Assembly (NCBI RefSeq): GCF_010122465.1
Contig: NZ_WLZY01000004.1
Span: 1 to 64,000, forward strand
Reading direction: 5' to 3'
DNA length: 64,000 bases
Source of the DNA: Phytoactinopolyspora mesophila
GTDB lineage: Bacteria; Actinomycetota; Actinomycetes; Jiangellales; Jiangellaceae
Shown here: piece after piece, positions 1 through 64,000 of the stretch
How the letters are laid out: each line of letters begins with the position of its first letter
Position numbering within the stretch: the first letter of the stretch is position 1
The notes under the pieces: model-generated
The model's database searches: none
The model's input: only the letters and a program-made list of their open reading frames with translations
Told to the model about the DNA's origin: nothing
Translations under genes and position numbers: made by a program

Positions 1-709
1 CGTTATCGTAACAAATCCCGGTCCGGCCAAGTGAGGCCCGCATGCCAAGCTGCTTCAGCTTCTTGCTGTAATTATCAGAAGTATATTGTGAGCCGCGGTC
101 TGAGTGAAAGATGCAGCTTTCTTCAAGATGGTGGTTACGCGCGGCCATATCAAGCGCTTCGGTGACCAATTCGGTGCGCATGTGATCGGCCATCGCGTAC
201 CCAATCACCTCTTTGTTGAAGCAATCGATGACGGTCGAGACATAGAGCCAGCCCTCCCACGTTCTCACGCACGTGATGTCCCCGACGAGCTTCACGCCGG
301 GTCGCTCGGCGCTGAAGTCGCGGTTCACCAGGTCCGGTGTCACCGGGTCGGTGTCGCCGCGGATCGTGGTGGTCTTGTACGGCCGTGGCTGGCACGGCAC
401 CAGGCCCAGCTCACGCATCAGGTCGCGGACCAGCTCCGCGCCGATCTGCTCGCCGCCGCGGACGAGCTCAACGTGGATGCGCCGGTATCCGTAGACGCCG
501 TCGTTGTAGTCAAACAACGCCTGGATCTTGACCGCAAGCTCCTCGCGCCGCCGCGCGGTCGCGCTCATCGGCCGGCCGCGCCAGTCATAAAACCCGGACT
601 TCGACACCTTCAACCACGTACACATCTTCTGAATGCTCGGAGCATCGGCCGAATCGCCGTCGGCGGCGGTGGCAGCACAACCAGCGATGAACTCGTACTT
701 CTCGCTCAC
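1..709 (-). CDS. IS3-family transposase OrfB (catalytic, DDE), partial
   Basis: This is the catalytic half of an IS3-type transposase and should carry out strand transfer of the element. The frame opens with a GTG at 709 that overlaps the OrfA stop in a GTGA arrangement, so it is either translationally coupled or made as an OrfAB fusion by frameshifting. Visible features are an HTH_21-like segment near YGYRRIHVEL, then a retroviral-integrase-type core with the first catalytic aspartate in VGDITCVRTWEGWLY and the second in FHSDRGSQYTS. The third catalytic residue (Glu) lies beyond the window start. No in-frame stop is seen over the 236 visible codons, so this part is intact as far as it goes. 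Confidence 0.85.
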   Translation of the reverse strand, partial: MSEKYEFIAGCAATAADGDSADAPSIQKMCTWLKVSKSGFYDWRGRPMSATARRREELAVKIQALFDYNDGVYGYRRIHVELVRGGEQIGAELVRDLMRELGLVPCQPRPYKTTTIRGDTDPVTPDLVNRDFSAERPGVKLVGDITCVRTWEGWLYVSTVIDCFNKEVIGYAMADHMRTELVTEALDMAARNHHLEESCIFHSDRGSQYTSDNYSKKLKQLGMRASLGRTGICYDN

Positions 710-996
710 CGTTGCTCCTGCGCGAAGTATGCTGCCGCTCGTTTTAGGAAGTTGTTCTCCATCTCCAGTTCACGGTTCTTCCGCTCAAGCTCTCGTAAAC
801 GAGCCCGCTCGGACATCTCCAACGCCGGCTCATCGCCAGCATGCGCCTGTCGATAAGCCTTACACCAATTATCCAGGGTGGTCTCACCCACCCCAATCTC
901 GCGAGCCACATCGACTATTCTCCGGTCGTTCTCGACCACCAACCGGGCCGCTTCCTCGCGGAACTCAGGCGTAAACCTGCCGTTCTTCCTAGCCAC
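706..996 (-). CDS. IS3-family transposase OrfA (DNA-binding)
   Basis: A 96-residue OrfA that binds the element ends. Residues 1-50 form an HTH_Tnp_1-type helix-turn-helix (RFTPEFREEAARLV ... VGETTLDNW), and residues 60-90 form a short coiled coil (RARLRELERKNRELEMENN) of the type that lets OrfA and OrfAB multimerise. The start is a GTG at 996 with a GGAGAGGAG ribosome binding site nine bases upstream. Its TGA stop overlaps the OrfB GTG. Length and order match IS3 family members. Confidence 0.88.
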   Translation of the reverse strand: MARKNGRFTPEFREEAARLVVENDRRIVDVAREIGVGETTLDNWCKAYRQAHAGDEPALEMSERARLRELERKNRELEMENNFLKRAAAYFAQEQR

Positions 997-1149
997 GAAA
1001 TACTCTCCTCTCCAAACAGAACCCTATGGGCTCCGCAGTCCGGAAAGTAGGAGGCACCCCACATTGCAGGTGGGTGTTGGGGACTCTTCGGCCCTCAGTG
1101 TTGCAGCGCTGGGGGCCGCTTTGCGTCCCGGCTGGTTTGCGGCCTTGGC

Positions 1150-1371
1150 TCAGGCCGCGAGGTCAACGGTCTGGGCATCGAGCCACTCCTCCACATCGGC
1201 CCAGCGGTAGCGCAGGTGGCGGCCGACCTTGAGGGCCTTGGGGCCGATGCCCCGATGGCGCCACTGGTACAGGGTGTTGTCCGGCACTCCGAGATACTCG
1301 GACAACTCCTCAGGGCTGGCGAGGGGACGACGGTCTCGGTGAGCGGCATTGTGGGGCGAAGCAGGCGGCAT
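1150..1371 (-). CDS. xis: Excisionase-like helix-turn-helix protein
   Basis: A 73-residue MerR/BldC-type DNA-binding domain, the family used as recombination directionality factors by actinobacterial integrative elements. The HTH spans roughly residues 17-65: LASPEELSEYLGVPDNTLYQW, a turn, then RHLRYRWADVEEWLD. I start it at the ATG at 1371 because the homologous region begins soon after; the longer upstream frame is arginine-rich and looks non-coding. It is divergent from the integrase gene beginning at 1740, whereas xis and int of many such elements are co-directional. The integrase is broken, so excision by this pair is probably lost. Confidence 0.7.
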   Translation of the reverse strand: MPPASPHNAAHRDRRPLASPEELSEYLGVPDNTLYQWRHRGIGPKALKVGRHLRYRWADVEEWLDAQTVDLAA

Positions 1372-1739
1372 TGAGTCTCCTCCGGAATTCTGGGCAGGCG
1401 GAGCGTGGCACACACAACCACGCAACCCGCGCGATATCCAGCGACAGTGTGCAGACGATCCACGGCCGCACCAAACCCGGTGCATGTGGTAGTGGAACCA
1501 CGGTAGGGGTAGATCCGCCGATGACCTATATGAGGCTCTTTCAGGGCACACACCTGTCTGCTTCGCCAGGTCAGGCGGGTGCTCGGGTCCACAGCGGTCC
1601 TGTCGGGTGCGGCGGGATTATGCACCATGAATCGCGGTCGCCCAAACCGCGGACTGCAAGCTACAACTACACGCTATGGAGAACCGAACCGCGAAATCCC
1701 TGCCATTCCTTACCTCCTTCGTGGGCGAGGAGGCTGTCC
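1372..1739. other. Intergenic region between divergent xis and int
   Basis: This 368-base stretch should hold the promoters of both divergent genes and possibly binding sites for the excisionase. I see no convincing gene, no clear -10/-35 pair and no long repeat. A GAGGAGG ribosome binding site just before 1740 belongs to the integrase. Local base composition is less GC-rich than the surrounding genes. Confidence 0.5.
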
Positions 1740-2831
1740 ATGGCTGACGTCTACGACCGCTGGCACAAGAGCTATCCGAAGGAGGGCGATCCCGAATGCG
1801 CCGAGCACAAGGGAAAGGTCCCGACAAAGGGACACGGCAAGGGAAAACGCTGGCAGGTCCGCTACCGCGATCCGAGTGGTGAGCAGCGCAGCGCCAACTT
1901 CCACCGCAAGGTTGAGGCGGAGGCCGCCGCCAACGCGATCGAGAAGGATCTGCGGCAGGGGACGTACGTCGATCCCGACGCCGGAAAAGTCTTGCTGCGG
2001 ACGTACGCACGGCAGTGGCTGGACGCCGCGACGGCGGGCGTTGGCACGGTGGACGCCTACGAGGGAGTGGTGCGCAACCACATCGAGCCGCACCTCGGAA
2101 GCCGCGAGCTGCGCTCGCTCAACCGGCCTTCGCTCGTCCAGGCTTGGGTGCGGAAGCTCCAGGACGCAGGTCTGGAACCGTCCACCATCGGCTGGATCAG
2201 CTCCATACTCACCGCCATCCTCGATGCGGCCGTCGAGGATGGGCTGCTGCACCGGAACCCGTGCAAGTCCAGCTCGGTCAAGCTCCCCAAGGAGCCCAGG
2301 AAGAAGATCACGCCGTGGAGCCTGGAGCGGGTCCACGCAGTGATCGCCGGTCTGCCGGGCCGCTTCCAGTGCGGCGGGAAGCTGGCCTTCGGGTGCGGGC
2401 TGCGTCAGGGCGAGGTTCTCGGCGTCGCGGTCGAGCACCTGGACTTCAAGCAGCGTCTGGTGCGCGTGAACCGGCAGATCAAGCTGGTGCGCTCCACGAT
2501 GGTCTTCTCGCTGCCGAAGGGGGAGCGGGTGCGCACCGTCCCGATGCCCGACGAGCTGGCGAGGGCTCTCAAGGCCCACATGAAGGCGTACCCGCCGAGG
2601 GAGATCACCCTGCCGTGGGCCAAGCCGGACGGAGGTGAGCGCACGTTCCGGCTGCTGTTCACGACGGAACAGGGCAAGGCGTATCACCGGAGCGTGCTGA
2701 ATGAGGGCGACTGGAAGCGCGCCCTCGCCTCGGCCGGGGTGATCCCGCCGCGCGACAAAGGGGCGCCGCGCTTCGCCGCCGCTCCGGAGGACGGGATGCA
2801 CGCGCTCCGTCACACCTACGCCTCCGTGCTG
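1740..2831 (+). pseudogene. int: Tyrosine site-specific integrase, 5' part (interrupted)
   Basis: The N-terminal 364 residues of a phage/AICE-type tyrosine integrase. The ATG at 1740 follows a GAGGAGG site. An AP2-like arm-binding segment (WQVRYRDPSGEQRSANFHRK) is followed by a SAM-like core-binding domain (about 75-175) and the catalytic domain, with the first catalytic arginine at R222 (GLRQGE) and the HxxR box at H354/R357 (HALRHTYASVL). Immediately after the HxxR box the frame leaves the family: the nucleophile segment is missing and unrelated sequence follows to a stop at 2952-2954. The missing part is found at 6681, so the gene was split by an insertion and is inactive unless that element excises. 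Confidence 0.88.
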
Positions 2832-3008
2832 CAAATGGGCAGAATTGCATCTGATGCATCATTCGGCAGTTTGTGTGAACGTCGTTTAGCTGGGACTCGA
2901 GGTCAATGGGCCGCTGGTGGGAGTCGCTTGATGATGTGTCGACACGCGGTGTGAGCTGCGCATTCCCGGTTCCTGTTGCTGTTGATGCAACTATGTGTCA
3001 TCCATTTC

Positions 3009-3042
3009 TGTTGCATTGGGTGTTGATTTGTTGCATTCGGTG
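3009..3042 (+). repeat. Direct repeat TGTTGCATTxGGTG in transposon left end
   Basis: Two copies of TGTTGCATT-(G/C)-GGTG start at 3009 and 3029, twenty bases apart, in the AT-richer leader (2832-3062) upstream of the first transposon gene. The spacing is close to two helical turns. They could be recombinase arm-binding sites or an operator for the element's own HTH protein; the sequence shows only the repeat. Confidence 0.5.
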
Positions 3043-3062
3043 CTGTCCTTGGAGGGTCCTGG

Positions 3063-4151
3063 ATGACCGAGGCGCGAACGGCGGGGTCGGCGGCGTTGGT
3101 GCTGGTCGATGGCGCGACGCCGCTGCGGGTTGAGCCGGCGCTGTTCGACTCGATGCTAAAGGGGTGGCGGCTGCAGCAGTCCAGCCGACGGCTGAGCGGG
3201 CCGCTGATCGATGGCCGGGAACGGCTCGTGCGTCGGTTCGCCGAGTTCACCGGTGCCTGGCCATGGCAGTGGACACCGGAGCAGGCGGAGGCGTGGATCG
3301 CCTCGGGTGGGTGGGCGCACTCGACGGTGCGGTCGTATCAGGGCGCGCTGGGCATGTTCCTGGGATATGTGTGTGATCCGCGGTATGGCTGGATCGCCGA
3401 GTGCGAGCAGCAGGTCGGGGCCCGTCCGGTGCAGGTGTGTCACGAGGACAACACCGTGTCGCACGTGGCCGATCACGAGGGCCGTGCGGAGCGTCGCCCG
3501 CTGACCCGTGCTGAGCTGCAGGCGTTCTTCGATGCCGCCGACGACCGGGTGGAGCAGGCGGCAGGTGCGCGGCGCAAGGGGTGGCTGGCGACGTTTCGGG
3601 ACGCGACGTTGTTCAAGGTCGTCTACGGTTGGGGACTTCGTCGCCGGGAGACGGCGATGCTGGACATGGCCGACTTCACGGTCAACCCGGCGGCGCCGGA
3701 GCTGGGCCGGCTTGGTGTGGTGCATGTGCGCTACGGCAAGGCGATGAAGGGCAGCCCACCGCGGCGCAGAGCGGTGGCCACGCTGATGCCGTGGACGGCC
3801 GAGGCGCTGGAGCAGTACCTGGAGCAGGTGCGGCCCCGCTACGGCTGCGAGCGGCATCCGGCGGTGTGGCTGACCGAACGTGACGGGCGGATCTCGACAC
3901 GGCAGATCGATGACCGCTTCGCCCAGTTCCGACGGCTGGCCGACCTTCCGGATGATCTTTCCGTTCACTCGCTGCGCCACTCATACGTCTCCCATCTGAT
4001 CGAGGACGGGGTCGATCCGCTGTTCGTGCAACAGCAGGTGGGACATTCGTGGGCGTCGACGACCGCGGCGTACACGACGGTCGGCACCGACGCACGCAAT
4101 CGGATGCTCAAGCAGGCGCTGGGTCGTGTCTACGGTCCGGATCGGGGATGA
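3063..4151 (+). CDS. Tyrosine recombinase of nested transposon (TnpA-like)
   Basis: A 362-residue integrase-family recombinase that should cut and rejoin the transposon ends. Residues 40-125 form the SAM-like core-binding domain and 155-350 the catalytic domain. All catalytic positions are visible: R193 in GWGLRRRETAML, a lysine in the GKAMKGSPPRRR beta hairpin, H302/R305 in HSLRHSYVSHLI, H328 in GHSWAS, and nucleophile Y337 in TTAAYTTV. The ATG at 3063 is preceded by GGAGGGTCCTGG. Its stop overlaps the next gene's ATG. Nothing is truncated, so the enzyme looks active. Family assignment is firm; the TnpA comparison is based on length and gene context. Confidence 0.9.
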   Translation: MTEARTAGSAALVLVDGATPLRVEPALFDSMLKGWRLQQSSRRLSGPLIDGRERLVRRFAEFTGAWPWQWTPEQAEAWIASGGWAHSTVRSYQGALGMFLGYVCDPRYGWIAECEQQVGARPVQVCHEDNTVSHVADHEGRAERRPLTRAELQAFFDAADDRVEQAAGARRKGWLATFRDATLFKVVYGWGLRRRETAMLDMADFTVNPAAPELGRLGVVHVRYGKAMKGSPPRRRAVATLMPWTAEALEQYLEQVRPRYGCERHPAVWLTERDGRISTRQIDDRFAQFRRLADLPDDLSVHSLRHSYVSHLIEDGVDPLFVQQQVGHSWASTTAAYTTVGTDARNRMLKQALGRVYGPDRG

Positions 4152-4489
4152 TGCCCAGCATGGCGAACAAGACCGGGTATGTGTGGCATCTACGCAGGGT
4201 GATGGCCGATCGTGGCATGTTCCAAACGACCGACCTGATCGCCCCGCTGGCCGAACGGGGCGCAAAGTTGTCCAGGGAACAGGTCTACCGGCTGGTGACG
4301 GGCACGCCGGAGAGACTCAACCTGGCCGTGCTGGCCGCGTTGTGCGACATTCTCGACTGCTCCGTCGGCGACCTGATCGAACCGAGGACCTCGGCGACGC
4401 CCACGTCGGCGAAGACGTCGTCTTCTCCGGAGCCGCCCGAGCGGCTGCGGCCTCGCCGCGCCCGGATCCTGCCTGAGCCCGGACAGTAG
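4148..4489 (+). CDS. Small Cro/C1-type helix-turn-helix protein of transposon
   Basis: A 113-residue protein with an XRE-type DNA-binding domain across residues 5-75: VWHLRRVMADRGMF, then LSREQVYRLVTG and LAVLAALCDILDCSVGDLI, the last resembling HTH_26 regulators. The remainder is a Pro/Ser/Arg-rich tail. The ATG at 4148 overlaps the recombinase stop as ATGA; an ATG at 4160 is a possible alternative. Sitting between the two recombinase genes, it could act as an accessory or regulatory factor like Tn554 TnpC, which orients and boosts transposition. That role is inferred from position only. Confidence 0.75.
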   Translation: MMPSMANKTGYVWHLRRVMADRGMFQTTDLIAPLAERGAKLSREQVYRLVTGTPERLNLAVLAALCDILDCSVGDLIEPRTSATPTSAKTSSSPEPPERLRPRRARILPEPGQ

Positions 4490-4493
4490 AGTC

Positions 4494-6599
4494 GTGACCG
4501 GCATGGTGGTGTGTGCAGCCGGGCATCAGATGCCTGCCGGGCCGGACCGTGTCTGTTTCACCTGCCGCCGGGATGAGGTCATCGCTTGCGCCAGGGCCGT
4601 GGAGACGTCACTGTCCGGCGACGACGTGGCCGCGGCGGTGGACACGGTGGCCACCAACCCCGCGGTGTGGCGTTTCCTGGCCGAGGCGTTCGCCCGTGAT
4701 CCGGACGCGCTCGCCCACGCAGCGCCACCCGTCGTTGGGCGGCTGGTGACCGAGCTGATCGCCCGCGGTTCCACCGTCATGACGGTGCCGACGTGCGTGA
4801 CTTGTGGGGTGAGCGGACGGCCATTGACCGTCACCGACGACGGCGGCATGTGCAAACGATGCGCAGCACGGCGCAACCCGGCGGCCTGCTCCCACTGCGG
4901 CATCGTCAAACCGGTCGCCGGGCGCACCAACAGCGGCGGGCCGATCTGCGAACCGTGCCGCCGTCACCAGCGAGGACACCGTCCATGCGGTGTGTGCGGT
5001 AATACCACCTCGATCGCGGTACGAGCCCGCGGTGACCAACCGGACATCTGCGTCAACTGCTACCGCAGACCTGAGGCCACCTGCCACGTCTGCCGACGAC
5101 GACGGCCGTGCAGCTTCGCCGACACCGACCGACCGATCTGCGCGTCGTGCTCACCCCGAGCCACGGCCATCTGCGCACGCTGCGGCGCCCATCGCCCACC
5201 CGCGGCGCGCTGGGACGAAGGGCCGATCTGCGACACCTGCTACACCGCCGCGCTACGCCACCGTGGACGCTGCGCGGTCTGCGGGGACCAGCGCCGCCTC
5301 GTCGCTCCGCCCGGGCCGGAGGCCACGACCTGCGCCGACTGCGCCGGAGTGCCCGTCGTGCACGCCTGCATCGACTGCGGGCTGGAGGACAAACTCTACG
5401 AGAAAGACCGCTGCGCCCGGTGCAGCCTGCGTCGCCGGGCCACCGAGCTGCTCTCCGGCGCCTCCGGGCAGGTCCCAGCCGAGCTGAACGGGGTGCTCGA
5501 GGCCATCTGCGCGGCCCGCACACCACGCGCGGCGCTGAACTGGCTACGCCAGGGCGCCGCCGCCGCTGTCCTGACCGAACTCGTCTCCGGACAACTCCAG
5601 CTCACACACGAGGCGTTGGACGCACACCCACATCCGAAGGCGGCCGACTATCTGCGACACATGCTCGTCGCCAGTGGCGCGCTCGAGCCCCGCGACGAGG
5701 CCCTGGCCCGCACCGAACGCTGGCTCACCGACCTGCTCGCCACTATCGACGACAACGAGTACCGTCGGCTCGTCCAAGCCTTCGCAGCCTGGCAGGTCAT
5801 GCGACGGCTACGCCGTCACGCCGAGACCCGCCCAGCGCCTCGGACCTACACCGCCCACGCCAAACTGCGCATCAAGGTCGCCACCGAGTTCCTCACCTGG
5901 CTCACAGCACACGACACCACCCTGGCCGAGGCCCGCCAAACCGACATCGACCAGTGGCTGGCCACCAGCCCGCGCGCCTGCCACGTGCGAGACTTCCTCA
6001 CCTGGGCCACCGAGCGGCGTCACTGCCCGGCCTTCACCATCCCGGCGCCACAACGCTTCACCGGCACCGCCACCGATTCCGACCAACGCTGGGCACACCT
6101 CGCTCGACTGCTCCACGACGACGAACTCGCCCTCGTCGACCGAGTCGCCGGCTGCTTCCTACTGCTGTTCGCCCAGCCACAATCCCGGATCGCGGTCATG
6201 ACCACCGACCAGATCACCCAGCACGACAACGAGGTGTTCGTCCGCTTCGGCCAGCACGACGTGCCCGTCCCCGAACCACTCGACACGCTACTGCTCCAGC
6301 TCATCGCCAACGGCAAGTCCTACACCGGGATCGGATCACCCGCCGACACCCAATGGCTGTTCCCCGGCGGCATGCCCGGACGACCCATCACCGCATCACG
6401 ACTCGCCGAACGCCTCCGCGCTGTGGGCATCTCCACCCAAGCCGGACGCCGAGCCACCCTGATCGACCTCGCCGCCAAGCTCCCCGCCGCCGTCCTCGCC
6501 GACCTGCTCGGCCTGCACCGCGCCACGGCCGTGAAATGGACCGGACAAGCCGGCGGCGGCTGGAACCGCTACGCCGCCGAGATCGCCCGCACCCGCTAG
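4494..6599 (+). CDS. Zinc-motif-rich recombinase-like protein (TnpB-like)
   Basis: A 701-residue protein in two halves. Residues 1-315 contain about fifteen CxxC motifs (for example CFTC, CVTC, CKRC, CSHC, CGVC, CHVC, CARC, CIDC), suggesting a chain of zinc ribbons. Residues 420-700 resemble a phage-integrase core: a SAM-like domain, an arginine box at R565 (QSRIAVMTTDQI), then RRATLIDLAAKLPAAVLADLL where a canonical enzyme has HxxR, and a terminal Y693 (WNRYAAE). The usual catalytic His residues are not evident, so it may be catalytically weak or act as a partner of the 362-residue recombinase. The GTG start at 4494 lies four bases after the HTH stop. Confidence 0.8.
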   Translation: MTGMVVCAAGHQMPAGPDRVCFTCRRDEVIACARAVETSLSGDDVAAAVDTVATNPAVWRFLAEAFARDPDALAHAAPPVVGRLVTELIARGSTVMTVPTCVTCGVSGRPLTVTDDGGMCKRCAARRNPAACSHCGIVKPVAGRTNSGGPICEPCRRHQRGHRPCGVCGNTTSIAVRARGDQPDICVNCYRRPEATCHVCRRRRPCSFADTDRPICASCSPRATAICARCGAHRPPAARWDEGPICDTCYTAALRHRGRCAVCGDQRRLVAPPGPEATTCADCAGVPVVHACIDCGLEDKLYEKDRCARCSLRRRATELLSGASGQVPAELNGVLEAICAARTPRAALNWLRQGAAAAVLTELVSGQLQLTHEALDAHPHPKAADYLRHMLVASGALEPRDEALARTERWLTDLLATIDDNEYRRLVQAFAAWQVMRRLRRHAETRPAPRTYTAHAKLRIKVATEFLTWLTAHDTTLAEARQTDIDQWLATSPRACHVRDFLTWATERRHCPAFTIPAPQRFTGTATDSDQRWAHLARLLHDDELALVDRVAGCFLLLFAQPQSRIAVMTTDQITQHDNEVFVRFGQHDVPVPEPLDTLLLQLIANGKSYTGIGSPADTQWLFPGGMPGRPITASRLAERLRAVGISTQAGRRATLIDLAAKLPAAVLADLLGLHRATAVKWTGQAGGGWNRYAAEIARTR

Positions 6600-6680
6600 A
6601 AGCCACCCACAATCACCAACCATGCGAATAGCCCTCACCCGCCAGGACCCGTCCACCTACTCACACGAGCCGAAACATTG

Positions 6681-7013
6681 CTCTCTACCGGTTTCGACGC
6701 GGGAGAGACGATCAAGGCGCTCGCCGAGTACCTCGGGCATTCCGACCCCGGCTTCACGCTGCGCACGTATACGCATCTGATGCCGGCGAGCGAGTCCCGG
6801 ACGCGGAGGGCGATCGACGCCGCGTTTGTCTCTGGGGGATCCGAGGGCTCGGGCGAGGGGAATCCGTGGCCGTGTGCACTGCTTGTGCACTGGCCGCCTG
6901 ATCCGGGGCCGGAGGCGCAGCCAGGGTGGGGTCGCGCTCGCGGCGTCTGTATAGGTCAGACGGGATGCGGGCGGGTCAGGAGGCGTGCAGCAGGGCGTCG
7001 TTGCGCCATTTGA
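6681..7013 (+). pseudogene. int: Tyrosine integrase, 3' part with nucleophile tyrosine
   Basis: The missing C-terminus of the integrase that begins at 1740. It contains IKALAEYLGHSDPGFTL and then the nucleophile region LRTYTHLMPASESRTRRA, which normally follows directly after HALRHTYASVL. It has no start of its own other than a chance TTG at the junction. The frame runs to a stop at 7011-7013; the last 60 or so codons are proline/glycine-rich and need not be part of the ancestral protein. Restored, the enzyme would be about 475 residues. Confidence 0.85.
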
Positions 7014-7194
7014 GGTTCTCGTGGCGTTCCTTGCGGCTACCACCGGCATCATGGCGGTGCTTCTCCTCGGAACTGACGGTGGTCCGTCTGTCACGGACGC
7101 CGTCGGCCTGTATGAGCTTATCGGCTACAACCTGCTGGCTATCAGCGCCATCCTGGCTCTGCGGGTTCTGGTGCGCGTCTTCCGCCGGTCTTGA
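6985..7194 (+). CDS. Small membrane protein, possible
   Basis: A 69-codon frame with a GTG start encoding two hydrophobic segments (about residues 11-28, VLVAFLAATTGIMAVLLL, and 45-63, LIGYNLLAISAILALRVL) and a basic end (RVFRRS). Its third-position GC content is clearly elevated, supporting coding potential, but the ribosome binding site GGAGG sits only one base before the GTG, so the start may be an internal GTG. It overlaps the tail of the integrase remnant and, by 53 bases, the end of the convergent membrane-protein gene. Function unknown. Confidence 0.4.
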   Translation: MQQGVVAPFEVLVAFLAATTGIMAVLLLGTDGGPSVTDAVGLYELIGYNLLAISAILALRVLVRVFRRS

Positions 7195-8386
7195 GGACGC
7201 CGTGTTCGGCTCGTGGGTCAGCACCCGGTCCGTCGGAGCGACCGCACTCGGTGCAGGCACCCCGGCGGCGGATGTAGTAGCAATAGGTCGCGACGGCAAG
7301 CGCTACCCCCCAGAGCGGCCAGAACAGTGCCGGACCGACAGCAGCCCAGTTGTCCAGTGATAGTGCCGCACGGTCGGCATCAAGGCCGATTTTCGCCAAG
7401 CTCAGCCCAGCCGAGACGGTGAGAGCCGACACGCCCGATGCCGGGATCACCGCCAGCTTGAGCGGCACGCGGCGGCCACGCAAGACAGGCATCCAGCGAG
7501 GGAAGATCTCCCCCCACTTCTGCACCAGGCCCAGTGTCAGCAGGCTTCCCACCAGTGCGAACGAGCCCAGCCACGCACCCGACGTCAGATCGCCGGTCGC
7601 GGTCGCCTCGTCAAAGTGCTCACTGTCGATTCCGAGCGGAACACCGGCGACCCACACCCATCTGGTCAGCGCGTAGAAAGCCGGAATCACCATCGCGATG
7701 GCTACCGCGATCCGCCCTCGGCGCGCGACGACTGACGGGTCCATCCAACTCGACAGCCGGCCGCCGCGGCCGCACTTCTCGCATCTGCCAGCGGTGCGGC
7801 GTGCAAACACGGCGGTCGCCAAGACCCATGCGAATCCACCCACGAGCACCGCCAGGTGATTGAGATAGACCCAGTCCATCGCGTCGATGAAGTCGGCACG
7901 CATCTCGGCGTCGAACGGCGCGACCACGATGACCAGCGGGAGGTAGCCGACGATAGCCAAGACCCGCGCGTCCGGCACCACCAGCAGCCAGCCCAGTGCC
8001 ATCAGCGAGCCGACGACGATGAGCGTGGCCCTCCACCAGGATCGAAGCTGCCTGTTCGCCTGCACCACGTGTTCGGGGCGTCCGTGGGATCCTCCTGGCA
8101 GCCGCTCCTGCACCGAATGCGGCCAGCGCGCCATCAGGAAAGCTATGCCGGCACCGGCCAGCGCGGCCGCGGCGAACAAGGGCGCGCCCACGTTCGCCGG
8201 CAGGTTCTCCAGCAAGGACAACGCCCCTTCCGGGTCGTTCTCACCAAGTGGGAATCCTCGCCCGGTGACCGTCCAACCGAGCGCCAGCAGGCCGTAAGCC
8301 AGCGACCACCCGGCGGCGGCGTACATGGCCCATCGGATGCGCCCGGAGGGTCGGACCGGCGGCGGCGCCGCGGTTGTATCTGCCAT
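7142..8386 (-). CDS. Polytopic membrane protein with two CxxC motifs
   Basis: A protein of about 414 residues with eight or nine hydrophobic segments spread along its length, for example IRWAMYAAAGWSLAYGLLAL at the start and LFWPLWGVALAVATYCYYI near the end. Two short cysteine motifs, CEKCGRGGR in the middle and CTECGRSDG near the C-terminus, could bind metal or be redox active on the cytoplasmic side. I chose the ATG at 8386 (MADTTAAPP); upstream in-frame codons to 8467 lack hydrophobic or conserved character. It lies downstream of the two-component system on the same strand, separated by a palindromic repeat, so it may be controlled by that system. No function recognised. Confidence 0.7.
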   Translation of the reverse strand: MADTTAAPPPVRPSGRIRWAMYAAAGWSLAYGLLALGWTVTGRGFPLGENDPEGALSLLENLPANVGAPLFAAAALAGAGIAFLMARWPHSVQERLPGGSHGRPEHVVQANRQLRSWWRATLIVVGSLMALGWLLVVPDARVLAIVGYLPLVIVVAPFDAEMRADFIDAMDWVYLNHLAVLVGGFAWVLATAVFARRTAGRCEKCGRGGRLSSWMDPSVVARRGRIAVAIAMVIPAFYALTRWVWVAGVPLGIDSEHFDEATATGDLTSGAWLGSFALVGSLLTLGLVQKWGEIFPRWMPVLRGRRVPLKLAVIPASGVSALTVSAGLSLAKIGLDADRAALSLDNWAAVGPALFWPLWGVALAVATYCYYIRRRGACTECGRSDGPGADPRAEHGVLKTGGRRAPEPAEPGWR

Positions 8387-8485
8387 GCCTCTCAGCATGG
8401 ATCCGAAAGGGTGCCCCCGAGATCCCCCCGGCACGTGAACCCGCTCCCCCGAGCGAGTGAGCCCCAACCGCCCGCGGCCATCTCC

Positions 8486-8573
8486 AAATGATCATGTTTG
8501 GTGGGTTTCCTCGTGCAATGCCATGCCTACAGACCTATTGAGGCACGAGAACACAAACCAAACATGATCATTT
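8486..8573. repeat. 88-base palindromic repeat, copy 1
   Basis: An imperfect inverted repeat with 31-base arms (8486-8516 and 8543-8573) matching at 27 of 31 positions, starting AAATGATCATGTTTGGT. The 26-base loop contains CCATGCCT and CCTATTGA. It begins directly after the stop codon of the response regulator gene (8576) and precedes the membrane-protein gene, so as RNA it could act as a terminator or processing hairpin. A closely related copy lies at 12508-12595. Confidence 0.85.
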
Positions 8574-8575
8574 AG

Positions 8576-9247
8576 CTAGGGCGCGGTGGGCCGGACGAAC
8601 CCGGATTCATACGCGGCGATCACGGCCTGCGTCCGATCCCGCACGCTGAGCTTGGCCAGCACGTTGCCCACGTGCGTTTTGACGGTCTCGACCCCGAGGT
8701 AGAGCTCGGCGGCGATCTCCGTGTTGGACTTGCCTGCCGCCATCATCCGCAGGACCTCGCCCTCCCGCTCGGTCAATCCGGCCCGCGTCACAGCGCTATC
8801 CGTACCGGATCGGCTCCCGCCGACGTGCTGCGCGGCCAACTGCCGGATCGCATCCGGAAACAGCAACGATTCACCGCGCACCACCAGCCGGATCGCCTGC
8901 ACGATCTGCTCCGGCGGGGTGCGTTTGAGGACAAACCCGTGGGCGCCGGCCTGAAGGGCGTCGTACACGTAATCGTCGTTCTCGAAGGTGGTGATCACGA
9001 GGATCTTCGGCGGATTTGGCCGCTTCATCAGCAACCGGGTGGCCTGAATACCGTCGACCGACGGCATCCGCACGTCCATCAGGACGACGTCCGGAAGCAG
9101 CCGCGCCACCAGCGGCCCCACCTCCGCCCCGTCACCGGCCGCTCCGACGACGGTCAAGTCGGGCTGCGCATCGATGATCACCCGGAGGCCCGCACGGACG
9201 AGTTCCTCGTCGTCGACCAGCAACACCTTGATGGGTGCATCATTCAT
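8576..9247 (-). CDS. NarL/LuxR-family response regulator
   Basis: A 223-residue transcriptional regulator activated by phosphorylation from the kinase encoded just upstream. The receiver domain spans residues 5-120 with acidic D12/D13, phosphoacceptor D58 (VVLMDVRMPSVDG), a conserved threonine in LVITTF and lysine in GFVLKR. A LuxR-type HTH occupies about 155-218 (LTEREGEVLRMMAAGKSN ... VETVKTHVGNVLAKL). The ATG overlaps the kinase stop by four bases, giving a translationally coupled pair. The regulon is unknown; the neighbouring membrane protein is a candidate target. Confidence 0.93.
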   Translation of the reverse strand: MNDAPIKVLLVDDEELVRAGLRVIIDAQPDLTVVGAAGDGAEVGPLVARLLPDVVLMDVRMPSVDGIQATRLLMKRPNPPKILVITTFENDDYVYDALQAGAHGFVLKRTPPEQIVQAIRLVVRGESLLFPDAIRQLAAQHVGGSRSGTDSAVTRAGLTEREGEVLRMMAAGKSNTEIAAELYLGVETVKTHVGNVLAKLSVRDRTQAVIAAYESGFVRPTAP

Positions 9248-10554
9248 CTCGAGTTCCGTTCATCTGTTGCTCCAGGCAGGTGGGCCCGGACCACCCATGC
9301 GTCGTCAGCTGGCCCGGTGACGAGCTCGCCACCCAGCACGCTCACTCGCTCTCGCATGCCAAGCAGCCCGCGGCCGCCGGTCTTGGACGCCGGCTGCAGA
9401 CCAGAGCGGCTCGGCGGGCTGACCGGGTTGGTCATCTCGATATCCACGCCGGCCGCCCCGGCACGCACATGCAGAGTCACCGGAACCGGGCCAGCATGCC
9501 GGAGGGCGTTGGTCAGCCCTTCCTGGGCGATGCGGTACGCCTCTCTCGACGTCACCGCCGGCACACCGGTGGCGTCCACGTCGATCACAGCATCGACGTG
9601 GAGACCTGCCGCACGCATCTCGTCAGCCAGCAGGCCGAGGTCATTGAGACCTCTCAGCGGCGTCGTCCGGCCGGGTTCTTGGTCGCCCCGCGGCGCGTCC
9701 GGCTCCGGACGTCCATCTCGTGGTGGTTCGTTCACCCGCAGCAGCCCGAGGACGTAATCGAGATCGTCCATGGCGGCCCGTCCGGCGTCCTCGATCGCCT
9801 GGAGTGCGCGCCGCACGAGTTCTGTATCCGAGTCCAAGACTTGCCGCGCAGCCGCCGCCTGAAGCGTCGTCACAGTCAGCGCATGCCCAACAGAGTCGTG
9901 CAACTCGCGGGCGAGCCGGTTGCGCTCGGTGAGCCGCTGAGCCTCGACTTCCAGGGCACGGATCTGCGCGACCGACGACGGTTGCAGCAGCACCGGAGCC
10001 ACGGTGCCCAGCACGCGCCCGGTCACCGCCACGAGGTAGACCACCGCCAGAATCATCCCGATGGCGACGGCGAACGCGGGCACACCCTCCAGAAGGTGGA
10101 AGGGGGCGAGGTTGAACTCCGTCATCCAGCCGCCGTCGACGCCCACACCACGCATGACCAGCACGACCACGAGGGGCGCGGTGAAAAGCATCGCCAGCAT
10201 GATCCCGCCGCCACAGATCAGATGCAGGCCATACCAGCTGGCGCCGCGCCATCTGGTTTCCCACGGCGGGTTCCGTTCCGGTTCCGGCAGCGGGACATCC
10301 AGCAAGCTGCGGGCAGCCGCGATCTCCAGCGCACGCGTCACCGGCAGAAATGCTGGGACGGTACCGATCGCTACGGTGACGGCCGCGAGCACCGCCACCG
10401 GAATCACCGGCGTCTGCGGATCCGCGAACATCTGCACGAACCCGGCTGCCAGCATCACGTACGGGAGCAGGATGACGCCACCGAGCAGTAGGTGCACGCC
10501 CCGACGGAAGGTGGACCTGCTGACCAGCGGCGCCAGTATCCAGCGCAGTCTCAC
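9244..10554 (-). CDS. Membrane sensor histidine kinase, NarL-type partner
   Basis: A 436-residue HisKA_3-type kinase. The first 190 residues contain about five or six hydrophobic segments in two groups with a short extracytoplasmic loop, so the signal is probably membrane-derived. The dimerisation/phosphoacceptor helix carries H219 in LARELHDSVGHALTV. The ATPase domain shows an N box (YRIAQEGLTNALRHAG) and a G box (GGRGLLGMRERVSVLGG). The GTG at 10554 is used because it starts the first conserved hydrophobic stretch. It is the first gene of the operon with the response regulator; signal not inferable. Confidence 0.92.
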   Translation of the reverse strand: MRLRWILAPLVSRSTFRRGVHLLLGGVILLPYVMLAAGFVQMFADPQTPVIPVAVLAAVTVAIGTVPAFLPVTRALEIAAARSLLDVPLPEPERNPPWETRWRGASWYGLHLICGGGIMLAMLFTAPLVVVLVMRGVGVDGGWMTEFNLAPFHLLEGVPAFAVAIGMILAVVYLVAVTGRVLGTVAPVLLQPSSVAQIRALEVEAQRLTERNRLARELHDSVGHALTVTTLQAAAARQVLDSDTELVRRALQAIEDAGRAAMDDLDYVLGLLRVNEPPRDGRPEPDAPRGDQEPGRTTPLRGLNDLGLLADEMRAAGLHVDAVIDVDATGVPAVTSREAYRIAQEGLTNALRHAGPVPVTLHVRAGAAGVDIEMTNPVSPPSRSGLQPASKTGGRGLLGMRERVSVLGGELVTGPADDAWVVRAHLPGATDERNSR

Positions 10555-10636
10555 GTGTGTGATTGTTCCCTATGCCGGCTCAGCTCGGAGCACGGACGGC
10601 GCATCTTTGTGCCTCGCGAGTGCCGGGGAGCAGAAC

Positions 10637-10680
10637 GCCGACGTCCTGAGTGAGCAGTTCCGATCACTCAGGACGCCGGC
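10637..10680 (-). terminator. Hairpin downstream of rplI
   Basis: Arms 10637-10653 and 10664-10680 pair at 16 of 17 positions (core CGTCCTGAGTGA) around a ten-base loop, starting nine bases after the rplI stop. There is no long U tract, which is common for actinobacterial terminators. It sits between the end of the ribosomal operon and the start of the histidine kinase gene on the same strand. Confidence 0.75.
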
Positions 10681-10688
10681 GGTTTCGG

Positions 10689-11135
10689 TCAGGACGCGAC
10701 GATGTTGAGCCGGACGTCAGCTGCCACCTCAGGGTGCAGCCGGACGGTCACGGTGTGTTCACCGATGGTCTTGATCGGGTTGCCGACCTCGATACGGCGC
10801 TTGTCCACGTCTGGCCCACCAGCAGCCACCACCGCGGAGGCGATGTCAGCCGGGGTGATGGCACCGAACAGCCGTCCGGTATCACCGGCCTTGGCGGTCA
10901 ACCGAATCGGCGACTGCTCGAGCCGGGCCTTCACGCCGCGCGCAGTGTCAAGATCGGCGATCTCCCGGCTGGAACGCGCCCGCCGAATGGTGTCGATCTG
11001 CTTCTGTCCGCCCTTCGACCACGCGATGGCATAGCCGCGCGGAATCAGGTAGTTGCGGCCGTAGCCGTCCCTGACCTCCACGACGTCGCCAGCCGCGCCG
11101 AGCCCGGGCACTTCCTGGGTGAGGATGAGCTTCAT
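10689..11135 (-). CDS. rplI: 50S ribosomal protein L9 (bL9)
   Basis: A 148-residue ribosomal protein that binds 23S rRNA at the base of the L1 stalk and helps hold the reading frame. The N-terminal domain shows the family signature ([17 protein letters not shown], then [19 protein letters not shown]). A long helix follows, then the C-terminal domain ([14 protein letters not shown]). The ATG at 11135 is chosen because it opens the conserved domain; the extra upstream frame overlaps rpsR and is spurious. Last gene of the rpsF-ssb-rpsR-rplI operon, 18 bases after rpsR. Confidence 0.97.
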
Positions 11136-11152
11136 GTCTACCGCAGCCTTCC

Positions 11153-11389
11153 TCAGCGAGCCGTCGAGGTGTACGGCAGCAGCGCAACCTCGCGAGCGTT
11201 CTTGATCGCGGTGGCGACGTCGCGCTGGTGACGCGTGCAGTTGCCGGTCACCCGGCGAGCACGGATCTTGCCGCGATCGGAGATGTATTTCCGGAGCAAC
11301 GCCGTGTCTTTGTAATCGACGTAGCCGGATTCGTCTTTGCAAAAACCGCAAACCTTCTTCTTCGGCTTGCGCAACGTGGGGTTAGCCAT
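11153..11389 (-). CDS. rpsR: 30S ribosomal protein S18 (bS18)
   Basis: A 78-residue small-subunit protein that pairs with S6 on the platform. The core [18 protein letters not shown] and [15 protein letters not shown] is diagnostic. It retains a CGFC pair near the N-terminus plus a later Cys and His (GNCTRH), so it is the zinc-binding C+ form; actinobacteria often also carry a C- paralogue used under zinc limitation. Lies between ssb and rplI. Confidence 0.97.
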
Positions 11390-11470
11390 CGTGGTGCTCT
11401 CCTTTGAAGAGCCCGGTCACCACACTTGGGCGGACCGGGATGGGGTTGATGGACGTGGGGCTCGATGCCC

Positions 11471-11989
11471 CTAGAACGGGGGTTCTTCGGCAGCCGCGGG
11501 GGCGCCGCTGGCCCAAGGGTCGCCGCCAGGTGCGGGGCCGCCGCCTTGAGCGGGTGCACCTTGCGTGGCCCAGGGGTCGTTGCCGCCCTGAGGAGCTCCG
11601 CCACCACCGAATCCGCCACCTTGACGTTGGGTCTTGGTGACCTTGGCCGTGGCGTATCGCAGGCTGGGACCGACCTCGTCGACATCGAGCTCGACGACGG
11701 TGCGCTTCTCACCTTCGCGGGTCTCGAACGAGCGTTGCTTGAGCCGACCGCTGACGATCACCCGCATGCCACGCTGCAACGACTCGGCAGCGTTCTCCGC
11801 GACCTGCCGCCAGACCGAACAGCGCATGAAGAGTGTCTCGCCGTCTTCCCACGCGTTGGTCTGCCGGTTGAACGTGCGCGGCGTAGACGCGACGGTGAAG
11901 TTCGCCACGGCCGCACCACTCGGGGTGAATCGCAGCTCCGGATCGTCGGTCAAGTTGCCGATGATGGTGATAACGGTCTCGCCTGCCAT
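11471..11989 (-). CDS. ssb: Single-stranded DNA-binding protein
   Basis: A 172-residue SSB that coats single-stranded DNA in replication and repair. Residues 1-115 are the OB fold ([20 protein letters not shown], then [17 protein letters not shown] and [15 protein letters not shown]). The linker is Gly/Gln/Pro-rich ([10 protein letters not shown]) and the tail ends in the acidic/aromatic tip AAAEEPPF, close to the partner-binding DDDIPF consensus. It lies between rpsF and rpsR, the usual position. Confidence 0.97.
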
Positions 11990-12051
11990 GAATTGCTCCC
12001 TAGGTCGGGTAGGTCAGTTTCTTCGTCGAGGACGCCGACCCACGAGCCCGT

Positions 12052-12342
12052 TCAGTGCACCTCGGGCCTAACGACCTTGGTGCGCAAGATCGACTCCGAC
12101 AGTCCGAGCTGGCGATCGAGCTCGGCGACAGTGTCAGCCTCACAGGTGACGTCGAGCACCGCGTAGATGCCCTCACTCTTCTTGTTGATCTCGTAGGCGA
12201 GCTTGCGGCGGCCCCAGATGTCGACTTTCTCGACCGAGCCGCCGGCCTCGCGTACGACCCCGAGATACTGCTCGAGGGTTGGGGCGACGGTGCGCTCCTC
12301 GGACTCTGGGTCGAGGATCACCATGACCTCGTAGTGACGCAT
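12052..12342 (-). CDS. rpsF: 30S ribosomal protein S6 (bS6)
   Basis: A 96-residue ribosomal protein that dimerises with S18 in the platform. Family hallmarks are [12 protein letters not shown] at the start, [19 protein letters not shown] in the centre and the RNA-contacting end LRTKVVRP. A strong AGGAGGTGA ribosome binding site stands before the ATG at 12342. First gene of the operon; its promoter must lie in 12343-12507, upstream of the palindromic repeat. Confidence 0.97.
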
Positions 12343-12507
12343 GCCGGTTCACCTCCTGTGGTCTTCACGGCCACGGTCTCTCCGCGGCAGGAGGGCTATG
12401 TCGTCCATGTTGGCCCGGCGAAGCGAACGTCGGGTCCGCACATCACCAGGCCGCAGCTAGCGTACCAGCGGACCCGTCAAATTCCGATTCCTCTGTCCAC
12501 AGGCTCC

Positions 12508-12595
12508 AAATGATCATGTTTGGTGGGTTTTCTCGTGCCTTACCATGCCTGGAGGCCTGTTGATGGACGAGAAAACCCACCAAACATGATCATTT
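12508..12595. repeat. 88-base palindromic repeat, copy 2
   Basis: Arms 12508-12538 and 12565-12595 pair at 30 of 31 positions. The left arm is almost identical to the left arm of copy 1 (8486-8516), and the loop shares CCATGCCT and CCT(G)TTGA with it. Unlike copy 1 it lies between divergent genes, rpsF and the MFS transporter, ending 17 bases before the transporter start, so it is not simply a terminator. Spacing, symmetry and conservation suggest a REP/MITE-like family. Confidence 0.88.
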
Positions 12596-12612
12596 AGGGT
12601 GAGGGGGCGGGG

Positions 12613-13887
12613 ATGGGGGTGCCCGATATCGCCCGCCTGCAACGCCGCACCCTCACCCTGTTGGTCGCCGCGCAGGTGGTCGGCGGACTCGGAATCGGAT
12701 CGGCCATCTCGGTCGGCGCCATCCTTGCCCTGCGGTTGTCCGGCTCGGAACAGTGGTCCGGCCTGGCCGGCACCATGATCACCCTGGGAGCGGGCGCCAT
12801 TGCCCTCCCGCTGGCGCGTCTGGCCGCGTCGAAAGGCCGGAGGATCAGCCTCAGCCTGGGCTGGCTGGTCGCGGCCGCAGGTGCCCTGGTCACACTCCTG
12901 GCCGCCACCGTGTCGTCATTCGTCCTGTTGCTCGCCGGGCTGCTGCTGGTGGGTTCCGGAACGGCCACCAACCTGCAGTCTCGCTACGCCGCCACTGACC
13001 TCGCCGATCCCAGGACCCGCGCCCGCGACCTGTCGATCGTCGTGTGGTCGACGACGGTCGGCTCAGTCCTCGGCCCCAACCTGACCGGCCCAGGCGAAGT
13101 GGTCGCCGGATGGCTGAGCATTCCACCGGTCGCGGGTCCATTCGTCTTCTCCGCGGCCGGGTTCGGGCTCGCGTTCGCGCTGATCGCCAGCCGATTGCGC
13201 CCAGACCCCCTCCTCATTGCCCAAGCGCGCCGCGAGCAGGTGAATCCCGGGTACCAGCCAGCGAAGCCGTCCGGTTCCGCACTCATGGTGATCCGGAAGC
13301 GCCCGGCGGCTTTGATCGGGCTTTCGGCGATGGTGCTCAGCCAGGGCATCATGGTCGCCGTCATGACCATGACTCCGGTACATATGGACCACCATGGCGC
13401 GGAACTACGCCTCGTCGGCCTGACGATCAGCCTGCACATCGCCGGGATGTATGCGTTGTCGCCGGTCGTGGGCTGGCTGACGGATCGCCTCGGGCGCCGT
13501 CCCGTGATCATCATCGGCCAGCTCGTCCTGGTCGCATCCGCCATCACCGCCGGCACCGCGCATCATTCGACGCCTCAGCTCACGATCGGGCTCGTGTTGC
13601 TGGGGCTGGGCTGGTCGGCCGGCCTGGTGGCCGGGTCGACGCTGCTCACAGAGTCGGTTCCGGATGAGGCACGGACCCGGATCCAAGGAACGTCGGACGT
13701 GCTCATGAGCCTCATGGGAGCTGTCGGTGGCGGATTGTCCGGGGTGATTCTGGGCGCTACCAGCTTCGGCACCCTGAATGCGCTCGCCGCGGTCCTCGTC
13801 ATCCCCACGCTTGCTCTGATTGCGATCGAGACGGTAACCCGGCGTCGTCGCCCCCACGACGACGCGCCTGTCAGCCTCGAGCGGTAG
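12613..13887 (+). CDS. Major facilitator superfamily transporter
   Basis: A 424-residue inner-membrane transporter with about twelve hydrophobic helices. The MFS loop 8-9 signature is clear (GWLTDRLGRRPVIIIG), the loop 2-3 equivalent is weaker (LPLARLAASKGRRISL), and a central cytoplasmic loop (residues about 195-225) separates the two halves. A drug or metabolite exporter is the most likely type, but the substrate cannot be read from sequence. The ATG at 12613 is very close to the palindromic repeat, with a GGGGGCGGGG stretch upstream as a possible ribosome binding site. Followed closely by the endonuclease gene. Confidence 0.85.
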   Translation: MGVPDIARLQRRTLTLLVAAQVVGGLGIGSAISVGAILALRLSGSEQWSGLAGTMITLGAGAIALPLARLAASKGRRISLSLGWLVAAAGALVTLLAATVSSFVLLLAGLLLVGSGTATNLQSRYAATDLADPRTRARDLSIVVWSTTVGSVLGPNLTGPGEVVAGWLSIPPVAGPFVFSAAGFGLAFALIASRLRPDPLLIAQARREQVNPGYQPAKPSGSALMVIRKRPAALIGLSAMVLSQGIMVAVMTMTPVHMDHHGAELRLVGLTISLHIAGMYALSPVVGWLTDRLGRRPVIIIGQLVLVASAITAGTAHHSTPQLTIGLVLLGLGWSAGLVAGSTLLTESVPDEARTRIQGTSDVLMSLMGAVGGGLSGVILGATSFGTLNALAAVLVIPTLALIAIETVTRRRRPHDDAPVSLER

Positions 13888-13897
13888 CGTGCCAACC

Positions 13898-14689
13898 ATG
13901 GCTGAGCTACGTATCGGCGCCCACACCGCGCAAGAAGATCCCATCGGAGGGGCGAAGGCCCGCGGGGCCAACGCCGTCCAGTTCTTTCTCGGCGACCCCC
14001 AGGGCTGGAAAGCCCCTACGGTCTCGTATCCGGGCGGCGCCGATGCTCTTCGCCACGCGGCCGCCGAAGCAGACATAGAGCTGTACGTGCATGCGCCGTA
14101 CGTGCTCAACGTCGCCACCACCAACAACCGGATACGTATCCCCAGCCGGAAGATCTTGCAGAAGCAGGTGGACCTCGCTGCCGAGGTCGGGGCCAAGGGA
14201 ATCGTCATCCACGGTGGCCACGTCCTCAAGGACGACGATCCCGATGTCGGTGTGGACAACTGGCGCAAGTGCGCCGAGCGGCTGGATGCCAAGGTTCCGG
14301 TCTTCATCGAGAACACCGCCGGCGGCGATCGCGCCATGGCCCGCAAGCTCGATCGGCTGGCGAGGCTGTGGGACGCCGTGGCCGAGTACGGGCTCGGTTT
14401 CTGCTTCGACACCTGTCATGCCTTCGCCGCGGGCATCGACCTGGCAGAGGCGGTCGACAAGGTCATGGCCATCACCGGCCGGATCGACCTGGTTCATGCC
14501 AACGACAGCCGGGATCCGTTCGATTCCGGCGCTGATCGCCATGCCAACCTCGGCGAAGGCACCATCGGCCTGGAGCCGATAGCCGAGGTCGTCAGGGCGG
14601 CCGGCGCTCCGGTCATCTTGGAAACGCCGGGCGCCAAGAGCGGCGAAAGTGACGACATCTCCGTGTTGCGTTCTTATCTGCACGCCTGA
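13898..14689 (+). CDS. nfo: Endonuclease IV-type AP endonuclease
   Basis: A 263-residue TIM-barrel enzyme of the AP endonuclease 2 family, which nicks DNA at abasic sites in base excision repair using a trinuclear zinc centre. Metal-ligand motifs are visible: LYVHAPYVLN, IVIHGGHV, VFIENTAGG, GFCFDTCHAFAAG, LVHANDSRDPFDSG.DRHANLGEG and VILETPG. I prefer the ATG at 13898 (MAELRIGAHT) over the GTG at 13889, because the family starts there; the first codons lie about ten bases after the transporter stop, so the two may be co-transcribed. Confidence 0.93.
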   Translation: MAELRIGAHTAQEDPIGGAKARGANAVQFFLGDPQGWKAPTVSYPGGADALRHAAAEADIELYVHAPYVLNVATTNNRIRIPSRKILQKQVDLAAEVGAKGIVIHGGHVLKDDDPDVGVDNWRKCAERLDAKVPVFIENTAGGDRAMARKLDRLARLWDAVAEYGLGFCFDTCHAFAAGIDLAEAVDKVMAITGRIDLVHANDSRDPFDSGADRHANLGEGTIGLEPIAEVVRAAGAPVILETPGAKSGESDDISVLRSYLHA

Positions 14690-14789
14690 CGCTGTGCAGG
14701 CCATACCCCTAGATTCATGATCATCTGGGTTCGCGATCGGGCCTGTCCGGAATCGTTGAAGGCGACAGGCAACGGGTACGCTCAGGCCC

Positions 14790-15929
14790 GTGACAAACGC
14801 ACCAGCCCTCACCGTCCGGACCATCTCCCGCGAGGAACACCTCGCGGCGATCACCGACCGCCCATCGGTCAGCTTCCTGCAAACCCCCGCCTGGGCGCAG
14901 GTCAAGAAGGAATGGAAGGCCGAGTCCGTTGGCTGGTTCGACGGCGACACCATTGTCGGCGCCGGTCTGGTGCTTTACCGGCAGGCGCCGCGACTCCGTC
15001 GCTATCTGGCCTATCTGCCCGAGGGTCCGGCCATCGACTGGGAGGCCGCCGCGAAAGCCGGCGATCTGCGACGCTGGCTCGATCCCCTGGTCAGCCACGT
15101 CAAGGAGTATGGAGCGTTCGGGCTGCGGATGGGCCCCACCGTGGTCACCCGAGTCTGGGAGAACGCAACACTCAAGGCCGCGCTGGCGGACGAGCAGATC
15201 AAGCGGCTCGGCGACGTCCCCGCTGACGAAACCACCGAGATCGGCAACTCCCTGGCACGTCAGTTGCGAGACGCCGGGTGGCGCCCACCACCTGACAGCG
15301 AAGGGTTTGCCGCGGGCCAGCCACGACATGTCTTCCAGTTGCCGCTGCACGGCAAATCCGAAGACGACGTGTTGCGCGGCTTCAACCAACTGTGGCGCCG
15401 CAACGTCAAGAAGGCCACGAAGTCCGGCGTGGTAGTCACCCAGGGCAGCGGAGCCGATCTCACCGCTTTCCACGAGCTCTACGTCGAGACCGCGCACCGG
15501 GACAATTTCACGCCACGCCCGCTGGGCTATTTCCAGGGCATGTGGGAAGCGATGCAAGCCGAGTCTCCGGACCGGATCCGGCTCTACCTCGCGCACCACG
15601 AAGGCGACCTCGTAGCCGCCACCACGATGACTCGAGTGGGGACACACGCGTGGTACTCGTACGGCGCCTCCTCCAACGCGAAGCGCGAGGTCAGGGCTTC
15701 CAATGCGGTGCAATGGCAGATGATCTCCGACGCGCTGGCCGACGGCTGCGACGTCTATGACATGCGCGGCATCACCGACACCCTCGACGAGTCCGATCCA
15801 CATGCCGGGTTGATCCGGTTCAAGCTGGGTACCGGCGGCCGCGCCGTGGAGTACCTCGGCGAATGGGATCTGCCGATCTCCGGCCTTCTTTACAAAGCCT
15901 TCGACCTGTACATGAAGCGCCGGAGCTGA
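14790..15929 (+). CDS. FemABX-family aminoacyltransferase (peptidoglycan bridge)
   Basis: A 379-residue protein of the FemAB/MurM family, which transfers an amino acid from aminoacyl-tRNA to the lipid II stem peptide. Two GNAT-like halves are seen: an N-terminal one (SFLQTPAWAQVKKEW ... YRQAPRLRRYLAYLPEGP) and a C-terminal one (GFNQLWRRNVKKATKSGV, then FHELYVETAHRDNF and HAWYSYGASSNAKREVRASN, then GLIRFKLGTGG). The family-typical ending YLGEWDLPI is present. GTG start at 14790. It is followed two bases later by an alanine-racemase-like gene, so both probably serve cell-wall amino-acid chemistry. The amino acid transferred is not predictable here. Confidence 0.9.
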   Translation: MTNAPALTVRTISREEHLAAITDRPSVSFLQTPAWAQVKKEWKAESVGWFDGDTIVGAGLVLYRQAPRLRRYLAYLPEGPAIDWEAAAKAGDLRRWLDPLVSHVKEYGAFGLRMGPTVVTRVWENATLKAALADEQIKRLGDVPADETTEIGNSLARQLRDAGWRPPPDSEGFAAGQPRHVFQLPLHGKSEDDVLRGFNQLWRRNVKKATKSGVVVTQGSGADLTAFHELYVETAHRDNFTPRPLGYFQGMWEAMQAESPDRIRLYLAHHEGDLVAATTMTRVGTHAWYSYGASSNAKREVRASNAVQWQMISDALADGCDVYDMRGITDTLDESDPHAGLIRFKLGTGGRAVEYLGEWDLPISGLLYKAFDLYMKRRS

Positions 15930-15931
15930 CC

Positions 15932-16966
15932 ATGCCACTGACTCTGCATATCGACGCCGCTCGCTGGCGCGAGCACCTCTCGCGCTTCGTCGAACCGGAC
16001 GGCGCGGCCGTCGTTCCCGTCGCCAAAGGCAACGGCTACGGTTTTGGCAACTCCACGCTGGCGGCCGAGGCAACCAAGCTCGGCGCCGACACCGTGGCGG
16101 TCGGGACATACGAGGAGTTGCCTGAGATCAGCCAGGCATTCCGCGGTGATCTTCTCGTCCTCACACCCTGGCGGCCATGGCTGGGCGGCGCCGGCGACGA
16201 CGAACGCGTCATCCACACCATTTCCCGGGTGGCGGATTTGCAGACACTGGTGCAACACGGGGGCCGCCCACGTGTGGTGCTCGAGGTGCTCACCAGCATG
16301 CGGCGCCACGGCATCGATCCTGGCCAGCTCGAGACGGTGATCGAACTGCTCGCCGGCGTGCGGTTCGAAGGCTTCGCGTTACACCTGCCGCTGGCCGGCG
16401 ACCACACCGACGAGGCGCGGCGACTGGCCACGACGGCCTTCAGCACGGTCGAGGGGGTGCCCCGCCGGCTTTGGGTCAGCCATCTGACCTCCGCCGCGGC
16501 GGGCGAACTCGCCGCGAAGACCGGCGCCGAAGTCCGGTTGCGAGTAGGCTCCGCGCTCTGGCTCGGCGACCGGGGAGCCCTGGCCGCCCGCGGCACGGTC
16601 ATCGACGTCCACCAGGTCCGGCGCGGCGAGCGCTACGGCTATCGGCAACGCCGCGCGCGCCGGAACGGCTCGGTGATCGTCGTCGCCGGTGGCACGGCAC
16701 ACGGCATCGCGATGGAGGCGCCGTCGCCGGTCGTGACAGCTCGGCAGCGGGCCGCCTCGATCGCGAAGGGTGGCCTCGAGGCGACCGGCCGGGCGCTGTC
16801 ACCGTTTCACGTGGGTGGCAAACAGCGATGGTTCGCTGAACCGCCACACATGCAATGCTCCATGATCTGGCTGCCCGGCGACGTGACGCCGCCCGCGCCC
16901 GGAGACGAGCTAGACGTCGATGTCCGGTTCACGACGACGGCCTTTGATCGCATCAGCTGGGGTTAA
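15932..16966 (+). CDS. Alanine racemase-like PLP barrel protein
   Basis: A 344-residue protein with the alanine racemase N-terminal TIM barrel. The PLP-binding lysine motif is recognisable but altered: VPVAKGNGYGFG instead of VVKANAYGHG. The barrel also shows MRRHGIDP and GFALHLPL. The C-terminal half is divergent: the usual GYADG/tyrosine catalytic segment is not seen, and HMQCSMIWLP stands near the RVSMD position. So it may be a specialised or non-racemase family member, acting with the FemX-like partner encoded just upstream. ATG at 15932, two bases after the previous stop, gives a clear operon. Confidence 0.8.
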   Translation: MPLTLHIDAARWREHLSRFVEPDGAAVVPVAKGNGYGFGNSTLAAEATKLGADTVAVGTYEELPEISQAFRGDLLVLTPWRPWLGGAGDDERVIHTISRVADLQTLVQHGGRPRVVLEVLTSMRRHGIDPGQLETVIELLAGVRFEGFALHLPLAGDHTDEARRLATTAFSTVEGVPRRLWVSHLTSAAAGELAAKTGAEVRLRVGSALWLGDRGALAARGTVIDVHQVRRGERYGYRQRRARRNGSVIVVAGGTAHGIAMEAPSPVVTARQRAASIAKGGLEATGRALSPFHVGGKQRWFAEPPHMQCSMIWLPGDVTPPAPGDELDVDVRFTTTAFDRISWG

Positions 16967-16968
16967 CC

Positions 16969-17081
16969 GCTCCGGCAGATGGAGTCGCTCCTCGCCCAGC
17001 AGACTCGGTCGGGGGAGGCTTCGCCATCGACCTCCCTCGCTGATGCCCACCACACCATGGAGAGACTCCATCTGCCGGAGC
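16969..17081. repeat. 18-base perfect inverted repeat between convergent genes
   Basis: GCTCCGGCAGATGGAGTC at 16969-16986 recurs as its exact reverse complement at 17064-17081. An inner GGGAGG/CCTCCC pair lies between them. The 77-base loop is large for a simple terminator. It lies exactly between the end of the racemase-like gene (+) and the end of the stress-protein gene (-), so bidirectional termination is the simplest role. Confidence 0.8.
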
Positions 17082-17105
17082 CATCCAGCCCAGCAAAGCG
17101 GGGGG

Positions 17106-17597
17106 TCAGAGCGTCGGCAAAAGGCCGGCCCGCGCCAGTATCCCGCGTGCGTCCTCGGTGTATCCGCCCCGGATGACCAGGTCGTACTGCGCGGCCACGA
17201 GGTTACGGGTGGACGAGTAGCCGTTGCGCCCAGCCGTGACGGCATGAGACGCGAAGCCGAATGCCGCACCCCATGTCGCACCGATCATGGCACCGACCAG
17301 GATCAAGCCGAGCCAGGCGAATCCCGGTGAGAAGAGCCCGAGCAGCAGACCGAAGAACGATCCCAGGCCGGCACCGGTGAGCGCGCCGTGTCCGGTAGCG
17401 CGAAGCTTAGATGTCTGGCCGGTCACTCGTTCGACCAGCCGAAGATCGGATCCGACGATATCGACATTGTCGATCGGAAAGCCGTCCTGGGCGAGCTGCC
17501 GGACCGCGGACTGGGCTTCGTCATACGACGGGTAAGTCGCGACGGTGTTCCAGGCTGCTTTGATCGGGTCGAACTGGGGGGTGTCCGTGAATGTCAT
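17106..17597 (-). CDS. General stress protein, DUF1269/GSP17M-like membrane protein
   Basis: A 163-residue protein. Residues 15-45 form a small ferredoxin-like fold typical of general stress protein 17M (TVATYPSYDEAQSAVRQLAQDGFPIDNVDIVGSDL), followed by a glycine-rich double transmembrane hairpin (GAGLGSFFGLLLGLF ... LGLILVGAMIGATWGAAFGF) and a short cytoplasmic tail. The ATG at 17597 has a GAGAGGAG ribosome binding site; upstream codons to 17681 lack homology. Function unknown; such proteins are often induced by envelope or osmotic stress. Confidence 0.85.
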   Translation of the reverse strand: MTFTDTPQFDPIKAAWNTVATYPSYDEAQSAVRQLAQDGFPIDNVDIVGSDLRLVERVTGQTSKLRATGHGALTGAGLGSFFGLLLGLFSPGFAWLGLILVGAMIGATWGAAFGFASHAVTAGRNGYSSTRNLVAAQYDLVIRGGYTEDARGILARAGLLPTL

Positions 17598-17785
17598 CGT
17601 GATCTCCTCTCGCTGAGGATCCACCACCATCGTCGGTCGCACGGCTGAGATGTACCTGTGCTTAACCTGTGAAATACCCAAGAACCGCGACCTTCACCCC
17701 TATCTGCCCGGCCGGGCCGGTGGACGAGGGTGCGGCGAGCCGTTTGGCCCATCGTCAACAGGCCGCCGGCCGCTGCCGACTCGGC

Positions 17786-19027
17786 TCAGATCAGGCGTTT
17801 GACTACTTCGCCCCCCTGTACGACGAGTACGACGTTGCTTGGATCGGCGAGCAAGCCGATGTCGGACAGCGGATCACCGGCGCACACGACGAGATCGGCA
17901 AGTTTGCCAGCCTCGATGCTCCCGACCCGGTCGGCGACACCCAGCAGCGTCGCGGCGTTCAGCGTTCCGGCTTGGATGGCGGCCATCGGGTCCATGCCGA
18001 CCGACACCAGTTGGCTGAGCTCGGTCAGGTTCGTGCCATGCACGGAGATCGCCGCATCAGTGCCCATCGCCACCCGCACACCTCGGCGCACGGCCTCGGA
18101 GATGCGTTCGAAGGTGCGCTCTTCCAGGGCCAGCTTCGCCTCGTACGCCGCGATCGGCAGCAAGTGTCTGCGGTCGTGATAGCCGACGAAGGTCGACAGC
18201 GTGGGAACCAGGAACGTGCCCCGTTCGAGCATCAGGTCGATACCCTCATCGTCGATGAGATAGCCGTGTTCGATGCTGGTGACACCTCCACGCACCGCGT
18301 TGCGGATGCCGGCTGCGCCCTGGGCGTGTGCGGCGATGGCACGTCCTCCGTGCCGGGCGACCTCCTCGGCGATGGCGGCGATCTCACCGACTGTCAGGCC
18401 TTCGTCGTCGGGCGTGTCCGACGGGCTCGACACACCCCCGGTCGCACAGAGCTTGATCACGTCGGCGCCGTCCCGGATCAACCGTCGCGCTCCGACCCGG
18501 GCTTCTTGCTCCGAATCGACGATCTCCGCCGCCGACAGCGGGTGATCGCCGTGCAAGTCGATGCCAGTGGGCCATCGGAAGTCCGCGTGCCCGCCGGTGT
18601 GGCTCATCAATCGCACGGCTACCTGCAGCCGCGGAGCGCGCAGCAAGCCCCGCTCCTGAGCCATCCGGAAACCGGCGTCCAGCCCACCGAGGTCACGGAC
18701 GCTGGTGACGCCAGCATCGAGAGTGAGCTGCGCGCGGGCCGCCACCTCGAACGCGGCCAGGCTCTGGTTGACGTCGAGGTTGTTCAGCAACAACTTCGAT
18801 GCGTCCTGGTAGGCCAGGTGGACATGGCAGTCGATGAGTCCCGGCAGGAGTGTCCGGCCGCCGAGGTCAACGGTGGTGCTCCCTTCCAGCAGCCCGATCG
18901 CGCCGGCAGCGGGCCCCGCGTATGTGATCAGATCTCCGTTGACGACGACGGTTGCGTCGTCGATCGGATCGCTACCGGTGCCATCGATCAGGCGGACGTG
19001 GGTGTAGGCGGTACGAATCTCGGTCAC
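17786..19027 (-). CDS. Metal-dependent amidohydrolase (prolidase/imidazolonepropionase-like)
   Basis: A 413-residue amidohydrolase-superfamily enzyme. Visible ligands are the HxH pair in LIDCHVHLAY, the bridging lysine in DVIKLCATGG, histidines in AIAAHAQG and SIEHGYL, and the catalytic aspartate in AMGTDAAI. The beta-sandwich cap is split between the two ends (TVVVNGDLITYAG and ADLVVCAGDPL). It likely hydrolyses a dipeptide or N-acyl amino acid. I use the GTG at 19027, which has an AGAAAGG site and opens the conserved region. The AbgT transporter gene upstream, 47 bases away, probably imports its substrate; both would be controlled by the divergent Lrp-like gene. Confidence 0.9.
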   Translation of the reverse strand: MTEIRTAYTHVRLIDGTGSDPIDDATVVVNGDLITYAGPAAGAIGLLEGSTTVDLGGRTLLPGLIDCHVHLAYQDASKLLLNNLDVNQSLAAFEVAARAQLTLDAGVTSVRDLGGLDAGFRMAQERGLLRAPRLQVAVRLMSHTGGHADFRWPTGIDLHGDHPLSAAEIVDSEQEARVGARRLIRDGADVIKLCATGGVSSPSDTPDDEGLTVGEIAAIAEEVARHGGRAIAAHAQGAAGIRNAVRGGVTSIEHGYLIDDEGIDLMLERGTFLVPTLSTFVGYHDRRHLLPIAAYEAKLALEERTFERISEAVRRGVRVAMGTDAAISVHGTNLTELSQLVSVGMDPMAAIQAGTLNAATLLGVADRVGSIEAGKLADLVVCAGDPLSDIGLLADPSNVVLVVQGGEVVKRLI

Positions 19028-19073
19028 CAGGCCTTTCTCAACGTACGAACTGCGGCAGGGCTGATAGAGCGGC

Positions 19074-20666
19074 TCAGAGGTGAATCCCCATCCCCGGACC
19101 AACCGGAGTGCCGGTGAAGAAGAACACCGCGAGCACCACGATCCAGAGGACCAAGAACACCAGGCTGAACGGAAGTGCTCGCGCAATCACCGTACCGAGT
19201 CCCGCATTCGGCGCGTATGCCCGCAGGAAACCCAGGATGATCACCATGTACGGATTGAGCGGGCTCAGCCCATTCGTTGCGGAGTCGCCGATCCGGAAGG
19301 CGGCCTGAATGAAGCCGGGTTCGTAACCGAGCAAGGCGAACATCGGAACGAACACCGCCGCGAAGAGCGTCCACTGCGCCGACCCGGAGATCACGAAGAG
19401 GTTGATCAACGCCGCCAGAATCACGAAGGCGACGATCGCGCCGAAGCCAGTGAAGTTCGCTCGCTCCAAGAGGTCGGCGCCGGTCACCGCCAGCCACGAC
19501 GACAGCCCGCTCCAGTTGAACAAGGCCAGGAACTGAGCCATGACGAAGGCGACGACCAGGAAGCCGGACATGTCCTTGACGGCACCCGCCATCATCGAAG
19601 CGATGCTCGCGCCCCCGGTCACGGTTCGCAGGACCAGACCATAGGTGATGGACGGCACGATGAGTGTCAGGAAGACCAGGAAAACCACGGAATCGAGCAA
19701 CGGCGACGACGGCAAGAAGCCGCCGTCCTCGCCCCGCATCGGCGCACCGGCCGGCAGGGTCAGCAGCAGGACGCCACTCACGGTCAGCATCAGTGCCAGA
19801 CCAGACCATCGCAACCCGCGCCGCTCCTGGGGCGACAGTTCGGGGTCCAGCACCACGTCGGTTCCGTCCTCGCTCTTCGCGCCGGTCGAGGTCACGCCCT
19901 CGACAGTCTCCGTAGGCATCTGACGGCGGTTGAGGGACGGTTCCAGCACCCGGTCGATGAGCAGACCGGAGACGAGGCCGAGCAGCACTGCGATGGTCGC
20001 GGTGATGAAGTAGTTCGACACCGGCGTCACGGCTGTGCCTACATCGCCCAGCGGTTCCGCGGCCGCCGTCGTGATGCCACTGAGCAGCGCATCGGCGCTG
20101 GTAATGAATGGACTGCAACTGTATCCGGCGGTGACAGCCGCGAATGAGCCCAGCAGCCCGGCCACCGGATGCCGGCCGGCGGCCTTGAACACCATGGCCG
20201 CCAGCGGTGGCAGCGCCACCATGGCCGCATCGCTCATGATGTTTCCGGCGACCGACACGATCCCGACGACGTACGGCAGCGCCCAGCGCGGTGCCCGGCC
20301 GAACGCCCGGCGCACAACAGCGGCGAGCAGGCCGGTGCGCTGGGCGACCCCCACCGCGAGGAGAATCGTCAGGACCACACCGAGCGGCGGGAACTCGACG
20401 AAGTTGGTCACCATGCCCGTCGTGAGCCAGGTGATGCCCTCACCGGTGAAGAATCCGCGGATGGGTGTCGGCTCTTCGGCGTCGGGGAGTTCGACTACGA
20501 CGTCCGCGGCGGCCATCACCGTCGACACCACGGCGATCACGGCGAACAGAAAGATGAACAGTGCGAATGGATCGGGCAGGCGGTTGCCGGCGCGCTCGAT
20601 TCCGTCGAGGACGCGGGCTCCTAGACCTACCTTTGTGTGAGTACGGGAGTTCGTCACCATGTGCAC
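19074..20666 (-). CDS. AbgT-family transporter
   Basis: A 530-residue inner-membrane transporter of the AbgT family, known for import of p-aminobenzoyl-glutamate or export of sulfonamides. About eleven hydrophobic helices are present. Family landmarks include GIVSVAGNIMSDAAMVALPPL and GYSCSPFITSADALLSG in the substrate region and GLSPLNPYMVIILGF near the end. An inserted cytoplasmic loop (about residues 225-260) is acidic and variable. Start ATG at 20666. It is divergent from an Lrp-type regulator at 20838 and followed by an amidohydrolase, suggesting a scavenging operon for a peptide-like compound. Confidence 0.88.
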   Translation of the reverse strand: MHMVTNSRTHTKVGLGARVLDGIERAGNRLPDPFALFIFLFAVIAVVSTVMAAADVVVELPDAEEPTPIRGFFTGEGITWLTTGMVTNFVEFPPLGVVLTILLAVGVAQRTGLLAAVVRRAFGRAPRWALPYVVGIVSVAGNIMSDAAMVALPPLAAMVFKAAGRHPVAGLLGSFAAVTAGYSCSPFITSADALLSGITTAAAEPLGDVGTAVTPVSNYFITATIAVLLGLVSGLLIDRVLEPSLNRRQMPTETVEGVTSTGAKSEDGTDVVLDPELSPQERRGLRWSGLALMLTVSGVLLLTLPAGAPMRGEDGGFLPSSPLLDSVVFLVFLTLIVPSITYGLVLRTVTGGASIASMMAGAVKDMSGFLVVAFVMAQFLALFNWSGLSSWLAVTGADLLERANFTGFGAIVAFVILAALINLFVISGSAQWTLFAAVFVPMFALLGYEPGFIQAAFRIGDSATNGLSPLNPYMVIILGFLRAYAPNAGLGTVIARALPFSLVFLVLWIVVLAVFFFTGTPVGPGMGIHL

Positions 20667-20837
20667 ACCTCATCGCTCGCGGATTCATGGCGTTGGTGGG
20701 ACGTCGGCGGCCACGCTCGCGGAATGCTCCCGGGTGATCGGCCGGCTCTGGCTTCTGCCCTCATTGATGCGGGACACTACGTCCGGCCGGGCGGAGACTC
20801 GCCCAGGCGCAGGGAATCCGTAGGAATGAAGGATTGA

Positions 20838-21860
20838 ATGCAGGATTCGAACGTGTTGGATGAGCTCGACCTGGAGATCGTCAATGCCCTTCAGCTAGCG
20901 CCGCGGGCACGCTGGGCTGACCTCGCGCCGATTCTCGGGGCCGACCCGACTACGTTGGCCCGGCGCTGGCAGCGACTCACCGACGACGGCATCGCGCGGA
21001 TCACCGTCGTCCCCAGGCGCGGCACGGTCAGCCAGCAATCCGTGGCCTACGTGGAGCTTCGCTGCGCGAACGGGGCTATCCCGAAGGTGACTGCCAGGCT
21101 CGCCGCCGACCCGGACGTGCTGACCATCCATCACACGGCAGGCTTCGCCCAGCTGATGATTGTGCTGACGGCCGGGCCCCGTCTGCCCGACTATCTGCTG
21201 AATCGGATCGGCCCCATCTCGGGCGTCCTGGACTACGCGGTGCACATCATCACTGATCTGCCTTTCGAGACGGACCGCTGGCACATCCGGGCACTGACCG
21301 CGGACCAGCACAATCGCCTCCGGGCACTAGGCGTCGGCGCCGGCGACGGACGGTCATTGGAGGGACGAGTCACCGATCTGGACCGGGAGCTCGTGACCCG
21401 GCTGTGCGTCGATGGGCGGGCCAGCTATCAAGAGCTGGCGGATCAGACCGGCGTCAGCGCCCCCGCCGTGGCTCGCCGGCTGAACCGGCTACTGCGTGCC
21501 CGGGTGATCGGTCTCCGATGTGACGTGTCCCGGCGACGCCTGGGGCTGCCGGGCGCGGTGTTCCTGCGCGGCACGCTTGACCGGGCCGAGTTCCGCACGG
21601 CAATGGGCGAACTCGGTGCGCGGATTCCGGAGCTGAGGCTGATCACGGCGGTCGCCGGCGCGAGCAACTCCCAGCTCTCGGTGTGGCTTCGCTCGATAGC
21701 CGATCTGTTCCAGGTCGAGGAACGACTTGCCCGCGAACTCCCGAGCCTTCGCGTTACCGACCGGATCGTGGTGTTGCGCACCATCAAACTCATGGGGCAC
21801 ATCCTCGACGACTCCGAACGGCGAATCCGTACCGTCCCGATCAACGTCGACTATCTCTGA
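20838..21860 (+). CDS. Lrp/AsnC-family regulator, two-HTH type
   Basis: A 340-residue protein with two Lrp-like halves: an N-terminal HTH (LDELDLEIVNALQLAPRARW ... TTLARRWQRLTDDG) with an AsnC ligand-binding domain, then a second HTH from about residue 178 (LDRELVTRLCVDGRASYQ, VSAPAVARRLNRLLRARVI) and a second ligand domain (LRLITAVAGASNSQLSVWL). Duplicated Lrp proteins like this usually regulate a neighbouring divergent operon in response to an amino acid; the AbgT and amidohydrolase genes are the obvious targets. The shared control region is 20667-20837. Confidence 0.85.
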   Translation: MQDSNVLDELDLEIVNALQLAPRARWADLAPILGADPTTLARRWQRLTDDGIARITVVPRRGTVSQQSVAYVELRCANGAIPKVTARLAADPDVLTIHHTAGFAQLMIVLTAGPRLPDYLLNRIGPISGVLDYAVHIITDLPFETDRWHIRALTADQHNRLRALGVGAGDGRSLEGRVTDLDRELVTRLCVDGRASYQELADQTGVSAPAVARRLNRLLRARVIGLRCDVSRRRLGLPGAVFLRGTLDRAEFRTAMGELGARIPELRLITAVAGASNSQLSVWLRSIADLFQVEERLARELPSLRVTDRIVVLRTIKLMGHILDDSERRIRTVPINVDYL

Positions 21861-21907
21861 ACCCGCGCTGGTAGCCCGCCTGGGCCACAAACGCTGCCCG
21901 AATCCTC

Positions 21908-21996
21908 GGTGATCGTCAGTACGTTGTGGTCGCTGTGAGGTGATCATCAGTACTTTGTGGTCACGGGATTGCGACCACAACGTACTGTCGATCACC
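21908..21996. repeat. Triple 26-base repeat, two direct and one inverted
   Basis: The unit GGTGATCGTCAGTACGTTGT continued by GGTCGC appears at 21908-21933, again with three or four changes at 21939-21965 (GGTGATCATCAGTACTTTGT), and inverted at 21971-21996 with a single mismatch to copy one. The block sits between the convergent ends of the Lrp-like and Fic genes. It can form alternative hairpins from the same strand. Confidence 0.85.
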
Positions 21997-22002
21997 GCTG
22001 TG

Positions 22003-23211
22003 TTACAGGAGGGCCTGGTCCCGTGCCGCATCGGCGATCCGCATACCCAGGTCATCCAGTTCGTCCAGGATGAGCCCCGCACCCCACACTTGGTTACGCT
22101 TCCGCTCGGTCAGCGGGCGCAGGACACCCGCGTCCCGGAGCCGATCGATGGCTGCATACACGCTGCTTACCGGCGCAGCGATCTTTCCGCAAACATCCTC
22201 GGCCGATATGACCGGTTGGGCCGGCAACAGGGCCAGCACCATGTCCACCGCGCTGCCACGGCGCGTCCGTCCCACCCACGTCCGCCATTCCGACTCGATC
22301 TCCGTCAAGCGCTCCGCGGTGGTGTAGGACTCGCTCGCGGCGATCAGCGATGCGCTGGCAAAGGATCTGACAATCGCCCGGAATTCGCCGCGCCGGTAGT
22401 CGTTGAGCAGGCCAAAATAGCCATCGCGGTTCGCCACCAGGGCCGACGCCAGCGGGACAACGATCCTCTTGGTGGCACCTCGGCGGCGCAGAATCGCGTT
22501 GATCAACGCCCTGCCGATACGCCCATTGCCGTCAGTAAAGGGATGAATCGACTCGAACTGAGCATGCGCGATCGCCGCCTGCACCAGAGCGGGAACGTCA
22601 TCGCGGTTGGCGAATCTGACCAGATCGTCCATGTACTCAACGACGGTCTCCCAGGGCGGCGGCACGTAAGTCGCGTGGCGAGGCGAGTAGTCGCTACCGC
22701 CGATCCAGTTCTGAACGTCACGCAGCCGTCCGGCATAGTGACGTTCCACGGGATCGTCCCGCAAGAGTGCCGCATGCGCGGATGTCATGGTGGAAACATC
22801 GATCAGCCGCGTGCGTTCCACCTCCGCGATCATGGTGTCCAGCGCCTCGGTAGCCGCTACCATCGAGGCTGCGGACGAGTTTGTCTTGATGCCGTGCAGG
22901 GCACGAGCGTAGTCATCGATGCTGGCCTCGACCTGCTCGATCTTCGACGAAGCGACCGACTCAGTCCGCAAAAGCAGCACACCGAGCGCGCCCAAGCCGC
23001 GACCGTGCGCGGTATCCAGCGCGGTGACCTCCCGCGCCGCTTGTTCGACCACACTGGCCAGCAACCCATCCACGCTGATCGAGATGTCTGCGATCAGCGG
23101 TGGCAGCGCTACCTCGATCTCGCTCAACATCCGATCGTCGCGAGTGCCGCCGCGAACCGCCTGGCGCCAGGGGCGTATCTCGTGCCTATGCGCCGGCCAC
23201 TCATGGCTCAT
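22003..23211 (-). CDS. Fic-family protein with winged helix
   Basis: A 402-residue Fic protein, likely transferring AMP from ATP to a target hydroxyl. The active motif HPFTDGNGRIGRA begins at residue 223. An N-terminal Fic_N segment carries the inhibitory-helix pattern S88-S-K-I-E92-Q, close to the SxxxE(G/N) consensus of self-inhibited Fic enzymes. The C-terminal 90 residues form a winged helix (SAEDVCGKIAAPVSSVYAAI, then LRDAGVLRPLTERKRNQVW), so the protein can probably bind DNA. Immediately upstream lie strong inverted repeats suggesting autoregulation. Start ATG at 23211. Confidence 0.92.
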   Translation of the reverse strand: MSHEWPAHRHEIRPWRQAVRGGTRDDRMLSEIEVALPPLIADISISVDGLLASVVEQAAREVTALDTAHGRGLGALGVLLLRTESVASSKIEQVEASIDDYARALHGIKTNSSAASMVAATEALDTMIAEVERTRLIDVSTMTSAHAALLRDDPVERHYAGRLRDVQNWIGGSDYSPRHATYVPPPWETVVEYMDDLVRFANRDDVPALVQAAIAHAQFESIHPFTDGNGRIGRALINAILRRRGATKRIVVPLASALVANRDGYFGLLNDYRRGEFRAIVRSFASASLIAASESYTTAERLTEIESEWRTWVGRTRRGSAVDMVLALLPAQPVISAEDVCGKIAAPVSSVYAAIDRLRDAGVLRPLTERKRNQVWGAGLILDELDDLGMRIADAARDQALL

Positions 23212-23223
23212 GTCGGGTCCCCG

Positions 23224-23299
23224 CTAAGTCGGAACAATGATGTCGTTATTCCGACTTAGCTTATCTAACTCGGAATAACGATGAGCTTACTCCGAGTTA
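23224..23299 (-). promoter_or_regulatory. Operator array with TCGGAAT half-sites upstream of fic
   Basis: Two inverted repeats stand in tandem: CTAAGTCGGAA (23224-23234) with TTCCGACTTAG (23249-23259), and TAACTCGGA (23266-23274) with TCCGAGTTA (23291-23299). All half-sites share A(A/C)TCGGA, separated from their mates by 14-16 bases, and GTTATTCCGA/TCGGAATAAC extends the inner sites. Placed just upstream of the Fic start, the array is a probable binding site for the Fic protein's winged helix and may overlap its promoter. Confidence 0.75.
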
Positions 23300-23316
23300 C
23301 GGCCGTGCGCCTCGAA

Positions 23317-24495
23317 TCATCCCGCCCATCGGCCGGTCAGGAAGACGACCGCCCACACACTCATGAGCGGAACGCTGACGGCGAGGTAGACCCACAGCAC
23401 CCATCGGCGGCGGACAGCCAGCAGGGCGATGCCGATCCACAGCGGCCACCACAGGAGGGTGGCGCGCGGGACCGAGAACAACCAGTACGAGGTGGCGAAG
23501 GCGGCCACCTGCAGGCCGACCCACGTCGCCTCACCCCATCGGCGCCACACGATCAGAACCACGGTGAGCGCCACTCCGATCAGGGTGGCGACGAGTTCGG
23601 CGCCGAACATCCACGCGAACCCGGGTGATTGAGTGCCGCCGAAAGCCGCGTTCCACGTGTTCGCCCAGGCGTCCCAGGGCCAGGTGAACTCACGGTTCCA
23701 CTCCTGGGCCTGGGCGTCGAGCCAGGCCAGCCAGTTGCCGGTGAGGTTCTTCAGGTAGGCCATCCACGCCGCCAGTGGTACAAGCGGCAGGAACAGCCAG
23801 CCGAAGCCGGACCAGGAGCGAGCGGCCTGGCGGGTGGTGAGCCAGTGCACTCCGATCGCGATCGCGAGAAAGATCCCGCTGACACGCACGGTGCAGGCCA
23901 GTGCCGCCAGCACGCCCGCCATCAGCCAGTTGCCACGACGTGCTGCCAGCCACGCCGGCAGGGCACACGCGAGAAACAGCGCCTCGGTGTATGGCGCGGC
24001 GAGGAAGACCGCGGGCGGTGCGCACACCCAGGCGAGCACCGCGAGCCGGCCGACCGCCGGACCGCCTTCGAGTTCACCGAGGCGCCCGAGAGCTACCGCG
24101 GCGATTCCCCCGGCAACGAGGGAAATGAACAAGCCGGTGACAACATGCGGGATCCCGATCTGGTGGCCGAGCCAGAGGAGACCAGGCAGCCCGGGGAAGA
24201 ACGCCTCGTTGGGCACGCCGGTGGGCTCACCGCCGTAGCCGAACTCCGCGATGCCACGGTAATGGTGGAAGTCCCACTGGATCCATTGGTCGAACCACCC
24301 GGCGACGTCGGTACCGTTGGCGGCGAACAGCCAGGCTGTCGCGGCCGCGACAATCCACACCGACAGTCGGCTGAGTGCCCAGATGCCCAGCGCGTCGCGA
24401 TCGATCTCCCGCGTCGGCCACGAGGCGCTGCCAGATCGGCCCGGTCTCGCATGGCCGGTGAGCTGACCCGCACTGGTGCCCTCGCCGGCGCTCAT
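23317..24495 (-). CDS. PIG-V-like membrane mannosyltransferase
   Basis: A 392-residue polytopic membrane protein resembling the PIG-V/GPI mannosyltransferase II family, which uses polyprenyl-phosphate-mannose as donor on the outer membrane face. The first extracytoplasmic loop holds the family-like acidic motif (QWDFHHYRGIAEFGYGG) and NEAFFPGLPGLLWL; about nine or ten helices follow. It overlaps the stop of the next glycosyltransferase gene upstream by four bases, so the two are coupled. Acceptor unknown; cell-envelope glycolipid or protein mannosylation is the general role of this class in actinobacteria. Confidence 0.75.
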   Translation of the reverse strand: MSAGEGTSAGQLTGHARPGRSGSASWPTREIDRDALGIWALSRLSVWIVAAATAWLFAANGTDVAGWFDQWIQWDFHHYRGIAEFGYGGEPTGVPNEAFFPGLPGLLWLGHQIGIPHVVTGLFISLVAGGIAAVALGRLGELEGGPAVGRLAVLAWVCAPPAVFLAAPYTEALFLACALPAWLAARRGNWLMAGVLAALACTVRVSGIFLAIAIGVHWLTTRQAARSWSGFGWLFLPLVPLAAWMAYLKNLTGNWLAWLDAQAQEWNREFTWPWDAWANTWNAAFGGTQSPGFAWMFGAELVATLIGVALTVVLIVWRRWGEATWVGLQVAAFATSYWLFSVPRATLLWWPLWIGIALLAVRRRWVLWVYLAVSVPLMSVWAVVFLTGRWAG

Positions 24496-25916
24496 CGCAC
24501 TCCCCGCCGGCCGGTGGCGAGTTCGGGTCTGGCCTCTTGCGGGTCGGACACGTACGCGCGCACGGGATCGTGTTCGGGATGCAAGACGTCCCGGACCACA
24601 AATCCGGCCAGCCAGATGAGAGCCACGACACGCAGCACAATCGAGAGCGCGTAGATCTCGGCCGAGATGATCGGCTCACCGTAGAAACCGGCCAGGTGCA
24701 ACCACACGGCCACGAAATAGACAACTTCCGCTGCCTGCCAGACGAGTAGTTCCCGCCAGCGCGGGTGGGCCAGCACGGCGAGTGGCAGGAGCCACAGTGT
24801 GTACTGCGGAGACCATACTTTGTTGATCAACACGAAGGCGGCCACCGCGAGGAACGCCAGCTGTGCCAGACGGGCCGGTTCAGGAGCCACGACCGCGAGG
24901 ACGATGATCAGCCCCAGCAAGATCAGTCCCGCGCCCACAGCGAGGCGGTTGATGTCCTGGCCGGCAAAGATCGCAATCCCGAAGGTGTCACCCAAAATCT
25001 CCAGGGCATGCCAGATCGAACCGAATTCCGCTCCTCGGTCCGCGTTGAACTCGAAGAACGACGCCCAGCCCTCGCGCGCCACCATGGCCACCGGAATGTT
25101 CACCGCGAGCCATGTCACTACCGCGGCTCCGGCGGTCACCCCCAGTCTTCCGAGCGCCGCTGCCCGGTCGGGTGCACGCATGGCGACAAGCAGCATGGGG
25201 CCCAGCAGCAGAACGGGGTAGAGCTTGGTTGCCGCGCCGAGGCCGATCAGTACCCCGGCCCAGGCTGATCGCTCACGCGTCCAGGCCAGTATCGCCACGC
25301 TGGTCATGGCGACTGCCAGCAGGTCCCAGTTGATGGTGGCGCTGAGGAGCAACACCGGCGACGCCGCTACGAGCATCGCGTCCCACGGCCTGCGCGGCAC
25401 GGTCCGCGCTGTCGCCACGACAACGACCAAAGCGGCGATGCCCATCAGCAACGCGGTGAATTCGTAGAAGCGGACCCCTTCGGCAAGCCTTCGATCGTCA
25501 GGGTCCGGATCGGCTACGGACTGGGCCGTCTGAGCGACGTAGGCCGAAGCCTGCATGACCGCTCCGGTGAATACCGGGTATTCCAGCGCCCGATCGACGT
25601 AGGCGATCTCACCGTCGGCGAAGCCGCGTTCGCGATAAAGGAAGGGGACGTCGCTGTAGCACATCGCCGTCCACACGGTTGGGTCGTCGCGGCTGGCCCA
25701 GGAGGCGTCGTGACAGGGCTTGTCGGCGATGAAACCCAGAGCGAGAACAAAACAAGCCACGGCGAGCGTCACCCGCAGCGGCCCCCACCATCGCATGGGC
25801 TCCGCCCCGGCGTGCCTTCCGGCCGGCCCCCCGATCCACTCACTGGCGGCAGCCGCCAGCCGATCGTCTCGGCTCGGCCGTGCGGTGCGCGAGTTCACGG
25901 ACATATCGTGCCGCAC
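24492..25916 (-). CDS. GT87/DUF2029-like membrane glycosyltransferase
   Basis: A 474-residue membrane protein with about ten helices, resembling GT-C glycosyltransferases of the GT87 family, which act on polyprenyl-linked sugars. The first extracytoplasmic loop carries acidic residues (CYSDVPFLYRERGF, then DRALEYPVFTGAVMQ) where such enzymes have catalytic or metal-binding aspartates; later segments include GLGAATKLYPVLLLGP and VNKVWSPQYTLWLLPL-type sequence (NKVWSPQYTLWLLPLAV) typical of the family. Start GTG at 25916; an ATG at 25904 is also possible. Coupled to the PIG-V-like gene downstream and 105 bases after the penicillin-binding protein gene upstream. Confidence 0.8.
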   Translation of the reverse strand: MRHDMSVNSRTARPSRDDRLAAAASEWIGGPAGRHAGAEPMRWWGPLRVTLAVACFVLALGFIADKPCHDASWASRDDPTVWTAMCYSDVPFLYRERGFADGEIAYVDRALEYPVFTGAVMQASAYVAQTAQSVADPDPDDRRLAEGVRFYEFTALLMGIAALVVVVATARTVPRRPWDAMLVAASPVLLLSATINWDLLAVAMTSVAILAWTRERSAWAGVLIGLGAATKLYPVLLLGPMLLVAMRAPDRAAALGRLGVTAGAAVVTWLAVNIPVAMVAREGWASFFEFNADRGAEFGSIWHALEILGDTFGIAIFAGQDINRLAVGAGLILLGLIIVLAVVAPEPARLAQLAFLAVAAFVLINKVWSPQYTLWLLPLAVLAHPRWRELLVWQAAEVVYFVAVWLHLAGFYGEPIISAEIYALSIVLRVVALIWLAGFVVRDVLHPEHDPVRAYVSDPQEARPELATGRRGVR

Positions 25917-26020
25917 CGGGTCACGACCGCGCTCAGCGGTAGCGGTCGCGCGGGTCGGAGGCCAGTGTTCACGTGATCGTGAAGCCAGCTCGGCGAATCT
26001 CGCTTCGATCGACCAGGCGC

Positions 26021-28516
26021 TCAGTCCCAGCCGGCATCCCCTTCGTCGGTGCCGTCGTCGCCCTGATCGGTGCCGTCCTCGTCGCCCCCGCGGTCGTTGC
26101 CACGATCATTGCCGTTCTGGTTGCCGTTCTGGTTGCCGCCCCAGACGTCGCCGTTCTCGTCGTCACCGCCGCTCTCGTCGCCGGTGCCGCCGTCGTCGCC
26201 CTGATCGGTGCCGTCGTCGGTGCCGCCGTCGTCGCCTGAGTGGTCGCCACCTCGGTCGTTGCCGCCTTGGTTGCCACCTTGGTTGCCACCTTGGTTGCCG
26301 CCCTCGTCTGCGCCGGATTCGTCGCCGCCGGACACGTCGTCCTCTTCACGCGGCGGCTCCGGCTCACGGGTCGGCTCCGGCGTCGGCTCCTCGGTCGGCT
26401 CCGGGTTGACCGGCTCGCCGACATCGGCGCGTTCCGGGAACTCGAGAACCTCCTCGTCTTCGAGCACGGCGGACATGAACGCGGTCCAGATACGCGCCGG
26501 GTACCGCCCGCCCGGGAAGCTGCTTTCTCCGTCGATGCCACGCAACGACTCAGTGCCGCCGGCCTCGCCCTCACCGCGGATGAACGAGACCGCGGTGGCC
26601 AGCTGCGGCGTGTAGCCGGCGTACCAGGCGGTCAGGTCTTGGTGAGTTCCGGTCTTACCGGCCGACGGGCGCCCGAGCTCCCGCGCGACATGACCGGTCC
26701 CGTTCTCACCGTCCACAACCTGTGTCAGTGCGTACGTGGTGTCGGCCACGACGGCGGCGTCGAACACGGCCTTCGGTTCCGGTTCGACCGAATGCACAAC
26801 GTTGCCGCCGCGGTCGGTGACCCGTCGGACCGTGTACCAGTCGGTCTGTCGCCCGCCTGCCGCGAGGGTGGCGTAGATCTCGGCCATCTCCACGGTGGAG
26901 ACCTTGCCGATTCCCAGCGTGACGCGGGCGTCGTTCTCCAGATCCTCGGCGTTCTCGGGCACGCCGGCCCGGATCAGTGCGTCGACGACCCGGCTCGGCC
27001 CGAGTTGCATGGTGAGATCGACGAAGGCCGTGTTGATCGATCGCTCCATCGACTCGACGAGATCAACCGCCTCGCCATAGTCGGCATCATTCTGGTTGTT
27101 GACCGGCGGGCCGAGTTCGGGCGGGTCGAACGGTGAGTTGCCCCAGTACCGGCTCTCGAGAGAAATCCCTTCCTCGAGAGCCGCGATCAGCGTGAAGGGC
27201 TTGAATGCCGAGCCGGCCTGTTGTTTGCCGTCTATGGCGTCGTTGAACGATTGCTCGACGGCGTCCGGCCCCCCGTACATCGCGATGACGCCGCCGTCCT
27301 CGGGGCGCACGGCTGCCAGGCCGATACGCACACCTTCGGCGGATTCGGTGGGCCGTTCTTCCTCGACCGCCCGTACCGCCGCCTCTTGGGCGTCTTTGTC
27401 AAAGGTGGTGATCACCCGGAGGCCGCCCGTTCTGATCTCAGCCTCGTCGATGCCCGCGGCGCGCATCTCCTTCTCAACTTGCTGCAGCAGGTACCCGTTG
27501 GGCCCGCCGAGCCGATTCTGGTCTTGCCGTGGCTGGACTTCAGGCGGCTCGGCTTCCCTGGCCTCTTCCGGAGCGACCGTACCCATCGCCAGCATGCCGT
27601 CGAGGACGAACCGGAAGCGCGCTTCGAACCGCTCGGTGTTCTCCGGCCCCAGGGTGGGGTCGTAGCGGTGCGGGGACCGCAGGATCGTGGCGAGCGCGAT
27701 CCCCTCCTCCAGAGTGGTTTCGCTCACCGGCTTGCCGAAGTAGGACTTCGCCGCGGTCTGCACGCCGTACAGGCCATCGCGGCCGTACCAGATGGTGTTG
27801 AGGTACGAGGCCAGGATGTCGTCCTTGTCGAGCTGCTGGTCGATCTTGATCGACACGAACAGCTCGTTGATCTTACGGTCCCAGCTCTGGTCCTGAGTGA
27901 GGTAGTAGTTCTTGACGTACTGCTGGGTGATGCCGGACCCACCGCCGTCAATCTCTCCCCCGGACCGGACGAAATTGAGTCCGGCGCGGGCAATGCCGGC
28001 GGGGTCGAATCCAGGGTTGCTGTAGAAGCGGCGGTCCTCAGCGGCGAGCACGGCGTTGCGCACGTGTTCGGGAATCTGGGAGAGATCCACACTCTCCCGG
28101 TTCTCGGCGTTGAACCGGCCCAGCTCGGTCTCACCGTCGCTGTAGTAGACGATGGTCGTCTCTGACAGCGCGAAATCGTTGGGCTCGGGGATATCCGTCC
28201 AGGCGTAGACCACGCCGATGCCGATGACTCCCAGGCAGGTGAAGCCGAGGAAGTACAGGAAGAACGCCTTGAAGCTGACGAACTTCCGCCAACCACGTTT
28301 CCTGGGCTTACCGGCTTTGCCGGCCGCACCGCTCTGCGCGTTCTTACCGTGCGCAGCATAACGCCGGCGCGATCCTCCGCGCGCGGCGTTCGCTCTACGT
28401 CCTGCGTCCGTCACGTCTGCGTCTCGATGTCTCGAATTGGGTCTGAGGCGGCCTGAGGTCCGCATAGGTCCAATGGGCAACGGTACATCCTCGCGCCAGG
28501 CGCTTGTGACACTCAC
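26021..28516 (-). CDS. Class A penicillin-binding protein (transglycosylase/transpeptidase)
   Basis: An 831-residue bifunctional peptidoglycan synthase anchored by one transmembrane helix near residues 83-105 (AFFLYFLGFTCLGVIGIGVV). The GT51 domain shows EDRRFYSNPGFDPAGIARA and GGGSGITQQYVKNYYL. The transpeptidase domain shows the SxxK box in AGSAFKPFTL, SxN in ERSINTAF and KTG in AGKTGTHQDL. The last 115 residues or so are a low-complexity Gly/Asp/Asn/Glu tail after a PEPTEEPTPEPTREPEP segment. The start is uncertain; an ATG at 28465 would shorten the arginine-rich N-terminus. It is divergent from the padR-ino1 operon, with an operator in between. Confidence 0.93.
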   Translation of the reverse strand: MSVTSAWREDVPLPIGPMRTSGRLRPNSRHRDADVTDAGRRANAARGGSRRRYAAHGKNAQSGAAGKAGKPRKRGWRKFVSFKAFFLYFLGFTCLGVIGIGVVYAWTDIPEPNDFALSETTIVYYSDGETELGRFNAENRESVDLSQIPEHVRNAVLAAEDRRFYSNPGFDPAGIARAGLNFVRSGGEIDGGGSGITQQYVKNYYLTQDQSWDRKINELFVSIKIDQQLDKDDILASYLNTIWYGRDGLYGVQTAAKSYFGKPVSETTLEEGIALATILRSPHRYDPTLGPENTERFEARFRFVLDGMLAMGTVAPEEAREAEPPEVQPRQDQNRLGGPNGYLLQQVEKEMRAAGIDEAEIRTGGLRVITTFDKDAQEAAVRAVEEERPTESAEGVRIGLAAVRPEDGGVIAMYGGPDAVEQSFNDAIDGKQQAGSAFKPFTLIAALEEGISLESRYWGNSPFDPPELGPPVNNQNDADYGEAVDLVESMERSINTAFVDLTMQLGPSRVVDALIRAGVPENAEDLENDARVTLGIGKVSTVEMAEIYATLAAGGRQTDWYTVRRVTDRGGNVVHSVEPEPKAVFDAAVVADTTYALTQVVDGENGTGHVARELGRPSAGKTGTHQDLTAWYAGYTPQLATAVSFIRGEGEAGGTESLRGIDGESSFPGGRYPARIWTAFMSAVLEDEEVLEFPERADVGEPVNPEPTEEPTPEPTREPEPPREEDDVSGGDESGADEGGNQGGNQGGNQGGNDRGGDHSGDDGGTDDGTDQGDDGGTGDESGGDDENGDVWGGNQNGNQNGNDRGNDRGGDEDGTDQGDDGTDEGDAGWD

Positions 28517-28537
28517 ACCGTCGCGAGGTACTATCTC

Positions 28538-28558
28538 GATGTATCAATTCGATACATC
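28538..28558. promoter_or_regulatory. Palindromic operator upstream of padR
   Basis: GATGTATC and GATACATC form an eight-base perfect inverted repeat with a five-base spacer, about 33 bases before the PadR start and inside the divergent control region shared with the penicillin-binding protein gene. ATGTATC-type palindromes are typical PadR-family sites, so autoregulation is likely. Confidence 0.65.
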
Positions 28559-28591
28559 AGTCCGTCAGCACTGCGATAGGGAGCGTACTTC

Positions 28592-29239
28592 GTGGGCAAG
28601 CGTGCCGAAGCTCTGGAGCTGGCCGTACTCGGTCTGCTCCATGACGGGCCGCTGCATGGCTACGAGTTGCGTAAGCAGGTGAACTCGCTGCTCGGGTGGG
28701 GCAGGGCATTCTCATACGGCACGCTCTATCCCACGTTGAAGGAGATGGTCCGGCGCGGGCATCTGGCCGAGGACGAAACCATCGACACCTCGGGCACGTC
28801 ACGCAGCGGCCGCCGCGGCCGGATCGTCTACAAACTCACACCGGAAGGCAAAGAGCGCTTTACCGAGTTGCTCAGCGCCGCCGGTCCATCGTCGTGGGAT
28901 GACGAGCAGTTTGGTGTTCATTTCGCCTTCTTCGGGCGGGCCGACGCCGACACCAGGATGCGCATCCTGATCGGCCGGCGGTCTCGTCTTCAAGAACGGC
29001 TAGAGCAATTCCGGTCCGCGCTGAACCGGACCCGGGAACGGCTCGACGCCTACACGCTCGAACTGCAGCGGCACGGCCTGGAATCCGTCGAGCGCGAGGT
29101 CAAGTGGCTCGACGGCCTCATCAGCGCCGAACAGCGCACCAACACATCAGAAAACAATCATTCGCGGGAGCATCCGCTGTTCCCAACGTCCGGCTCCGAG
29201 CCGGACCGACCAAGTGACCATGAAAAGGAGAAGAGCTGA
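28592..29239 (+). CDS. PadR-family transcriptional regulator
   Basis: A 215-residue repressor. The winged helix occupies residues 8-85 ([21 protein letters not shown], then [20 protein letters not shown] and [17 protein letters not shown]), followed by a coiled-coil dimerisation region ([23 protein letters not shown]). The GTG at 28592 begins the conserved [13 protein letters not shown] start. Its stop overlaps the ino1 start in TGATG, so the two are one operon; a PadR gene preceding inositol-phosphate synthase is common in actinobacteria and it probably controls inositol supply. Confidence 0.9.
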
Positions 29240-30318
29240 TGAGCTCGCTTCGGGTAGCTATTGTCGGCGTAGGTAACTGCGCCGCATCCCTTGTTCAAGG
29301 TGTTCATTACTACCGCGATGCCGACCCGGCAACCAAGGTTCCGGGCCTGATGCACGTGCAGTTTGGTGACTACCACGTTCGTGACATCGAGTTCGTCGCC
29401 GCCTTCGACGTTGACGCCAAGAAGGTCGGCCAGGATCTGGCCGATGCTCTGGGTTCGAGTGAGAACAACACGATCAAGATCTGCGATGTGCCGCCTACCG
29501 GTATCAGCGTCCAGCGTGGCCCCACACTCGATGGCCTCGGAAAGTACTACCGCGAGACGATCACCGAGTCCGACGAGGATGCCGTCGACGTGGTCGAGGT
29601 GTTGAAGGCCACTCAGACCGACGTCCTGGTGTGCTACCTGCCCGTCGGCTCGGAGCAAGCAGCGAAGTTCTACGCACAGTGCGCGATCGACGCCGGGGTG
29701 GCGTTCGTCAACGCACTTCCGGTGTTCATCGCGGGCACAAAGGAATGGGCCGACAAGTTCACCGCAGCCGGTCTGCCGATCGTCGGCGACGACATCAAGT
29801 CGCAGATCGGCGCCACGATCACCCACCGCGTACTCGCTCGGCTCTTCGAAGACCGCGGGGTCACCGTCGACCGCACGTATCAGCTCAACGTCGGCGGCAA
29901 CATGGACTTCAAGAACATGCTCGAGCGCGACCGGTTGGAGTCCAAGAAGGTATCCAAGACCCAGTCAGTGACGTCGCAGCTGGCAAACGGCCTGGACGAC
30001 CGCAACGTGCACATCGGGCCGTCCGACTACGTCGCATGGCTCGACGACCGCAAGTGGGCGTTCATCCGGCTCGAGGGCCGGAACTTCGGCGACGCCCCGG
30101 TGAGCCTGGAGTACAAGCTCGAAGTGTGGGACTCCCCCAACTCGGCCGGCATCATCATCGACGCCCTCCGTGCCGCCAAGATCGCCAAAGATCGCGGCAT
30201 CGGCGGCCCGATCCTGTCGGCATCCTCGTACTTCATGAAGTCGCCGCCCGAGCAGTACTCGGACAGCGAGGCACACGACCTGGTCGAGGCCTTCATCGCG
30301 GGCACCGTGGAGCGCTGA
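29239..30318 (+). CDS. ino1: Inositol-3-phosphate synthase
   Basis: A 359-residue NAD-dependent enzyme that converts glucose-6-phosphate to myo-inositol-3-phosphate, the first step to inositol lipids and mycothiol. The Rossmann start ([18 protein letters not shown]) and the catalytic region ([34 protein letters not shown]) are clear, as is the end segment [18 protein letters not shown]. Coupled by a one-base overlap to padR, with a GGAG-type site in the padR end. Length matches the actinobacterial form (about 360 residues). Confidence 0.96.
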
Positions 30319-30775
30319 TCACACCTGTACGGCATACAGCCGCACACACGACCTAGCAGTCTGCGCGCTGAAACCACTGGTCACTCCGAGAACCGCGCGA
30401 ATGGCGAGCCCGTCGGCTCGCTGTTCTCGCGGGCTCTGAGGACTGTTCCTGGTGCGGGCCGGTCGTTCAGGCGTGAGCTGGTCCGGAACCAGAGCCGCCG
30501 CAGTGACGTTCAGAACACGGGTGGGGCCTACGCTCACGTGACGTCGCAAGAGCGAAAAAACCGCCCAAAGCGACCGGGTTCCGGCATCGAGCGTTTGGCC
30601 CACTCGACTACCATTCGAATGTCCGGCTTATCGGTCGTCTATTGACAGAGCGGGTGCGAGACAGCCAGCGTCGGCTATTGTCCCGTGTCCTGTCGTCCTG
30701 TTGTTCGGCGGCCATGATGGACTCGCGCGATCCACGCGCGACTCCGGGGACGCCAGACCAAGGGAGGAACGTTCG
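30319..30775. other. Intergenic region between ino1 and the conservon
   Basis: This 457-base gap carries no convincing gene. A hairpin 70 bases after ino1 probably ends that operon (listed separately). A TTGACA motif at 30642-30647 lacks a well-spaced -10 partner, so I do not call a promoter. The conservon ribosome binding site AGGGAGGAA lies just before 30776. Confidence 0.6.
30388..30428 (+). terminator. Possible terminator hairpin after ino1
   Basis: GCGAGCC (30404-30410) pairs with GGCTCGC (30415-30421) around a four-base loop, and GAGAAC (30388-30393) with GTTCTC (30423-30428) outside it. No U tract follows. Position after ino1 supports a terminator, but the structure is interrupted. 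Confidence 0.4.
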
Positions 30776-33694
30776 ATGACGCGGACCGCGCGAGGCCGCC
30801 GGGGAACCAGCGCAAACCCGAAAAGAGCGCGCGCAGCTCATCAGTCACCCGAACCCGCAACGCCGGCCGAAGAGCAGCCGCCTGCCCAGGACGAGGGCGA
30901 GCGCTCCTCTTTCTGGCACACCCTGCTGCACGACCGAAGCGTTCGGTCCAGGGTTGCCGCGCTGGTCATCGTCCCGTTGCTGGGCACGTTGGTGCTCGGC
31001 GCCCTGTTCTTCAAGAACGCTCTCGACGACGCCGGGTCGGCGGGCGACGTCGAGCAGCTCGCCACGGTCGGCGTAGCCGCGACCGATCTGCTTCACCGGA
31101 TCCAGGACGAGCGCGATGTGACCGGCCTCAATCAAGCCGGTGCCACGGGTGTCGGCGCCGTGGGTGACGCCCGGGACCGCACTGACACCGCCATCGAACA
31201 GCTCCGGGGCAGCCTTGGTGACGTGCGGGCCGCTGGTCCCGCCGCAGCATCCGTCGTCGAGGCGCTCGATGAGGAGCTCGACCAGCTCGCCACCCACCGG
31301 GCCCAGAGCGACGAGTCCGACCCCGCCTTCGACGCCGGCGGTGCTTCCGGATACCACGAGCTCGCCGAAGCCGTGCGCGGAGTTGTCACGGCCTCGGGCA
31401 CGGTGGTTCACGATGGCGAGACCGCCCGCCTGATCACGGGGTTGGACAACATCACCCAGGCCGTCGAGTCGGCCTCGATGGAGCGCGGTCTGGTCACGTT
31501 CCACCTGACGCCGGGCGAAGAGCCGTCATCGTCGCTGACCACCAACGCCGTTGTCTATCGCGGACAACAAGATCTGCTGCTCGGCCGTTACCTGGCCGGG
31601 CTCGACGACACCGATCAGGCCCAGGGCCTGGCCAGCCGGATCGCCGGCGCCGATGAGCTCACCGCGGAGACCATCGAGGAGATCCGCGCCGGAGACGAAG
31701 TCGGCCAGTCACACGAACAGTGGTTCGAGAGTTCCACCGAACGCCTGGACACGCTGCGTTCGATCGAGACCGAAGCGGCGGAGACGGTCGTCGATCAAGC
31801 CGCCAGCGCGGCCAGTGGCGCCCGCACCACCGCCATCCTGAGCGCCGTGGCAGTCCTGATCGTGCTCGCGCTGACCATCTTCCTCGCGGTGGTGGTCGCC
31901 AGGTCCATCGTCGGGCCCTTGCGCCGGCTTCGGGGCGCCGCCCAGCAGACAGCTACCAAGGACCTCCCCGCGTTCGTGGAGCGGATTCACCGGGACGGCC
32001 CGGCCGCGGCAGCCACGTTCGGCTCAGGGGCTGACGACGCCATCGTCGCCGAGGGCAACGACGAGATCGGCGAGGTCGCCAACGCCTTCAACGATGTCCA
32101 CGCCATGGCCGTGCGCATCGCCGCCGACCAAGCGTTACTCCGCCAGAACCTCGACACCATCGTGGTCAACCTCTCCCGGCGCACCCAGTCCCTCGTCGAT
32201 CGCCAGCTCGGTGAACTCGAGAGCCTCGAACAGCGCGAACGAGACCCAGACCAGCTCAGCACGCTGTTCCGCATCGACCACATGGCTACCCGGGTGCGCA
32301 GGCATGCCGAGAGCCTTCTGGTGCTGGCCGGCGTGCAGGAGATGCGCAAGCAAAGCTCCTCGGCTCCCGTGCTCGACGTGGTGCGAACCGCCGTCGGTGA
32401 GGTCGAGCAGTACCCCCGCGTGAAGTTCGGCGTCATGCCCACCGACCTCGTCTCGGCATCGGCCGTCGACGATATCGCGCACCTGCTGGCCGAGCTCATC
32501 GACAATGCCACCGAGTTCTCCTCGCCGTCCACGCCGGTGCGCGTCACCAGCCAGCCGTTGCTGGGCGGCGGGCTGCGAATCCAGGTGACCGACAGCGGCC
32601 TCGGCATCCCGGCCGAGCAGCTCGAGAAGCTCAACGAGCGCCTGGCCAACGTCGGCGACATCGACGTCGCCACGTCGCGAACGCTGGGCTTGTACGTCGT
32701 GGCGCGGCTGTCCGCCAAGCACGGCATCCGGGTCCGCCTCGAGCCGGGTTCCACCGGCGGCACGGTGGCACATGTCGACCTACCGGCCAATCTGATCCAC
32801 TCACCGCTGGACTCAGACGTTCAGCTGCCGGGCCACCAGCAGCACCAGGACCCCTTCGACGCTCCCCGTGCCCAGATGCCGGCCTCCCGCGCCGACACCG
32901 ATCCTGGCCACACCCAGTCGTTCCCCGAGCCAGACCCCTTCCCGCCGCCACCGGCCGACCGGCCGGCACCACGAGCACCGGCCCGTCCGGCAGCCGAGCC
33001 CTCGGGATTCCCGCCGCCCCCAGCACAGCCTCCGGCGCAGACGCCTGAACCCGCTTACGGCGCCCACAGCTTCACCTCCGACCGGACCCCAGCGGCCGAG
33101 ACCACCGGGCAGATGTTCGCCCAGTCCGCCCAGGCGAAGAGCGAATCACCGATCTTCGAGTCGGTCCGGTCGGCGTGGTTCAGCAGCGAGAGCTCGTCGG
33201 ACTGGTCGAGTCCGGCCGACGCCGGCTGGCGACGTGCTGCTGAGGTGCTCCGGTCGGCGGAGGAAGCCGCGAGCGCCCGGCATACCCAACCGGCCGCTCG
33301 CCCGCCAGGCCACCGCAGGGCGCGTCCGGCGGCCGGAACGCAGGAGTGGCCGAGCAGCACCACACCATCGGTCGACGCGGGCCGGGTCGAGACGGGCGCC
33401 CACGTGACCGCGGCGTCCGAGACCCCGGCCGCGGCTGCGAGCAGCGCCGCGGATGTACCGGCGATGAACGCTGCTGGGCTCCCTGTGCGCCGCCGTGGCG
33501 CATCCCTGGTGCCCGGCTCCATCGCCGAACAGCCAGACTCGCGAACATCGAACCGGCCCGCGGCTCCCGCAAAGAGCGCAGACTCCGTATCATCCACACT
33601 GGCAAGCTTGCAAAGAGGTGTCGGTCGCGGACGTCAGGAAACTGGTGGCTGGGTCCCTAAGCGGCCCAGCGACCCCGAGAGGAGCAGGCAGTGA
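30776..33694 (+). CDS. cvnA: Conservon histidine-kinase-like protein CvnA
   Basis: A 972-residue membrane sensor that heads the conservon. After a basic/Pro-rich N-terminus come TM1 (about residues 60-82), a nitrate-sensor-like helical extracytoplasmic domain, TM2 (about 345-370), a HAMP region (ARSIVGPLRRLRGAAQ) and a kinase core with LFRIDHMATRVRRHAESLLVL, N box ELIDNATEFSSP and G box VTDSGLGIP. The last 280 residues are Pro/Ala/Ser-rich and probably disordered. I start at the ATG at 30776, which follows AGGGAGGAA. Its stop overlaps the next gene in GTGA. The four products are known to form a membrane GTPase-linked signalling complex. Confidence 0.92.
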   Translation: MTRTARGRRGTSANPKRARAAHQSPEPATPAEEQPPAQDEGERSSFWHTLLHDRSVRSRVAALVIVPLLGTLVLGALFFKNALDDAGSAGDVEQLATVGVAATDLLHRIQDERDVTGLNQAGATGVGAVGDARDRTDTAIEQLRGSLGDVRAAGPAAASVVEALDEELDQLATHRAQSDESDPAFDAGGASGYHELAEAVRGVVTASGTVVHDGETARLITGLDNITQAVESASMERGLVTFHLTPGEEPSSSLTTNAVVYRGQQDLLLGRYLAGLDDTDQAQGLASRIAGADELTAETIEEIRAGDEVGQSHEQWFESSTERLDTLRSIETEAAETVVDQAASAASGARTTAILSAVAVLIVLALTIFLAVVVARSIVGPLRRLRGAAQQTATKDLPAFVERIHRDGPAAAATFGSGADDAIVAEGNDEIGEVANAFNDVHAMAVRIAADQALLRQNLDTIVVNLSRRTQSLVDRQLGELESLEQRERDPDQLSTLFRIDHMATRVRRHAESLLVLAGVQEMRKQSSSAPVLDVVRTAVGEVEQYPRVKFGVMPTDLVSASAVDDIAHLLAELIDNATEFSSPSTPVRVTSQPLLGGGLRIQVTDSGLGIPAEQLEKLNERLANVGDIDVATSRTLGLYVVARLSAKHGIRVRLEPGSTGGTVAHVDLPANLIHSPLDSDVQLPGHQQHQDPFDAPRAQMPASRADTDPGHTQSFPEPDPFPPPPADRPAPRAPARPAAEPSGFPPPPAQPPAQTPEPAYGAHSFTSDRTPAAETTGQMFAQSAQAKSESPIFESVRSAWFSSESSSDWSSPADAGWRRAAEVLRSAEEAASARHTQPAARPPGHRRARPAAGTQEWPSSTTPSVDAGRVETGAHVTAASETPAAAASSAADVPAMNAAGLPVRRRGASLVPGSIAEQPDSRTSNRPAAPAKSADSVSSTLASLQRGVGRGRQETGGWVPKRPSDPERSRQ

Positions 33695-34086
33695 CGAATG
33701 GGACGAACGATGAGCTCAATTGGCTCCTCGATCGCTTCGTCGACCGCACGACCGGTGCCGCGCACGCAGTGGTGGTATCGGCCGACGGCCTTCACCTGGC
33801 CGGTTCGTCCGGCCTTCCACAGGAGCGTGGCGAACAGCTGGCGGCTGTTGTATCCGGATTGGCGAGCCTCACCGTAGGGGCGTCACTGATCCTCAACGCC
33901 GGCGAGGTCCAACAGACCTTGGTCGAGATGGCCGACGGGTTCCTGCTCGTCATGGCCGTCGCTTCGGGTGCGCATCTGGCCGTTTTGGCGGCGGGGGGAT
34001 GTGACCTCGGCCAAGTCGGCTACGAGATGGCGTTGCTCGTCGAGCGGGTCGGCGCCGCACTCAACCCGGCCGCCCGTGTGGGGTGA
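33691..34086 (+). CDS. cvnB: Conservon roadblock/LC7 protein CvnB
   Basis: A 131-residue roadblock/LC7 domain protein (LNWLLDRFVDRTTGAAHAVVVSADGLHLAGS, in two stretches, and LIGASLILN-like core VGASLILNAGEVQQTLVEM). Such domains act as MglB-like regulators of small GTPases, here presumably CvnD. The GTG start overlaps the CvnA stop, and a GGAG site is embedded in the CvnA end. Followed by a DUF742 gene 54 bases later. Confidence 0.92.
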   Translation: MTNGTNDELNWLLDRFVDRTTGAAHAVVVSADGLHLAGSSGLPQERGEQLAAVVSGLASLTVGASLILNAGEVQQTLVEMADGFLLVMAVASGAHLAVLAAGGCDLGQVGYEMALLVERVGAALNPAARVG

Positions 34087-34140
34087 CGCACACGGTGAAG
34101 ATCGGATCGGGGGAATCGGCCTACGTGACCGGGAAGAATC

Positions 34141-34515
34141 ATGGGGACCGCCATGTCGGTACCTGACTCTGGCCGCATAAGGCCTTATCTTGCGACGAGG
34201 GGCCGGACCCGACCGGTCCAGGACATCGCCATCGAGGCGCTTGTATCGACTACCAACGCTGGCCGGAATCGTGGGATAGATCCCGAGCCAGAACGAGATC
34301 GCATTTTGCGACTGTGCCATTCGCCCCGGTCAGTGGCTGAGATAGCCTCGCTTGTCGCCACGCCACTGGGCGTTGCTAGGGTGCTTGTCGCCGATCTCGA
34401 GGCCGAAGGCCTCGCCCGCGTAGCGGATCCGCACGCGGCATTCCACGGGTCGGCAGAGCCGGCTCGCGATTTGAGTGTGCTGGAAAGGGTGAGGGATGGC
34501 CTCCGTCGACTCTGA
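34141..34515 (+). CDS. cvnC: Conservon DUF742 protein CvnC
   Basis: A 124-residue DUF742 protein, third component of the conservon. The family start (SGRIRPYLATRGRTRP) and a winged-helix-like core (ILRLCHSPRSVAEIASLVATPLGVARVLVADLEAEGLARV, in pieces) are visible. ATG at 34141 with a GGGAAG site upstream. It overlaps CvnD by 20 bases. Its biochemical role is not established; it probably links the kinase-like and GTPase proteins. Confidence 0.88.
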   Translation: MGTAMSVPDSGRIRPYLATRGRTRPVQDIAIEALVSTTNAGRNRGIDPEPERDRILRLCHSPRSVAEIASLVATPLGVARVLVADLEAEGLARVADPHAAFHGSAEPARDLSVLERVRDGLRRL

Positions 34516-35095
34516 GGTGTCCCGAGGGACACACGCCTCGCAGGACGCGCTTTCGGTGAAGATAGTGGTCGCCGGCGGGTTCGGCGTTGGTAAGACGACG
34601 TTCGTCGGTTCGGTGAGCGAGATCGAGCCGCTTCGGACCGAAGCGCTCATGACCGACGCTTCGTCGAGCGTCGACGATCTCAGCATGCTGCCGGAGAAAC
34701 GGACGACCACGGTCGCCATGGACTTCGGCCGGATCACCCTGGCTGAGGACCTGGTTTTGTACCTATTCGGTACCCCTGGTCAAAGCCGGTTCTGGTTCAT
34801 GTGGGACGACATCACCCGGGGCGCCATCGGCGCGGTGGTCTTGGTGGACACGCGTCGCCTGGCCGACTGCTTCGGTGCGGTCGATTACGTGGAGCAGCGC
34901 GGCATTCCGTTCCTCGTCGCGCTGAATGCCTTTGACGGCGTGCAGCAGCACTCGGTCGAGGAGGTCCGCGACGCGCTGCAGATCGGGCCCGAGGTGCCGT
35001 TCGTCGTCACTGACGCACGCGACCGTGAGTCGGTGAAGACGGTTCTGGTGACGCTCGTGGAACACGCCATGTCGATGGTGGCGCAACAGGGCTGA
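34496..35095 (+). CDS. cvnD: Conservon small GTPase CvnD
   Basis: A 199-residue Ras/MglA-like GTPase. The Walker A motif is GGFGVGKTTF, the switch/G3 region reads LYLFGTPGQSRFWFMW, with a glycine-proline-glycine arrangement in place of DxxG, and the G4 equivalent is VALNAFDG, where the usual NKxD is altered. These changes are typical of the conservon subfamily. Starts inside the end of CvnC, giving tight coupling of the four-gene cassette. Convergent with the CCA-adding gene, whose stop lies six bases away. Confidence 0.93.
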   Translation: MASVDSEVSRGTHASQDALSVKIVVAGGFGVGKTTFVGSVSEIEPLRTEALMTDASSSVDDLSMLPEKRTTTVAMDFGRITLAEDLVLYLFGTPGQSRFWFMWDDITRGAIGAVVLVDTRRLADCFGAVDYVEQRGIPFLVALNAFDGVQQHSVEEVRDALQIGPEVPFVVTDARDRESVKTVLVTLVEHAMSMVAQQG

Positions 35096-35100
35096 TTCTG

Positions 35101-36573
35101 TCACTGCTCCGGAGTTGTGGCCTCAGGCTGTTCCGACCACCAGGTCAACAGCTCGGCTTTGGCATCCTCCTCGCTGAGCGGCCCGCGATCCATACGTACC
35201 TCGAGCATGTGCCGGTAGGCGCGGCCCACCACCGGGCCGGGCCCGGTGCCGAGTATGCGCATGATCGCGTTTCCGTCGAGGTCCGGCCGGATCGCGGCCA
35301 GCTCTTCTTCCTGCTCCAGCCGTTCGATCCGCTTCTCGAGGTCGTCGTACGACCGTCGCAGCGCATCAGCTTTCTTGGGGTTTCTCGTCGTGCAGTCGGA
35401 GCGGGTCAGGACGTGCAGCCGAGCCAGCAGATCACCGGCGTCACGCGCGTAGCGCCGTACGGCGGAGTCGGTCCATTGCCCGCCTCGGTATCCGTGGAAC
35501 CTCAGGTGCAGCTCGGTGAGCTTGGCCACGCTGTTGACCACGGCGGACGGATAACGCAGTGCCGTGAGCCGTTTGCGGACCAGCTTCGCGCCGACAACAT
35601 CATGGTGGTGAAAACTGACGCCGCCGTCGGGCTCGAACCGGCGGGTCTTCGGCTTGCCGATGTCATGCAGCAGCGCGGCCAGCCGGGTGACCAGATCAGG
35701 GCCGCCGTCCGGCAGCCTGTTCTCGAGTTCGATCGCCTGGTTCAGCACGGTCAGGGAATGTTCGTAGACGTCCTTGTGCCGGTGGTGCTCGTCGATCTCC
35801 AAGCGCAACGCCGGGAGCTCGGGCAGCATCCGGTCCGCCAGGCCGGTGTCGACCAGCAATCTGAGTCCCCGTGTGGGCTCAGTGGCAAGAACCAGCTTGG
35901 ACAGCTCATCACGTATCCGTTCCGCCGAAACGATGTCGAGGCGGTCGGTCATGTCCGTCATGGCTTGGACCACTTCCGGGGCCACGTCGAAACCGAGCTG
36001 CGCGGCGAAGCGCGCCGCACGCATCATCCTCAGCGGATCGTCGGAGAACGACGCCTCCGGCGTCCCGGGTGTCCGGATGATCCTCCGGCCGAGATCAGCC
36101 AGACCTCCGTGCGGGTCGACGAACTCGCGTCCAGGAAGCTTCACCGCCATCGCGTTGATCGTGAAGTCGCGCCTTACCAAGTCCTCCTCGATCGTCTCCC
36201 CGAAGGCGACGTCCGGTTTGCGGCTGGCGCGGTCGTAGTTCTCCGAGCGATATGTGGTGATCTCGATGTGGAAACCGGACTTCTTGGCGCCGATCGTCCC
36301 GAACGCCTGGCCCACGTCCCACACGTTCTCGGCCCAACCCGTAAGAAGCCGTTTCGTCTCCTTGGGCAGGGCCGACGTGGTGAAGTCCAGATCCTGGCCG
36401 AGCCGGTCGAGCAAGGCGTCACGCACCGACCCGCCCACCAATGCGAGCTGGTGGCCGGCCGCGGCGAAGCGCTCCGCGAGCTCATCGGCCACCGGCGAGA
36501 TCCGGAGAAGTTGGCGGACGGCGCGGCGTTGGGCCGCGGTGAGCGCATGCTGATGATCGGTCAACCCAGTCAC
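35101..36573 (-). CDS. cca: CCA tRNA nucleotidyltransferase
   Basis: A 490-residue class II nucleotidyltransferase that adds or repairs the 3' CCA of tRNA. Motif A is LALVGGSVRDALLDRLGQDLDF with the GGxVRD and DxD elements; the basic RRDFTINAMAVK segment and DPLRMMRAARFAAQLGF follow. An HD-type domain in the C-terminal part (LLHDIGKPKTRRF, with FHHHDVVGAKL) marks the actinobacterial form. I start at the GTG at 36573 (VTGLTDHQHALTAAQ) preceded by GGTGGG; codons upstream to 36630 seem unrelated. Divergent from the DUF6049 gene. Confidence 0.94.
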   Translation of the reverse strand: MTGLTDHQHALTAAQRRAVRQLLRISPVADELAERFAAAGHQLALVGGSVRDALLDRLGQDLDFTTSALPKETKRLLTGWAENVWDVGQAFGTIGAKKSGFHIEITTYRSENYDRASRKPDVAFGETIEEDLVRRDFTINAMAVKLPGREFVDPHGGLADLGRRIIRTPGTPEASFSDDPLRMMRAARFAAQLGFDVAPEVVQAMTDMTDRLDIVSAERIRDELSKLVLATEPTRGLRLLVDTGLADRMLPELPALRLEIDEHHRHKDVYEHSLTVLNQAIELENRLPDGGPDLVTRLAALLHDIGKPKTRRFEPDGGVSFHHHDVVGAKLVRKRLTALRYPSAVVNSVAKLTELHLRFHGYRGGQWTDSAVRRYARDAGDLLARLHVLTRSDCTTRNPKKADALRRSYDDLEKRIERLEQEEELAAIRPDLDGNAIMRILGTGPGPVVGRAYRHMLEVRMDRGPLSEEDAKAELLTWWSEQPEATTPEQ

Positions 36574-36716
36574 GACCCACCAGCGTACGACGTGTGGCTG
36601 AGGAACAAGAATCCCGTACTGGTAGAGCACTGATGGGACCTATGACGGCACTCCCTGGACCGGCGGTAACGGGGTCATTCCCGCCAATCTATGAGCGGGA
36701 CCTCTACCCTGGACGT

Positions 36717-38858
36717 ATGCCCGGCCGGATAGTCCTGACCATCGCCGCGGTGGCCGTGGTGTCGATGATCTTCGCCGCTCCGGCCCCGGCGGCAGACCGG
36801 CCCGACGCACAAGACACTGGCGCCACCGCCGAGAGCTACCTGAACACGGTCGAGCCATCTGCCCTTGCCCCAGGCGAAACACTGACTCTTGCCGGTGTCG
36901 TGGAGAACACGGGTGATGAACCGATCACCAACGTCCAGGCACTGCCGCGCTGGAATACCGTTCAGCTCGAGACCCGGGACGAGATCGCGCTCGTGTCCGT
37001 CGACGACACCGTACGCTGGGGATTTCGCTATGACGACCCCTTCCAGGTTGTCGCCGAACGGCTCGATCCTGGCGAACAGGCGGAGTTCCGCCTGGACATC
37101 GATGCCGAGCAACTTTCTTTCGGCAGTCCCGGTGTCTACACCGTGGGCGTCGACATTCGCGGTTCCCTCACCGACGGGGACCGGGTCACACTCGATACGG
37201 CCCGGACGGTGGTGCCGTGGATACCGGACGACGTCCCGGCGAAGGTGGACGTTGCCCTGCTGTGGCCCGCCGAGGCGCCGCCGGCCCTGATGCCGAGTGG
37301 TGACCTGCGCAACGACGCCGTCGCCGGCCGGATCGCCCCAGGCGGCCCTCTCGATGCGATCGTCGACGCGGCCGGCTCCAATCCGGTGACCTGGCTCGTC
37401 GATCCGGATCTCCTCGACACGGTCGACGCCATGACCGAATCCGATTCCGGTGACGCGGCCGAAGCCGCGGAGGAGTGGGAGTCGAAGTTCCAGCCGGAGC
37501 GCGACGGCAGCCTGTATCTGCTGCCCTACGCCCGCCCGGACGTGAGAGCTCTGCTGGCCACCGATCCCGAGCTCGCCTCCCAGCTCACCGCTGCGTCGGT
37601 CGACGCGACCCGGCAGACCGCCCGGACCCTGGCGGACGTGCGTACCGGGGTGGCACGTGCGGACGCCGGTGCTGACGACGACGTGTTCTCGGCGCTTGCC
37701 GACGCCGGAGTACGCACCGTGATCCTGTCCGGGGCCGCCGCGACGTCGTCGGAGAGCCCGATGGCTCACATGAGCACAGCCCGGGGCGAACTCGAGGTGG
37801 TGCTGACCGATCCGGGCCTCGACGCGGTGGTGGCCGACGCCCACAACGCGACCAACACCGACGCCGGCCTGCTGGAGCTTCGCCAGCGGTGGGCCGCGGA
37901 GACCGCCATGGCCGCGATAGAAGCCGAACTCCGGGGGGCTCAGCCCCAGCCGCTCGTCGTCGCGCCACCGGCGCGCTGGACGCCGCATGAGGACCTTGCC
38001 AACGCCGTAGTCGATGTGTGGACGGACTTGCCGTGGGTCGAGCCTGTCACCGTCGACGAGCTGCCGGCGCCATCCCAGCCGGCGTCTGTGACCGTTGAGC
38101 CCGCGGATGCGGGAAACGTACTGCCGGCAGAGAACGTCGCGGCGGCTGCTGACCTGCAAGATGCCGTGCAGAAGTACACCGAACTCCTGGCCGATCCGGA
38201 TCAGGACCTGAACCGGGCGCTGGGTCTGGCCGCGATCCGGGCGGCGTCCTCAGGATGGCGCGATGACCCGGCCGCGGGTCTCGAATACGCCTCGGACATC
38301 ACCGACGAACTCGGCCGGCAGCTCGGCGAGGTGAGCGTCACCGTTCCCGAGTCGGTCACCCTGTCCAGCCGAACCGGGATCTTTCCCCTGACCGTCACCA
38401 ATGAGCTCGACGAGCCGGTGACCGTCAAGCTCGCCATTCAGTCCGCCAACCCGGATCGCCTCCGTGTCGACGACGTGCCGGAACAACAGGTCGGTGCGGG
38501 TTCACGTGAAACCATCGAGATCAAGGCACAGGCGGCAACGAACGGACGGGTACCCATCACCGTCCAGCTCGTCACCCACAGCGGCGCTCCGCTCGGCCCG
38601 ACAACCCAGTCGGTGGTCAACGCGACCGACTACGGCACTATCGGCTGGATCATCATCGTCGGCGCCGGAGCATTGTTCGGAGCCGCGGTGATCCGCACCA
38701 TGCTGCGACGTCGAAACTCGGCGACCGGCGACCACGATTCGGTGAGCGAGTCCGCGGCAGATGACGTCGCGACCGGTGACGACCCCGGTTCGGCGGGTGC
38801 CGCCGGCGATCACACCGGTGCCGCGCCACGGCCGCCTGCGCAGGGGGTCACGCGGTGA
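36717..38858 (+). CDS. DUF6049 secreted/membrane protein
   Basis: About 713 residues with an N-terminal signal peptide (IVLTIAAVAVVSMIFAAPAPA) and a C-terminal transmembrane helix (IGWIIIVGAGALFGAAVI) followed by a basic stop-transfer segment, so it is anchored facing outward. An Ig-like domain stands near each end of the ectodomain (LNTVEPSALAPGETLTLAGVVEN; SVTVPESVTLSSRTGIFPLTV). The middle resembles the DUF6049 family, always found upstream of murJ in actinobacteria. Function unknown; its neighbour suggests cell-wall export. GTGA overlap with murJ. Confidence 0.85.
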   Translation: MPGRIVLTIAAVAVVSMIFAAPAPAADRPDAQDTGATAESYLNTVEPSALAPGETLTLAGVVENTGDEPITNVQALPRWNTVQLETRDEIALVSVDDTVRWGFRYDDPFQVVAERLDPGEQAEFRLDIDAEQLSFGSPGVYTVGVDIRGSLTDGDRVTLDTARTVVPWIPDDVPAKVDVALLWPAEAPPALMPSGDLRNDAVAGRIAPGGPLDAIVDAAGSNPVTWLVDPDLLDTVDAMTESDSGDAAEAAEEWESKFQPERDGSLYLLPYARPDVRALLATDPELASQLTAASVDATRQTARTLADVRTGVARADAGADDDVFSALADAGVRTVILSGAAATSSESPMAHMSTARGELEVVLTDPGLDAVVADAHNATNTDAGLLELRQRWAAETAMAAIEAELRGAQPQPLVVAPPARWTPHEDLANAVVDVWTDLPWVEPVTVDELPAPSQPASVTVEPADAGNVLPAENVAAAADLQDAVQKYTELLADPDQDLNRALGLAAIRAASSGWRDDPAAGLEYASDITDELGRQLGEVSVTVPESVTLSSRTGIFPLTVTNELDEPVTVKLAIQSANPDRLRVDDVPEQQVGAGSRETIEIKAQAATNGRVPITVQLVTHSGAPLGPTTQSVVNATDYGTIGWIIIVGAGALFGAAVIRTMLRRRNSATGDHDSVSESAADDVATGDDPGSAGAAGDHTGAAPRPPAQGVTR

Positions 38859-41800
38859 CCGATACGCGTAACGTCGAGTCGCCCGACCCTAGACGCCCCA
38901 GCCTCCTCGGCTCCAGCGTCGTCATGGCGGCCGGCACGATCGTCTCGCGGCTGACCGGGTTCGGACGAGCCGCCATCATCGCCGCGGCACTCGGGCTGAC
39001 CGTCGCCACGGCCGACGTGTTCAACGTGCCCAACGTCATCCCCAACATGATCTACATCCTCGTGGGCGGGGGTGTCCTCAACTCCGTACTGGTGCCGGTC
39101 TTGGTGCGAGCCATCAAGAACGACGCCGACGGTGGCGCGGCGTACTCACAGCGGCTGTTCAGCCTGGCCATCACCGTGCTGGGGGTGGCAACCGTCGTGG
39201 CGGTTCTCGCCGCGCCGTGGATCATCCGGGCGATCGTCGACTCCAGGTATCTCGAACCGGAGATGCGGCCGCTCTACGACAACATGGTGATGTTCGCCCG
39301 GTTCTGCCTGCCGCAGATCTTCTTCTACGGGTTGTACGTCCTGATCGGCCAGATCCTCAACGCCAAGGGCCGTTTCGGGCCGATGATGTGGGCGCCGATT
39401 CTCAACAACGTCGTGGCGATCGCTGTCTTCGCTCTCTACCTCATCGTCTACGGCACCAAGTCTGCAGGCACGTTCTCCACCGCCGAGATGCTTCTGCTCG
39501 GCCTCGGCTCGACCGCCGGAGTGGCCGCACAGGCGCTCATCCTGATCCCCGTCCTGCGCAAGACCGGCTTCTCGCTCCGGTTCCGGACCGATTGGCGCGG
39601 CGCCGGCCTTCGTGAACCGATCCGGATGGGCTTGTGGAGCGTCGGGTTCGTCATCGTCAACCAGATCGCCTACCTCTTCTTCGTCAACGTCGCGACCGGT
39701 GCCAGTGCCACAGCGGTCGATGGCGACGGCGCCGGCTACACCGTGTACGCGAACGCCATGTTGATCATGATGGTGCCGCACGCGATCATCACGGTCTCTC
39801 TAGCCACAGCGCTGCTGCCCCGTCTGGCCGATCTGGCGGCCGACGGGCACATCGACGAGGTCAGGGAGAAGCTGGTCTCGGTCGTGCGCATCTGCCTGGC
39901 CATCCTCCTGCCCATGGCCGCGCTGATGGCCGTGCTGGCCTTCCCGATCACGGCGGTGATCTTCGACTACGGCTCAGCCGAAGGCCAGACCGGGATGCTG
40001 GCCCGTACGCTGATCGCGCTCTTGCCCGGCCTGCTCGCGTTCACCGTGCATTACCTGTGCCTGCGCGGTTTCTACGCGCTCAAGGACACCCGGACACCGT
40101 TCTTCACCCAGTTGTGGATCGCTGCGGTGATGATCGTCTGGGCCATCGGGCTGAGCGTGATCTCGCCGAGCCCCCATCTCGTCACGATGACGCTGGCCAC
40201 CGGATACAGTGCGGCCTATCTCGTCGGAGCCACCGTGAGCGTCGTGCGCCTACAGCGCGAGATCGGTGCGATCGACTTCTCGCCGCTGGTACAGCATATG
40301 GCCCGGCTGGCCATCCCCACCGGTGTCGCCGCCGGACTGGCCTGGCTGCTCTGGCGCGGCTGGTCGCAGCTCGGCCTGCTGAGTGCGTTCCCCTCCATGA
40401 TCGAACGGTTAGTGGAGCTTGCCATCAGCGCCTCCGTGGGGGGCGCCACCTTCGTGGCCCTGGCATACGTCTTCCGCATCTCCGAAGTTCGCCGCGCGAT
40501 CACCATGATCATGGCCAAGCTCCGTGGCCGGCACGCCGAGGCGGCACCCGCCGAAACCGAGAGCACCATTCCGGACGACATGCTCGAGGAGACCGCCGAC
40601 TACATTCCGCCGGTGCTGGAGACGGGCACCCTCAGCATCTTCCGCCGTCCCAACTTCGACCCCGACGTCACGGTCGAGTTCTTCCTGGACGAAACCATGC
40701 ACGGCGCGACCATGCATGGCATGCCCGCTCTCACTGACCGGCCCCGGCCGCCGAGCATCCTGCAGGAGGGAAACCCGGCGGCACGGCGCCATCCGAATCT
40801 CGACATCGACACCCATCCGGAGCTGCCCAAGCACGGGGAGGCCGGCCTTTCACAGCCCTCGGGGCGGGCACGCACACTGGCCGGACGGTACCGGGTCGAG
40901 AACCTGCTCGACGAGACCGCTGGGGTGCGCTCGTGGCTCGGGTTCGACGAGATCCTTCAGCGCCAGGTGTTCATCCAGACCATCCCAGCCGGCGACCCCC
41001 GCGGGGACGACTTCATCCGTGCCGCGAGGAAAGCCTCCTCGATCGACGATCCACGCTTCCTGCGGATCCTCGACATCGGGGCGGAGGACCTTTCCTATCT
41101 CGTGCGCGAGTGGACCCCTGGCCGGAGCCTTGCCGGCCTCCTGGCCGAAGGCCCGTTCCACACCGAGCACGCCTCGGCGATCGGCCGTGAGGTCGCGGAC
41201 GCTCTCGCTGTCGCGCACAACATGCAACTCTCACACCGCCGGCTCAGCCCGACCCTGGTATTCCTCACCGCGGAGGGATCGATCAAGATCGCCGGCCTCG
41301 AGACCGAGGCGGTGCTCTACGGCGCGGCCGAGATCAACCTCGACGGCGCCGAGACTCGAGAAACCGATGCGGGCGTCCTCGACGCCGCTGGCGTCGGAAG
41401 CGTCCTGTACGCCTGTTTGACGGCCCGGTGGCCCATCGGAGCCTCCGGAGGGCTCGAACCCGCTCCTCGCATCGACGGGCGACTGGCTTCGGCCCGGCAG
41501 GTCAGACCCGGAATACCCACCTCGCTGGACGTCGTCACCGACCGCTCCATCGGCAACGCTCGCCGCCATCATGTCCCGCCGCTTCGTTCGCCTTTCGAGA
41601 TCGCCTCCGAGCTGGGCACCGGTCCGGGAACCGACCAGTTCGCGATCGTCGGACAGGACTCCGCCGAGGGTAACGGCAACGGCCTGCTGGATCCGGTCTC
41701 CGGCCCGTATCTCGGCGTACCCGCGGGCACGGCGGCCACACAGCTACGCAGCCGGCGCGACCGGCGCCGGACCAGCAAACTCGGCAGATTCCTGGGCGTC

Positions 41801-42424
41801 TTCGGTGCGGCTCTGTTGCTGGTCGGGGCAACCCTCGTCGGACTGCAGCTGATGCTCAGCGCGTTCGACGATCCGGACCGGCCCGCCCGAGAGGAGCCCG
41901 GCTCGGCCGAGACAGGCGAAGATCCCACCTCGCCACCGCCGGAACCAGAACCGGAGGCGGAGCCACTAGAAGCCGTCACAGCGGACTACTTCGACCCCTT
42001 CGGCGGCACCCCGGAGAGTCCCACCGAAGTCGGCAATGCGACAGACGGCAACCTCGACACCGTGTGGCGCACGCTCCGGTATCTGGACCCGCTAGAGGCA
42101 CAAAAGCCTGGCGTCGGGTTGTACGTAGACCTCGGTGAACCCAAGAGCATTACTGAGATCGAAGTAACGCTGATGAACGACGACGCCGATCTCGAACTAC
42201 GCGTGGCGCCGGAGGATGCAAGCAGCGTGCCAGGCGACTTCGACGATTGGTCCAGGGTTCACGTCGAGGAGAATGCCGAGCTCACGTTCGGTCATACACT
42301 TGAGGAATCCGTCACAACACGCTATGTCTTGGTGTGGTTCACACGGCTGCCACCTTTCGAGGGTGACTATCGAAGCGGCATCGCCGACGTGACGGTCTTG
42401 GGCACCGAGGGAGGTTCGCAGTGA
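38855..42424 (+). CDS. murJ: Lipid II flippase MurJ fused to pseudokinase
   Basis: A 1189-residue protein. Residues 20-540 are the MurJ/MviN flippase with about 14 helices (family start VMAAGTIVSRLTGFGRAAII, TADVFNVPNVIPNMIYIL). A linker leads to a kinase-like domain at about 675-960 lacking catalytic residues: the VAIK lysine is Gln (FIQTIP), the HRD motif is SHRRLSP and there is no DFG. A further helix (about 985-1005) is followed by an acidic Pro-rich linker and a discoidin-like ectodomain (DGNLDTVWRTLRYLDP). This matches Mycobacterium MviN, whose pseudokinase binds FhaA when phosphorylated. Coupled to the sigma-factor gene by GTGA. Confidence 0.94.
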   Translation: MTDTRNVESPDPRRPSLLGSSVVMAAGTIVSRLTGFGRAAIIAAALGLTVATADVFNVPNVIPNMIYILVGGGVLNSVLVPVLVRAIKNDADGGAAYSQRLFSLAITVLGVATVVAVLAAPWIIRAIVDSRYLEPEMRPLYDNMVMFARFCLPQIFFYGLYVLIGQILNAKGRFGPMMWAPILNNVVAIAVFALYLIVYGTKSAGTFSTAEMLLLGLGSTAGVAAQALILIPVLRKTGFSLRFRTDWRGAGLREPIRMGLWSVGFVIVNQIAYLFFVNVATGASATAVDGDGAGYTVYANAMLIMMVPHAIITVSLATALLPRLADLAADGHIDEVREKLVSVVRICLAILLPMAALMAVLAFPITAVIFDYGSAEGQTGMLARTLIALLPGLLAFTVHYLCLRGFYALKDTRTPFFTQLWIAAVMIVWAIGLSVISPSPHLVTMTLATGYSAAYLVGATVSVVRLQREIGAIDFSPLVQHMARLAIPTGVAAGLAWLLWRGWSQLGLLSAFPSMIERLVELAISASVGGATFVALAYVFRISEVRRAITMIMAKLRGRHAEAAPAETESTIPDDMLEETADYIPPVLETGTLSIFRRPNFDPDVTVEFFLDETMHGATMHGMPALTDRPRPPSILQEGNPAARRHPNLDIDTHPELPKHGEAGLSQPSGRARTLAGRYRVENLLDETAGVRSWLGFDEILQRQVFIQTIPAGDPRGDDFIRAARKASSIDDPRFLRILDIGAEDLSYLVREWTPGRSLAGLLAEGPFHTEHASAIGREVADALAVAHNMQLSHRRLSPTLVFLTAEGSIKIAGLETEAVLYGAAEINLDGAETRETDAGVLDAAGVGSVLYACLTARWPIGASGGLEPAPRIDGRLASARQVRPGIPTSLDVVTDRSIGNARRHHVPPLRSPFEIASELGTGPGTDQFAIVGQDSAEGNGNGLLDPVSGPYLGVPAGTAATQLRSRRDRRRTSKLGRFLGVFGAALLLVGATLVGLQLMLSAFDDPDRPAREEPGSAETGEDPTSPPPEPEPEAEPLEAVTADYFDPFGGTPESPTEVGNATDGNLDTVWRTLRYLDPLEAQKPGVGLYVDLGEPKSITEIEVTLMNDDADLELRVAPEDASSVPGDFDDWSRVHVEENAELTFGHTLEESVTTRYVLVWFTRLPPFEGDYRSGIADVTVLGTEGGSQ

Positions 42425-43083
42425 CGGGTGGGCCGTCCGGGTACCAGGACGCTGACGATGGTGAGCTATTGCGCCGCCATGTTGGCGGAGAACACGAAGC
42501 ATTCGGCGAACTGGTCCGGCGGCACCAGGACCGGCTCTGGGCAGTAGCGCTCCGCACCCTTGGAAATCCCGAAGATGCCGCGGACGCGCTTCAGGACGCA
42601 CTAGTCAACGCGTTCCGGCGAGCGTCGTCATTTCGAGCCGAATCGGCAGTAACCACCTGGCTGCACCGGGTAGTGGTCAATGCGTGTCTGGACCGCATCC
42701 GGCATACCGCCGCGCGTCCCTCGGACCCGGTTGCGTTCGACGGCACCGAGAACCCCGTTCTCACCGCGGCCGCCGGCGCCGGCGGCGACCCGGCGGAACA
42801 TGCCCCGCTGCGGCTCGACCTGCAGGCAGCGTTGGCGTCCCTGCCCGATGAACAACGCGTGCCGCTGGTCCTCGTCGACGTCGAGGGTTACCGGGTGGCC
42901 GAGGTCGCCGAGATGCTGAGTCTCCCCGTCGGGACCATCAAAAGCCGGTGTGCCCGAGGCCGTGCCCGGCTACTCCCACTGCTCACCCAAGGCGAATCCT
43001 CGCAACCCAGAGGGAACCAAGCAGACAACCCTCGCGTCCCACCTGCAGCGACCAGTGAACCAGGAGGAGGTGATCGCCGGTGA
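42421..43083 (+). CDS. sigM: ECF RNA polymerase sigma factor SigM
   Basis: A 220-residue group IV sigma factor. Region 2 is AFGELVRRHQDRLWAVALR with the DAADALQDALVNAFRR core-binding motif; region 4 is LDLQAALASLPDEQRVPLVL and VAEVAEMLSLPVGTIKSRCARGRARL. A 40-residue tail follows. GTGA overlaps both at its start (MurJ) and end (anti-sigma). Position between murJ and trxB is the same as for mycobacterial SigM, which responds to oxidative or late-stationary stress. Confidence 0.94.
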   Translation: MTGGPSGYQDADDGELLRRHVGGEHEAFGELVRRHQDRLWAVALRTLGNPEDAADALQDALVNAFRRASSFRAESAVTTWLHRVVVNACLDRIRHTAARPSDPVAFDGTENPVLTAAAGAGGDPAEHAPLRLDLQAALASLPDEQRVPLVLVDVEGYRVAEVAEMLSLPVGTIKSRCARGRARLLPLLTQGESSQPRGNQADNPRVPPAATSEPGGGDRR

Positions 43084-43877
43084 CCCGGACCGACGCGCAC
43101 CCTCCTGGGCACGTACTGGCTGAGCTGGCCGAAGGCATCCTGGACGACGTCGACGCGGCTGAGGTTCATGCCCACACCGTCGACTGTGCGCTGTGTCAAG
43201 ACACTCTCGGACGTCTCACGGAGGTCCGCCGCCTGCTGCAGGGAGCACCCGCCGAGATCGCGCTGCCTGGCCACGTGTCCGCCCGGATCGACGCCGCACT
43301 GGCCGCCGAGGCAGCAGCCGGCCACGGTGCGGAATCCGATGCCACCGTGACGAACGTCACCTCCATGAACGATCGCCCTATCGCGTGGTTCCGCAAGAGC
43401 CTGCCCCGGGTAGTTGCGGCCGCCGCGGCCGCGGCCGTGGTGGGCTTCGCCGGATACGCCGTTCTCTCCGGCGACGAGCAACCGGTCCCGTCGGCCGGCG
43501 AGAACGCGGACGAGGATCGGGCCGAGGCCGAGGAAGACTTCGCGGACGACGATTCCGCCGGGCTCGAGGCGCAAGACCAGCCCACGGTCGCGGATGCCCC
43601 TGATGCCATGGCCGAAGACGGCGCCGTGGCTGATGGCGACGTTCTGGTCGACGCCGCGTTGGCCGTCTGGGCCGAGCGCACTGAGGTCCGGCCCGACTGC
43701 GGTGATGGTCTCGCTCACGACCTGGAGTTCGAGCTCGTGGGCAGCACCGAGGTCGAAGGTGAAGTTCTGGTTGTGCTCTCCGACGCCGGTGAGCTGTTCG
43801 GCTGGACGCTCCCGGATTGCGACTCCGGCCCTACTACCGGGGAGCCGGTGGTCGTGGTGCCCGAGCCTGAGCAGTGA
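43080..43877 (+). CDS. Membrane anti-sigma factor of SigM
   Basis: A 265-residue protein with a short cytoplasmic domain resembling zinc anti-sigma folds (HVLAELAEGILDDVDAAEVHAHTVDCALCQDTLGRL, given in parts: H in HAHT, CALC pair), one transmembrane helix near residues 105-122 (VVAAAAAAAVVGFAGYAVLS), an acidic linker and a small extracytoplasmic domain with two cysteines (PDCGDGL, PDCDSGP) that could form a disulfide. It overlaps sigM by four bases, the usual sign of a sigma/anti-sigma pair. Likely holds SigM at the membrane until a redox or envelope signal. Confidence 0.85.
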   Translation: MTRTDAHPPGHVLAELAEGILDDVDAAEVHAHTVDCALCQDTLGRLTEVRRLLQGAPAEIALPGHVSARIDAALAAEAAAGHGAESDATVTNVTSMNDRPIAWFRKSLPRVVAAAAAAAVVGFAGYAVLSGDEQPVPSAGENADEDRAEAEEDFADDDSAGLEAQDQPTVADAPDAMAEDGAVADGDVLVDAALAVWAERTEVRPDCGDGLAHDLEFELVGSTEVEGEVLVVLSDAGELFGWTLPDCDSGPTTGEPVVVVPEPEQ

Positions 43878-43979
43878 TGCCCGCCGGACAACGGCGTGCC
43901 GGTTCGGCCGCGGGAATTCTCGGCGCCTAGGATCCGTTGGGCCAGATGAACTCACGACTCATCCGTGGAAGGCACCAAG

Positions 43980-44957
43980 GTGACCGAGACTCGACAGCTG
44001 ATCATCATCGGTTCCGGCCCAGCCGGATACACGGCGGCCGTCTATGCCGCTCGCGCGCGCCTCGATCCTCTCGTTCTGGAGGGAGAGGTCGAGTGGGGCG
44101 GTGCCCTGATGAACACCACTGAGGTGGAGAACTATCCCGGATTCCGCGACGGCATCATGGGACCCGCGCTGATGGAAGAGATGCGGGCACAGGCCGAGCG
44201 GTTCGGCGCGGAGATCATCACCCGCGACGCCGTGGACGTGGATCTGACCGGTCCCGTCAAGGTCGTCAAGGACGGTGAAGGCAATGAGTACCGCGCCCAC
44301 GCGGTGATTCTGGCCATGGGCTCGGGCTACCGGAAACTCGGTCTCGAGAACGAGTCGCGGCTGTCCGGACACGGTGTCTCCTGGTGCGCCACCTGCGATG
44401 GCTTCTTCTTCCGGGACCAAGACATCGCCGTCGTCGGCGGTGGCGACTCCGCGATCGAAGAGGCGACCTTCCTGACCCGCTTTGCCAGCAAGGTCTATCT
44501 CATCCACCGGCGCGACGAACTCCGTGCGTCCAAGGTGATGCAGGAGAGGGCCTTCGCGAACGAGAAGATCGAGTTCGTCTGGAACACCGAGATCGCCGAC
44601 GTCCTGGGCGAGGAGAAGGTGTCGGGGCTGCTCCTGCGCGACACCCGTACCGGCGCAGAACGTACCCTGGACGTCACCGGACTGTTCGTCGCGATCGGTC
44701 ACGATCCCCGTTCTGAGCTGGTCAGGGGGCAGGTGGATCTCGATTCGGAAGGCTACGTGCTGGTCGATGCTCCGTCGACGCGCACCAACCTCCCGGGTGT
44801 GTTCGCCTCCGGCGACCTCGTCGACCACGTCTATCGGCAGGCCGTCACCGCGGCGGGCACCGGGTGTTCGGCCGCGCTCGATGCGGAGCGGTTCCTTGCC
44901 GAGCTGGATCTGACCCCCACGGCTCAGATCGCCGGGTCGGAACTCGTACCGTCCTGA
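43980..44957 (+). CDS. trxB: Thioredoxin reductase
   Basis: A 325-residue flavoprotein that passes electrons from NADPH through FAD to thioredoxin. FAD site: [19 protein letters not shown]; redox cysteines: [16 protein letters not shown] site: [17 protein letters not shown]; second FAD site: [22 protein letters not shown] prefer the GTG at 43980 with GAAGGCACC upstream over that at 43965, which lacks a ribosome binding site. It precedes trxA by 61 bases. Confidence 0.96.
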
Positions 44958-45018
44958 CCTTTGTTTCATCCGTCCTTCGGGCCGGCGACACCGCACCATC
45001 CATAGTTGAGGAGTACAC

Positions 45019-45342
45019 ATGGGAACCATCCAGCACGTGACTGACGCTGACTTCGAAGAGAAGGTCCTGAAGAGTGACAAGCCTGTACTCGTCGACTTCT
45101 GGGCTGAGTGGTGCCGGCCGTGCCAGATGATCGCTCCGGTGCTCGAGGAGATTGCCCAATCGCAGGACAACCTCCAGATCGTGAAGCTGAATATCGACGA
45201 GAACCCCGCGACGGCGGCTGCCAACCGAGTGACCTCGATTCCGGCGTTGAACGTCTACTCCGGCGGCGAGGTCGTCAAGCAGATCATCGGCGCCAAGCCC
45301 AAGTCCCTCCTCCTGAACGAACTCGCCGACTACGTCGGCTAG
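45019..45342 (+). CDS. trxA: Thioredoxin
   Basis: A 107-residue thioredoxin, electron carrier from TrxB to ribonucleotide reductase and other disulfides. The active site reads WCRPC rather than the usual WCGPC, so the residue after the first cysteine is basic; this may raise its redox potential slightly. The cis-proline is in TSIPALNVY. ATG at 45019 after a GAGGAG site. Between trxB and cwlM as in mycobacteria (trxC). Confidence 0.96.
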   Translation: MGTIQHVTDADFEEKVLKSDKPVLVDFWAEWCRPCQMIAPVLEEIAQSQDNLQIVKLNIDENPATAAANRVTSIPALNVYSGGEVVKQIIGAKPKSLLLNELADYVG

Positions 45343-45351
45343 TCTCGTTCG

Positions 45352-46488
45352 ATGACGACAGTTCGCTACCGCTTGGGCGACACCGGACCTGCCATTTCGG
45401 AGATCCGGACCAAACTCACGCTGCTGGGGCTGCTGGACGACACCGCCCCTGGCCCGCACACCTTTGACGAGGACGTTGACCGGGCGGTCCGGCAGTTCCA
45501 GCAGGAGCGCGGTCTGACCGTTACCGGCGTCGTCGATGCCACCACCTACCGGGTGCTGGACGAGGCCCGCTGGCGCCTGGGCGACCGGCTGCTCTCGTAC
45601 GTCGTCGCGAATCCGCAAACGGGCGACGACGTTCTCGCGCTGCAGCGCAGATTGAGCGAACTCGGTTTCGATGTCGGTCAGGTCGACGGTGTCTTCGGTC
45701 CGCGTACTGACGAGGCGGTGCGGGAGCTGCAGCGCAACACCGGCCTCACGCCCGACGGAACCTGCGGGCCGAGCACCTTCAAGGCACTTGGCCGGCTGGC
45801 CCCGATCGTCACCGGCGGCCGCCCGGACACGCTACGCGCCTCGGAGGCGCTGCGGCGTGCCGGCAAGCGGCTGCCGGGCAAGGTCGTCGTGATCGACCCC
45901 GGTCACGGTGGAGCCGACCGCGGAAACACCGGGCACGGTCTCGAGGAGGCCGCCATAGTCGAAGATCTCGGGGCCCGCATCGAAGGTCGGCTGACCGCTA
46001 CCGGCGTCCAGACGTATCTGACCCGAGGACCTGGCTCCGAGGTCGAGCTCGACGAGATCGGCCGCGCAGAGTTCGCCAACGAGACCGGCGCGAACCTCAT
46101 GGTCTCGCTGCACGTCGACGCCCATCCGAACCCGTCGGCCTCCGGTGTGTCGACGTACTACTACGGCGGCGACCGCCCGGGCACTATGAGTGCCATCGGC
46201 GAGCAGTTCGCCGGATTGATCCAACGCGAGATCGTCGCCCGAACCGACCTGCTCAACTGTCACAGCCATGCCAAGACCTGGGACCTGCTGCGGCACACGA
46301 AGATGGCCACCGTGCGGGTAGAGCTCGGATACGTCACCAACGAGAACGACGCCGCGCGGCTCGCAGACCCCGACTTCCGCGACGTCATCGCCGAGGCGAT
46401 CGTCGTCGCTGTTCAGCGCGTCTACCTGCCTACCGGCGAAGACGCGCCTACGGGCGTGCTCCACCTGGATGATCTCGCTCAGGTGTGA
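45352..46488 (+). CDS. cwlM: CwlM-like amidase-fold regulator
   Basis: A 378-residue protein with two peptidoglycan-binding domains (RYRLGDTGPAISEIRTKL ... VDRAVRQFQQERGL; DDVLALQRRLSELGFDVGQVDG ... EAVRELQRNTGL) followed by an amidase_3 domain from about residue 180 (VVVIDPGHGGADRGN, MVSLHVDAHPNPSASG, VRVELGYVTNENDA). No signal peptide is present, as for mycobacterial CwlM, which acts in the cytoplasm as an activator of MurA after phosphorylation. The zinc ligands and glutamate appear intact, so enzymatic activity is possible. Nine bases after trxA. Confidence 0.9.
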   Translation: MTTVRYRLGDTGPAISEIRTKLTLLGLLDDTAPGPHTFDEDVDRAVRQFQQERGLTVTGVVDATTYRVLDEARWRLGDRLLSYVVANPQTGDDVLALQRRLSELGFDVGQVDGVFGPRTDEAVRELQRNTGLTPDGTCGPSTFKALGRLAPIVTGGRPDTLRASEALRRAGKRLPGKVVVIDPGHGGADRGNTGHGLEEAAIVEDLGARIEGRLTATGVQTYLTRGPGSEVELDEIGRAEFANETGANLMVSLHVDAHPNPSASGVSTYYYGGDRPGTMSAIGEQFAGLIQREIVARTDLLNCHSHAKTWDLLRHTKMATVRVELGYVTNENDAARLADPDFRDVIAEAIVVAVQRVYLPTGEDAPTGVLHLDDLAQV

Positions 46489-46603
46489 TGTGTCATAACC
46501 GTGCCCACTAAGCAATGTGCGTTGAGCCACGTTTTGGGGCATTGTTGGTAGCTGGCGGCGATGCTATCCGAGCGTGGTCGACGAGCGAAGGTGGAGGTGT
46601 GAC

Positions 46604-47944
46604 GTGGGGCAGGATCCAGACGCGAATCAGAGGACTGCCGAAGCAGCAACACCTGCGACCGGCTCCCGGCTAGATTCATACGTTGACCGCTATGCCACCC
46701 GTACTCATGGCATGACCGCCTCAGAGGTCCGCTCGCTGTTCGCCGTGGCCTCCCGGCCGGAGGTCGTGTCCTTGGCCGGCGGCATGCCCAACATCTCGGG
46801 TCTACCAATGGATGTCGTCGGCTCGCTGCTGAACAACCTGATCGAGAAGCGCGGCCTGACCGCCCTGCAGTACGGCTCCGGCCAAGGTGACCCCCGCTTG
46901 CGGGAGCAGATATGTGAGGTCATGAGTGCTACCGGCGTACGAGGGCATCCGGACGATGTCACCGTCACGGTAGGCTCCCAGCAGGCCTTGGACCTCGTCA
47001 CCAGGATTTTCATCGATCCGGGCGACGTGATCCTGGCCGAGGCGCCGTCGTACGTCGGTGCGTTGAGCACGTTCCGCTCCTACCAGGCCGAAGTTGTGCA
47101 TGTGGAGATGGACGACGAAGGTCTCATCCCGGACCGTCTGCGCGAAGCGATCCGCGCGGTGAATGCCAGCGGACGGCGCATCAAGTTCCTGTACACGATT
47201 CCCAGCTACCACAACCCGGCCGGAGTCACGCTTCCCGCCGAACGACGCACCGAGATCCTGCGAATCTGCCGGCAAGAGGACCTGCTCATCATCGAGGACG
47301 ACCCCTACGGTCTACTGGGTTTCGACGGCGAAGTGCCGCGAGCCATGCGGGCCGACGACGACGAAGGGGTGGTGTACCTCGGCTCGTTCTCGAAGACGTT
47401 CGCGCCCGGCTTCCGCGTCGGATGGACGCTGGCGCCACATGCCGTACGGGAGAAGCTCGTCCTGGCGGCCGAGAGCAGCGTATTGTGCCCGCCTACCTTC
47501 AGTCAGCTGGCGGTCTCGGAATACCTCTCGGGGTATGACTGGCGGGGTCAGGTCAAGGCTTTCCGTGAGCTCTACCGCGAACGGCGTGATGCGATGCTCG
47601 GCGCATTGAGTGATCTCATGCCCGAGGGCACGCATTGGACCCACCCGAGCGGTGGCTTCTACGTGTGGCTGACCTTGCCAGAAGGCCTCGACACCAAGGC
47701 GATGCTGCCTCGTGCCGTGACCAACCGGGTCGCGTACGTCCCTGGCACCGCCTTCTACGCCGACGGCTTCGGCAGCCGCTCGATGCGGCTGTCCTACTGC
47801 TACCCCACACCCGAACGGATCCGTGAAGGCGTGCGACGCCTGGCGCAAGTCGTGGAGCAGGAAGTGGAGCTGCGCACCGCGTTCGGCGCCTCGACGTCGT
47901 CGCGCCGGCCCGGACTCGACGCCCCCGCACCGGACCAGAGCTGA
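46604..47944 (+). CDS. PLP-dependent aminotransferase, class I/II
   Basis: A 446-residue fold-type I aminotransferase close to the LysN/2-aminoadipate and MocR-catalytic group but without a GntR domain. Visible are the PLP-contact motifs LQYGSGQGDPRLREQI, VTVGSQQALDLVTRIF, TIPSYHNPAGVTLP, IIEDDPYGLLGF and the Schiff-base lysine in LGSFSKTFAPGFRVGW. The GTG at 46604 follows GGAGGTGTGA; an earlier in-frame ATG at 46574 lacks such a site. It lies between cwlM and ddl; substrate unknown. A branched-chain, aromatic or aminoadipate specificity cannot be decided here. Confidence 0.88.
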   Translation: MGQDPDANQRTAEAATPATGSRLDSYVDRYATRTHGMTASEVRSLFAVASRPEVVSLAGGMPNISGLPMDVVGSLLNNLIEKRGLTALQYGSGQGDPRLREQICEVMSATGVRGHPDDVTVTVGSQQALDLVTRIFIDPGDVILAEAPSYVGALSTFRSYQAEVVHVEMDDEGLIPDRLREAIRAVNASGRRIKFLYTIPSYHNPAGVTLPAERRTEILRICRQEDLLIIEDDPYGLLGFDGEVPRAMRADDDEGVVYLGSFSKTFAPGFRVGWTLAPHAVREKLVLAAESSVLCPPTFSQLAVSEYLSGYDWRGQVKAFRELYRERRDAMLGALSDLMPEGTHWTHPSGGFYVWLTLPEGLDTKAMLPRAVTNRVAYVPGTAFYADGFGSRSMRLSYCYPTPERIREGVRRLAQVVEQEVELRTAFGASTSSRRPGLDAPAPDQS

Positions 47945-47996
47945 TCCAGACGCGCCCCGGCTCGAACATCCCTGATTCCAGATGAAAGGCGATCAG

Positions 47997-48947
47997 ATGA
48001 GCGATCTCGGCCACGTACTCGTCCTGGCCGGCGGACTCTCCCACGAACGGGACGTCTCGTTACGGTCGGGGCGTCGGGTGGCCGAGGCGCTCCGGGAGAT
48101 CGGCGTCGACGTCAGCCAGCGTGACGCCGACGCGGATCTCCTGTCGACGCTCGTGAGTGAGCCGCCAGCTGTCGTTTTTCCGCTGCTGCACGGCACTCAG
48201 GGCGAAGACGGAGCCATCCAGGAGGTTCTGACCCTGGCCGGGATCCCGTATGTGGGCTCTCCGCCCGGTAGCTGCCGGCAAACCTTCGACAAGCCGGTGG
48301 CCAAAGGGCTGCTCGAGGCCGCCGCCCTCAAGACACCCCCCGGGGCGGTGTTGTCTCAGGCCACATTCCGTGATCTGGGCGCAGCAGCACTGCTCGACGC
48401 CTTGGTTGCCCGCCTCGGCCTCCCGCTCATAGTCAAGCCAGCCCGCGGCGGGTCATCGCTAGGCACATCGGTCGTGACCGAGGCCGAGAGCCTGCCATCG
48501 GCCATGGTGGAGTGTTTCGCCTATGGTCAGGCAGCTATGATAGAACAAAAGATCGATGGAACGGAGATCGCCGTCTCGGTGGTCGACACGGGGTCTGGGC
48601 CAAAGGCGCTGCCCGCCGTCGAGATCGTCGCCGAGTCAGGCACGTACGACTACCACGCCCGCTACACCGCCGGCACCACCGAATACTTCGTCCCGGCACG
48701 GCTCGGCGACGCCGTGGCCCAAACCGTCGCCGACGCCGCCGTGAAAGCTCACCGAGCCCTCGGCCTCCGGGATCTTTCCCGCACCGACATGATCGTCGAC
48801 CACCACGGCACGCCCTGGTTGCTCGACGTCAACGTGGCGCCCGGCATGACGGAGACATCATTGCTGCCCCAAGCGGTGCGTGCCGCTGGAATCGGCCTGG
48901 GTGATCTCGTGCGAGATCTGCTTGTGGTGGCGTTGAATCGCCGCTGA
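47997..48947 (+). CDS. ddl: D-alanine--D-alanine ligase-like ATP-grasp enzyme
   Basis: A 316-residue ATP-grasp ligase that probably joins two D-alanines for peptidoglycan. The N-terminal motif GGLSHERDVSLRSG is diagnostic; the ATP-binding lysine region PLIVKPARGGSSLGTSVV and the metal-binding end LLDVNVAPGMTETSLLPQA are present, the last slightly altered from EVNTLPGMT. ATG at 47997 has a GAAAGG site; the ATG at 47982 is less well placed. Actinobacteria often carry a second, canonical ddl elsewhere, so specificity may differ. Confidence 0.88.
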   Translation: MSDLGHVLVLAGGLSHERDVSLRSGRRVAEALREIGVDVSQRDADADLLSTLVSEPPAVVFPLLHGTQGEDGAIQEVLTLAGIPYVGSPPGSCRQTFDKPVAKGLLEAAALKTPPGAVLSQATFRDLGAAALLDALVARLGLPLIVKPARGGSSLGTSVVTEAESLPSAMVECFAYGQAAMIEQKIDGTEIAVSVVDTGSGPKALPAVEIVAESGTYDYHARYTAGTTEYFVPARLGDAVAQTVADAAVKAHRALGLRDLSRTDMIVDHHGTPWLLDVNVAPGMTETSLLPQAVRAAGIGLGDLVRDLLVVALNRR

Positions 48948-49120
48948 TCATCGCACTTGTCGTTTGAGGCGCTTCTGTCGTGTCCGTGGGCGCAGGCGCC
49001 TTGGCGGGTGGTGTGTACGTGGGCGGGTTGGGTGTTGTGGCGCATGCCCGAGCCCTTTTGAGTTCGGGTGGCGTGCCTGCTCGAACCACCGGGCCCACTG
49101 AACTGCTCAAGCCGCTGGTG

Positions 49121-49278
49121 CCGGCGGCCCGTCGTGGTTCACACGACGATCTTCACGACTGGTGTGTGCCCACTCGTGTGAATTCTGACGGCGTACAGCG
49201 GCATTGGCTGGCACGACGATCTCCACGACCCCGAATACCGACCCGGCGGCCCGTCGTGATTCACACGACGATCTTCAC
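49121..49278 (+). repeat. 36-base direct repeat pair
   Basis: The unit CCGGCGGCCCGTCGTG-(G/A)-TTCACACGACGATCTTCAC occurs at 49121-49156 and 49243-49278 with one difference. A partial third copy (GCACGACGATCTCCACGAC) starts at 49211. Each unit holds an internal GTCGTG/CACGAC inverted pair. Only two full units, unevenly spaced, so not a CRISPR. Confidence 0.8.
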
Positions 49279-49415
49279 ACCAGCAGCAACCACCCACGAA
49301 GGCGACACACCACAGCCAGACCTCGCCGAAAGCCCTTAGGGAACAACCCGCCAGCAGCGGCCCCCACGAACTCACCCACGCATAAGTCACAAGAGCCTCA
49401 TTTGATCGCCGTGAT

Positions 49416-49552
49416 TCAGCCGACGTCGCCGCCCTGGCAAGCCATCGCCTGGACCTGCTCGAGCATGCGCGCCCAGACCCCCGGCCTTCGACCAGCGGCC
49501 GAAGTTCTTGTAGATCGCGTTCCAGTTCCCGAACCGCTCGGGCAACACGTTC
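49416..49552 (-). pseudogene. IS5-family transposase remnant
   Basis: Reading the minus strand gives NVLPERFGNWNAIYKNFGRW followed by SKAG, a hallmark of the N-terminal half of IS5-type transposases, then after a one-base frameshift (an extra G near 49476) VWARMLEQVQAMACQGGDVG and a stop at 49416-49418. The upstream part is interrupted by stops. The catalytic half is absent. The fragment is therefore dead. Confidence 0.75.
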
Positions 49553-49682
49553 ACACCTCATCGGAGATCGCGTCACGCGACACAAGCACAAGGCTGCGCC
49601 CCGACGACTTCGAAGCCCCTAGCAACACACTGCGAGGCTGACCGAGACTCGTTGCCCGTGCGGACCACGAAGCGTCTACTGG

Positions 49683-49982
49683 TCAGACGGGATCGGTGAA
49701 CGAGATCGGCTTGCCGGTGGCGTGGGCATATGCGATCTCCCTACTCGTGGACTCGCCGATATACCCGCCGGGGTTGACGACCAGAACCCGGTCAGCCAGG
49801 TCGATCTTGCGCAGGTGGAGCGCGTCCAGCGCGGTCTTCTGCTCGTTGGTGATCAACTCGTCAGCTTCGCCTGGCGCGACGACGATGACACCTGCCAAGG
49901 TCAGATCACGGTTCGCCGCACGCATCTCGTCTACGAACCGCGTAGAGCCGCAGATGCAGACGATCTCAGGTCGGTCGGGCAC
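49683..49982 (-). CDS. Nucleoside 2-deoxyribosyltransferase-like small protein
   Basis: A 99-residue protein starting with a Rossmann-like strand and CGSTRF motif (PEIVCICGSTRFVDEMRAAN), then a central acidic stretch and DRVLVVNPGGYIGESTSREIAYAHATGKPI near the end, given here as VLVVNPGGYIGESTSREIAY. This layout, with a catalytic-type ESTxREI segment, is that of the nucleoside 2-deoxyribosyltransferase/DUF4406 group found in phages and accessory regions. It lies between the degenerate region and the parS cluster; substrate unknown. Confidence 0.75.
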   Translation of the reverse strand: MPDRPEIVCICGSTRFVDEMRAANRDLTLAGVIVVAPGEADELITNEQKTALDALHLRKIDLADRVLVVNPGGYIGESTSREIAYAHATGKPISFTDPV

Positions 49983-50243
49983 GTCTCAGTCCTTCGGTCG
50001 AACGGGAAGGCCGTCAGTGCGCACGGGGTGTTGACAGAGCGGCACACGAGTCAACAGCTTACGCGGCGAGATGGACACCACGCGGCTGCACCGTCGCAGG
50101 CGGGAGGCATGGCCCGTACTGGGAATGGCGCTGCTCGACGGCGAAGTCTGGTGTGCGTTCGGCTCGCCAGCTTCCTTGAGCAACACGGCCTGGCTCGAAG
50201 CGGCGAGTGTGTGCCCTGGGCGCGTACTCGCGGCGGCGGCCGT

Positions 50244-50259
50244 TGTTTCACGGGAAACA
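50244..50259. promoter_or_regulatory. parS: parS site 1 (ParB-binding)
   Basis: TGTTTCACGGGAAACA matches the near-universal parS consensus TGTTTCACGTGAAACA at 15 of 16 positions. ParB encoded nearby should load here and spread. Confidence 0.85.
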
Positions 50260-50460
50260 TGCACCGAGACCTTCGGTGTTCTCACCCATGGCGGGGCAGA
50301 TCACCTCAGCTTCACTCTCGTCGCCCTTCGGGAAGCGTAGCCGCGGCAATCCGCTGAAACTGTGCACTAGATCCAGGAACCAACACGTTGACGCCACTCC
50401 CCGGCGGCGCGTCAGGCCGTGGGGTCCCCGCTTCCGCGTGCCTGCACTCGGCGGCGGGGA

Positions 50461-50476
50461 TGTTTCACGGGAAACA
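50461..50476. promoter_or_regulatory. parS: parS site 2 (ParB-binding)
   Basis: A second TGTTTCACGGGAAACA, identical to site 1, 45 bases beyond the parB stop codon. One mismatch to consensus. Confidence 0.85.
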
Positions 50477-50520
50477 TGCCGTTCCCGGGACCACGAGCCC
50501 GCTGCATAGTGGCCGGGTGC

Positions 50521-51549
50521 CTAGCTTCCGTTGCTGTCGGGGGCGATCTTGGGGTCGATGGTGCTGACGATCCGGTCAAGGTCTTCGATGCTGGCGAACT
50601 CGATCGTGACCTTCCCCTTGCTCCGGCCCAGGTCGACCTTCACCCGGGTCTCGAGCCGATCAGACAGCGCAGATGCGATGTCATTCAGCCGCGGCGCCAC
50701 CGGCTTCGGGCCTCGCCGCTGCTTGCGGGCCGGTGTGTTGCCGTCGCCGATCGCGACGATCTCTTCAACTGAACGAACACTTAGTCCTTCGGCGACGATC
50801 CGTTGAGCCAGCCGCTCCTGGGCACCGCCGTCCTCCAAGCCAAGGAGTGCCCGGGCGTGCCCCGCGGACAACACACCCGCTGCGACCCGACGCTGTACCA
50901 AGGGTGGCAACTTCAGCAACCGCAGAGTGTTGGAGATCTGGGGACGGCTCCGGCCGATTCGCCCCGCCAATTCATCGTGTGTGCATGAGAAGTCGTCCAG
51001 GAGTTGCTGGTATGCGGCCGCTTCTTCCAGGGGATTGAGCTCGCTCCGGTGCAAATTCTCCAGGAGCGCGTCCCGAAGCATCTCGTCGTCGGACGTCGAC
51101 CGCACAATCGCGGGCACAGCGGCCAGTCCGGCACGTTGCGAAGCGCGCCAGCGCCGCTCGCCCATGACGAGCTCGAAGTGACCCTCGTCGATCTGCCTCA
51201 CGACGATTGGCTGGAGGAGCCCGATCTGGCCGATGGAAAACGCCAGCTCCGACATGGCTTCCTCATCGAAGTCCTGGCGCGGTTGCCGGGGGTTTGGCTT
51301 AATCGCCTCGATAGGTATCTCAGCAAACGCGGCGCCTGTCACTGGCACTAGGCCGTCATCCGAGGGAGCCGCGCGTGGGGCCGTTTCACGTGAAACAGTG
51401 TTGCCGACCTCTTCGGCAATGTGACCGCCAGAAACCGGCTCGGCCTTCAGAACGTCAGCCGGGGCGCTGGGAGCTTGTTGCTCATCCACCGGCCCCGTCG
51501 GGATCAGCGCTCCTAACCCACGCCCAAGTCCCCGCCGCCGTTCCGTCAT
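50521..51549 (-). CDS. parB: Chromosome partitioning protein ParB
   Basis: A 342-residue CTP-dependent DNA clamp that loads at parS. The N-terminus is basic/low complexity ([13 protein letters not shown]), the CTPase/ParB domain shows [18 protein letters not shown] and the arginine motif [14 protein letters not shown], the HTH is [31 protein letters not shown] in pieces, followed by a C-terminal dimerisation domain ([18 protein letters not shown]). Its own 5' region contains a parS site, encoding VSRET at about residue 53. ATGA overlap with parA. Confidence 0.96.
51382..51397. promoter_or_regulatory. parS: parS site 3, inside parB coding sequence
   Basis: CGTTTCACGTGAAACA matches 15 of 16 parS positions and keeps the central CACGTG. 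It lies within parB, where the minus strand reads VSRET. Autoregulation or local loading is plausible. Confidence 0.85.
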
Positions 51550-52679
51550 CGCTGATCCCCCGTCGTTCGGTCATCTCTACCAACGCCCCGCTCGGCGATC
51601 TCCCGTGCTGCCTCGAGATACGACAGGGCACCGCTCGACCCGGGATCGTACGTCATCACGGTCTGTCCATAGCTGGGCGCCTCGCTGATCCGGACCGAAC
51701 GTGGCACCGCGCTCTTCAGAACCGTATCCCCGAAATAGCGGCGAACCTCGTCGGCCACCTGGGAGGCCAGACGAGTCCGGCCGTCGTACATCGTCAAGAT
51801 GATCGTGGATACGGCTAGTTCCTGGTTCAAATGCGCACGCACCATGTCGATGTTCTTGAGCAACTGGCTCAATCCTTCGAGTGCGTAGTACTCGCACTGA
51901 ATCGGGATCAGCACCTCGTCGCCGCCTACCAGCGCATTCACCGTCAGCAAGCCCAGGGACGGCGGGCAATCGATGAACACGTAGTCATACCGGCCGCCGT
52001 CAGCTTTCACGTGTTGCTCGATCGCATCTCGCAGCCGGGCCTCACGGGACACCGTCGAGACGAGCTCGATCTCCGAACCCGCGAGATCGATCGTTGCCGG
52101 AACACACCACAACGTCTCGAAACCCTCAACCTGCTGCACGACGCCATCCATCGGATTCTGCTCGATGATCACGTCGTAGATGCTGGGGATCTCCGCGTGG
52201 TGGTCGATCCCCAGAGCCGTCGAGGCATTGCCTTGTGGATCGAGGTCGAGCACCAGTACCCGCAGGCCGCTGACGGCCATCGCCGCGGCGAGATTCACGG
52301 CCGTCGTCGTCTTGCCGACCCCGCCCTTCTGATTGGCCACCACCATGACCCGCGGGCTGTCCGGCTTGGGCATCGGCATCCGATTGCGGCCGGTGGCGAT
52401 CAGCGCAGCCGCTGCCTCTCGTGCAATCGGGGTGTCCGAATCCGCGAGCACTCCGGGCCCGCCCACATCGGCAAACTCCGAGGCTCGTCGCGCCGACGAG
52501 ACCACGTCGTTCTCAACCATCGGGTCGTCACTGCTCACCGGCTCATCCTTCGGGGTTCGTTCCGACTCTTCATGCCTGGACGTCTCGCTGTCCGCGATCC
52601 ATCCCACAGGGGCGCTCCCCGTCTCCCGGCCGTCCGGCCTGATCTGCGGCCAGCCGAGACCACGCACCACCGACGTCAT
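51546..52679 (-). CDS. parA: Chromosome partitioning ATPase ParA
   Basis: A 377-residue ParA/MinD-type ATPase that moves ParB-parS complexes over the nucleoid. After a 110-residue acidic, variable N-terminal extension common in actinobacteria, the deviant Walker A is [20 protein letters not shown], then Walker A' [16 protein letters not shown] and Walker [12 protein letters not shown] begin at the ATG at 52679 ([12 protein letters not shown]) because the upstream frame overlaps rsmG. Coupled to parB by ATGA. Confidence 0.95.
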
Positions 52680-52732
52680 ACTCTCAGGACTTCCTTCCGG
52701 GCCGCCCTGCCCCCTGGGCTGTCTCACCTCTG

Positions 52733-53389
52733 TTAAGCCTTTGTCACTACCGCCACTAACGTAGCCGGATCGACCACATTCTTCCCTACAGTTTCCACGG
52801 TCCAAGACGCCGCACCGGCACTTCTCAGACTCGACCGCGCTTTTTGCAGCTCTTCGTGCACTGATTCGCCTTTCAGAGCCACGAGGCGACCGCCAGGGCG
52901 AAGCATTGGAGCACTCAAGGTCATCAGATGGCCAACCTTCGCGACCGCCCGCGCGGTGACCACGTCGAACGGAGAAGGAGGCAGGTAGTCCTCGGCTCGT
53001 GCACGCACCACGGTCACATGGGGAAGGCCAAGCAGCGCAACTGTCTCAAGTAAGAACTCGGTGCGTCGGAGCATCGGCTCGATCAGCACGATCTCCAGAT
53101 CGGGGCGAGCAATCGCCAATGCCAGGCCGGGTAAACCTGCACCCGATCCAATGTCGGCCACTTTCTCGCCGTGACCGATCACCTCACCGATCACAGCACA
53201 GTTCAGCAAGTGCCGGTCCCACAGGCGAGGCCCCTCGCGCGGGCCTATGAGCCCACGCTCGATGCCAGCCTCGGCCAGCCACGATACATATCTCTCCGCC
53301 ATCGGCAGTCTGGAGCCGAAGACGGTGGTCGCGCCCCCCGGCGGCGCGCCAGTTTCACGTGAAACCGAGGGCTCAGACCCTGGCGTCAC
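52733..53389 (-). CDS. rsmG: 16S rRNA (guanine-N7) methyltransferase
   Basis: A 218-residue SAM-dependent methyltransferase that modifies G527 of 16S rRNA; loss gives low-level streptomycin resistance. SAM motif I is VADIGSGAGLPGLALAIARP; RLWDRHLLNCAVI and VTARAVAKVGHLM are family signatures. The GTG at 53389 overlaps the jag stop as GTGA. Codons 9-13 read VSRET because a parS site is embedded there. Confidence 0.95.
   Translation of the reverse strand: MTPGSEPSVSRETGAPPGGATTVFGSRLPMAERYVSWLAEAGIERGLIGPREGPRLWDRHLLNCAVIGEVIGHGEKVADIGSGAGLPGLALAIARPDLEIVLIEPMLRRTEFLLETVALLGLPHVTVVRARAEDYLPPSPFDVVTARAVAKVGHLMTLSAPMLRPGGRLVALKGESVHEELQKARSSLRSAGAASWTVETVGKNVVDPATLVAVVTKA
53351..53366. promoter_or_regulatory. 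parS: parS site 4, inside rsmG coding sequence
   Basis: AGTTTCACGTGAAACC keeps the 14-base core GTTTCACGTGAAAC of the consensus and lies in the first codons of rsmG. It is the nearest parS to oriC in this window. Confidence 0.85.
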
Positions 53390-53904
53390 GCCGGCAGAAC
53401 CACCACATATCGGCGCGGCTCCGCACCCTCCGACTCGCTCCGCAAGCCTGCGTCGGCGACGGCGTCGTGAATGACCTTGCGTTCGAAGGGCGTCATCGCC
53501 CCCAGCGACTCCGGCTCACCGGAGGCACGCACCGTCTCGACCGCACGCTTCGCAAGCTCAACCAGCTCACTCTTGCGTTGTGCCCGGAAGCCACCGATGT
53601 CCAGCATCAACCGGCTACGCTCGCCTGTCTCTCGTAGTACAGCGAGCCTGGTCAGGTCCTGCAGCGCATCCAGCACTTCGCCGTCTGGACCAGCCAGCGA
53701 ACCCAGGTCGTCGCCCACCACCGAGACCACCGCGCGGTCGTTCTCAACGTCCAGGTCGATATCGCCGTCCATGTCGGCGATATCGAGTAGCCCTTCCAGA
53801 TAGTCCGCAGCCACATCGCCCTCGTGTTCGAGCTGGCTCAGCTCGGGCTTCTTCTCCGCTTCGACGTCCTGAACCGCTGCCGCGCCCGCGTCCGCATCAC
53901 TCAC
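53386..53904 (-). CDS. jag: Jag/KhpB-like RNA-binding protein
   Basis: A 172-residue protein with an acidic N-terminus, a KH-like domain (about residues 55-115, VVSVVGDDLGSLAGPDGEVL and LMLDIGGFRAQRKSELVELA) and an R3H domain (ESLGAMTPFERKVIHDAVAD), the usual Jag/KhpB layout with a short N-terminal domain. It may regulate cell-wall growth via RNA binding. The GTG at 53904 follows GAGGAGTCATTG; a TTG one codon earlier is also possible. Between yidC and rsmG, as in most actinobacteria. Confidence 0.92.
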   Translation of the reverse strand: MSDADAGAAAVQDVEAEKKPELSQLEHEGDVAADYLEGLLDIADMDGDIDLDVENDRAVVSVVGDDLGSLAGPDGEVLDALQDLTRLAVLRETGERSRLMLDIGGFRAQRKSELVELAKRAVETVRASGEPESLGAMTPFERKVIHDAVADAGLRSESEGAEPRRYVVVLPA

Positions 53905-53957
53905 CAATGACTCCTCAAGAACTGAACTCGTCCAACGCGCCGACCGTGAACCGGTGA

Positions 53958-54932
53958 CTACTTACGCTTCTTCTTCCGCTGCGACTTACTTGCCCGCTGC
54001 GTATTGCCCGTCCGCTGCGATCTACTTGTCCGCTTGGGCTGTTGGCGCCGGACCTCACCGTTCTCCTGTCCTGCTTCGACCTCCGGAGCGGCCTCAGGCT
54101 CAGCCACCGTCAGCCCTTTACGGCGTGCCTTCTCCGCCTGGCGACGCTGCTGGGCCATCTCGGCATCGCTGCCCGGCGCCGGCATCCGGCGGATCACATA
54201 GAGCTGCTGACCCATGGTCCAGAAGTTCGACGTGAGCCAGTAAAGCACGGTGCCCAGCGGGAAGTAGACACCCGAGAAGAGGAAGACCAGAGGCAGCACA
54301 TACAGCAAGATCTTCTGTTGCTGCGCGAACGGACCTTCCAGGGCCTCCTTCGGCATGTTCTTGCGCATGATCTGCCGCTGGGTGATGTACTGCGATACCA
54401 CCATGCCGACCACCATGATCATCGCGAGCACACGGGTCTGCATGACGTCAGTGGTGAGGAAAGAGTCCGCCAGGCGGGCACCGAAGACCTCAGCGCGGCC
54501 AGCCGATTCGAAGAGGCCGAGGTGGTCGGCGAAAGCTCCACGCGGCCGGTCGCGCGCGATGCCGTCCAGCACGCGGAACAGCGAGAACAGGAACGGCGCC
54601 TGCAGCAGGATCGGCAGGCAAGAAGCGAAGGGGTTGGTCCCGGTCTTCTTGTAGAGCTTCATCATCTCCTGCTGGAGACGTTCCCGATCGCCCTTGTACT
54701 TCTTCTGCAGCTCACGTAGCTGAGGCTGCAACAGCTGCATCTTTCGCTGCGACCGGATCTGCCGCACGAAAAGCGGGATCAGCAGGATACGAATAACGAT
54801 AACGAGACCGATGATCGACAGCGCCCAGTTCACGCCGTCGTGGTCGATGCCTATCAGCTCCGCGAAGACCCAATGCCAGCCGATCATGATCCAGCTGACC
54901 AGCCACAACAACGGCGAAAGAATGGTATCCAC
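53958..54932 (-). CDS. yidC: Membrane protein insertase YidC
   Basis: A 324-residue insertase of the Oxa1/YidC family. Five or so helices include the hydrophilic-groove helix (VIRILLIPLFVRQIRSQRKM), a cytoplasmic hairpin (QPQLRELQKKYKGDRERLQQ) and the conserved GTNPFASCLPILLQAPFLFS segment. The C-terminus is a very basic tail (ARRKGLTVAEPE ... RTSRSQRTGN ... KSQRKKKRK) that can contact the ribosome. Neighbours yidD and jag fit the usual operon. ATG at 54932. Confidence 0.95.
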   Translation of the reverse strand: MDTILSPLLWLVSWIMIGWHWVFAELIGIDHDGVNWALSIIGLVIVIRILLIPLFVRQIRSQRKMQLLQPQLRELQKKYKGDRERLQQEMMKLYKKTGTNPFASCLPILLQAPFLFSLFRVLDGIARDRPRGAFADHLGLFESAGRAEVFGARLADSFLTTDVMQTRVLAMIMVVGMVVSQYITQRQIMRKNMPKEALEGPFAQQQKILLYVLPLVFLFSGVYFPLGTVLYWLTSNFWTMGQQLYVIRRMPAPGSDAEMAQQRRQAEKARRKGLTVAEPEAAPEVEAGQENGEVRRQQPKRTSRSQRTGNTQRASKSQRKKKRK

Positions 54933-54938
54933 GGGTGC

Positions 54939-55265
54939 TCAGGCTCCTCGGCAAACAGAGATTTCAGAGACGGGCGTGATCCGAGTGTCTTCGATCGAGG
55001 ACTCGTCCTCGCCATCGGTTCCGGCGGCGCGGCCCCACCAAAGGTAATTGGCCCGCGTTGGCACCAGGTCTACTCCGCCTTCGCACCAGGGATGGCAACG
55101 ACCCAGCCGGCGCAGCGATAACCAGCTACCACGCACAGCGCCGTGGGTCTCCAGGGAACCTAGGGCATAGGCCGAACACGACGGGTAGTAGCGGCACGTC
55201 GGGCCATACAGCTGGCTCGAGATCAGCCGATACAGCTTCAGAACAGCGATCAGCAACCGGGACAT
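54939..55265 (-). CDS. yidD: Membrane protein insertion efficiency factor YidD
   Basis: A 108-residue member of the YidD family (DUF37). The diagnostic run is LIAVLKLYRLISSQLYGPTC followed by RYYPSCSAYALGSLETHG, with RRLGRCHPWCEGGVDLVP after it. It acts at the inner membrane and assists YidC. Start ATG at 55265, directly against the rnpA stop; the TTG/ATG junctions make rnpA-yidD-yidC a single transcript. Confidence 0.95.
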   Translation of the reverse strand: MSRLLIAVLKLYRLISSQLYGPTCRYYPSCSAYALGSLETHGAVRGSWLSLRRLGRCHPWCEGGVDLVPTRANYLWWGRAAGTDGEDESSIEDTRITPVSEISVCRGA

Positions 55266-55616
55266 CTACCGACTCCGTGCCCGATTGAACGCACTCGAAA
55301 GTGCTCGTTGAAGATCAGCGCCCATGGATTCGCTCGACAATCCGGCCGCTCCGGGAAGCGCCCGGACGACCACTGTGGAGCCATGGGGGATTTGGTCCAT
55401 CCGGCTCGCCATTTGATGACGCAGCCGACGGCGCACGGTGTTGCGGACCACGGCGCCTCCTACTGCACGTCCCACGACAAAGCCCACCTTTGCCGGGCTC
55501 GAATCTTCTGTCACGGCCGCGTGCACGACCACCGAAGCCGCCCGAGCCGCCGATCCGCGCCGGACTGTCCGAGTGAAATCACGGGACCGGCGAAGGCGGT
55601 GCTCCGACTTCAGCAA
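55266..55616 (-). CDS. rnpA: Ribonuclease P protein component
   Basis: A 116-residue protein subunit of RNase P that helps the RNA cleave 5' leaders of pre-tRNA. The start LKSEHRLRRSRDFTRTVRRG and the RNR motif GAVVRNTVRRRLRHQM are characteristic. The TTG at 55616 is unusual and immediately follows GACGAGG, with almost no spacing, so the true start may differ by a codon or two. Lies 15 bases after rpmH. Confidence 0.94.
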   Translation of the reverse strand: MLKSEHRLRRSRDFTRTVRRGSAARAASVVVHAAVTEDSSPAKVGFVVGRAVGGAVVRNTVRRRLRHQMASRMDQIPHGSTVVVRALPGAAGLSSESMGADLQRALSSAFNRARSR

Positions 55617-55631
55617 CCTCGTCTGGCCGAG

Positions 55632-55766
55632 TCAGGCGGACAGCTGCGAGCGGCCCTTGCGCCGGCGCGAAGCGACGATGGCGCGACCAGCGCGCGTACG
55701 CATACGCAGCCGGAAGCCGTGGGTACGGGCACGACGGCGGTTATTCGGCTGGAAGGTGCGCTTCAC
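55632..55766 (-). CDS. rpmH: 50S ribosomal protein L34 (bL34)
   Basis: A 44-residue basic ribosomal protein read from the minus strand: [20 protein letters not shown] and then [19 protein letters not shown] with the ending QLSA. The start is a GTG at 55766 and the stop a TGA at 55632-55634. It is the first gene of the leftward rpmH-rnpA-yidD-yidC-jag-rsmG series, whose promoter lies near dnaA. Confidence 0.96.
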
Positions 55767-56259
55767 GTCCGGGCTCCTGAAGTCGATAGACAAGCTGTCT
55801 GTGGGTACACGTTACGGTCTGTCCGACGATACGCGTTCTCTGGTGCCGGGAACCATCGTGTCTTAGGCACACTGATAAAAGCCCCCCGTCGGACCGATTA
55901 ACGGTACGCGCTCACGGCACTTCAGGTCAAACTGCCAGCATTCTGCCCTTCAGCATCACGCAAACCCGCTAGCATCTCACTCAACCAAAGCATGACAGGA
56001 TAGCGACACGCCCATGAGACTTGTACGTACCTGTGGACATCGGTTGAACGCTTGGCCGCATGTTGTTAGCGTCACGTGTTCCACAGGACGGTCGATCAAG
56101 GCCTGAGCCGATCTTCACCAGGACGCATCGGAGCAGGTCAACGAGAGAAAGACGGCTCGTCGTATACGCGACACGCACCTCTCCACATCCTGTGGAGGAC
56201 GGTGTGGACAACATATTACGGGGGGTGGCGTCCCAAGCGCTGCCAGTTTGGAGTATGGA
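55767..56259. other. Divergent rpmH/dnaA control region
   Basis: A 493-base gene-free stretch with the promoters of rpmH (leftward) and dnaA (rightward). It carries a perfect DnaA box at 56203-56211 and weaker ones at 56032-56040 (TGTGGACAT) and near 56077 (TTCCACAGG). The other open frames here are antisense or low quality. Confidence 0.7.
56203..56211 (-). promoter_or_regulatory. DnaA box upstream of dnaA
   Basis: TGTGGACAA, the reverse complement of the actinobacterial DnaA box TTGTCCACA, lies 48 bases before the dnaA start. It probably lets DnaA repress its own gene. Confidence 0.75.
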
Positions 56260-57786
56260 GTGACCGATCAACCGATCGGCGACTTCACCGTCGCCTGGGC
56301 CAAGGCCCTCGATGCGCTTGACGGCGAGCACGTCGGGCCCCAGCAGCGTGCGTTCCTTGCCCAGGCCCGGCCGGTCACGCTCGTCGAGGGCACCGCCGTG
56401 ATTGCCGTGCCAAGCGAATTCGCTCGCTCTCAGATAGAGCAGCGGCTGCGGGGTCCGCTCATCGAAGCGCTCACCATCGTGCTGGGGCAGCCGATATCGC
56501 TGGCCATCAGCGTCACGCCGCTGCCCGAAGCTCATCATGGCAACGGCGCCTTGCCCGACGGTTCGGAGTATCACGGGGAGTCCACGTCCCCGCTCGCCGA
56601 CGGTCCAGGTCCCGGATCGCGCCTGGGGCCTGGCGCTGACTCCGAACCTGCCATGCCTGGCCGTCATCAGGCCGCTTCGGCCCACGGTGAGCTCTCCGGC
56701 GCCCCCGACGTGCCACCGCACCGCGTCTCCGCCCGCCCCGAGGCCGAGGCACCGCACCTGAACAGCCGGTACAGTTTCGATTCGTTCGTCATCGGTTCGA
56801 GCAATCGATTCGCACATGCCGCCGCCGTCGCCGTCGCCGAAGCACCAGGCAAGGCGTACAACCCGCTACTCGTATACGGCGAGTCCGGGCTCGGCAAGAC
56901 GCATCTGCTCCACGCGATAGGCCACTATGCGCGCGACATGTATCCCGGCACCCGGGTTCGGTACGTGAGCTCCGAAGAGTTCACCAACGACTTCATCAAC
57001 TCGATCCGAGACGACAAAGCTTCGGCCTTCCAGCGGCGGTACCGGGATGTCGATGTCTTGCTCATCGACGACATCCAGTTCCTCGAGGGCAAAATCCAGA
57101 CGCAGGAAGAGTTCTTCCACACGTTCAACACCCTCCATAACGCCAGCAAGCAGATCGTGATTACCTCTGACCGGCCGCCCAAGCAACTATCGGCCCTCGA
57201 AGACCGCCTGCGTAACCGCTTCGAATGGGGACTGATCTGCGATGTGCAGCCGCCGGACCTCGAGACCCGGATCGCGATCCTGTCGAAGAAGGCCGCACAG
57301 GACAACCTCAACGCCCCGCCCGACGTCCTCGAGTACATCGCCAGCCGGATCGCCACCAATATCCGCGAACTCGAAGGTGCTCTCATCCGGGTCACGGCCT
57401 TCGCCAGCCTCAACCGGCAACCTGTAGAGATCACGCTGGCTGAAGTCGTCCTCCGCGATCTAGTGCCCACTGACAGCGGCCCGGAGATCACCGCCGCGAC
57501 CATCATGGCCCAGACCGCCGGCTACTTCGGATTGACTATCGAGGACATCCAGGGAACCAGCCGCAGCCGGGTGCTTGTCACAGCCCGCCAGATCGCCATG
57601 TATCTGTGCCGCGAACTCACCGATCTCTCGCTTCCGAAGATCGGACAGCACTTCGGTGGCCGGGATCACACCACCGTCATGCATGCCGAACGCAAGATCC
57701 GCACCCTGATGGCCGAGCGCAGAAGCGTTTTCAACCAGGTCACCGAGTTGACCAACCGAATCAAGCAACAGGCCCGGCAGACATGA
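56260..57786 (+). CDS. dnaA: Chromosomal replication initiator DnaA
   Basis: A 508-residue initiator. Domain I is residues 1-90; domain II is a Pro/Gly/Asp-rich linker of about 85 residues; domain III (AAA+) shows Walker [14 protein letters not shown], Walker [15 protein letters not shown] and sensor II; domain IV carries the signature [15 protein letters not shown] that reads DnaA boxes. I start at the GTG at 56260, with GGAG six bases before it, rather than the TTG at 56248. Convergent/divergent context and the DnaA boxes mark the origin. Confidence 0.97.
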
Positions 57787-58228
57787 CCCGCAGCGCGCCC
57801 AGAGCCACGGATTTCTTGAGGTTCCTGTCCTCACAGGATGTGGACAACCCTGTGGACACTTGTGCGGACTCGGTGGAGTGTCGGGGGAAATCAACATTCT
57901 TGTCGTGGACGGACCTCTGCTGTGCACGTAGCGCACCGGCCGCACCCACAGCCCTCGTGGACAGCCATTCGCACTCCTACCTGCATCGTTCTAGCTTGTC
58001 CACAGTTTCCACCAACGCTATGGCCAAGACGAGTCCCTCTATGACTTATGACGAACCACAACTTCTGCCCGGCCCGCTCGGTGTGGAAAGCCGATTCGTA
58101 CCCCTGCCAAACTCTTCAGGGCATCCCGCACACGTGTCGGCCACGCGTGCAAGGATGACTGCCATCAACACCCATCACTCACAGACCACGCATAGAACAT
58201 CCGGCGGGCTTGTCCTGCGGGGAGGACG
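57787..58228. other. oriC: oriC region, dnaA-dnaN intergenic
   Basis: The 442-base interval between dnaA and dnaN is the expected actinobacterial origin. Exact DnaA boxes (TTGTCCACA) are at 57839-57847 (minus) and 57996-58004 (plus), with a one-mismatch box at 57851-57859. Further near-matches (for example TCGTGGACA at 57956-57964) are present. It is AT-richer than flanks only in patches. Compared with Streptomyces, whose origin is longer with many boxes, this one is short. Confidence 0.8.
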
Positions 58229-59371
58229 GTGAAACCGGTGAAGTTCCGGCTCGAACGCGACATACTTGCCGACGCCGTCGCTTGGACGGCTCGGGCTCTG
58301 CCCAATCGGCCGACGGTTCCGGTCCTGGCCGGCCTCCGGCTCGACGCCTCCGAGGGCGAAGTCGCCTTTTCCTCGTTTGATTACGAGGTCTCGGGAAAGG
58401 TATCCGTCAGCGCCGAGGTCGCTGACCCAGGTACCGTCCTTGTGTCGGGCAAGCTCTTGGCCGACATCGCGCGTTCCCTTCCGGCCAAGCCGGTCGAGTT
58501 CTCCGCTGACGGCTCAAAAGTAGTGATCACCTGCGGAAACGCCCGGTTCACGCTCGTAACGCTCCCAGTTGAGGAGTACCCCGAGCTGCCCTCGCTGCCC
58601 GCCGCATCGGGCACTGTCGACGGCAGCCTCTTCGCCGAGGCCGTCACCCAGGTAGCCGTTGCCGCGGGGAGGGACGACATGCTGCCCACCCTCACCGGTA
58701 TCCGCATCGAGATCGAGGGCGAAACGGTCACGCTCGGGGCCACCGACCGGTACCGGCTAGCCGTCAGGGAGCTCACGTGGAACCCGGGCCGCCCAGATCT
58801 GTCGGCCCTGGCCCTGGTGCCCGCGCGTACCCTGGTCGACGCCGCGAAGACGCTCGCGCCGGCTGGTGAGATCACTTTGGCACTCGGTAGTGAGTCCGAA
58901 GACAGCCTCATCGGGCTCGCTGCCGGAGGTAGGCACACCACAAGCAGGCTCATCGATGGGGAATGGGTTCCCAACTACCGCCGGCTGTTCCCTGCCGAGG
59001 TCGCCACGGTGGCGAAGGTCGAGATCGACGCCCTGATCGATTCGGTGAAACGAGTCGCCTTGGTCGCTGAGCGCAACACGCCGGTCAGGCTGGCCTTCGA
59101 CGACGGCCAGGTCGTTCTCGAGGCCGGTAGTGGCGAGGACGCCCAGGCGTCGGAGGCTCTTCAAGCCCACGTCGACGGACCAGCCATCGCCACCGGCTTC
59201 AACCCGACCTACCTGCTCGACGGTTTGCAGGCCCTCGGCACGCCCTTCGTCCACATGTCGTTCACCGACACCCCACTGAAGCCCGTGGTGGTCGAAGGGA
59301 TCGATAGCCTGGAGAGCCAACCGTCGTCCGGCTACCGGTATCTGGCGATGCCCATCCGGTTGTCGAGTTAG
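58229..59371 (+). CDS. dnaN: DNA polymerase III beta subunit (sliding clamp)
   Basis: A 380-residue clamp that holds the replicative polymerase on DNA. Three repeats of the clamp fold can be traced, starting KFRLERDILADAVAWTARAL, then LFAEAVTQVAVAAGRDD and DALIDSVKRVALVAERNT, and ending MPIRLSS. Two GTG starts are possible: 58229, three bases after GGGGAGG, and 58238, which gives the family-typical MKFRLERD start but a spacing of twelve; I list the longer one. Immediately follows oriC. Confidence 0.97.
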   Translation: MKPVKFRLERDILADAVAWTARALPNRPTVPVLAGLRLDASEGEVAFSSFDYEVSGKVSVSAEVADPGTVLVSGKLLADIARSLPAKPVEFSADGSKVVITCGNARFTLVTLPVEEYPELPSLPAASGTVDGSLFAEAVTQVAVAAGRDDMLPTLTGIRIEIEGETVTLGATDRYRLAVRELTWNPGRPDLSALALVPARTLVDAAKTLAPAGEITLALGSESEDSLIGLAAGGRHTTSRLIDGEWVPNYRRLFPAEVATVAKVEIDALIDSVKRVALVAERNTPVRLAFDDGQVVLEAGSGEDAQASEALQAHVDGPAIATGFNPTYLLDGLQALGTPFVHMSFTDTPLKPVVVEGIDSLESQPSSGYRYLAMPIRLSS

Positions 59372-59386
59372 AAGGGAAACACGTAC

Positions 59387-60307
59387 GTGGAGCTTGGCCT
59401 CGTCGGTCTCGGCCGCATGGGCGGCAATATGAGAGATCGCCTCCGTGCGGCAGGTCACACAGTCATCGGCTACGCCCTCGATCCAGAGACCACTGATGTC
59501 AACAGTTTGGCTGACATGGTGAAACAGCTGCCGCAGCCGCGCGCGGTTTGGGTCATGGTGCCGGCCGGCGAGCCCACCCGTTCCACCATCACCGAACTCG
59601 CCGGCCTCCTCAGCACCGGCGACATCGTCATCGAGGGCGGCAACTCCCGGTTCACCGACGACGTCGAACATGCGGCACTGCTGCGCGAGCATGGCATCGG
59701 TTACGTCGACTGCGGTGTATCCGGTGGTGTATGGGGCCGGGAGAACGGCTACGGCCTGATGGTGGGCGGTTCACCCGAAGATGTCCAGCGTCTGACGCCC
59801 ATCTTCGACGCACTCCGGCCTGAAGGCGCACGTGAGGACGGATTCGTCCACGCAGGCGGCGTCGGCGCCGGTCACTACGCCAAGATGGTCCACAACGGCA
59901 TCGAGTACGGCTTGATGCAGGCATATGCCGAGGGCTTCGAACTGCTGGCGGCCTCCGACGTCGTCTCCGATGTGCCGGGTGTACTCAAAGCGTGGTCGAA
60001 GGGCACGGTCGTTCGGTCGTGGCTGCTCGACCTACTCGTCGACGCCCTCGATGAAGACCCCGAGCTCGCCGGCCTCACGGGATACGTCGAAGACTCCGGT
60101 GAAGGCCGATGGACGGTTGAGGAAGCCATCAACAACTCCGTACCGGCGCCGGTCATCACGGCCGCACTGTTCGCTAGGTTCGCCTCCCGGCAGGAAGACT
60201 CGCCGGCGATGCGCGCTGTCGCGGCCTTGCGGCAGCAGTTCGGCGGCCACGCCGTACGCCGTGTGGAGCCGGGCGACGCCTCCGGTCCTCCGGGCACAGC
60301 TAGCTGA
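59387..60307 (+). CDS. gnd: 6-phosphogluconate dehydrogenase, decarboxylating (short form)
   Basis: A 306-residue oxidoreductase of the pentose phosphate pathway, making ribulose-5-phosphate. The short NAD(P) form shows LGLVGLGRMGGNMRDRLRAAG, MVPAGEPTRSTITELAGLL, IEGGNSRFTDDV, VDCGVSGGVWGRENGY and GHYAKMVHNGIEYGLMQAY with the catalytic lysine. Starts at GTG 59387 after GAAGGGAAA. Placement between dnaN and recF is common in actinobacteria. Confidence 0.95.
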   Translation: MELGLVGLGRMGGNMRDRLRAAGHTVIGYALDPETTDVNSLADMVKQLPQPRAVWVMVPAGEPTRSTITELAGLLSTGDIVIEGGNSRFTDDVEHAALLREHGIGYVDCGVSGGVWGRENGYGLMVGGSPEDVQRLTPIFDALRPEGAREDGFVHAGGVGAGHYAKMVHNGIEYGLMQAYAEGFELLAASDVVSDVPGVLKAWSKGTVVRSWLLDLLVDALDEDPELAGLTGYVEDSGEGRWTVEEAINNSVPAPVITAALFARFASRQEDSPAMRAVAALRQQFGGHAVRRVEPGDASGPPGTAS

Positions 60308-60310
60308 CCG

Positions 60311-61483
60311 ATGTACGTCAGCCACTTGTCGCTGGTCGACTTCCGCTCATACGGCGAGGTCGAACTCCCACTCGACAGCGGCGTCACCGCGTTCATCGGT
60401 CCCAACGGGCAGGGCAAAACCAACCTGGTGGAAGCCGTCGGCTATCTCGCGAGCCTCGGCAGCCACCGGGTTGCTCAAGACGCGCCGTTGGTCCGGCTCG
60501 GCGCGGAGCGAGCCATAGTCCGCGCCAACGTGGCCAGCGCCGCCGACCCAGATAGCCGGCCGTCGCTCGTCGAAATCGAGATCACGCCGGGCAAGGCCAA
60601 CCGCGCACGCCTCAACCGCTCCCCGGTCAGTCGTCCGCGCGACGTGCTCGGAATTTTGCGCACTGTGCTCTTCGCTCCGGAAGACCTGGCATTGGTCAAA
60701 GGTGATCCTGGAGATCGGCGCAGGTACCTCGACGAGCTCCTGGTCGCTCGCGCGCCGCGGTACGCCGGCGTCCGTTCCGACTACGAGCGCGTGCTCAAAC
60801 AGCGCAACGCCCTGCTCAAGTCCGCCGGCGCGGCGATGCGGGCCAGCCGGGGCGGTTCAGGGAGAGCACCTGATCTCAGCACACTGGACGTCTGGGATAC
60901 CCACCTGGCCCAAGCCGGAGCTGAGTTGCTCGCGGCGCGCCTTGAGCTGGTGGAAGCTCTGCGTCCGTTGGCGGCCAAGGCCTACGAATCCGTCGCGGCC
61001 GCGGAGGCCGGCACCGGCAACACAGACATCAGACTCGACTACAGGTCTTCTCTGGGCGCCGGTGTCGAGCTCGTTCCCGACCGCACCCATCTCGCCGCGG
61101 CCATAACGGAGGCCGCTGGTCAGCGGCGCAAGGACGAGATCGAGCGGGGGGTGTCCCTGATCGGACCACATCGTGATGATCTCGTACTCGGGCTCGGCCC
61201 GATGCCAGCCAAGGGGTACGCGAGCCACGGCGAGTCCTGGTCATTCGCCTTGGCACTGCGGCTCGCCTCGTTCGAGCTTCTCCGCACCATCGGCACCGAT
61301 CCCGTGCTCATCCTGGACGATGTCTTCGCCGAACTCGATACCGGACGCCGGCAACGGCTGGCCGAGCTTGTCTCCTCAGCTGAGCAGGTCTTGGTGACCG
61401 CCGCCGTGCCGGCCGACGTCCCGGAGTCGCTCAGCGGAGCCAGATACAACGTCCTCGACGGTGCGGTCCGGAAGGCAGCATGA
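60311..61483 (+). CDS. recF: DNA replication and repair protein RecF
   Basis: A 390-residue SMC-like ATPase that helps load RecA at gaps. Walker A is [14 protein letters not shown], then the arm domain ([20 protein letters not shown]), and near the end the signature and Walker B ([35 protein letters not shown]). Three bases after gnd; ends in an ATGA overlap with the DUF721 gene. Confidence 0.96.
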
Positions 61484-62007
61484 GCGACAAATGGGATCCC
61501 GACGGCGTTGACCTCGCCAAAGCGCTGGTTGCGCGGGCCAAGGCGAACGGCCGCGCCGGCGGAGCCAGGCGCCGGAGCCGGGTCGGGCGACGGTCCAGCA
61601 CCGGCGTCAACGCCTCGTCGGGTACCGGGTGGAGCGGCCCTGGTCATGATGACCGTGATCCACAATCCCTGGCCGCAGCTGTGGAAAAGCTGGCGAACGA
61701 GCACGGCTGGGAAGAAGACCTGTCGGTGCACGGTGTCATCGCACGGTGGGACGAGCTCGTCGGCCCGGACGTCGCGGCGCACGTCACCCCCGAACGATAC
61801 GAGGACACCGTGCTCACGGTGCGCGCCGATTCCACTGCCTGGGCGACCCAGGTGCGCCTGCTCGCGCAAGAACTGGTCCGGCGTCTCAATACGGCCGTGG
61901 GCCACGGCACGGTGACCCGCGTCGAGGTGCAGGGACCTCAAGGCCGGAGCTGGACCAAGGGCCGGAGGAGTGTGCCGGGCCGGGGCCCGAGGGACACCTA
62001 CGGGTGA
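61480..62007 (+). CDS. DUF721/DciA-like protein
   Basis: A 175-residue protein with a basic N-terminal third ([20 protein letters not shown]) and a KH-like DUF721 domain at about 60-150 ([52 protein letters not shown]). DciA proteins are the ancestral bacterial helicase loaders; in actinobacteria this short form lies between recF and gyrB and probably helps load DnaB at oriC. ATGA overlap with recF. Confidence 0.88.
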
Positions 62008-62077
62008 GCCTCGGGCGCCACTCTTTCTCTGCGGCCTGCTGGCGTGATCGGAAGGTTAGTGCGCGTATGGGGGCTAA

Positions 62078-64000
<1,923 letters not shown>

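What the first reader, a model, noticed from the sequence alone, without database searches (positions are those of the whole stretch)
1740..7013. Integrase gene split by a complete tyrosine-recombinase transposon
The two halves of an integrase (1740-2831 and 6681-7013) join in the same frame across a 3.85 kb insertion. The junction gives HALRHTYASVL followed by LSTGFDAGETIKALAEYLGH, which is what an intact integrase would read. This is a mobile element inside the recombinase gene of another mobile element, and excision would restore the outer integrase. That makes the outer element switchable in principle.
Basis: partly seen in the sequence, partly recalled or inferred. Interest (0 to 1): 0.75.

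Follow-up and report, generated by a model that had tools for sequence, protein, structure and literature searches.

The report
Transposon that homes to integrase genes
A small transposon sits inside the gene for another mobile element's integrase, and its relatives across Actinomycetota insert at exactly the same codon of unrelated integrase genes, so it appears to be a parasite specialised on the DNA that encodes the integrase catalytic motif.

Summary
The insertion is real. It carries a tyrosine recombinase, an HTH protein and a 701-aa zinc-ribbon protein. The larger finding is where this transposon goes. In 12 of 14 insertions of its clade, in eight genomes, it lies in a tyrosine-recombinase gene, in one orientation, exactly 8 codons + 1 base after the arginine of the catalytic HxLRH box. 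All three copies in this genome are among them. The other two are a tandem repeat resembling the target DNA and one unexplained site. A sister clade on plasmids inserts just past the nucleophile-tyrosine codon of recombinase genes (12 of 13 junctions). There is no target duplication, and the transposon's own recombinase gene carries the target. This is a Tn554-like actinobacterial transposon whose target is the DNA of an integrase catalytic motif; I found no description of such targeting. Precise excision would restore the frame, but excision was not shown, and related elements may copy out without leaving an empty site. 'Switchable' is therefore unproven.

The parts
1..996 (-). IS3-type insertion sequence at the contig end (OrfA 706-996, HTH_Tnp_1); bounds what can be seen of the outer element
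1150..1371 (-). HTH_17 excisionase-like gene of the outer element, divergent from the integrase
   Evidence: Pfam HTH_17 7.9e-14; same layout in homologue L073
1740..2832 (+). Outer tyrosine integrase, 5' part, up to the first base of the codon after RHTYASVL
   Evidence: Pfam Phage_integrase 1.7e-7, alignment ends at profile position 140 of 172
2796..2832 (+). Occupied target: DNA encoding MHALRHTYASVL plus one base
   Evidence: profile of 14 targets; best site in the 64 kb window, both strands
2833..6693 (+). Inner transposon, 3,861 bp, no target duplication
   Evidence: junction comparison
2833..2860 (+). Left end with GCATCTGATGC palindrome (2847-2857), conserved across the clade
3063..4151 (+). 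TnpA-like tyrosine recombinase, 362 aa, HSLRH box and YTT intact
   Evidence: Pfam Phage_integrase 2.1e-19; XerC/D-like
3963..3999 (+). Copy of the target motif inside the transposon's own tnpA (second best site in the window)
   Evidence: 25.7 bits against 12.7 for the next site
4148..4489 (+). HTH_26 (Cro/C1-type) DNA-binding protein, 113 aa
   Evidence: Pfam 1.9e-18
4494..6599 (+). TnpB-like protein, 701 aa: CxxC zinc-ribbon array followed by an atypical tyrosine-recombinase-like C-terminal part
   Evidence: alignment A1; model with weak Foldseek match to Cre and LIM domains
6653..6693 (+). Right end ...ACATTGCTCTCTACCGGTT
   Evidence: shared with C21 and far end of C4 in the same genome
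6694..7013 (+). Outer integrase, 3' part, with LGH and nucleophile-tyrosine region (TLRTYTHLMP)
   Evidence: matches 13 uninterrupted homologues

Best explanation
The inner element is a site-directed transposon of the Tn554-like actinobacterial kind whose target is the DNA encoding the catalytic box II (HxLRHT..A..L) of tyrosine-recombinase genes. Shown: clade-wide insertion at one codon, in one orientation, with no target duplication; a sister clade uses the nucleophile-tyrosine codon instead. Inferred: TnpA, with the zinc-ribbon TnpB helping to read an extended target of about 35 bp, joins a circular or copied-out form of the element to the motif. Since the motif is conserved in DNA as well as protein in GC-rich genomes, every genome offers many sites, mostly in other mobile elements. 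The insertion cuts off the catalytic tyrosine and so should inactivate the host integrase, locking the outer element in place. Precise excision, if it occurs, would restore it.
For: Own genome: all three copies (C4 window; C12 with C4-end; C19 with C21) lie in tyrosine-recombinase genes at the identical codon. The genome has 19 Phage_integrase hits in 6.5 Mb, three of them interrupted 5' halves; chance for one insertion at that codon and orientation in one of about 17 such genes is roughly 1e-6 (my estimate). Clade: L012, L015, L016, L017, L018, L022, G145 and two in G126 show the same codon. Pfam PF00589 alignment of the upstream fragments stops at profile position 137-140 in 9 of 10 unfused cases. 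Where both sides are known, joining them gives an open recombinase across the site; L017 so joined matches PF00589 113-170 without a break. A target profile with leave-one-out ranks 13 of 14 sites among the top 17 of 127,928 window positions, 11 of them in the top 2. Sister clade: 12 of 13 junctions directly after the Tyr motif; Pfam matches of five of those genes end at 166-170. TnpA tree: the two target classes fall in separate fully supported clades; label changes as few as observed in 0 of 200 shuffles.
Against: L014 sits in a non-integrase tandem repeat (resembling the target DNA) and L013 in a site with no clear resemblance, so the target is a DNA sequence and not strictly integrases. 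Several loci are short MAG contigs. Two of the three own-genome insertions are pieced together from contig ends. No orthologous empty site was found; the uninterrupted homologues of the outer integrase are only about 41-46% identical. Mobility was not observed. Some sister-clade junctions (L031, L096, L097) are near-identical elements and not fully independent.
Confidence: 0.86

Rival explanations
1. Chance: a promiscuous transposon happened to land in an integrase gene, and mobile genes tolerate insertions so such landings survive.
For: Integrase genes are dispensable, so survivorship favours them; one clade member sits in a tandem repeat and one at an unrecognised site.
Against: Same codon, same orientation and same base offset in 12 of 14 insertions across many different recombinases; the tandem-repeat exception still carries the CTGCGGCACACC motif.
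Confidence: 0.03
2. A reversible integrase switch: the transposon is retained because its excision turns the outer element back on.
For: No target duplication and restored frame on precise removal in the window, C12/C4-end, C19/C21, L017 and G126a.
Against: No empty site, circle or regulated excision seen; related strand-biased elements do not regenerate an empty site (PMC10214605); two own-genome copies are identical over the ends that can be compared, which fits copying rather than switching.
Confidence: 0.1
3. Exchange of recombinase halves: the element marks places where recombinase 3' halves are swapped between integrases, so the two flanking halves need not come from one gene.
For: In L013 the tnpA itself is fused close to its target codon to the 3' half of another integrase; box II is a natural breakpoint.
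Against: In the window, L017 and G126a the two halves fit one family; in C19/C21 the right half is followed by the TnpB and TnpC genes expected after the left half. L013 is a MAG contig lacking one codon at the joint.
Confidence: 0.08

Closest known systems
Tn554 (Staphylococcus), tnpA-tnpB-tnpC
   Same: One ordinary and one very long tyrosine recombinase in tandem, high target specificity, no target duplication.
   Different: An HTH_26 protein where TnpC would be; the target is a motif found in many genes, not one unique site; the right-end bases are constant, not a 6-bp sequence brought from the donor; no cargo.
Actinobacterial Tn554-related class of PMC3414803, long/short recombinase pairs without TnpC (Famint36/Famint41)
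   Same: Host range (Rhodococcus, Streptomyces, Arthrobacter plasmids), a recombinase of about 350 aa beside one of 611-828 aa, no TnpC.
   Different: That paper gives no target rule beyond suggesting several similar attB sites; direct sequence membership was not tested here.
[quoted passage not shown]
   Same: Two tyrosine recombinases plus small partners, imperfect inverted ends, target specificity.
   Different: Gammaproteobacteria, four core genes, 6-bp footprint; no integrase-motif targeting found in that paper.
Self-splitting archaeal integrases (SSV type)
   Same: An integrase gene ends up in two halves.
   Different: There the element's own integrase is split by its own integration; here a different element's integrase is the target. 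Recalled from general knowledge, not tested.

Membership tests
Tn554 family | Tandem of an ordinary and a long tyrosine recombinase, same strand | tested here: inconclusive
   TnpA (362 aa) is a Phage_integrase member; the 701-aa partner has no Pfam hit and only a weak structural match to Cre
Tn554 family | TnpC (DUF6262-type) third gene | tested here: not met
   third gene is HTH_26; DUF6262 does occur in the Tn554-like element that is itself interrupted at C19/C21
Tn554 family | No target-site duplication | tested here: met
   L014 with exact native sequence, and homologues for window and L017
Tn554 family | 6-bp core carried from the donor site at one end | tested here: not met
   six right junctions all read CC[AG]GT[TA] while left flanks vary
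Tn554 family | Dependence of transposition on both TnpA and TnpB | not testable with these tools
   needs a transposition assay
Actinobacterial Tn554-related class (PMC3414803) | Short (~350 aa) and long (611-828 aa) gene pair without TnpC | tested here: met
   sizes 362 and 701 aa, no DUF6262; 145 plasmid records hold TnpA relatives at E<=1e-80
Actinobacterial Tn554-related class (PMC3414803) | Sequence membership in Famint36/41 | not tested
   family sequences were not at hand
RIT elements | Three tyrosine recombinases in tandem | tested here: not met
   middle gene is an HTH protein

The most novel reading that the evidence does not exclude
The family is a set of motif-homing transposons: each clade reads DNA that encodes one conserved protein motif (integrase box II, integrase tyrosine box, ArdC, others), with the zinc-ribbon array of TnpB acting as an exchangeable target reader. 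The window clade is thereby a dedicated hyperparasite that disables other elements' integrases and, since its own tnpA carries the target, limits itself.
Probability: 0.3. Interest if true: 0.82.

Novelty: new variant of a known kind. Interest (0 to 1): 0.66.

Why it matters
A transposon that uses the coding sequence of an integrase active site as its address has many sites in most genomes, nearly all in other mobile DNA. It would explain recurrent broken integrases in actinobacterial elements, give a natural brake on their mobility, and offer a tractable model of how a tyrosine-recombinase system changes its target between clades, since box II and the tyrosine box are used by sister clades.

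Tried and rejected
IMG/VR search with TnpA found no relatives. Phage records hold only distant integrases. No close uninterrupted orthologue of the outer integrase or of the C12 integrase was found in the same family. The donor-derived 6-bp footprint of Tn554/SEs was looked for and rejected because right-end bases are constant. An RNA feature at the locus (no Rfam match) and a tRNA site were rejected. The truncated integrase on contig C16 (L119) was checked as a fourth insertion and rejected: it lacks the element. The TnpB model is of modest confidence (pLDDT 71, pTM 0.32), so the Cre match is only suggestive.

Full report
What is there. The window begins at the end of contig C4 of a 6.5-Mb actinobacterial genome. 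An integrase starts at 1740 and runs in frame into foreign DNA after RHTYASVL; its 3' part, with the LGH and TYTHL motifs, runs to 7013. Between them lie a 362-aa tyrosine recombinase (TnpA-like), a 113-aa Cro/C1-type HTH protein and a 701-aa protein (TnpB-like) with an array of CxxC zinc ribbons. The 701-aa protein has no Pfam match; a model of modest confidence matches Cre-type recombinases and LIM zinc domains weakly.

Ends. L014, inserted in a 36-bp tandem repeat, gives the native target exactly: CCTGCCCG^TACCCC became CCTGCCCG|AAGTGGGC ... CTACCAGTT|TACCCC, so nothing is duplicated. By the same rule the element here is 2833-6693. Thirteen uninterrupted homologues of the outer integrase read ASVLLDAGE or a close variant, which is what the two halves give when joined at these ends.

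Target rule. The own genome holds copies broken at contig ends: C12, C19, C21 and the far end of C4. Each flank is a tyrosine recombinase cut at the same place: RHTAACLW|, RHSHATEL|, and right halves starting one codon later. C19 with C21 make up a Tn554-like TnpA followed by its TnpB and a DUF6262 TnpC; C12 and C4-end would be the two halves of another integrase (inferred pairing). Relatives with 65-75% TnpA identity from other Actinomycetota show the same: L012, L015, L016, L017, L018, L022, G145, and two sites in G126. In all of these the element's left end follows the R of the HxxRH box by eight codons plus one base, with tnpA pointing the same way as the target gene. Pfam alignments of the upstream fragments stop at PF00589 position 137-140 in nine of ten unfused cases; G145 aligns only in its earlier part. 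The exceptions are L014 (not an integrase, but the DNA carries CTGCGGCACACC) and L013 (no clear match). A position profile of the targets finds only two strong sites in the 64-kb window: the occupied one and the transposon's own tnpA.

Sister clade. Plasmid elements with about 53% TnpA identity and the same three-gene order sit elsewhere: just past the nucleophile-tyrosine codon of recombinase genes in 12 of 13 junctions (L029, L031, L033, L092-L099, L101); L030 is in an IS3-like transposase with similar DNA, recognised by eye. Pfam matches of five such genes end at position 166-170. In the TnpA tree box-II and tyrosine-box elements form separate, fully supported clades. More distant members sit at other conserved coding motifs, such as ArdC-like genes (seen, named by eye, not systematically tested).

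Mechanism. Shown: fixed target, fixed orientation, no duplication, clade-specific target. Inferred: TnpA cuts and joins; TnpB's zinc ribbons extend target reading, since the conserved bases reach about 35 bp from the junction, further than the roughly 13-bp core arm typical of tyrosine recombinases (general knowledge). The host integrase loses its catalytic tyrosine and should be dead. Two own-genome copies are identical over all bases that can be compared at both ends, suggesting recent spread. Reversal by excision is possible in sequence terms but unproven; related strand-biased elements do not yield empty sites (PMC10214605).

Comparison. The element works like Tn554 and fits the actinobacterial long/short recombinase class of PMC3414803 in layout, but it lacks TnpC and the donor-derived 6-bp core, so I do not file it as a member of the Tn554 family in the strict sense. 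Literature searches and the papers read gave no description of transposons targeting integrase catalytic-motif DNA; the library holds only open-licence papers, so this is not proof of novelty.

Verdict. The clade-wide targeting of the integrase active-site codons is the real finding.

Noticed in passing
L013 1-1500: A relative's tnpA is fused, close to its own target codon (RHSYVSHL|NAGVSLETIRRRLGH), to the 3' half of another integrase; could be recombination at the self target or a MAG artefact.
   Followed up: partly
L019, L021, L028 upstream of tnpA: Elements of a third clade sit at the start of a conserved ArdC-like 'N.LLI.AQRP.AT.VAG.RTW' region, opposite strand.
   Followed up: partly
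L024 and L036 upstream of tnpA: Two further relatives lie after or near a conserved GGHYDHLH motif of peptidase-like genes.
   Followed up: no
L062 and L067 (G145): Two near-identical copies of a distant relative follow 'GLQLVDAL..QW..YR'-type sequence, apparently the C-terminus of a histidine-kinase-like ATPase.
   Followed up: no
L032 and L102 upstream of tnpA: Two plasmid relatives both follow 'AGAAINA.TH..IDR..LLW[DN]P', a conserved hypothetical protein.
   Followed up: no
window 8486-8575: A long inverted repeat (AAATGATCATGTTTGGT ... ACCAAACATGATCATTT) between two genes.
   Followed up: no
G000 contigs C4, C12, C19, C21: Contig ends coincide with copies of this transposon, so the assembly is broken by it.
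   Followed up: yes
L119 (G000 C16): An integrase beside a replication-initiator-like gene is truncated shortly after HDARHTSATVLLLLGGP without this element.
   Followed up: partly
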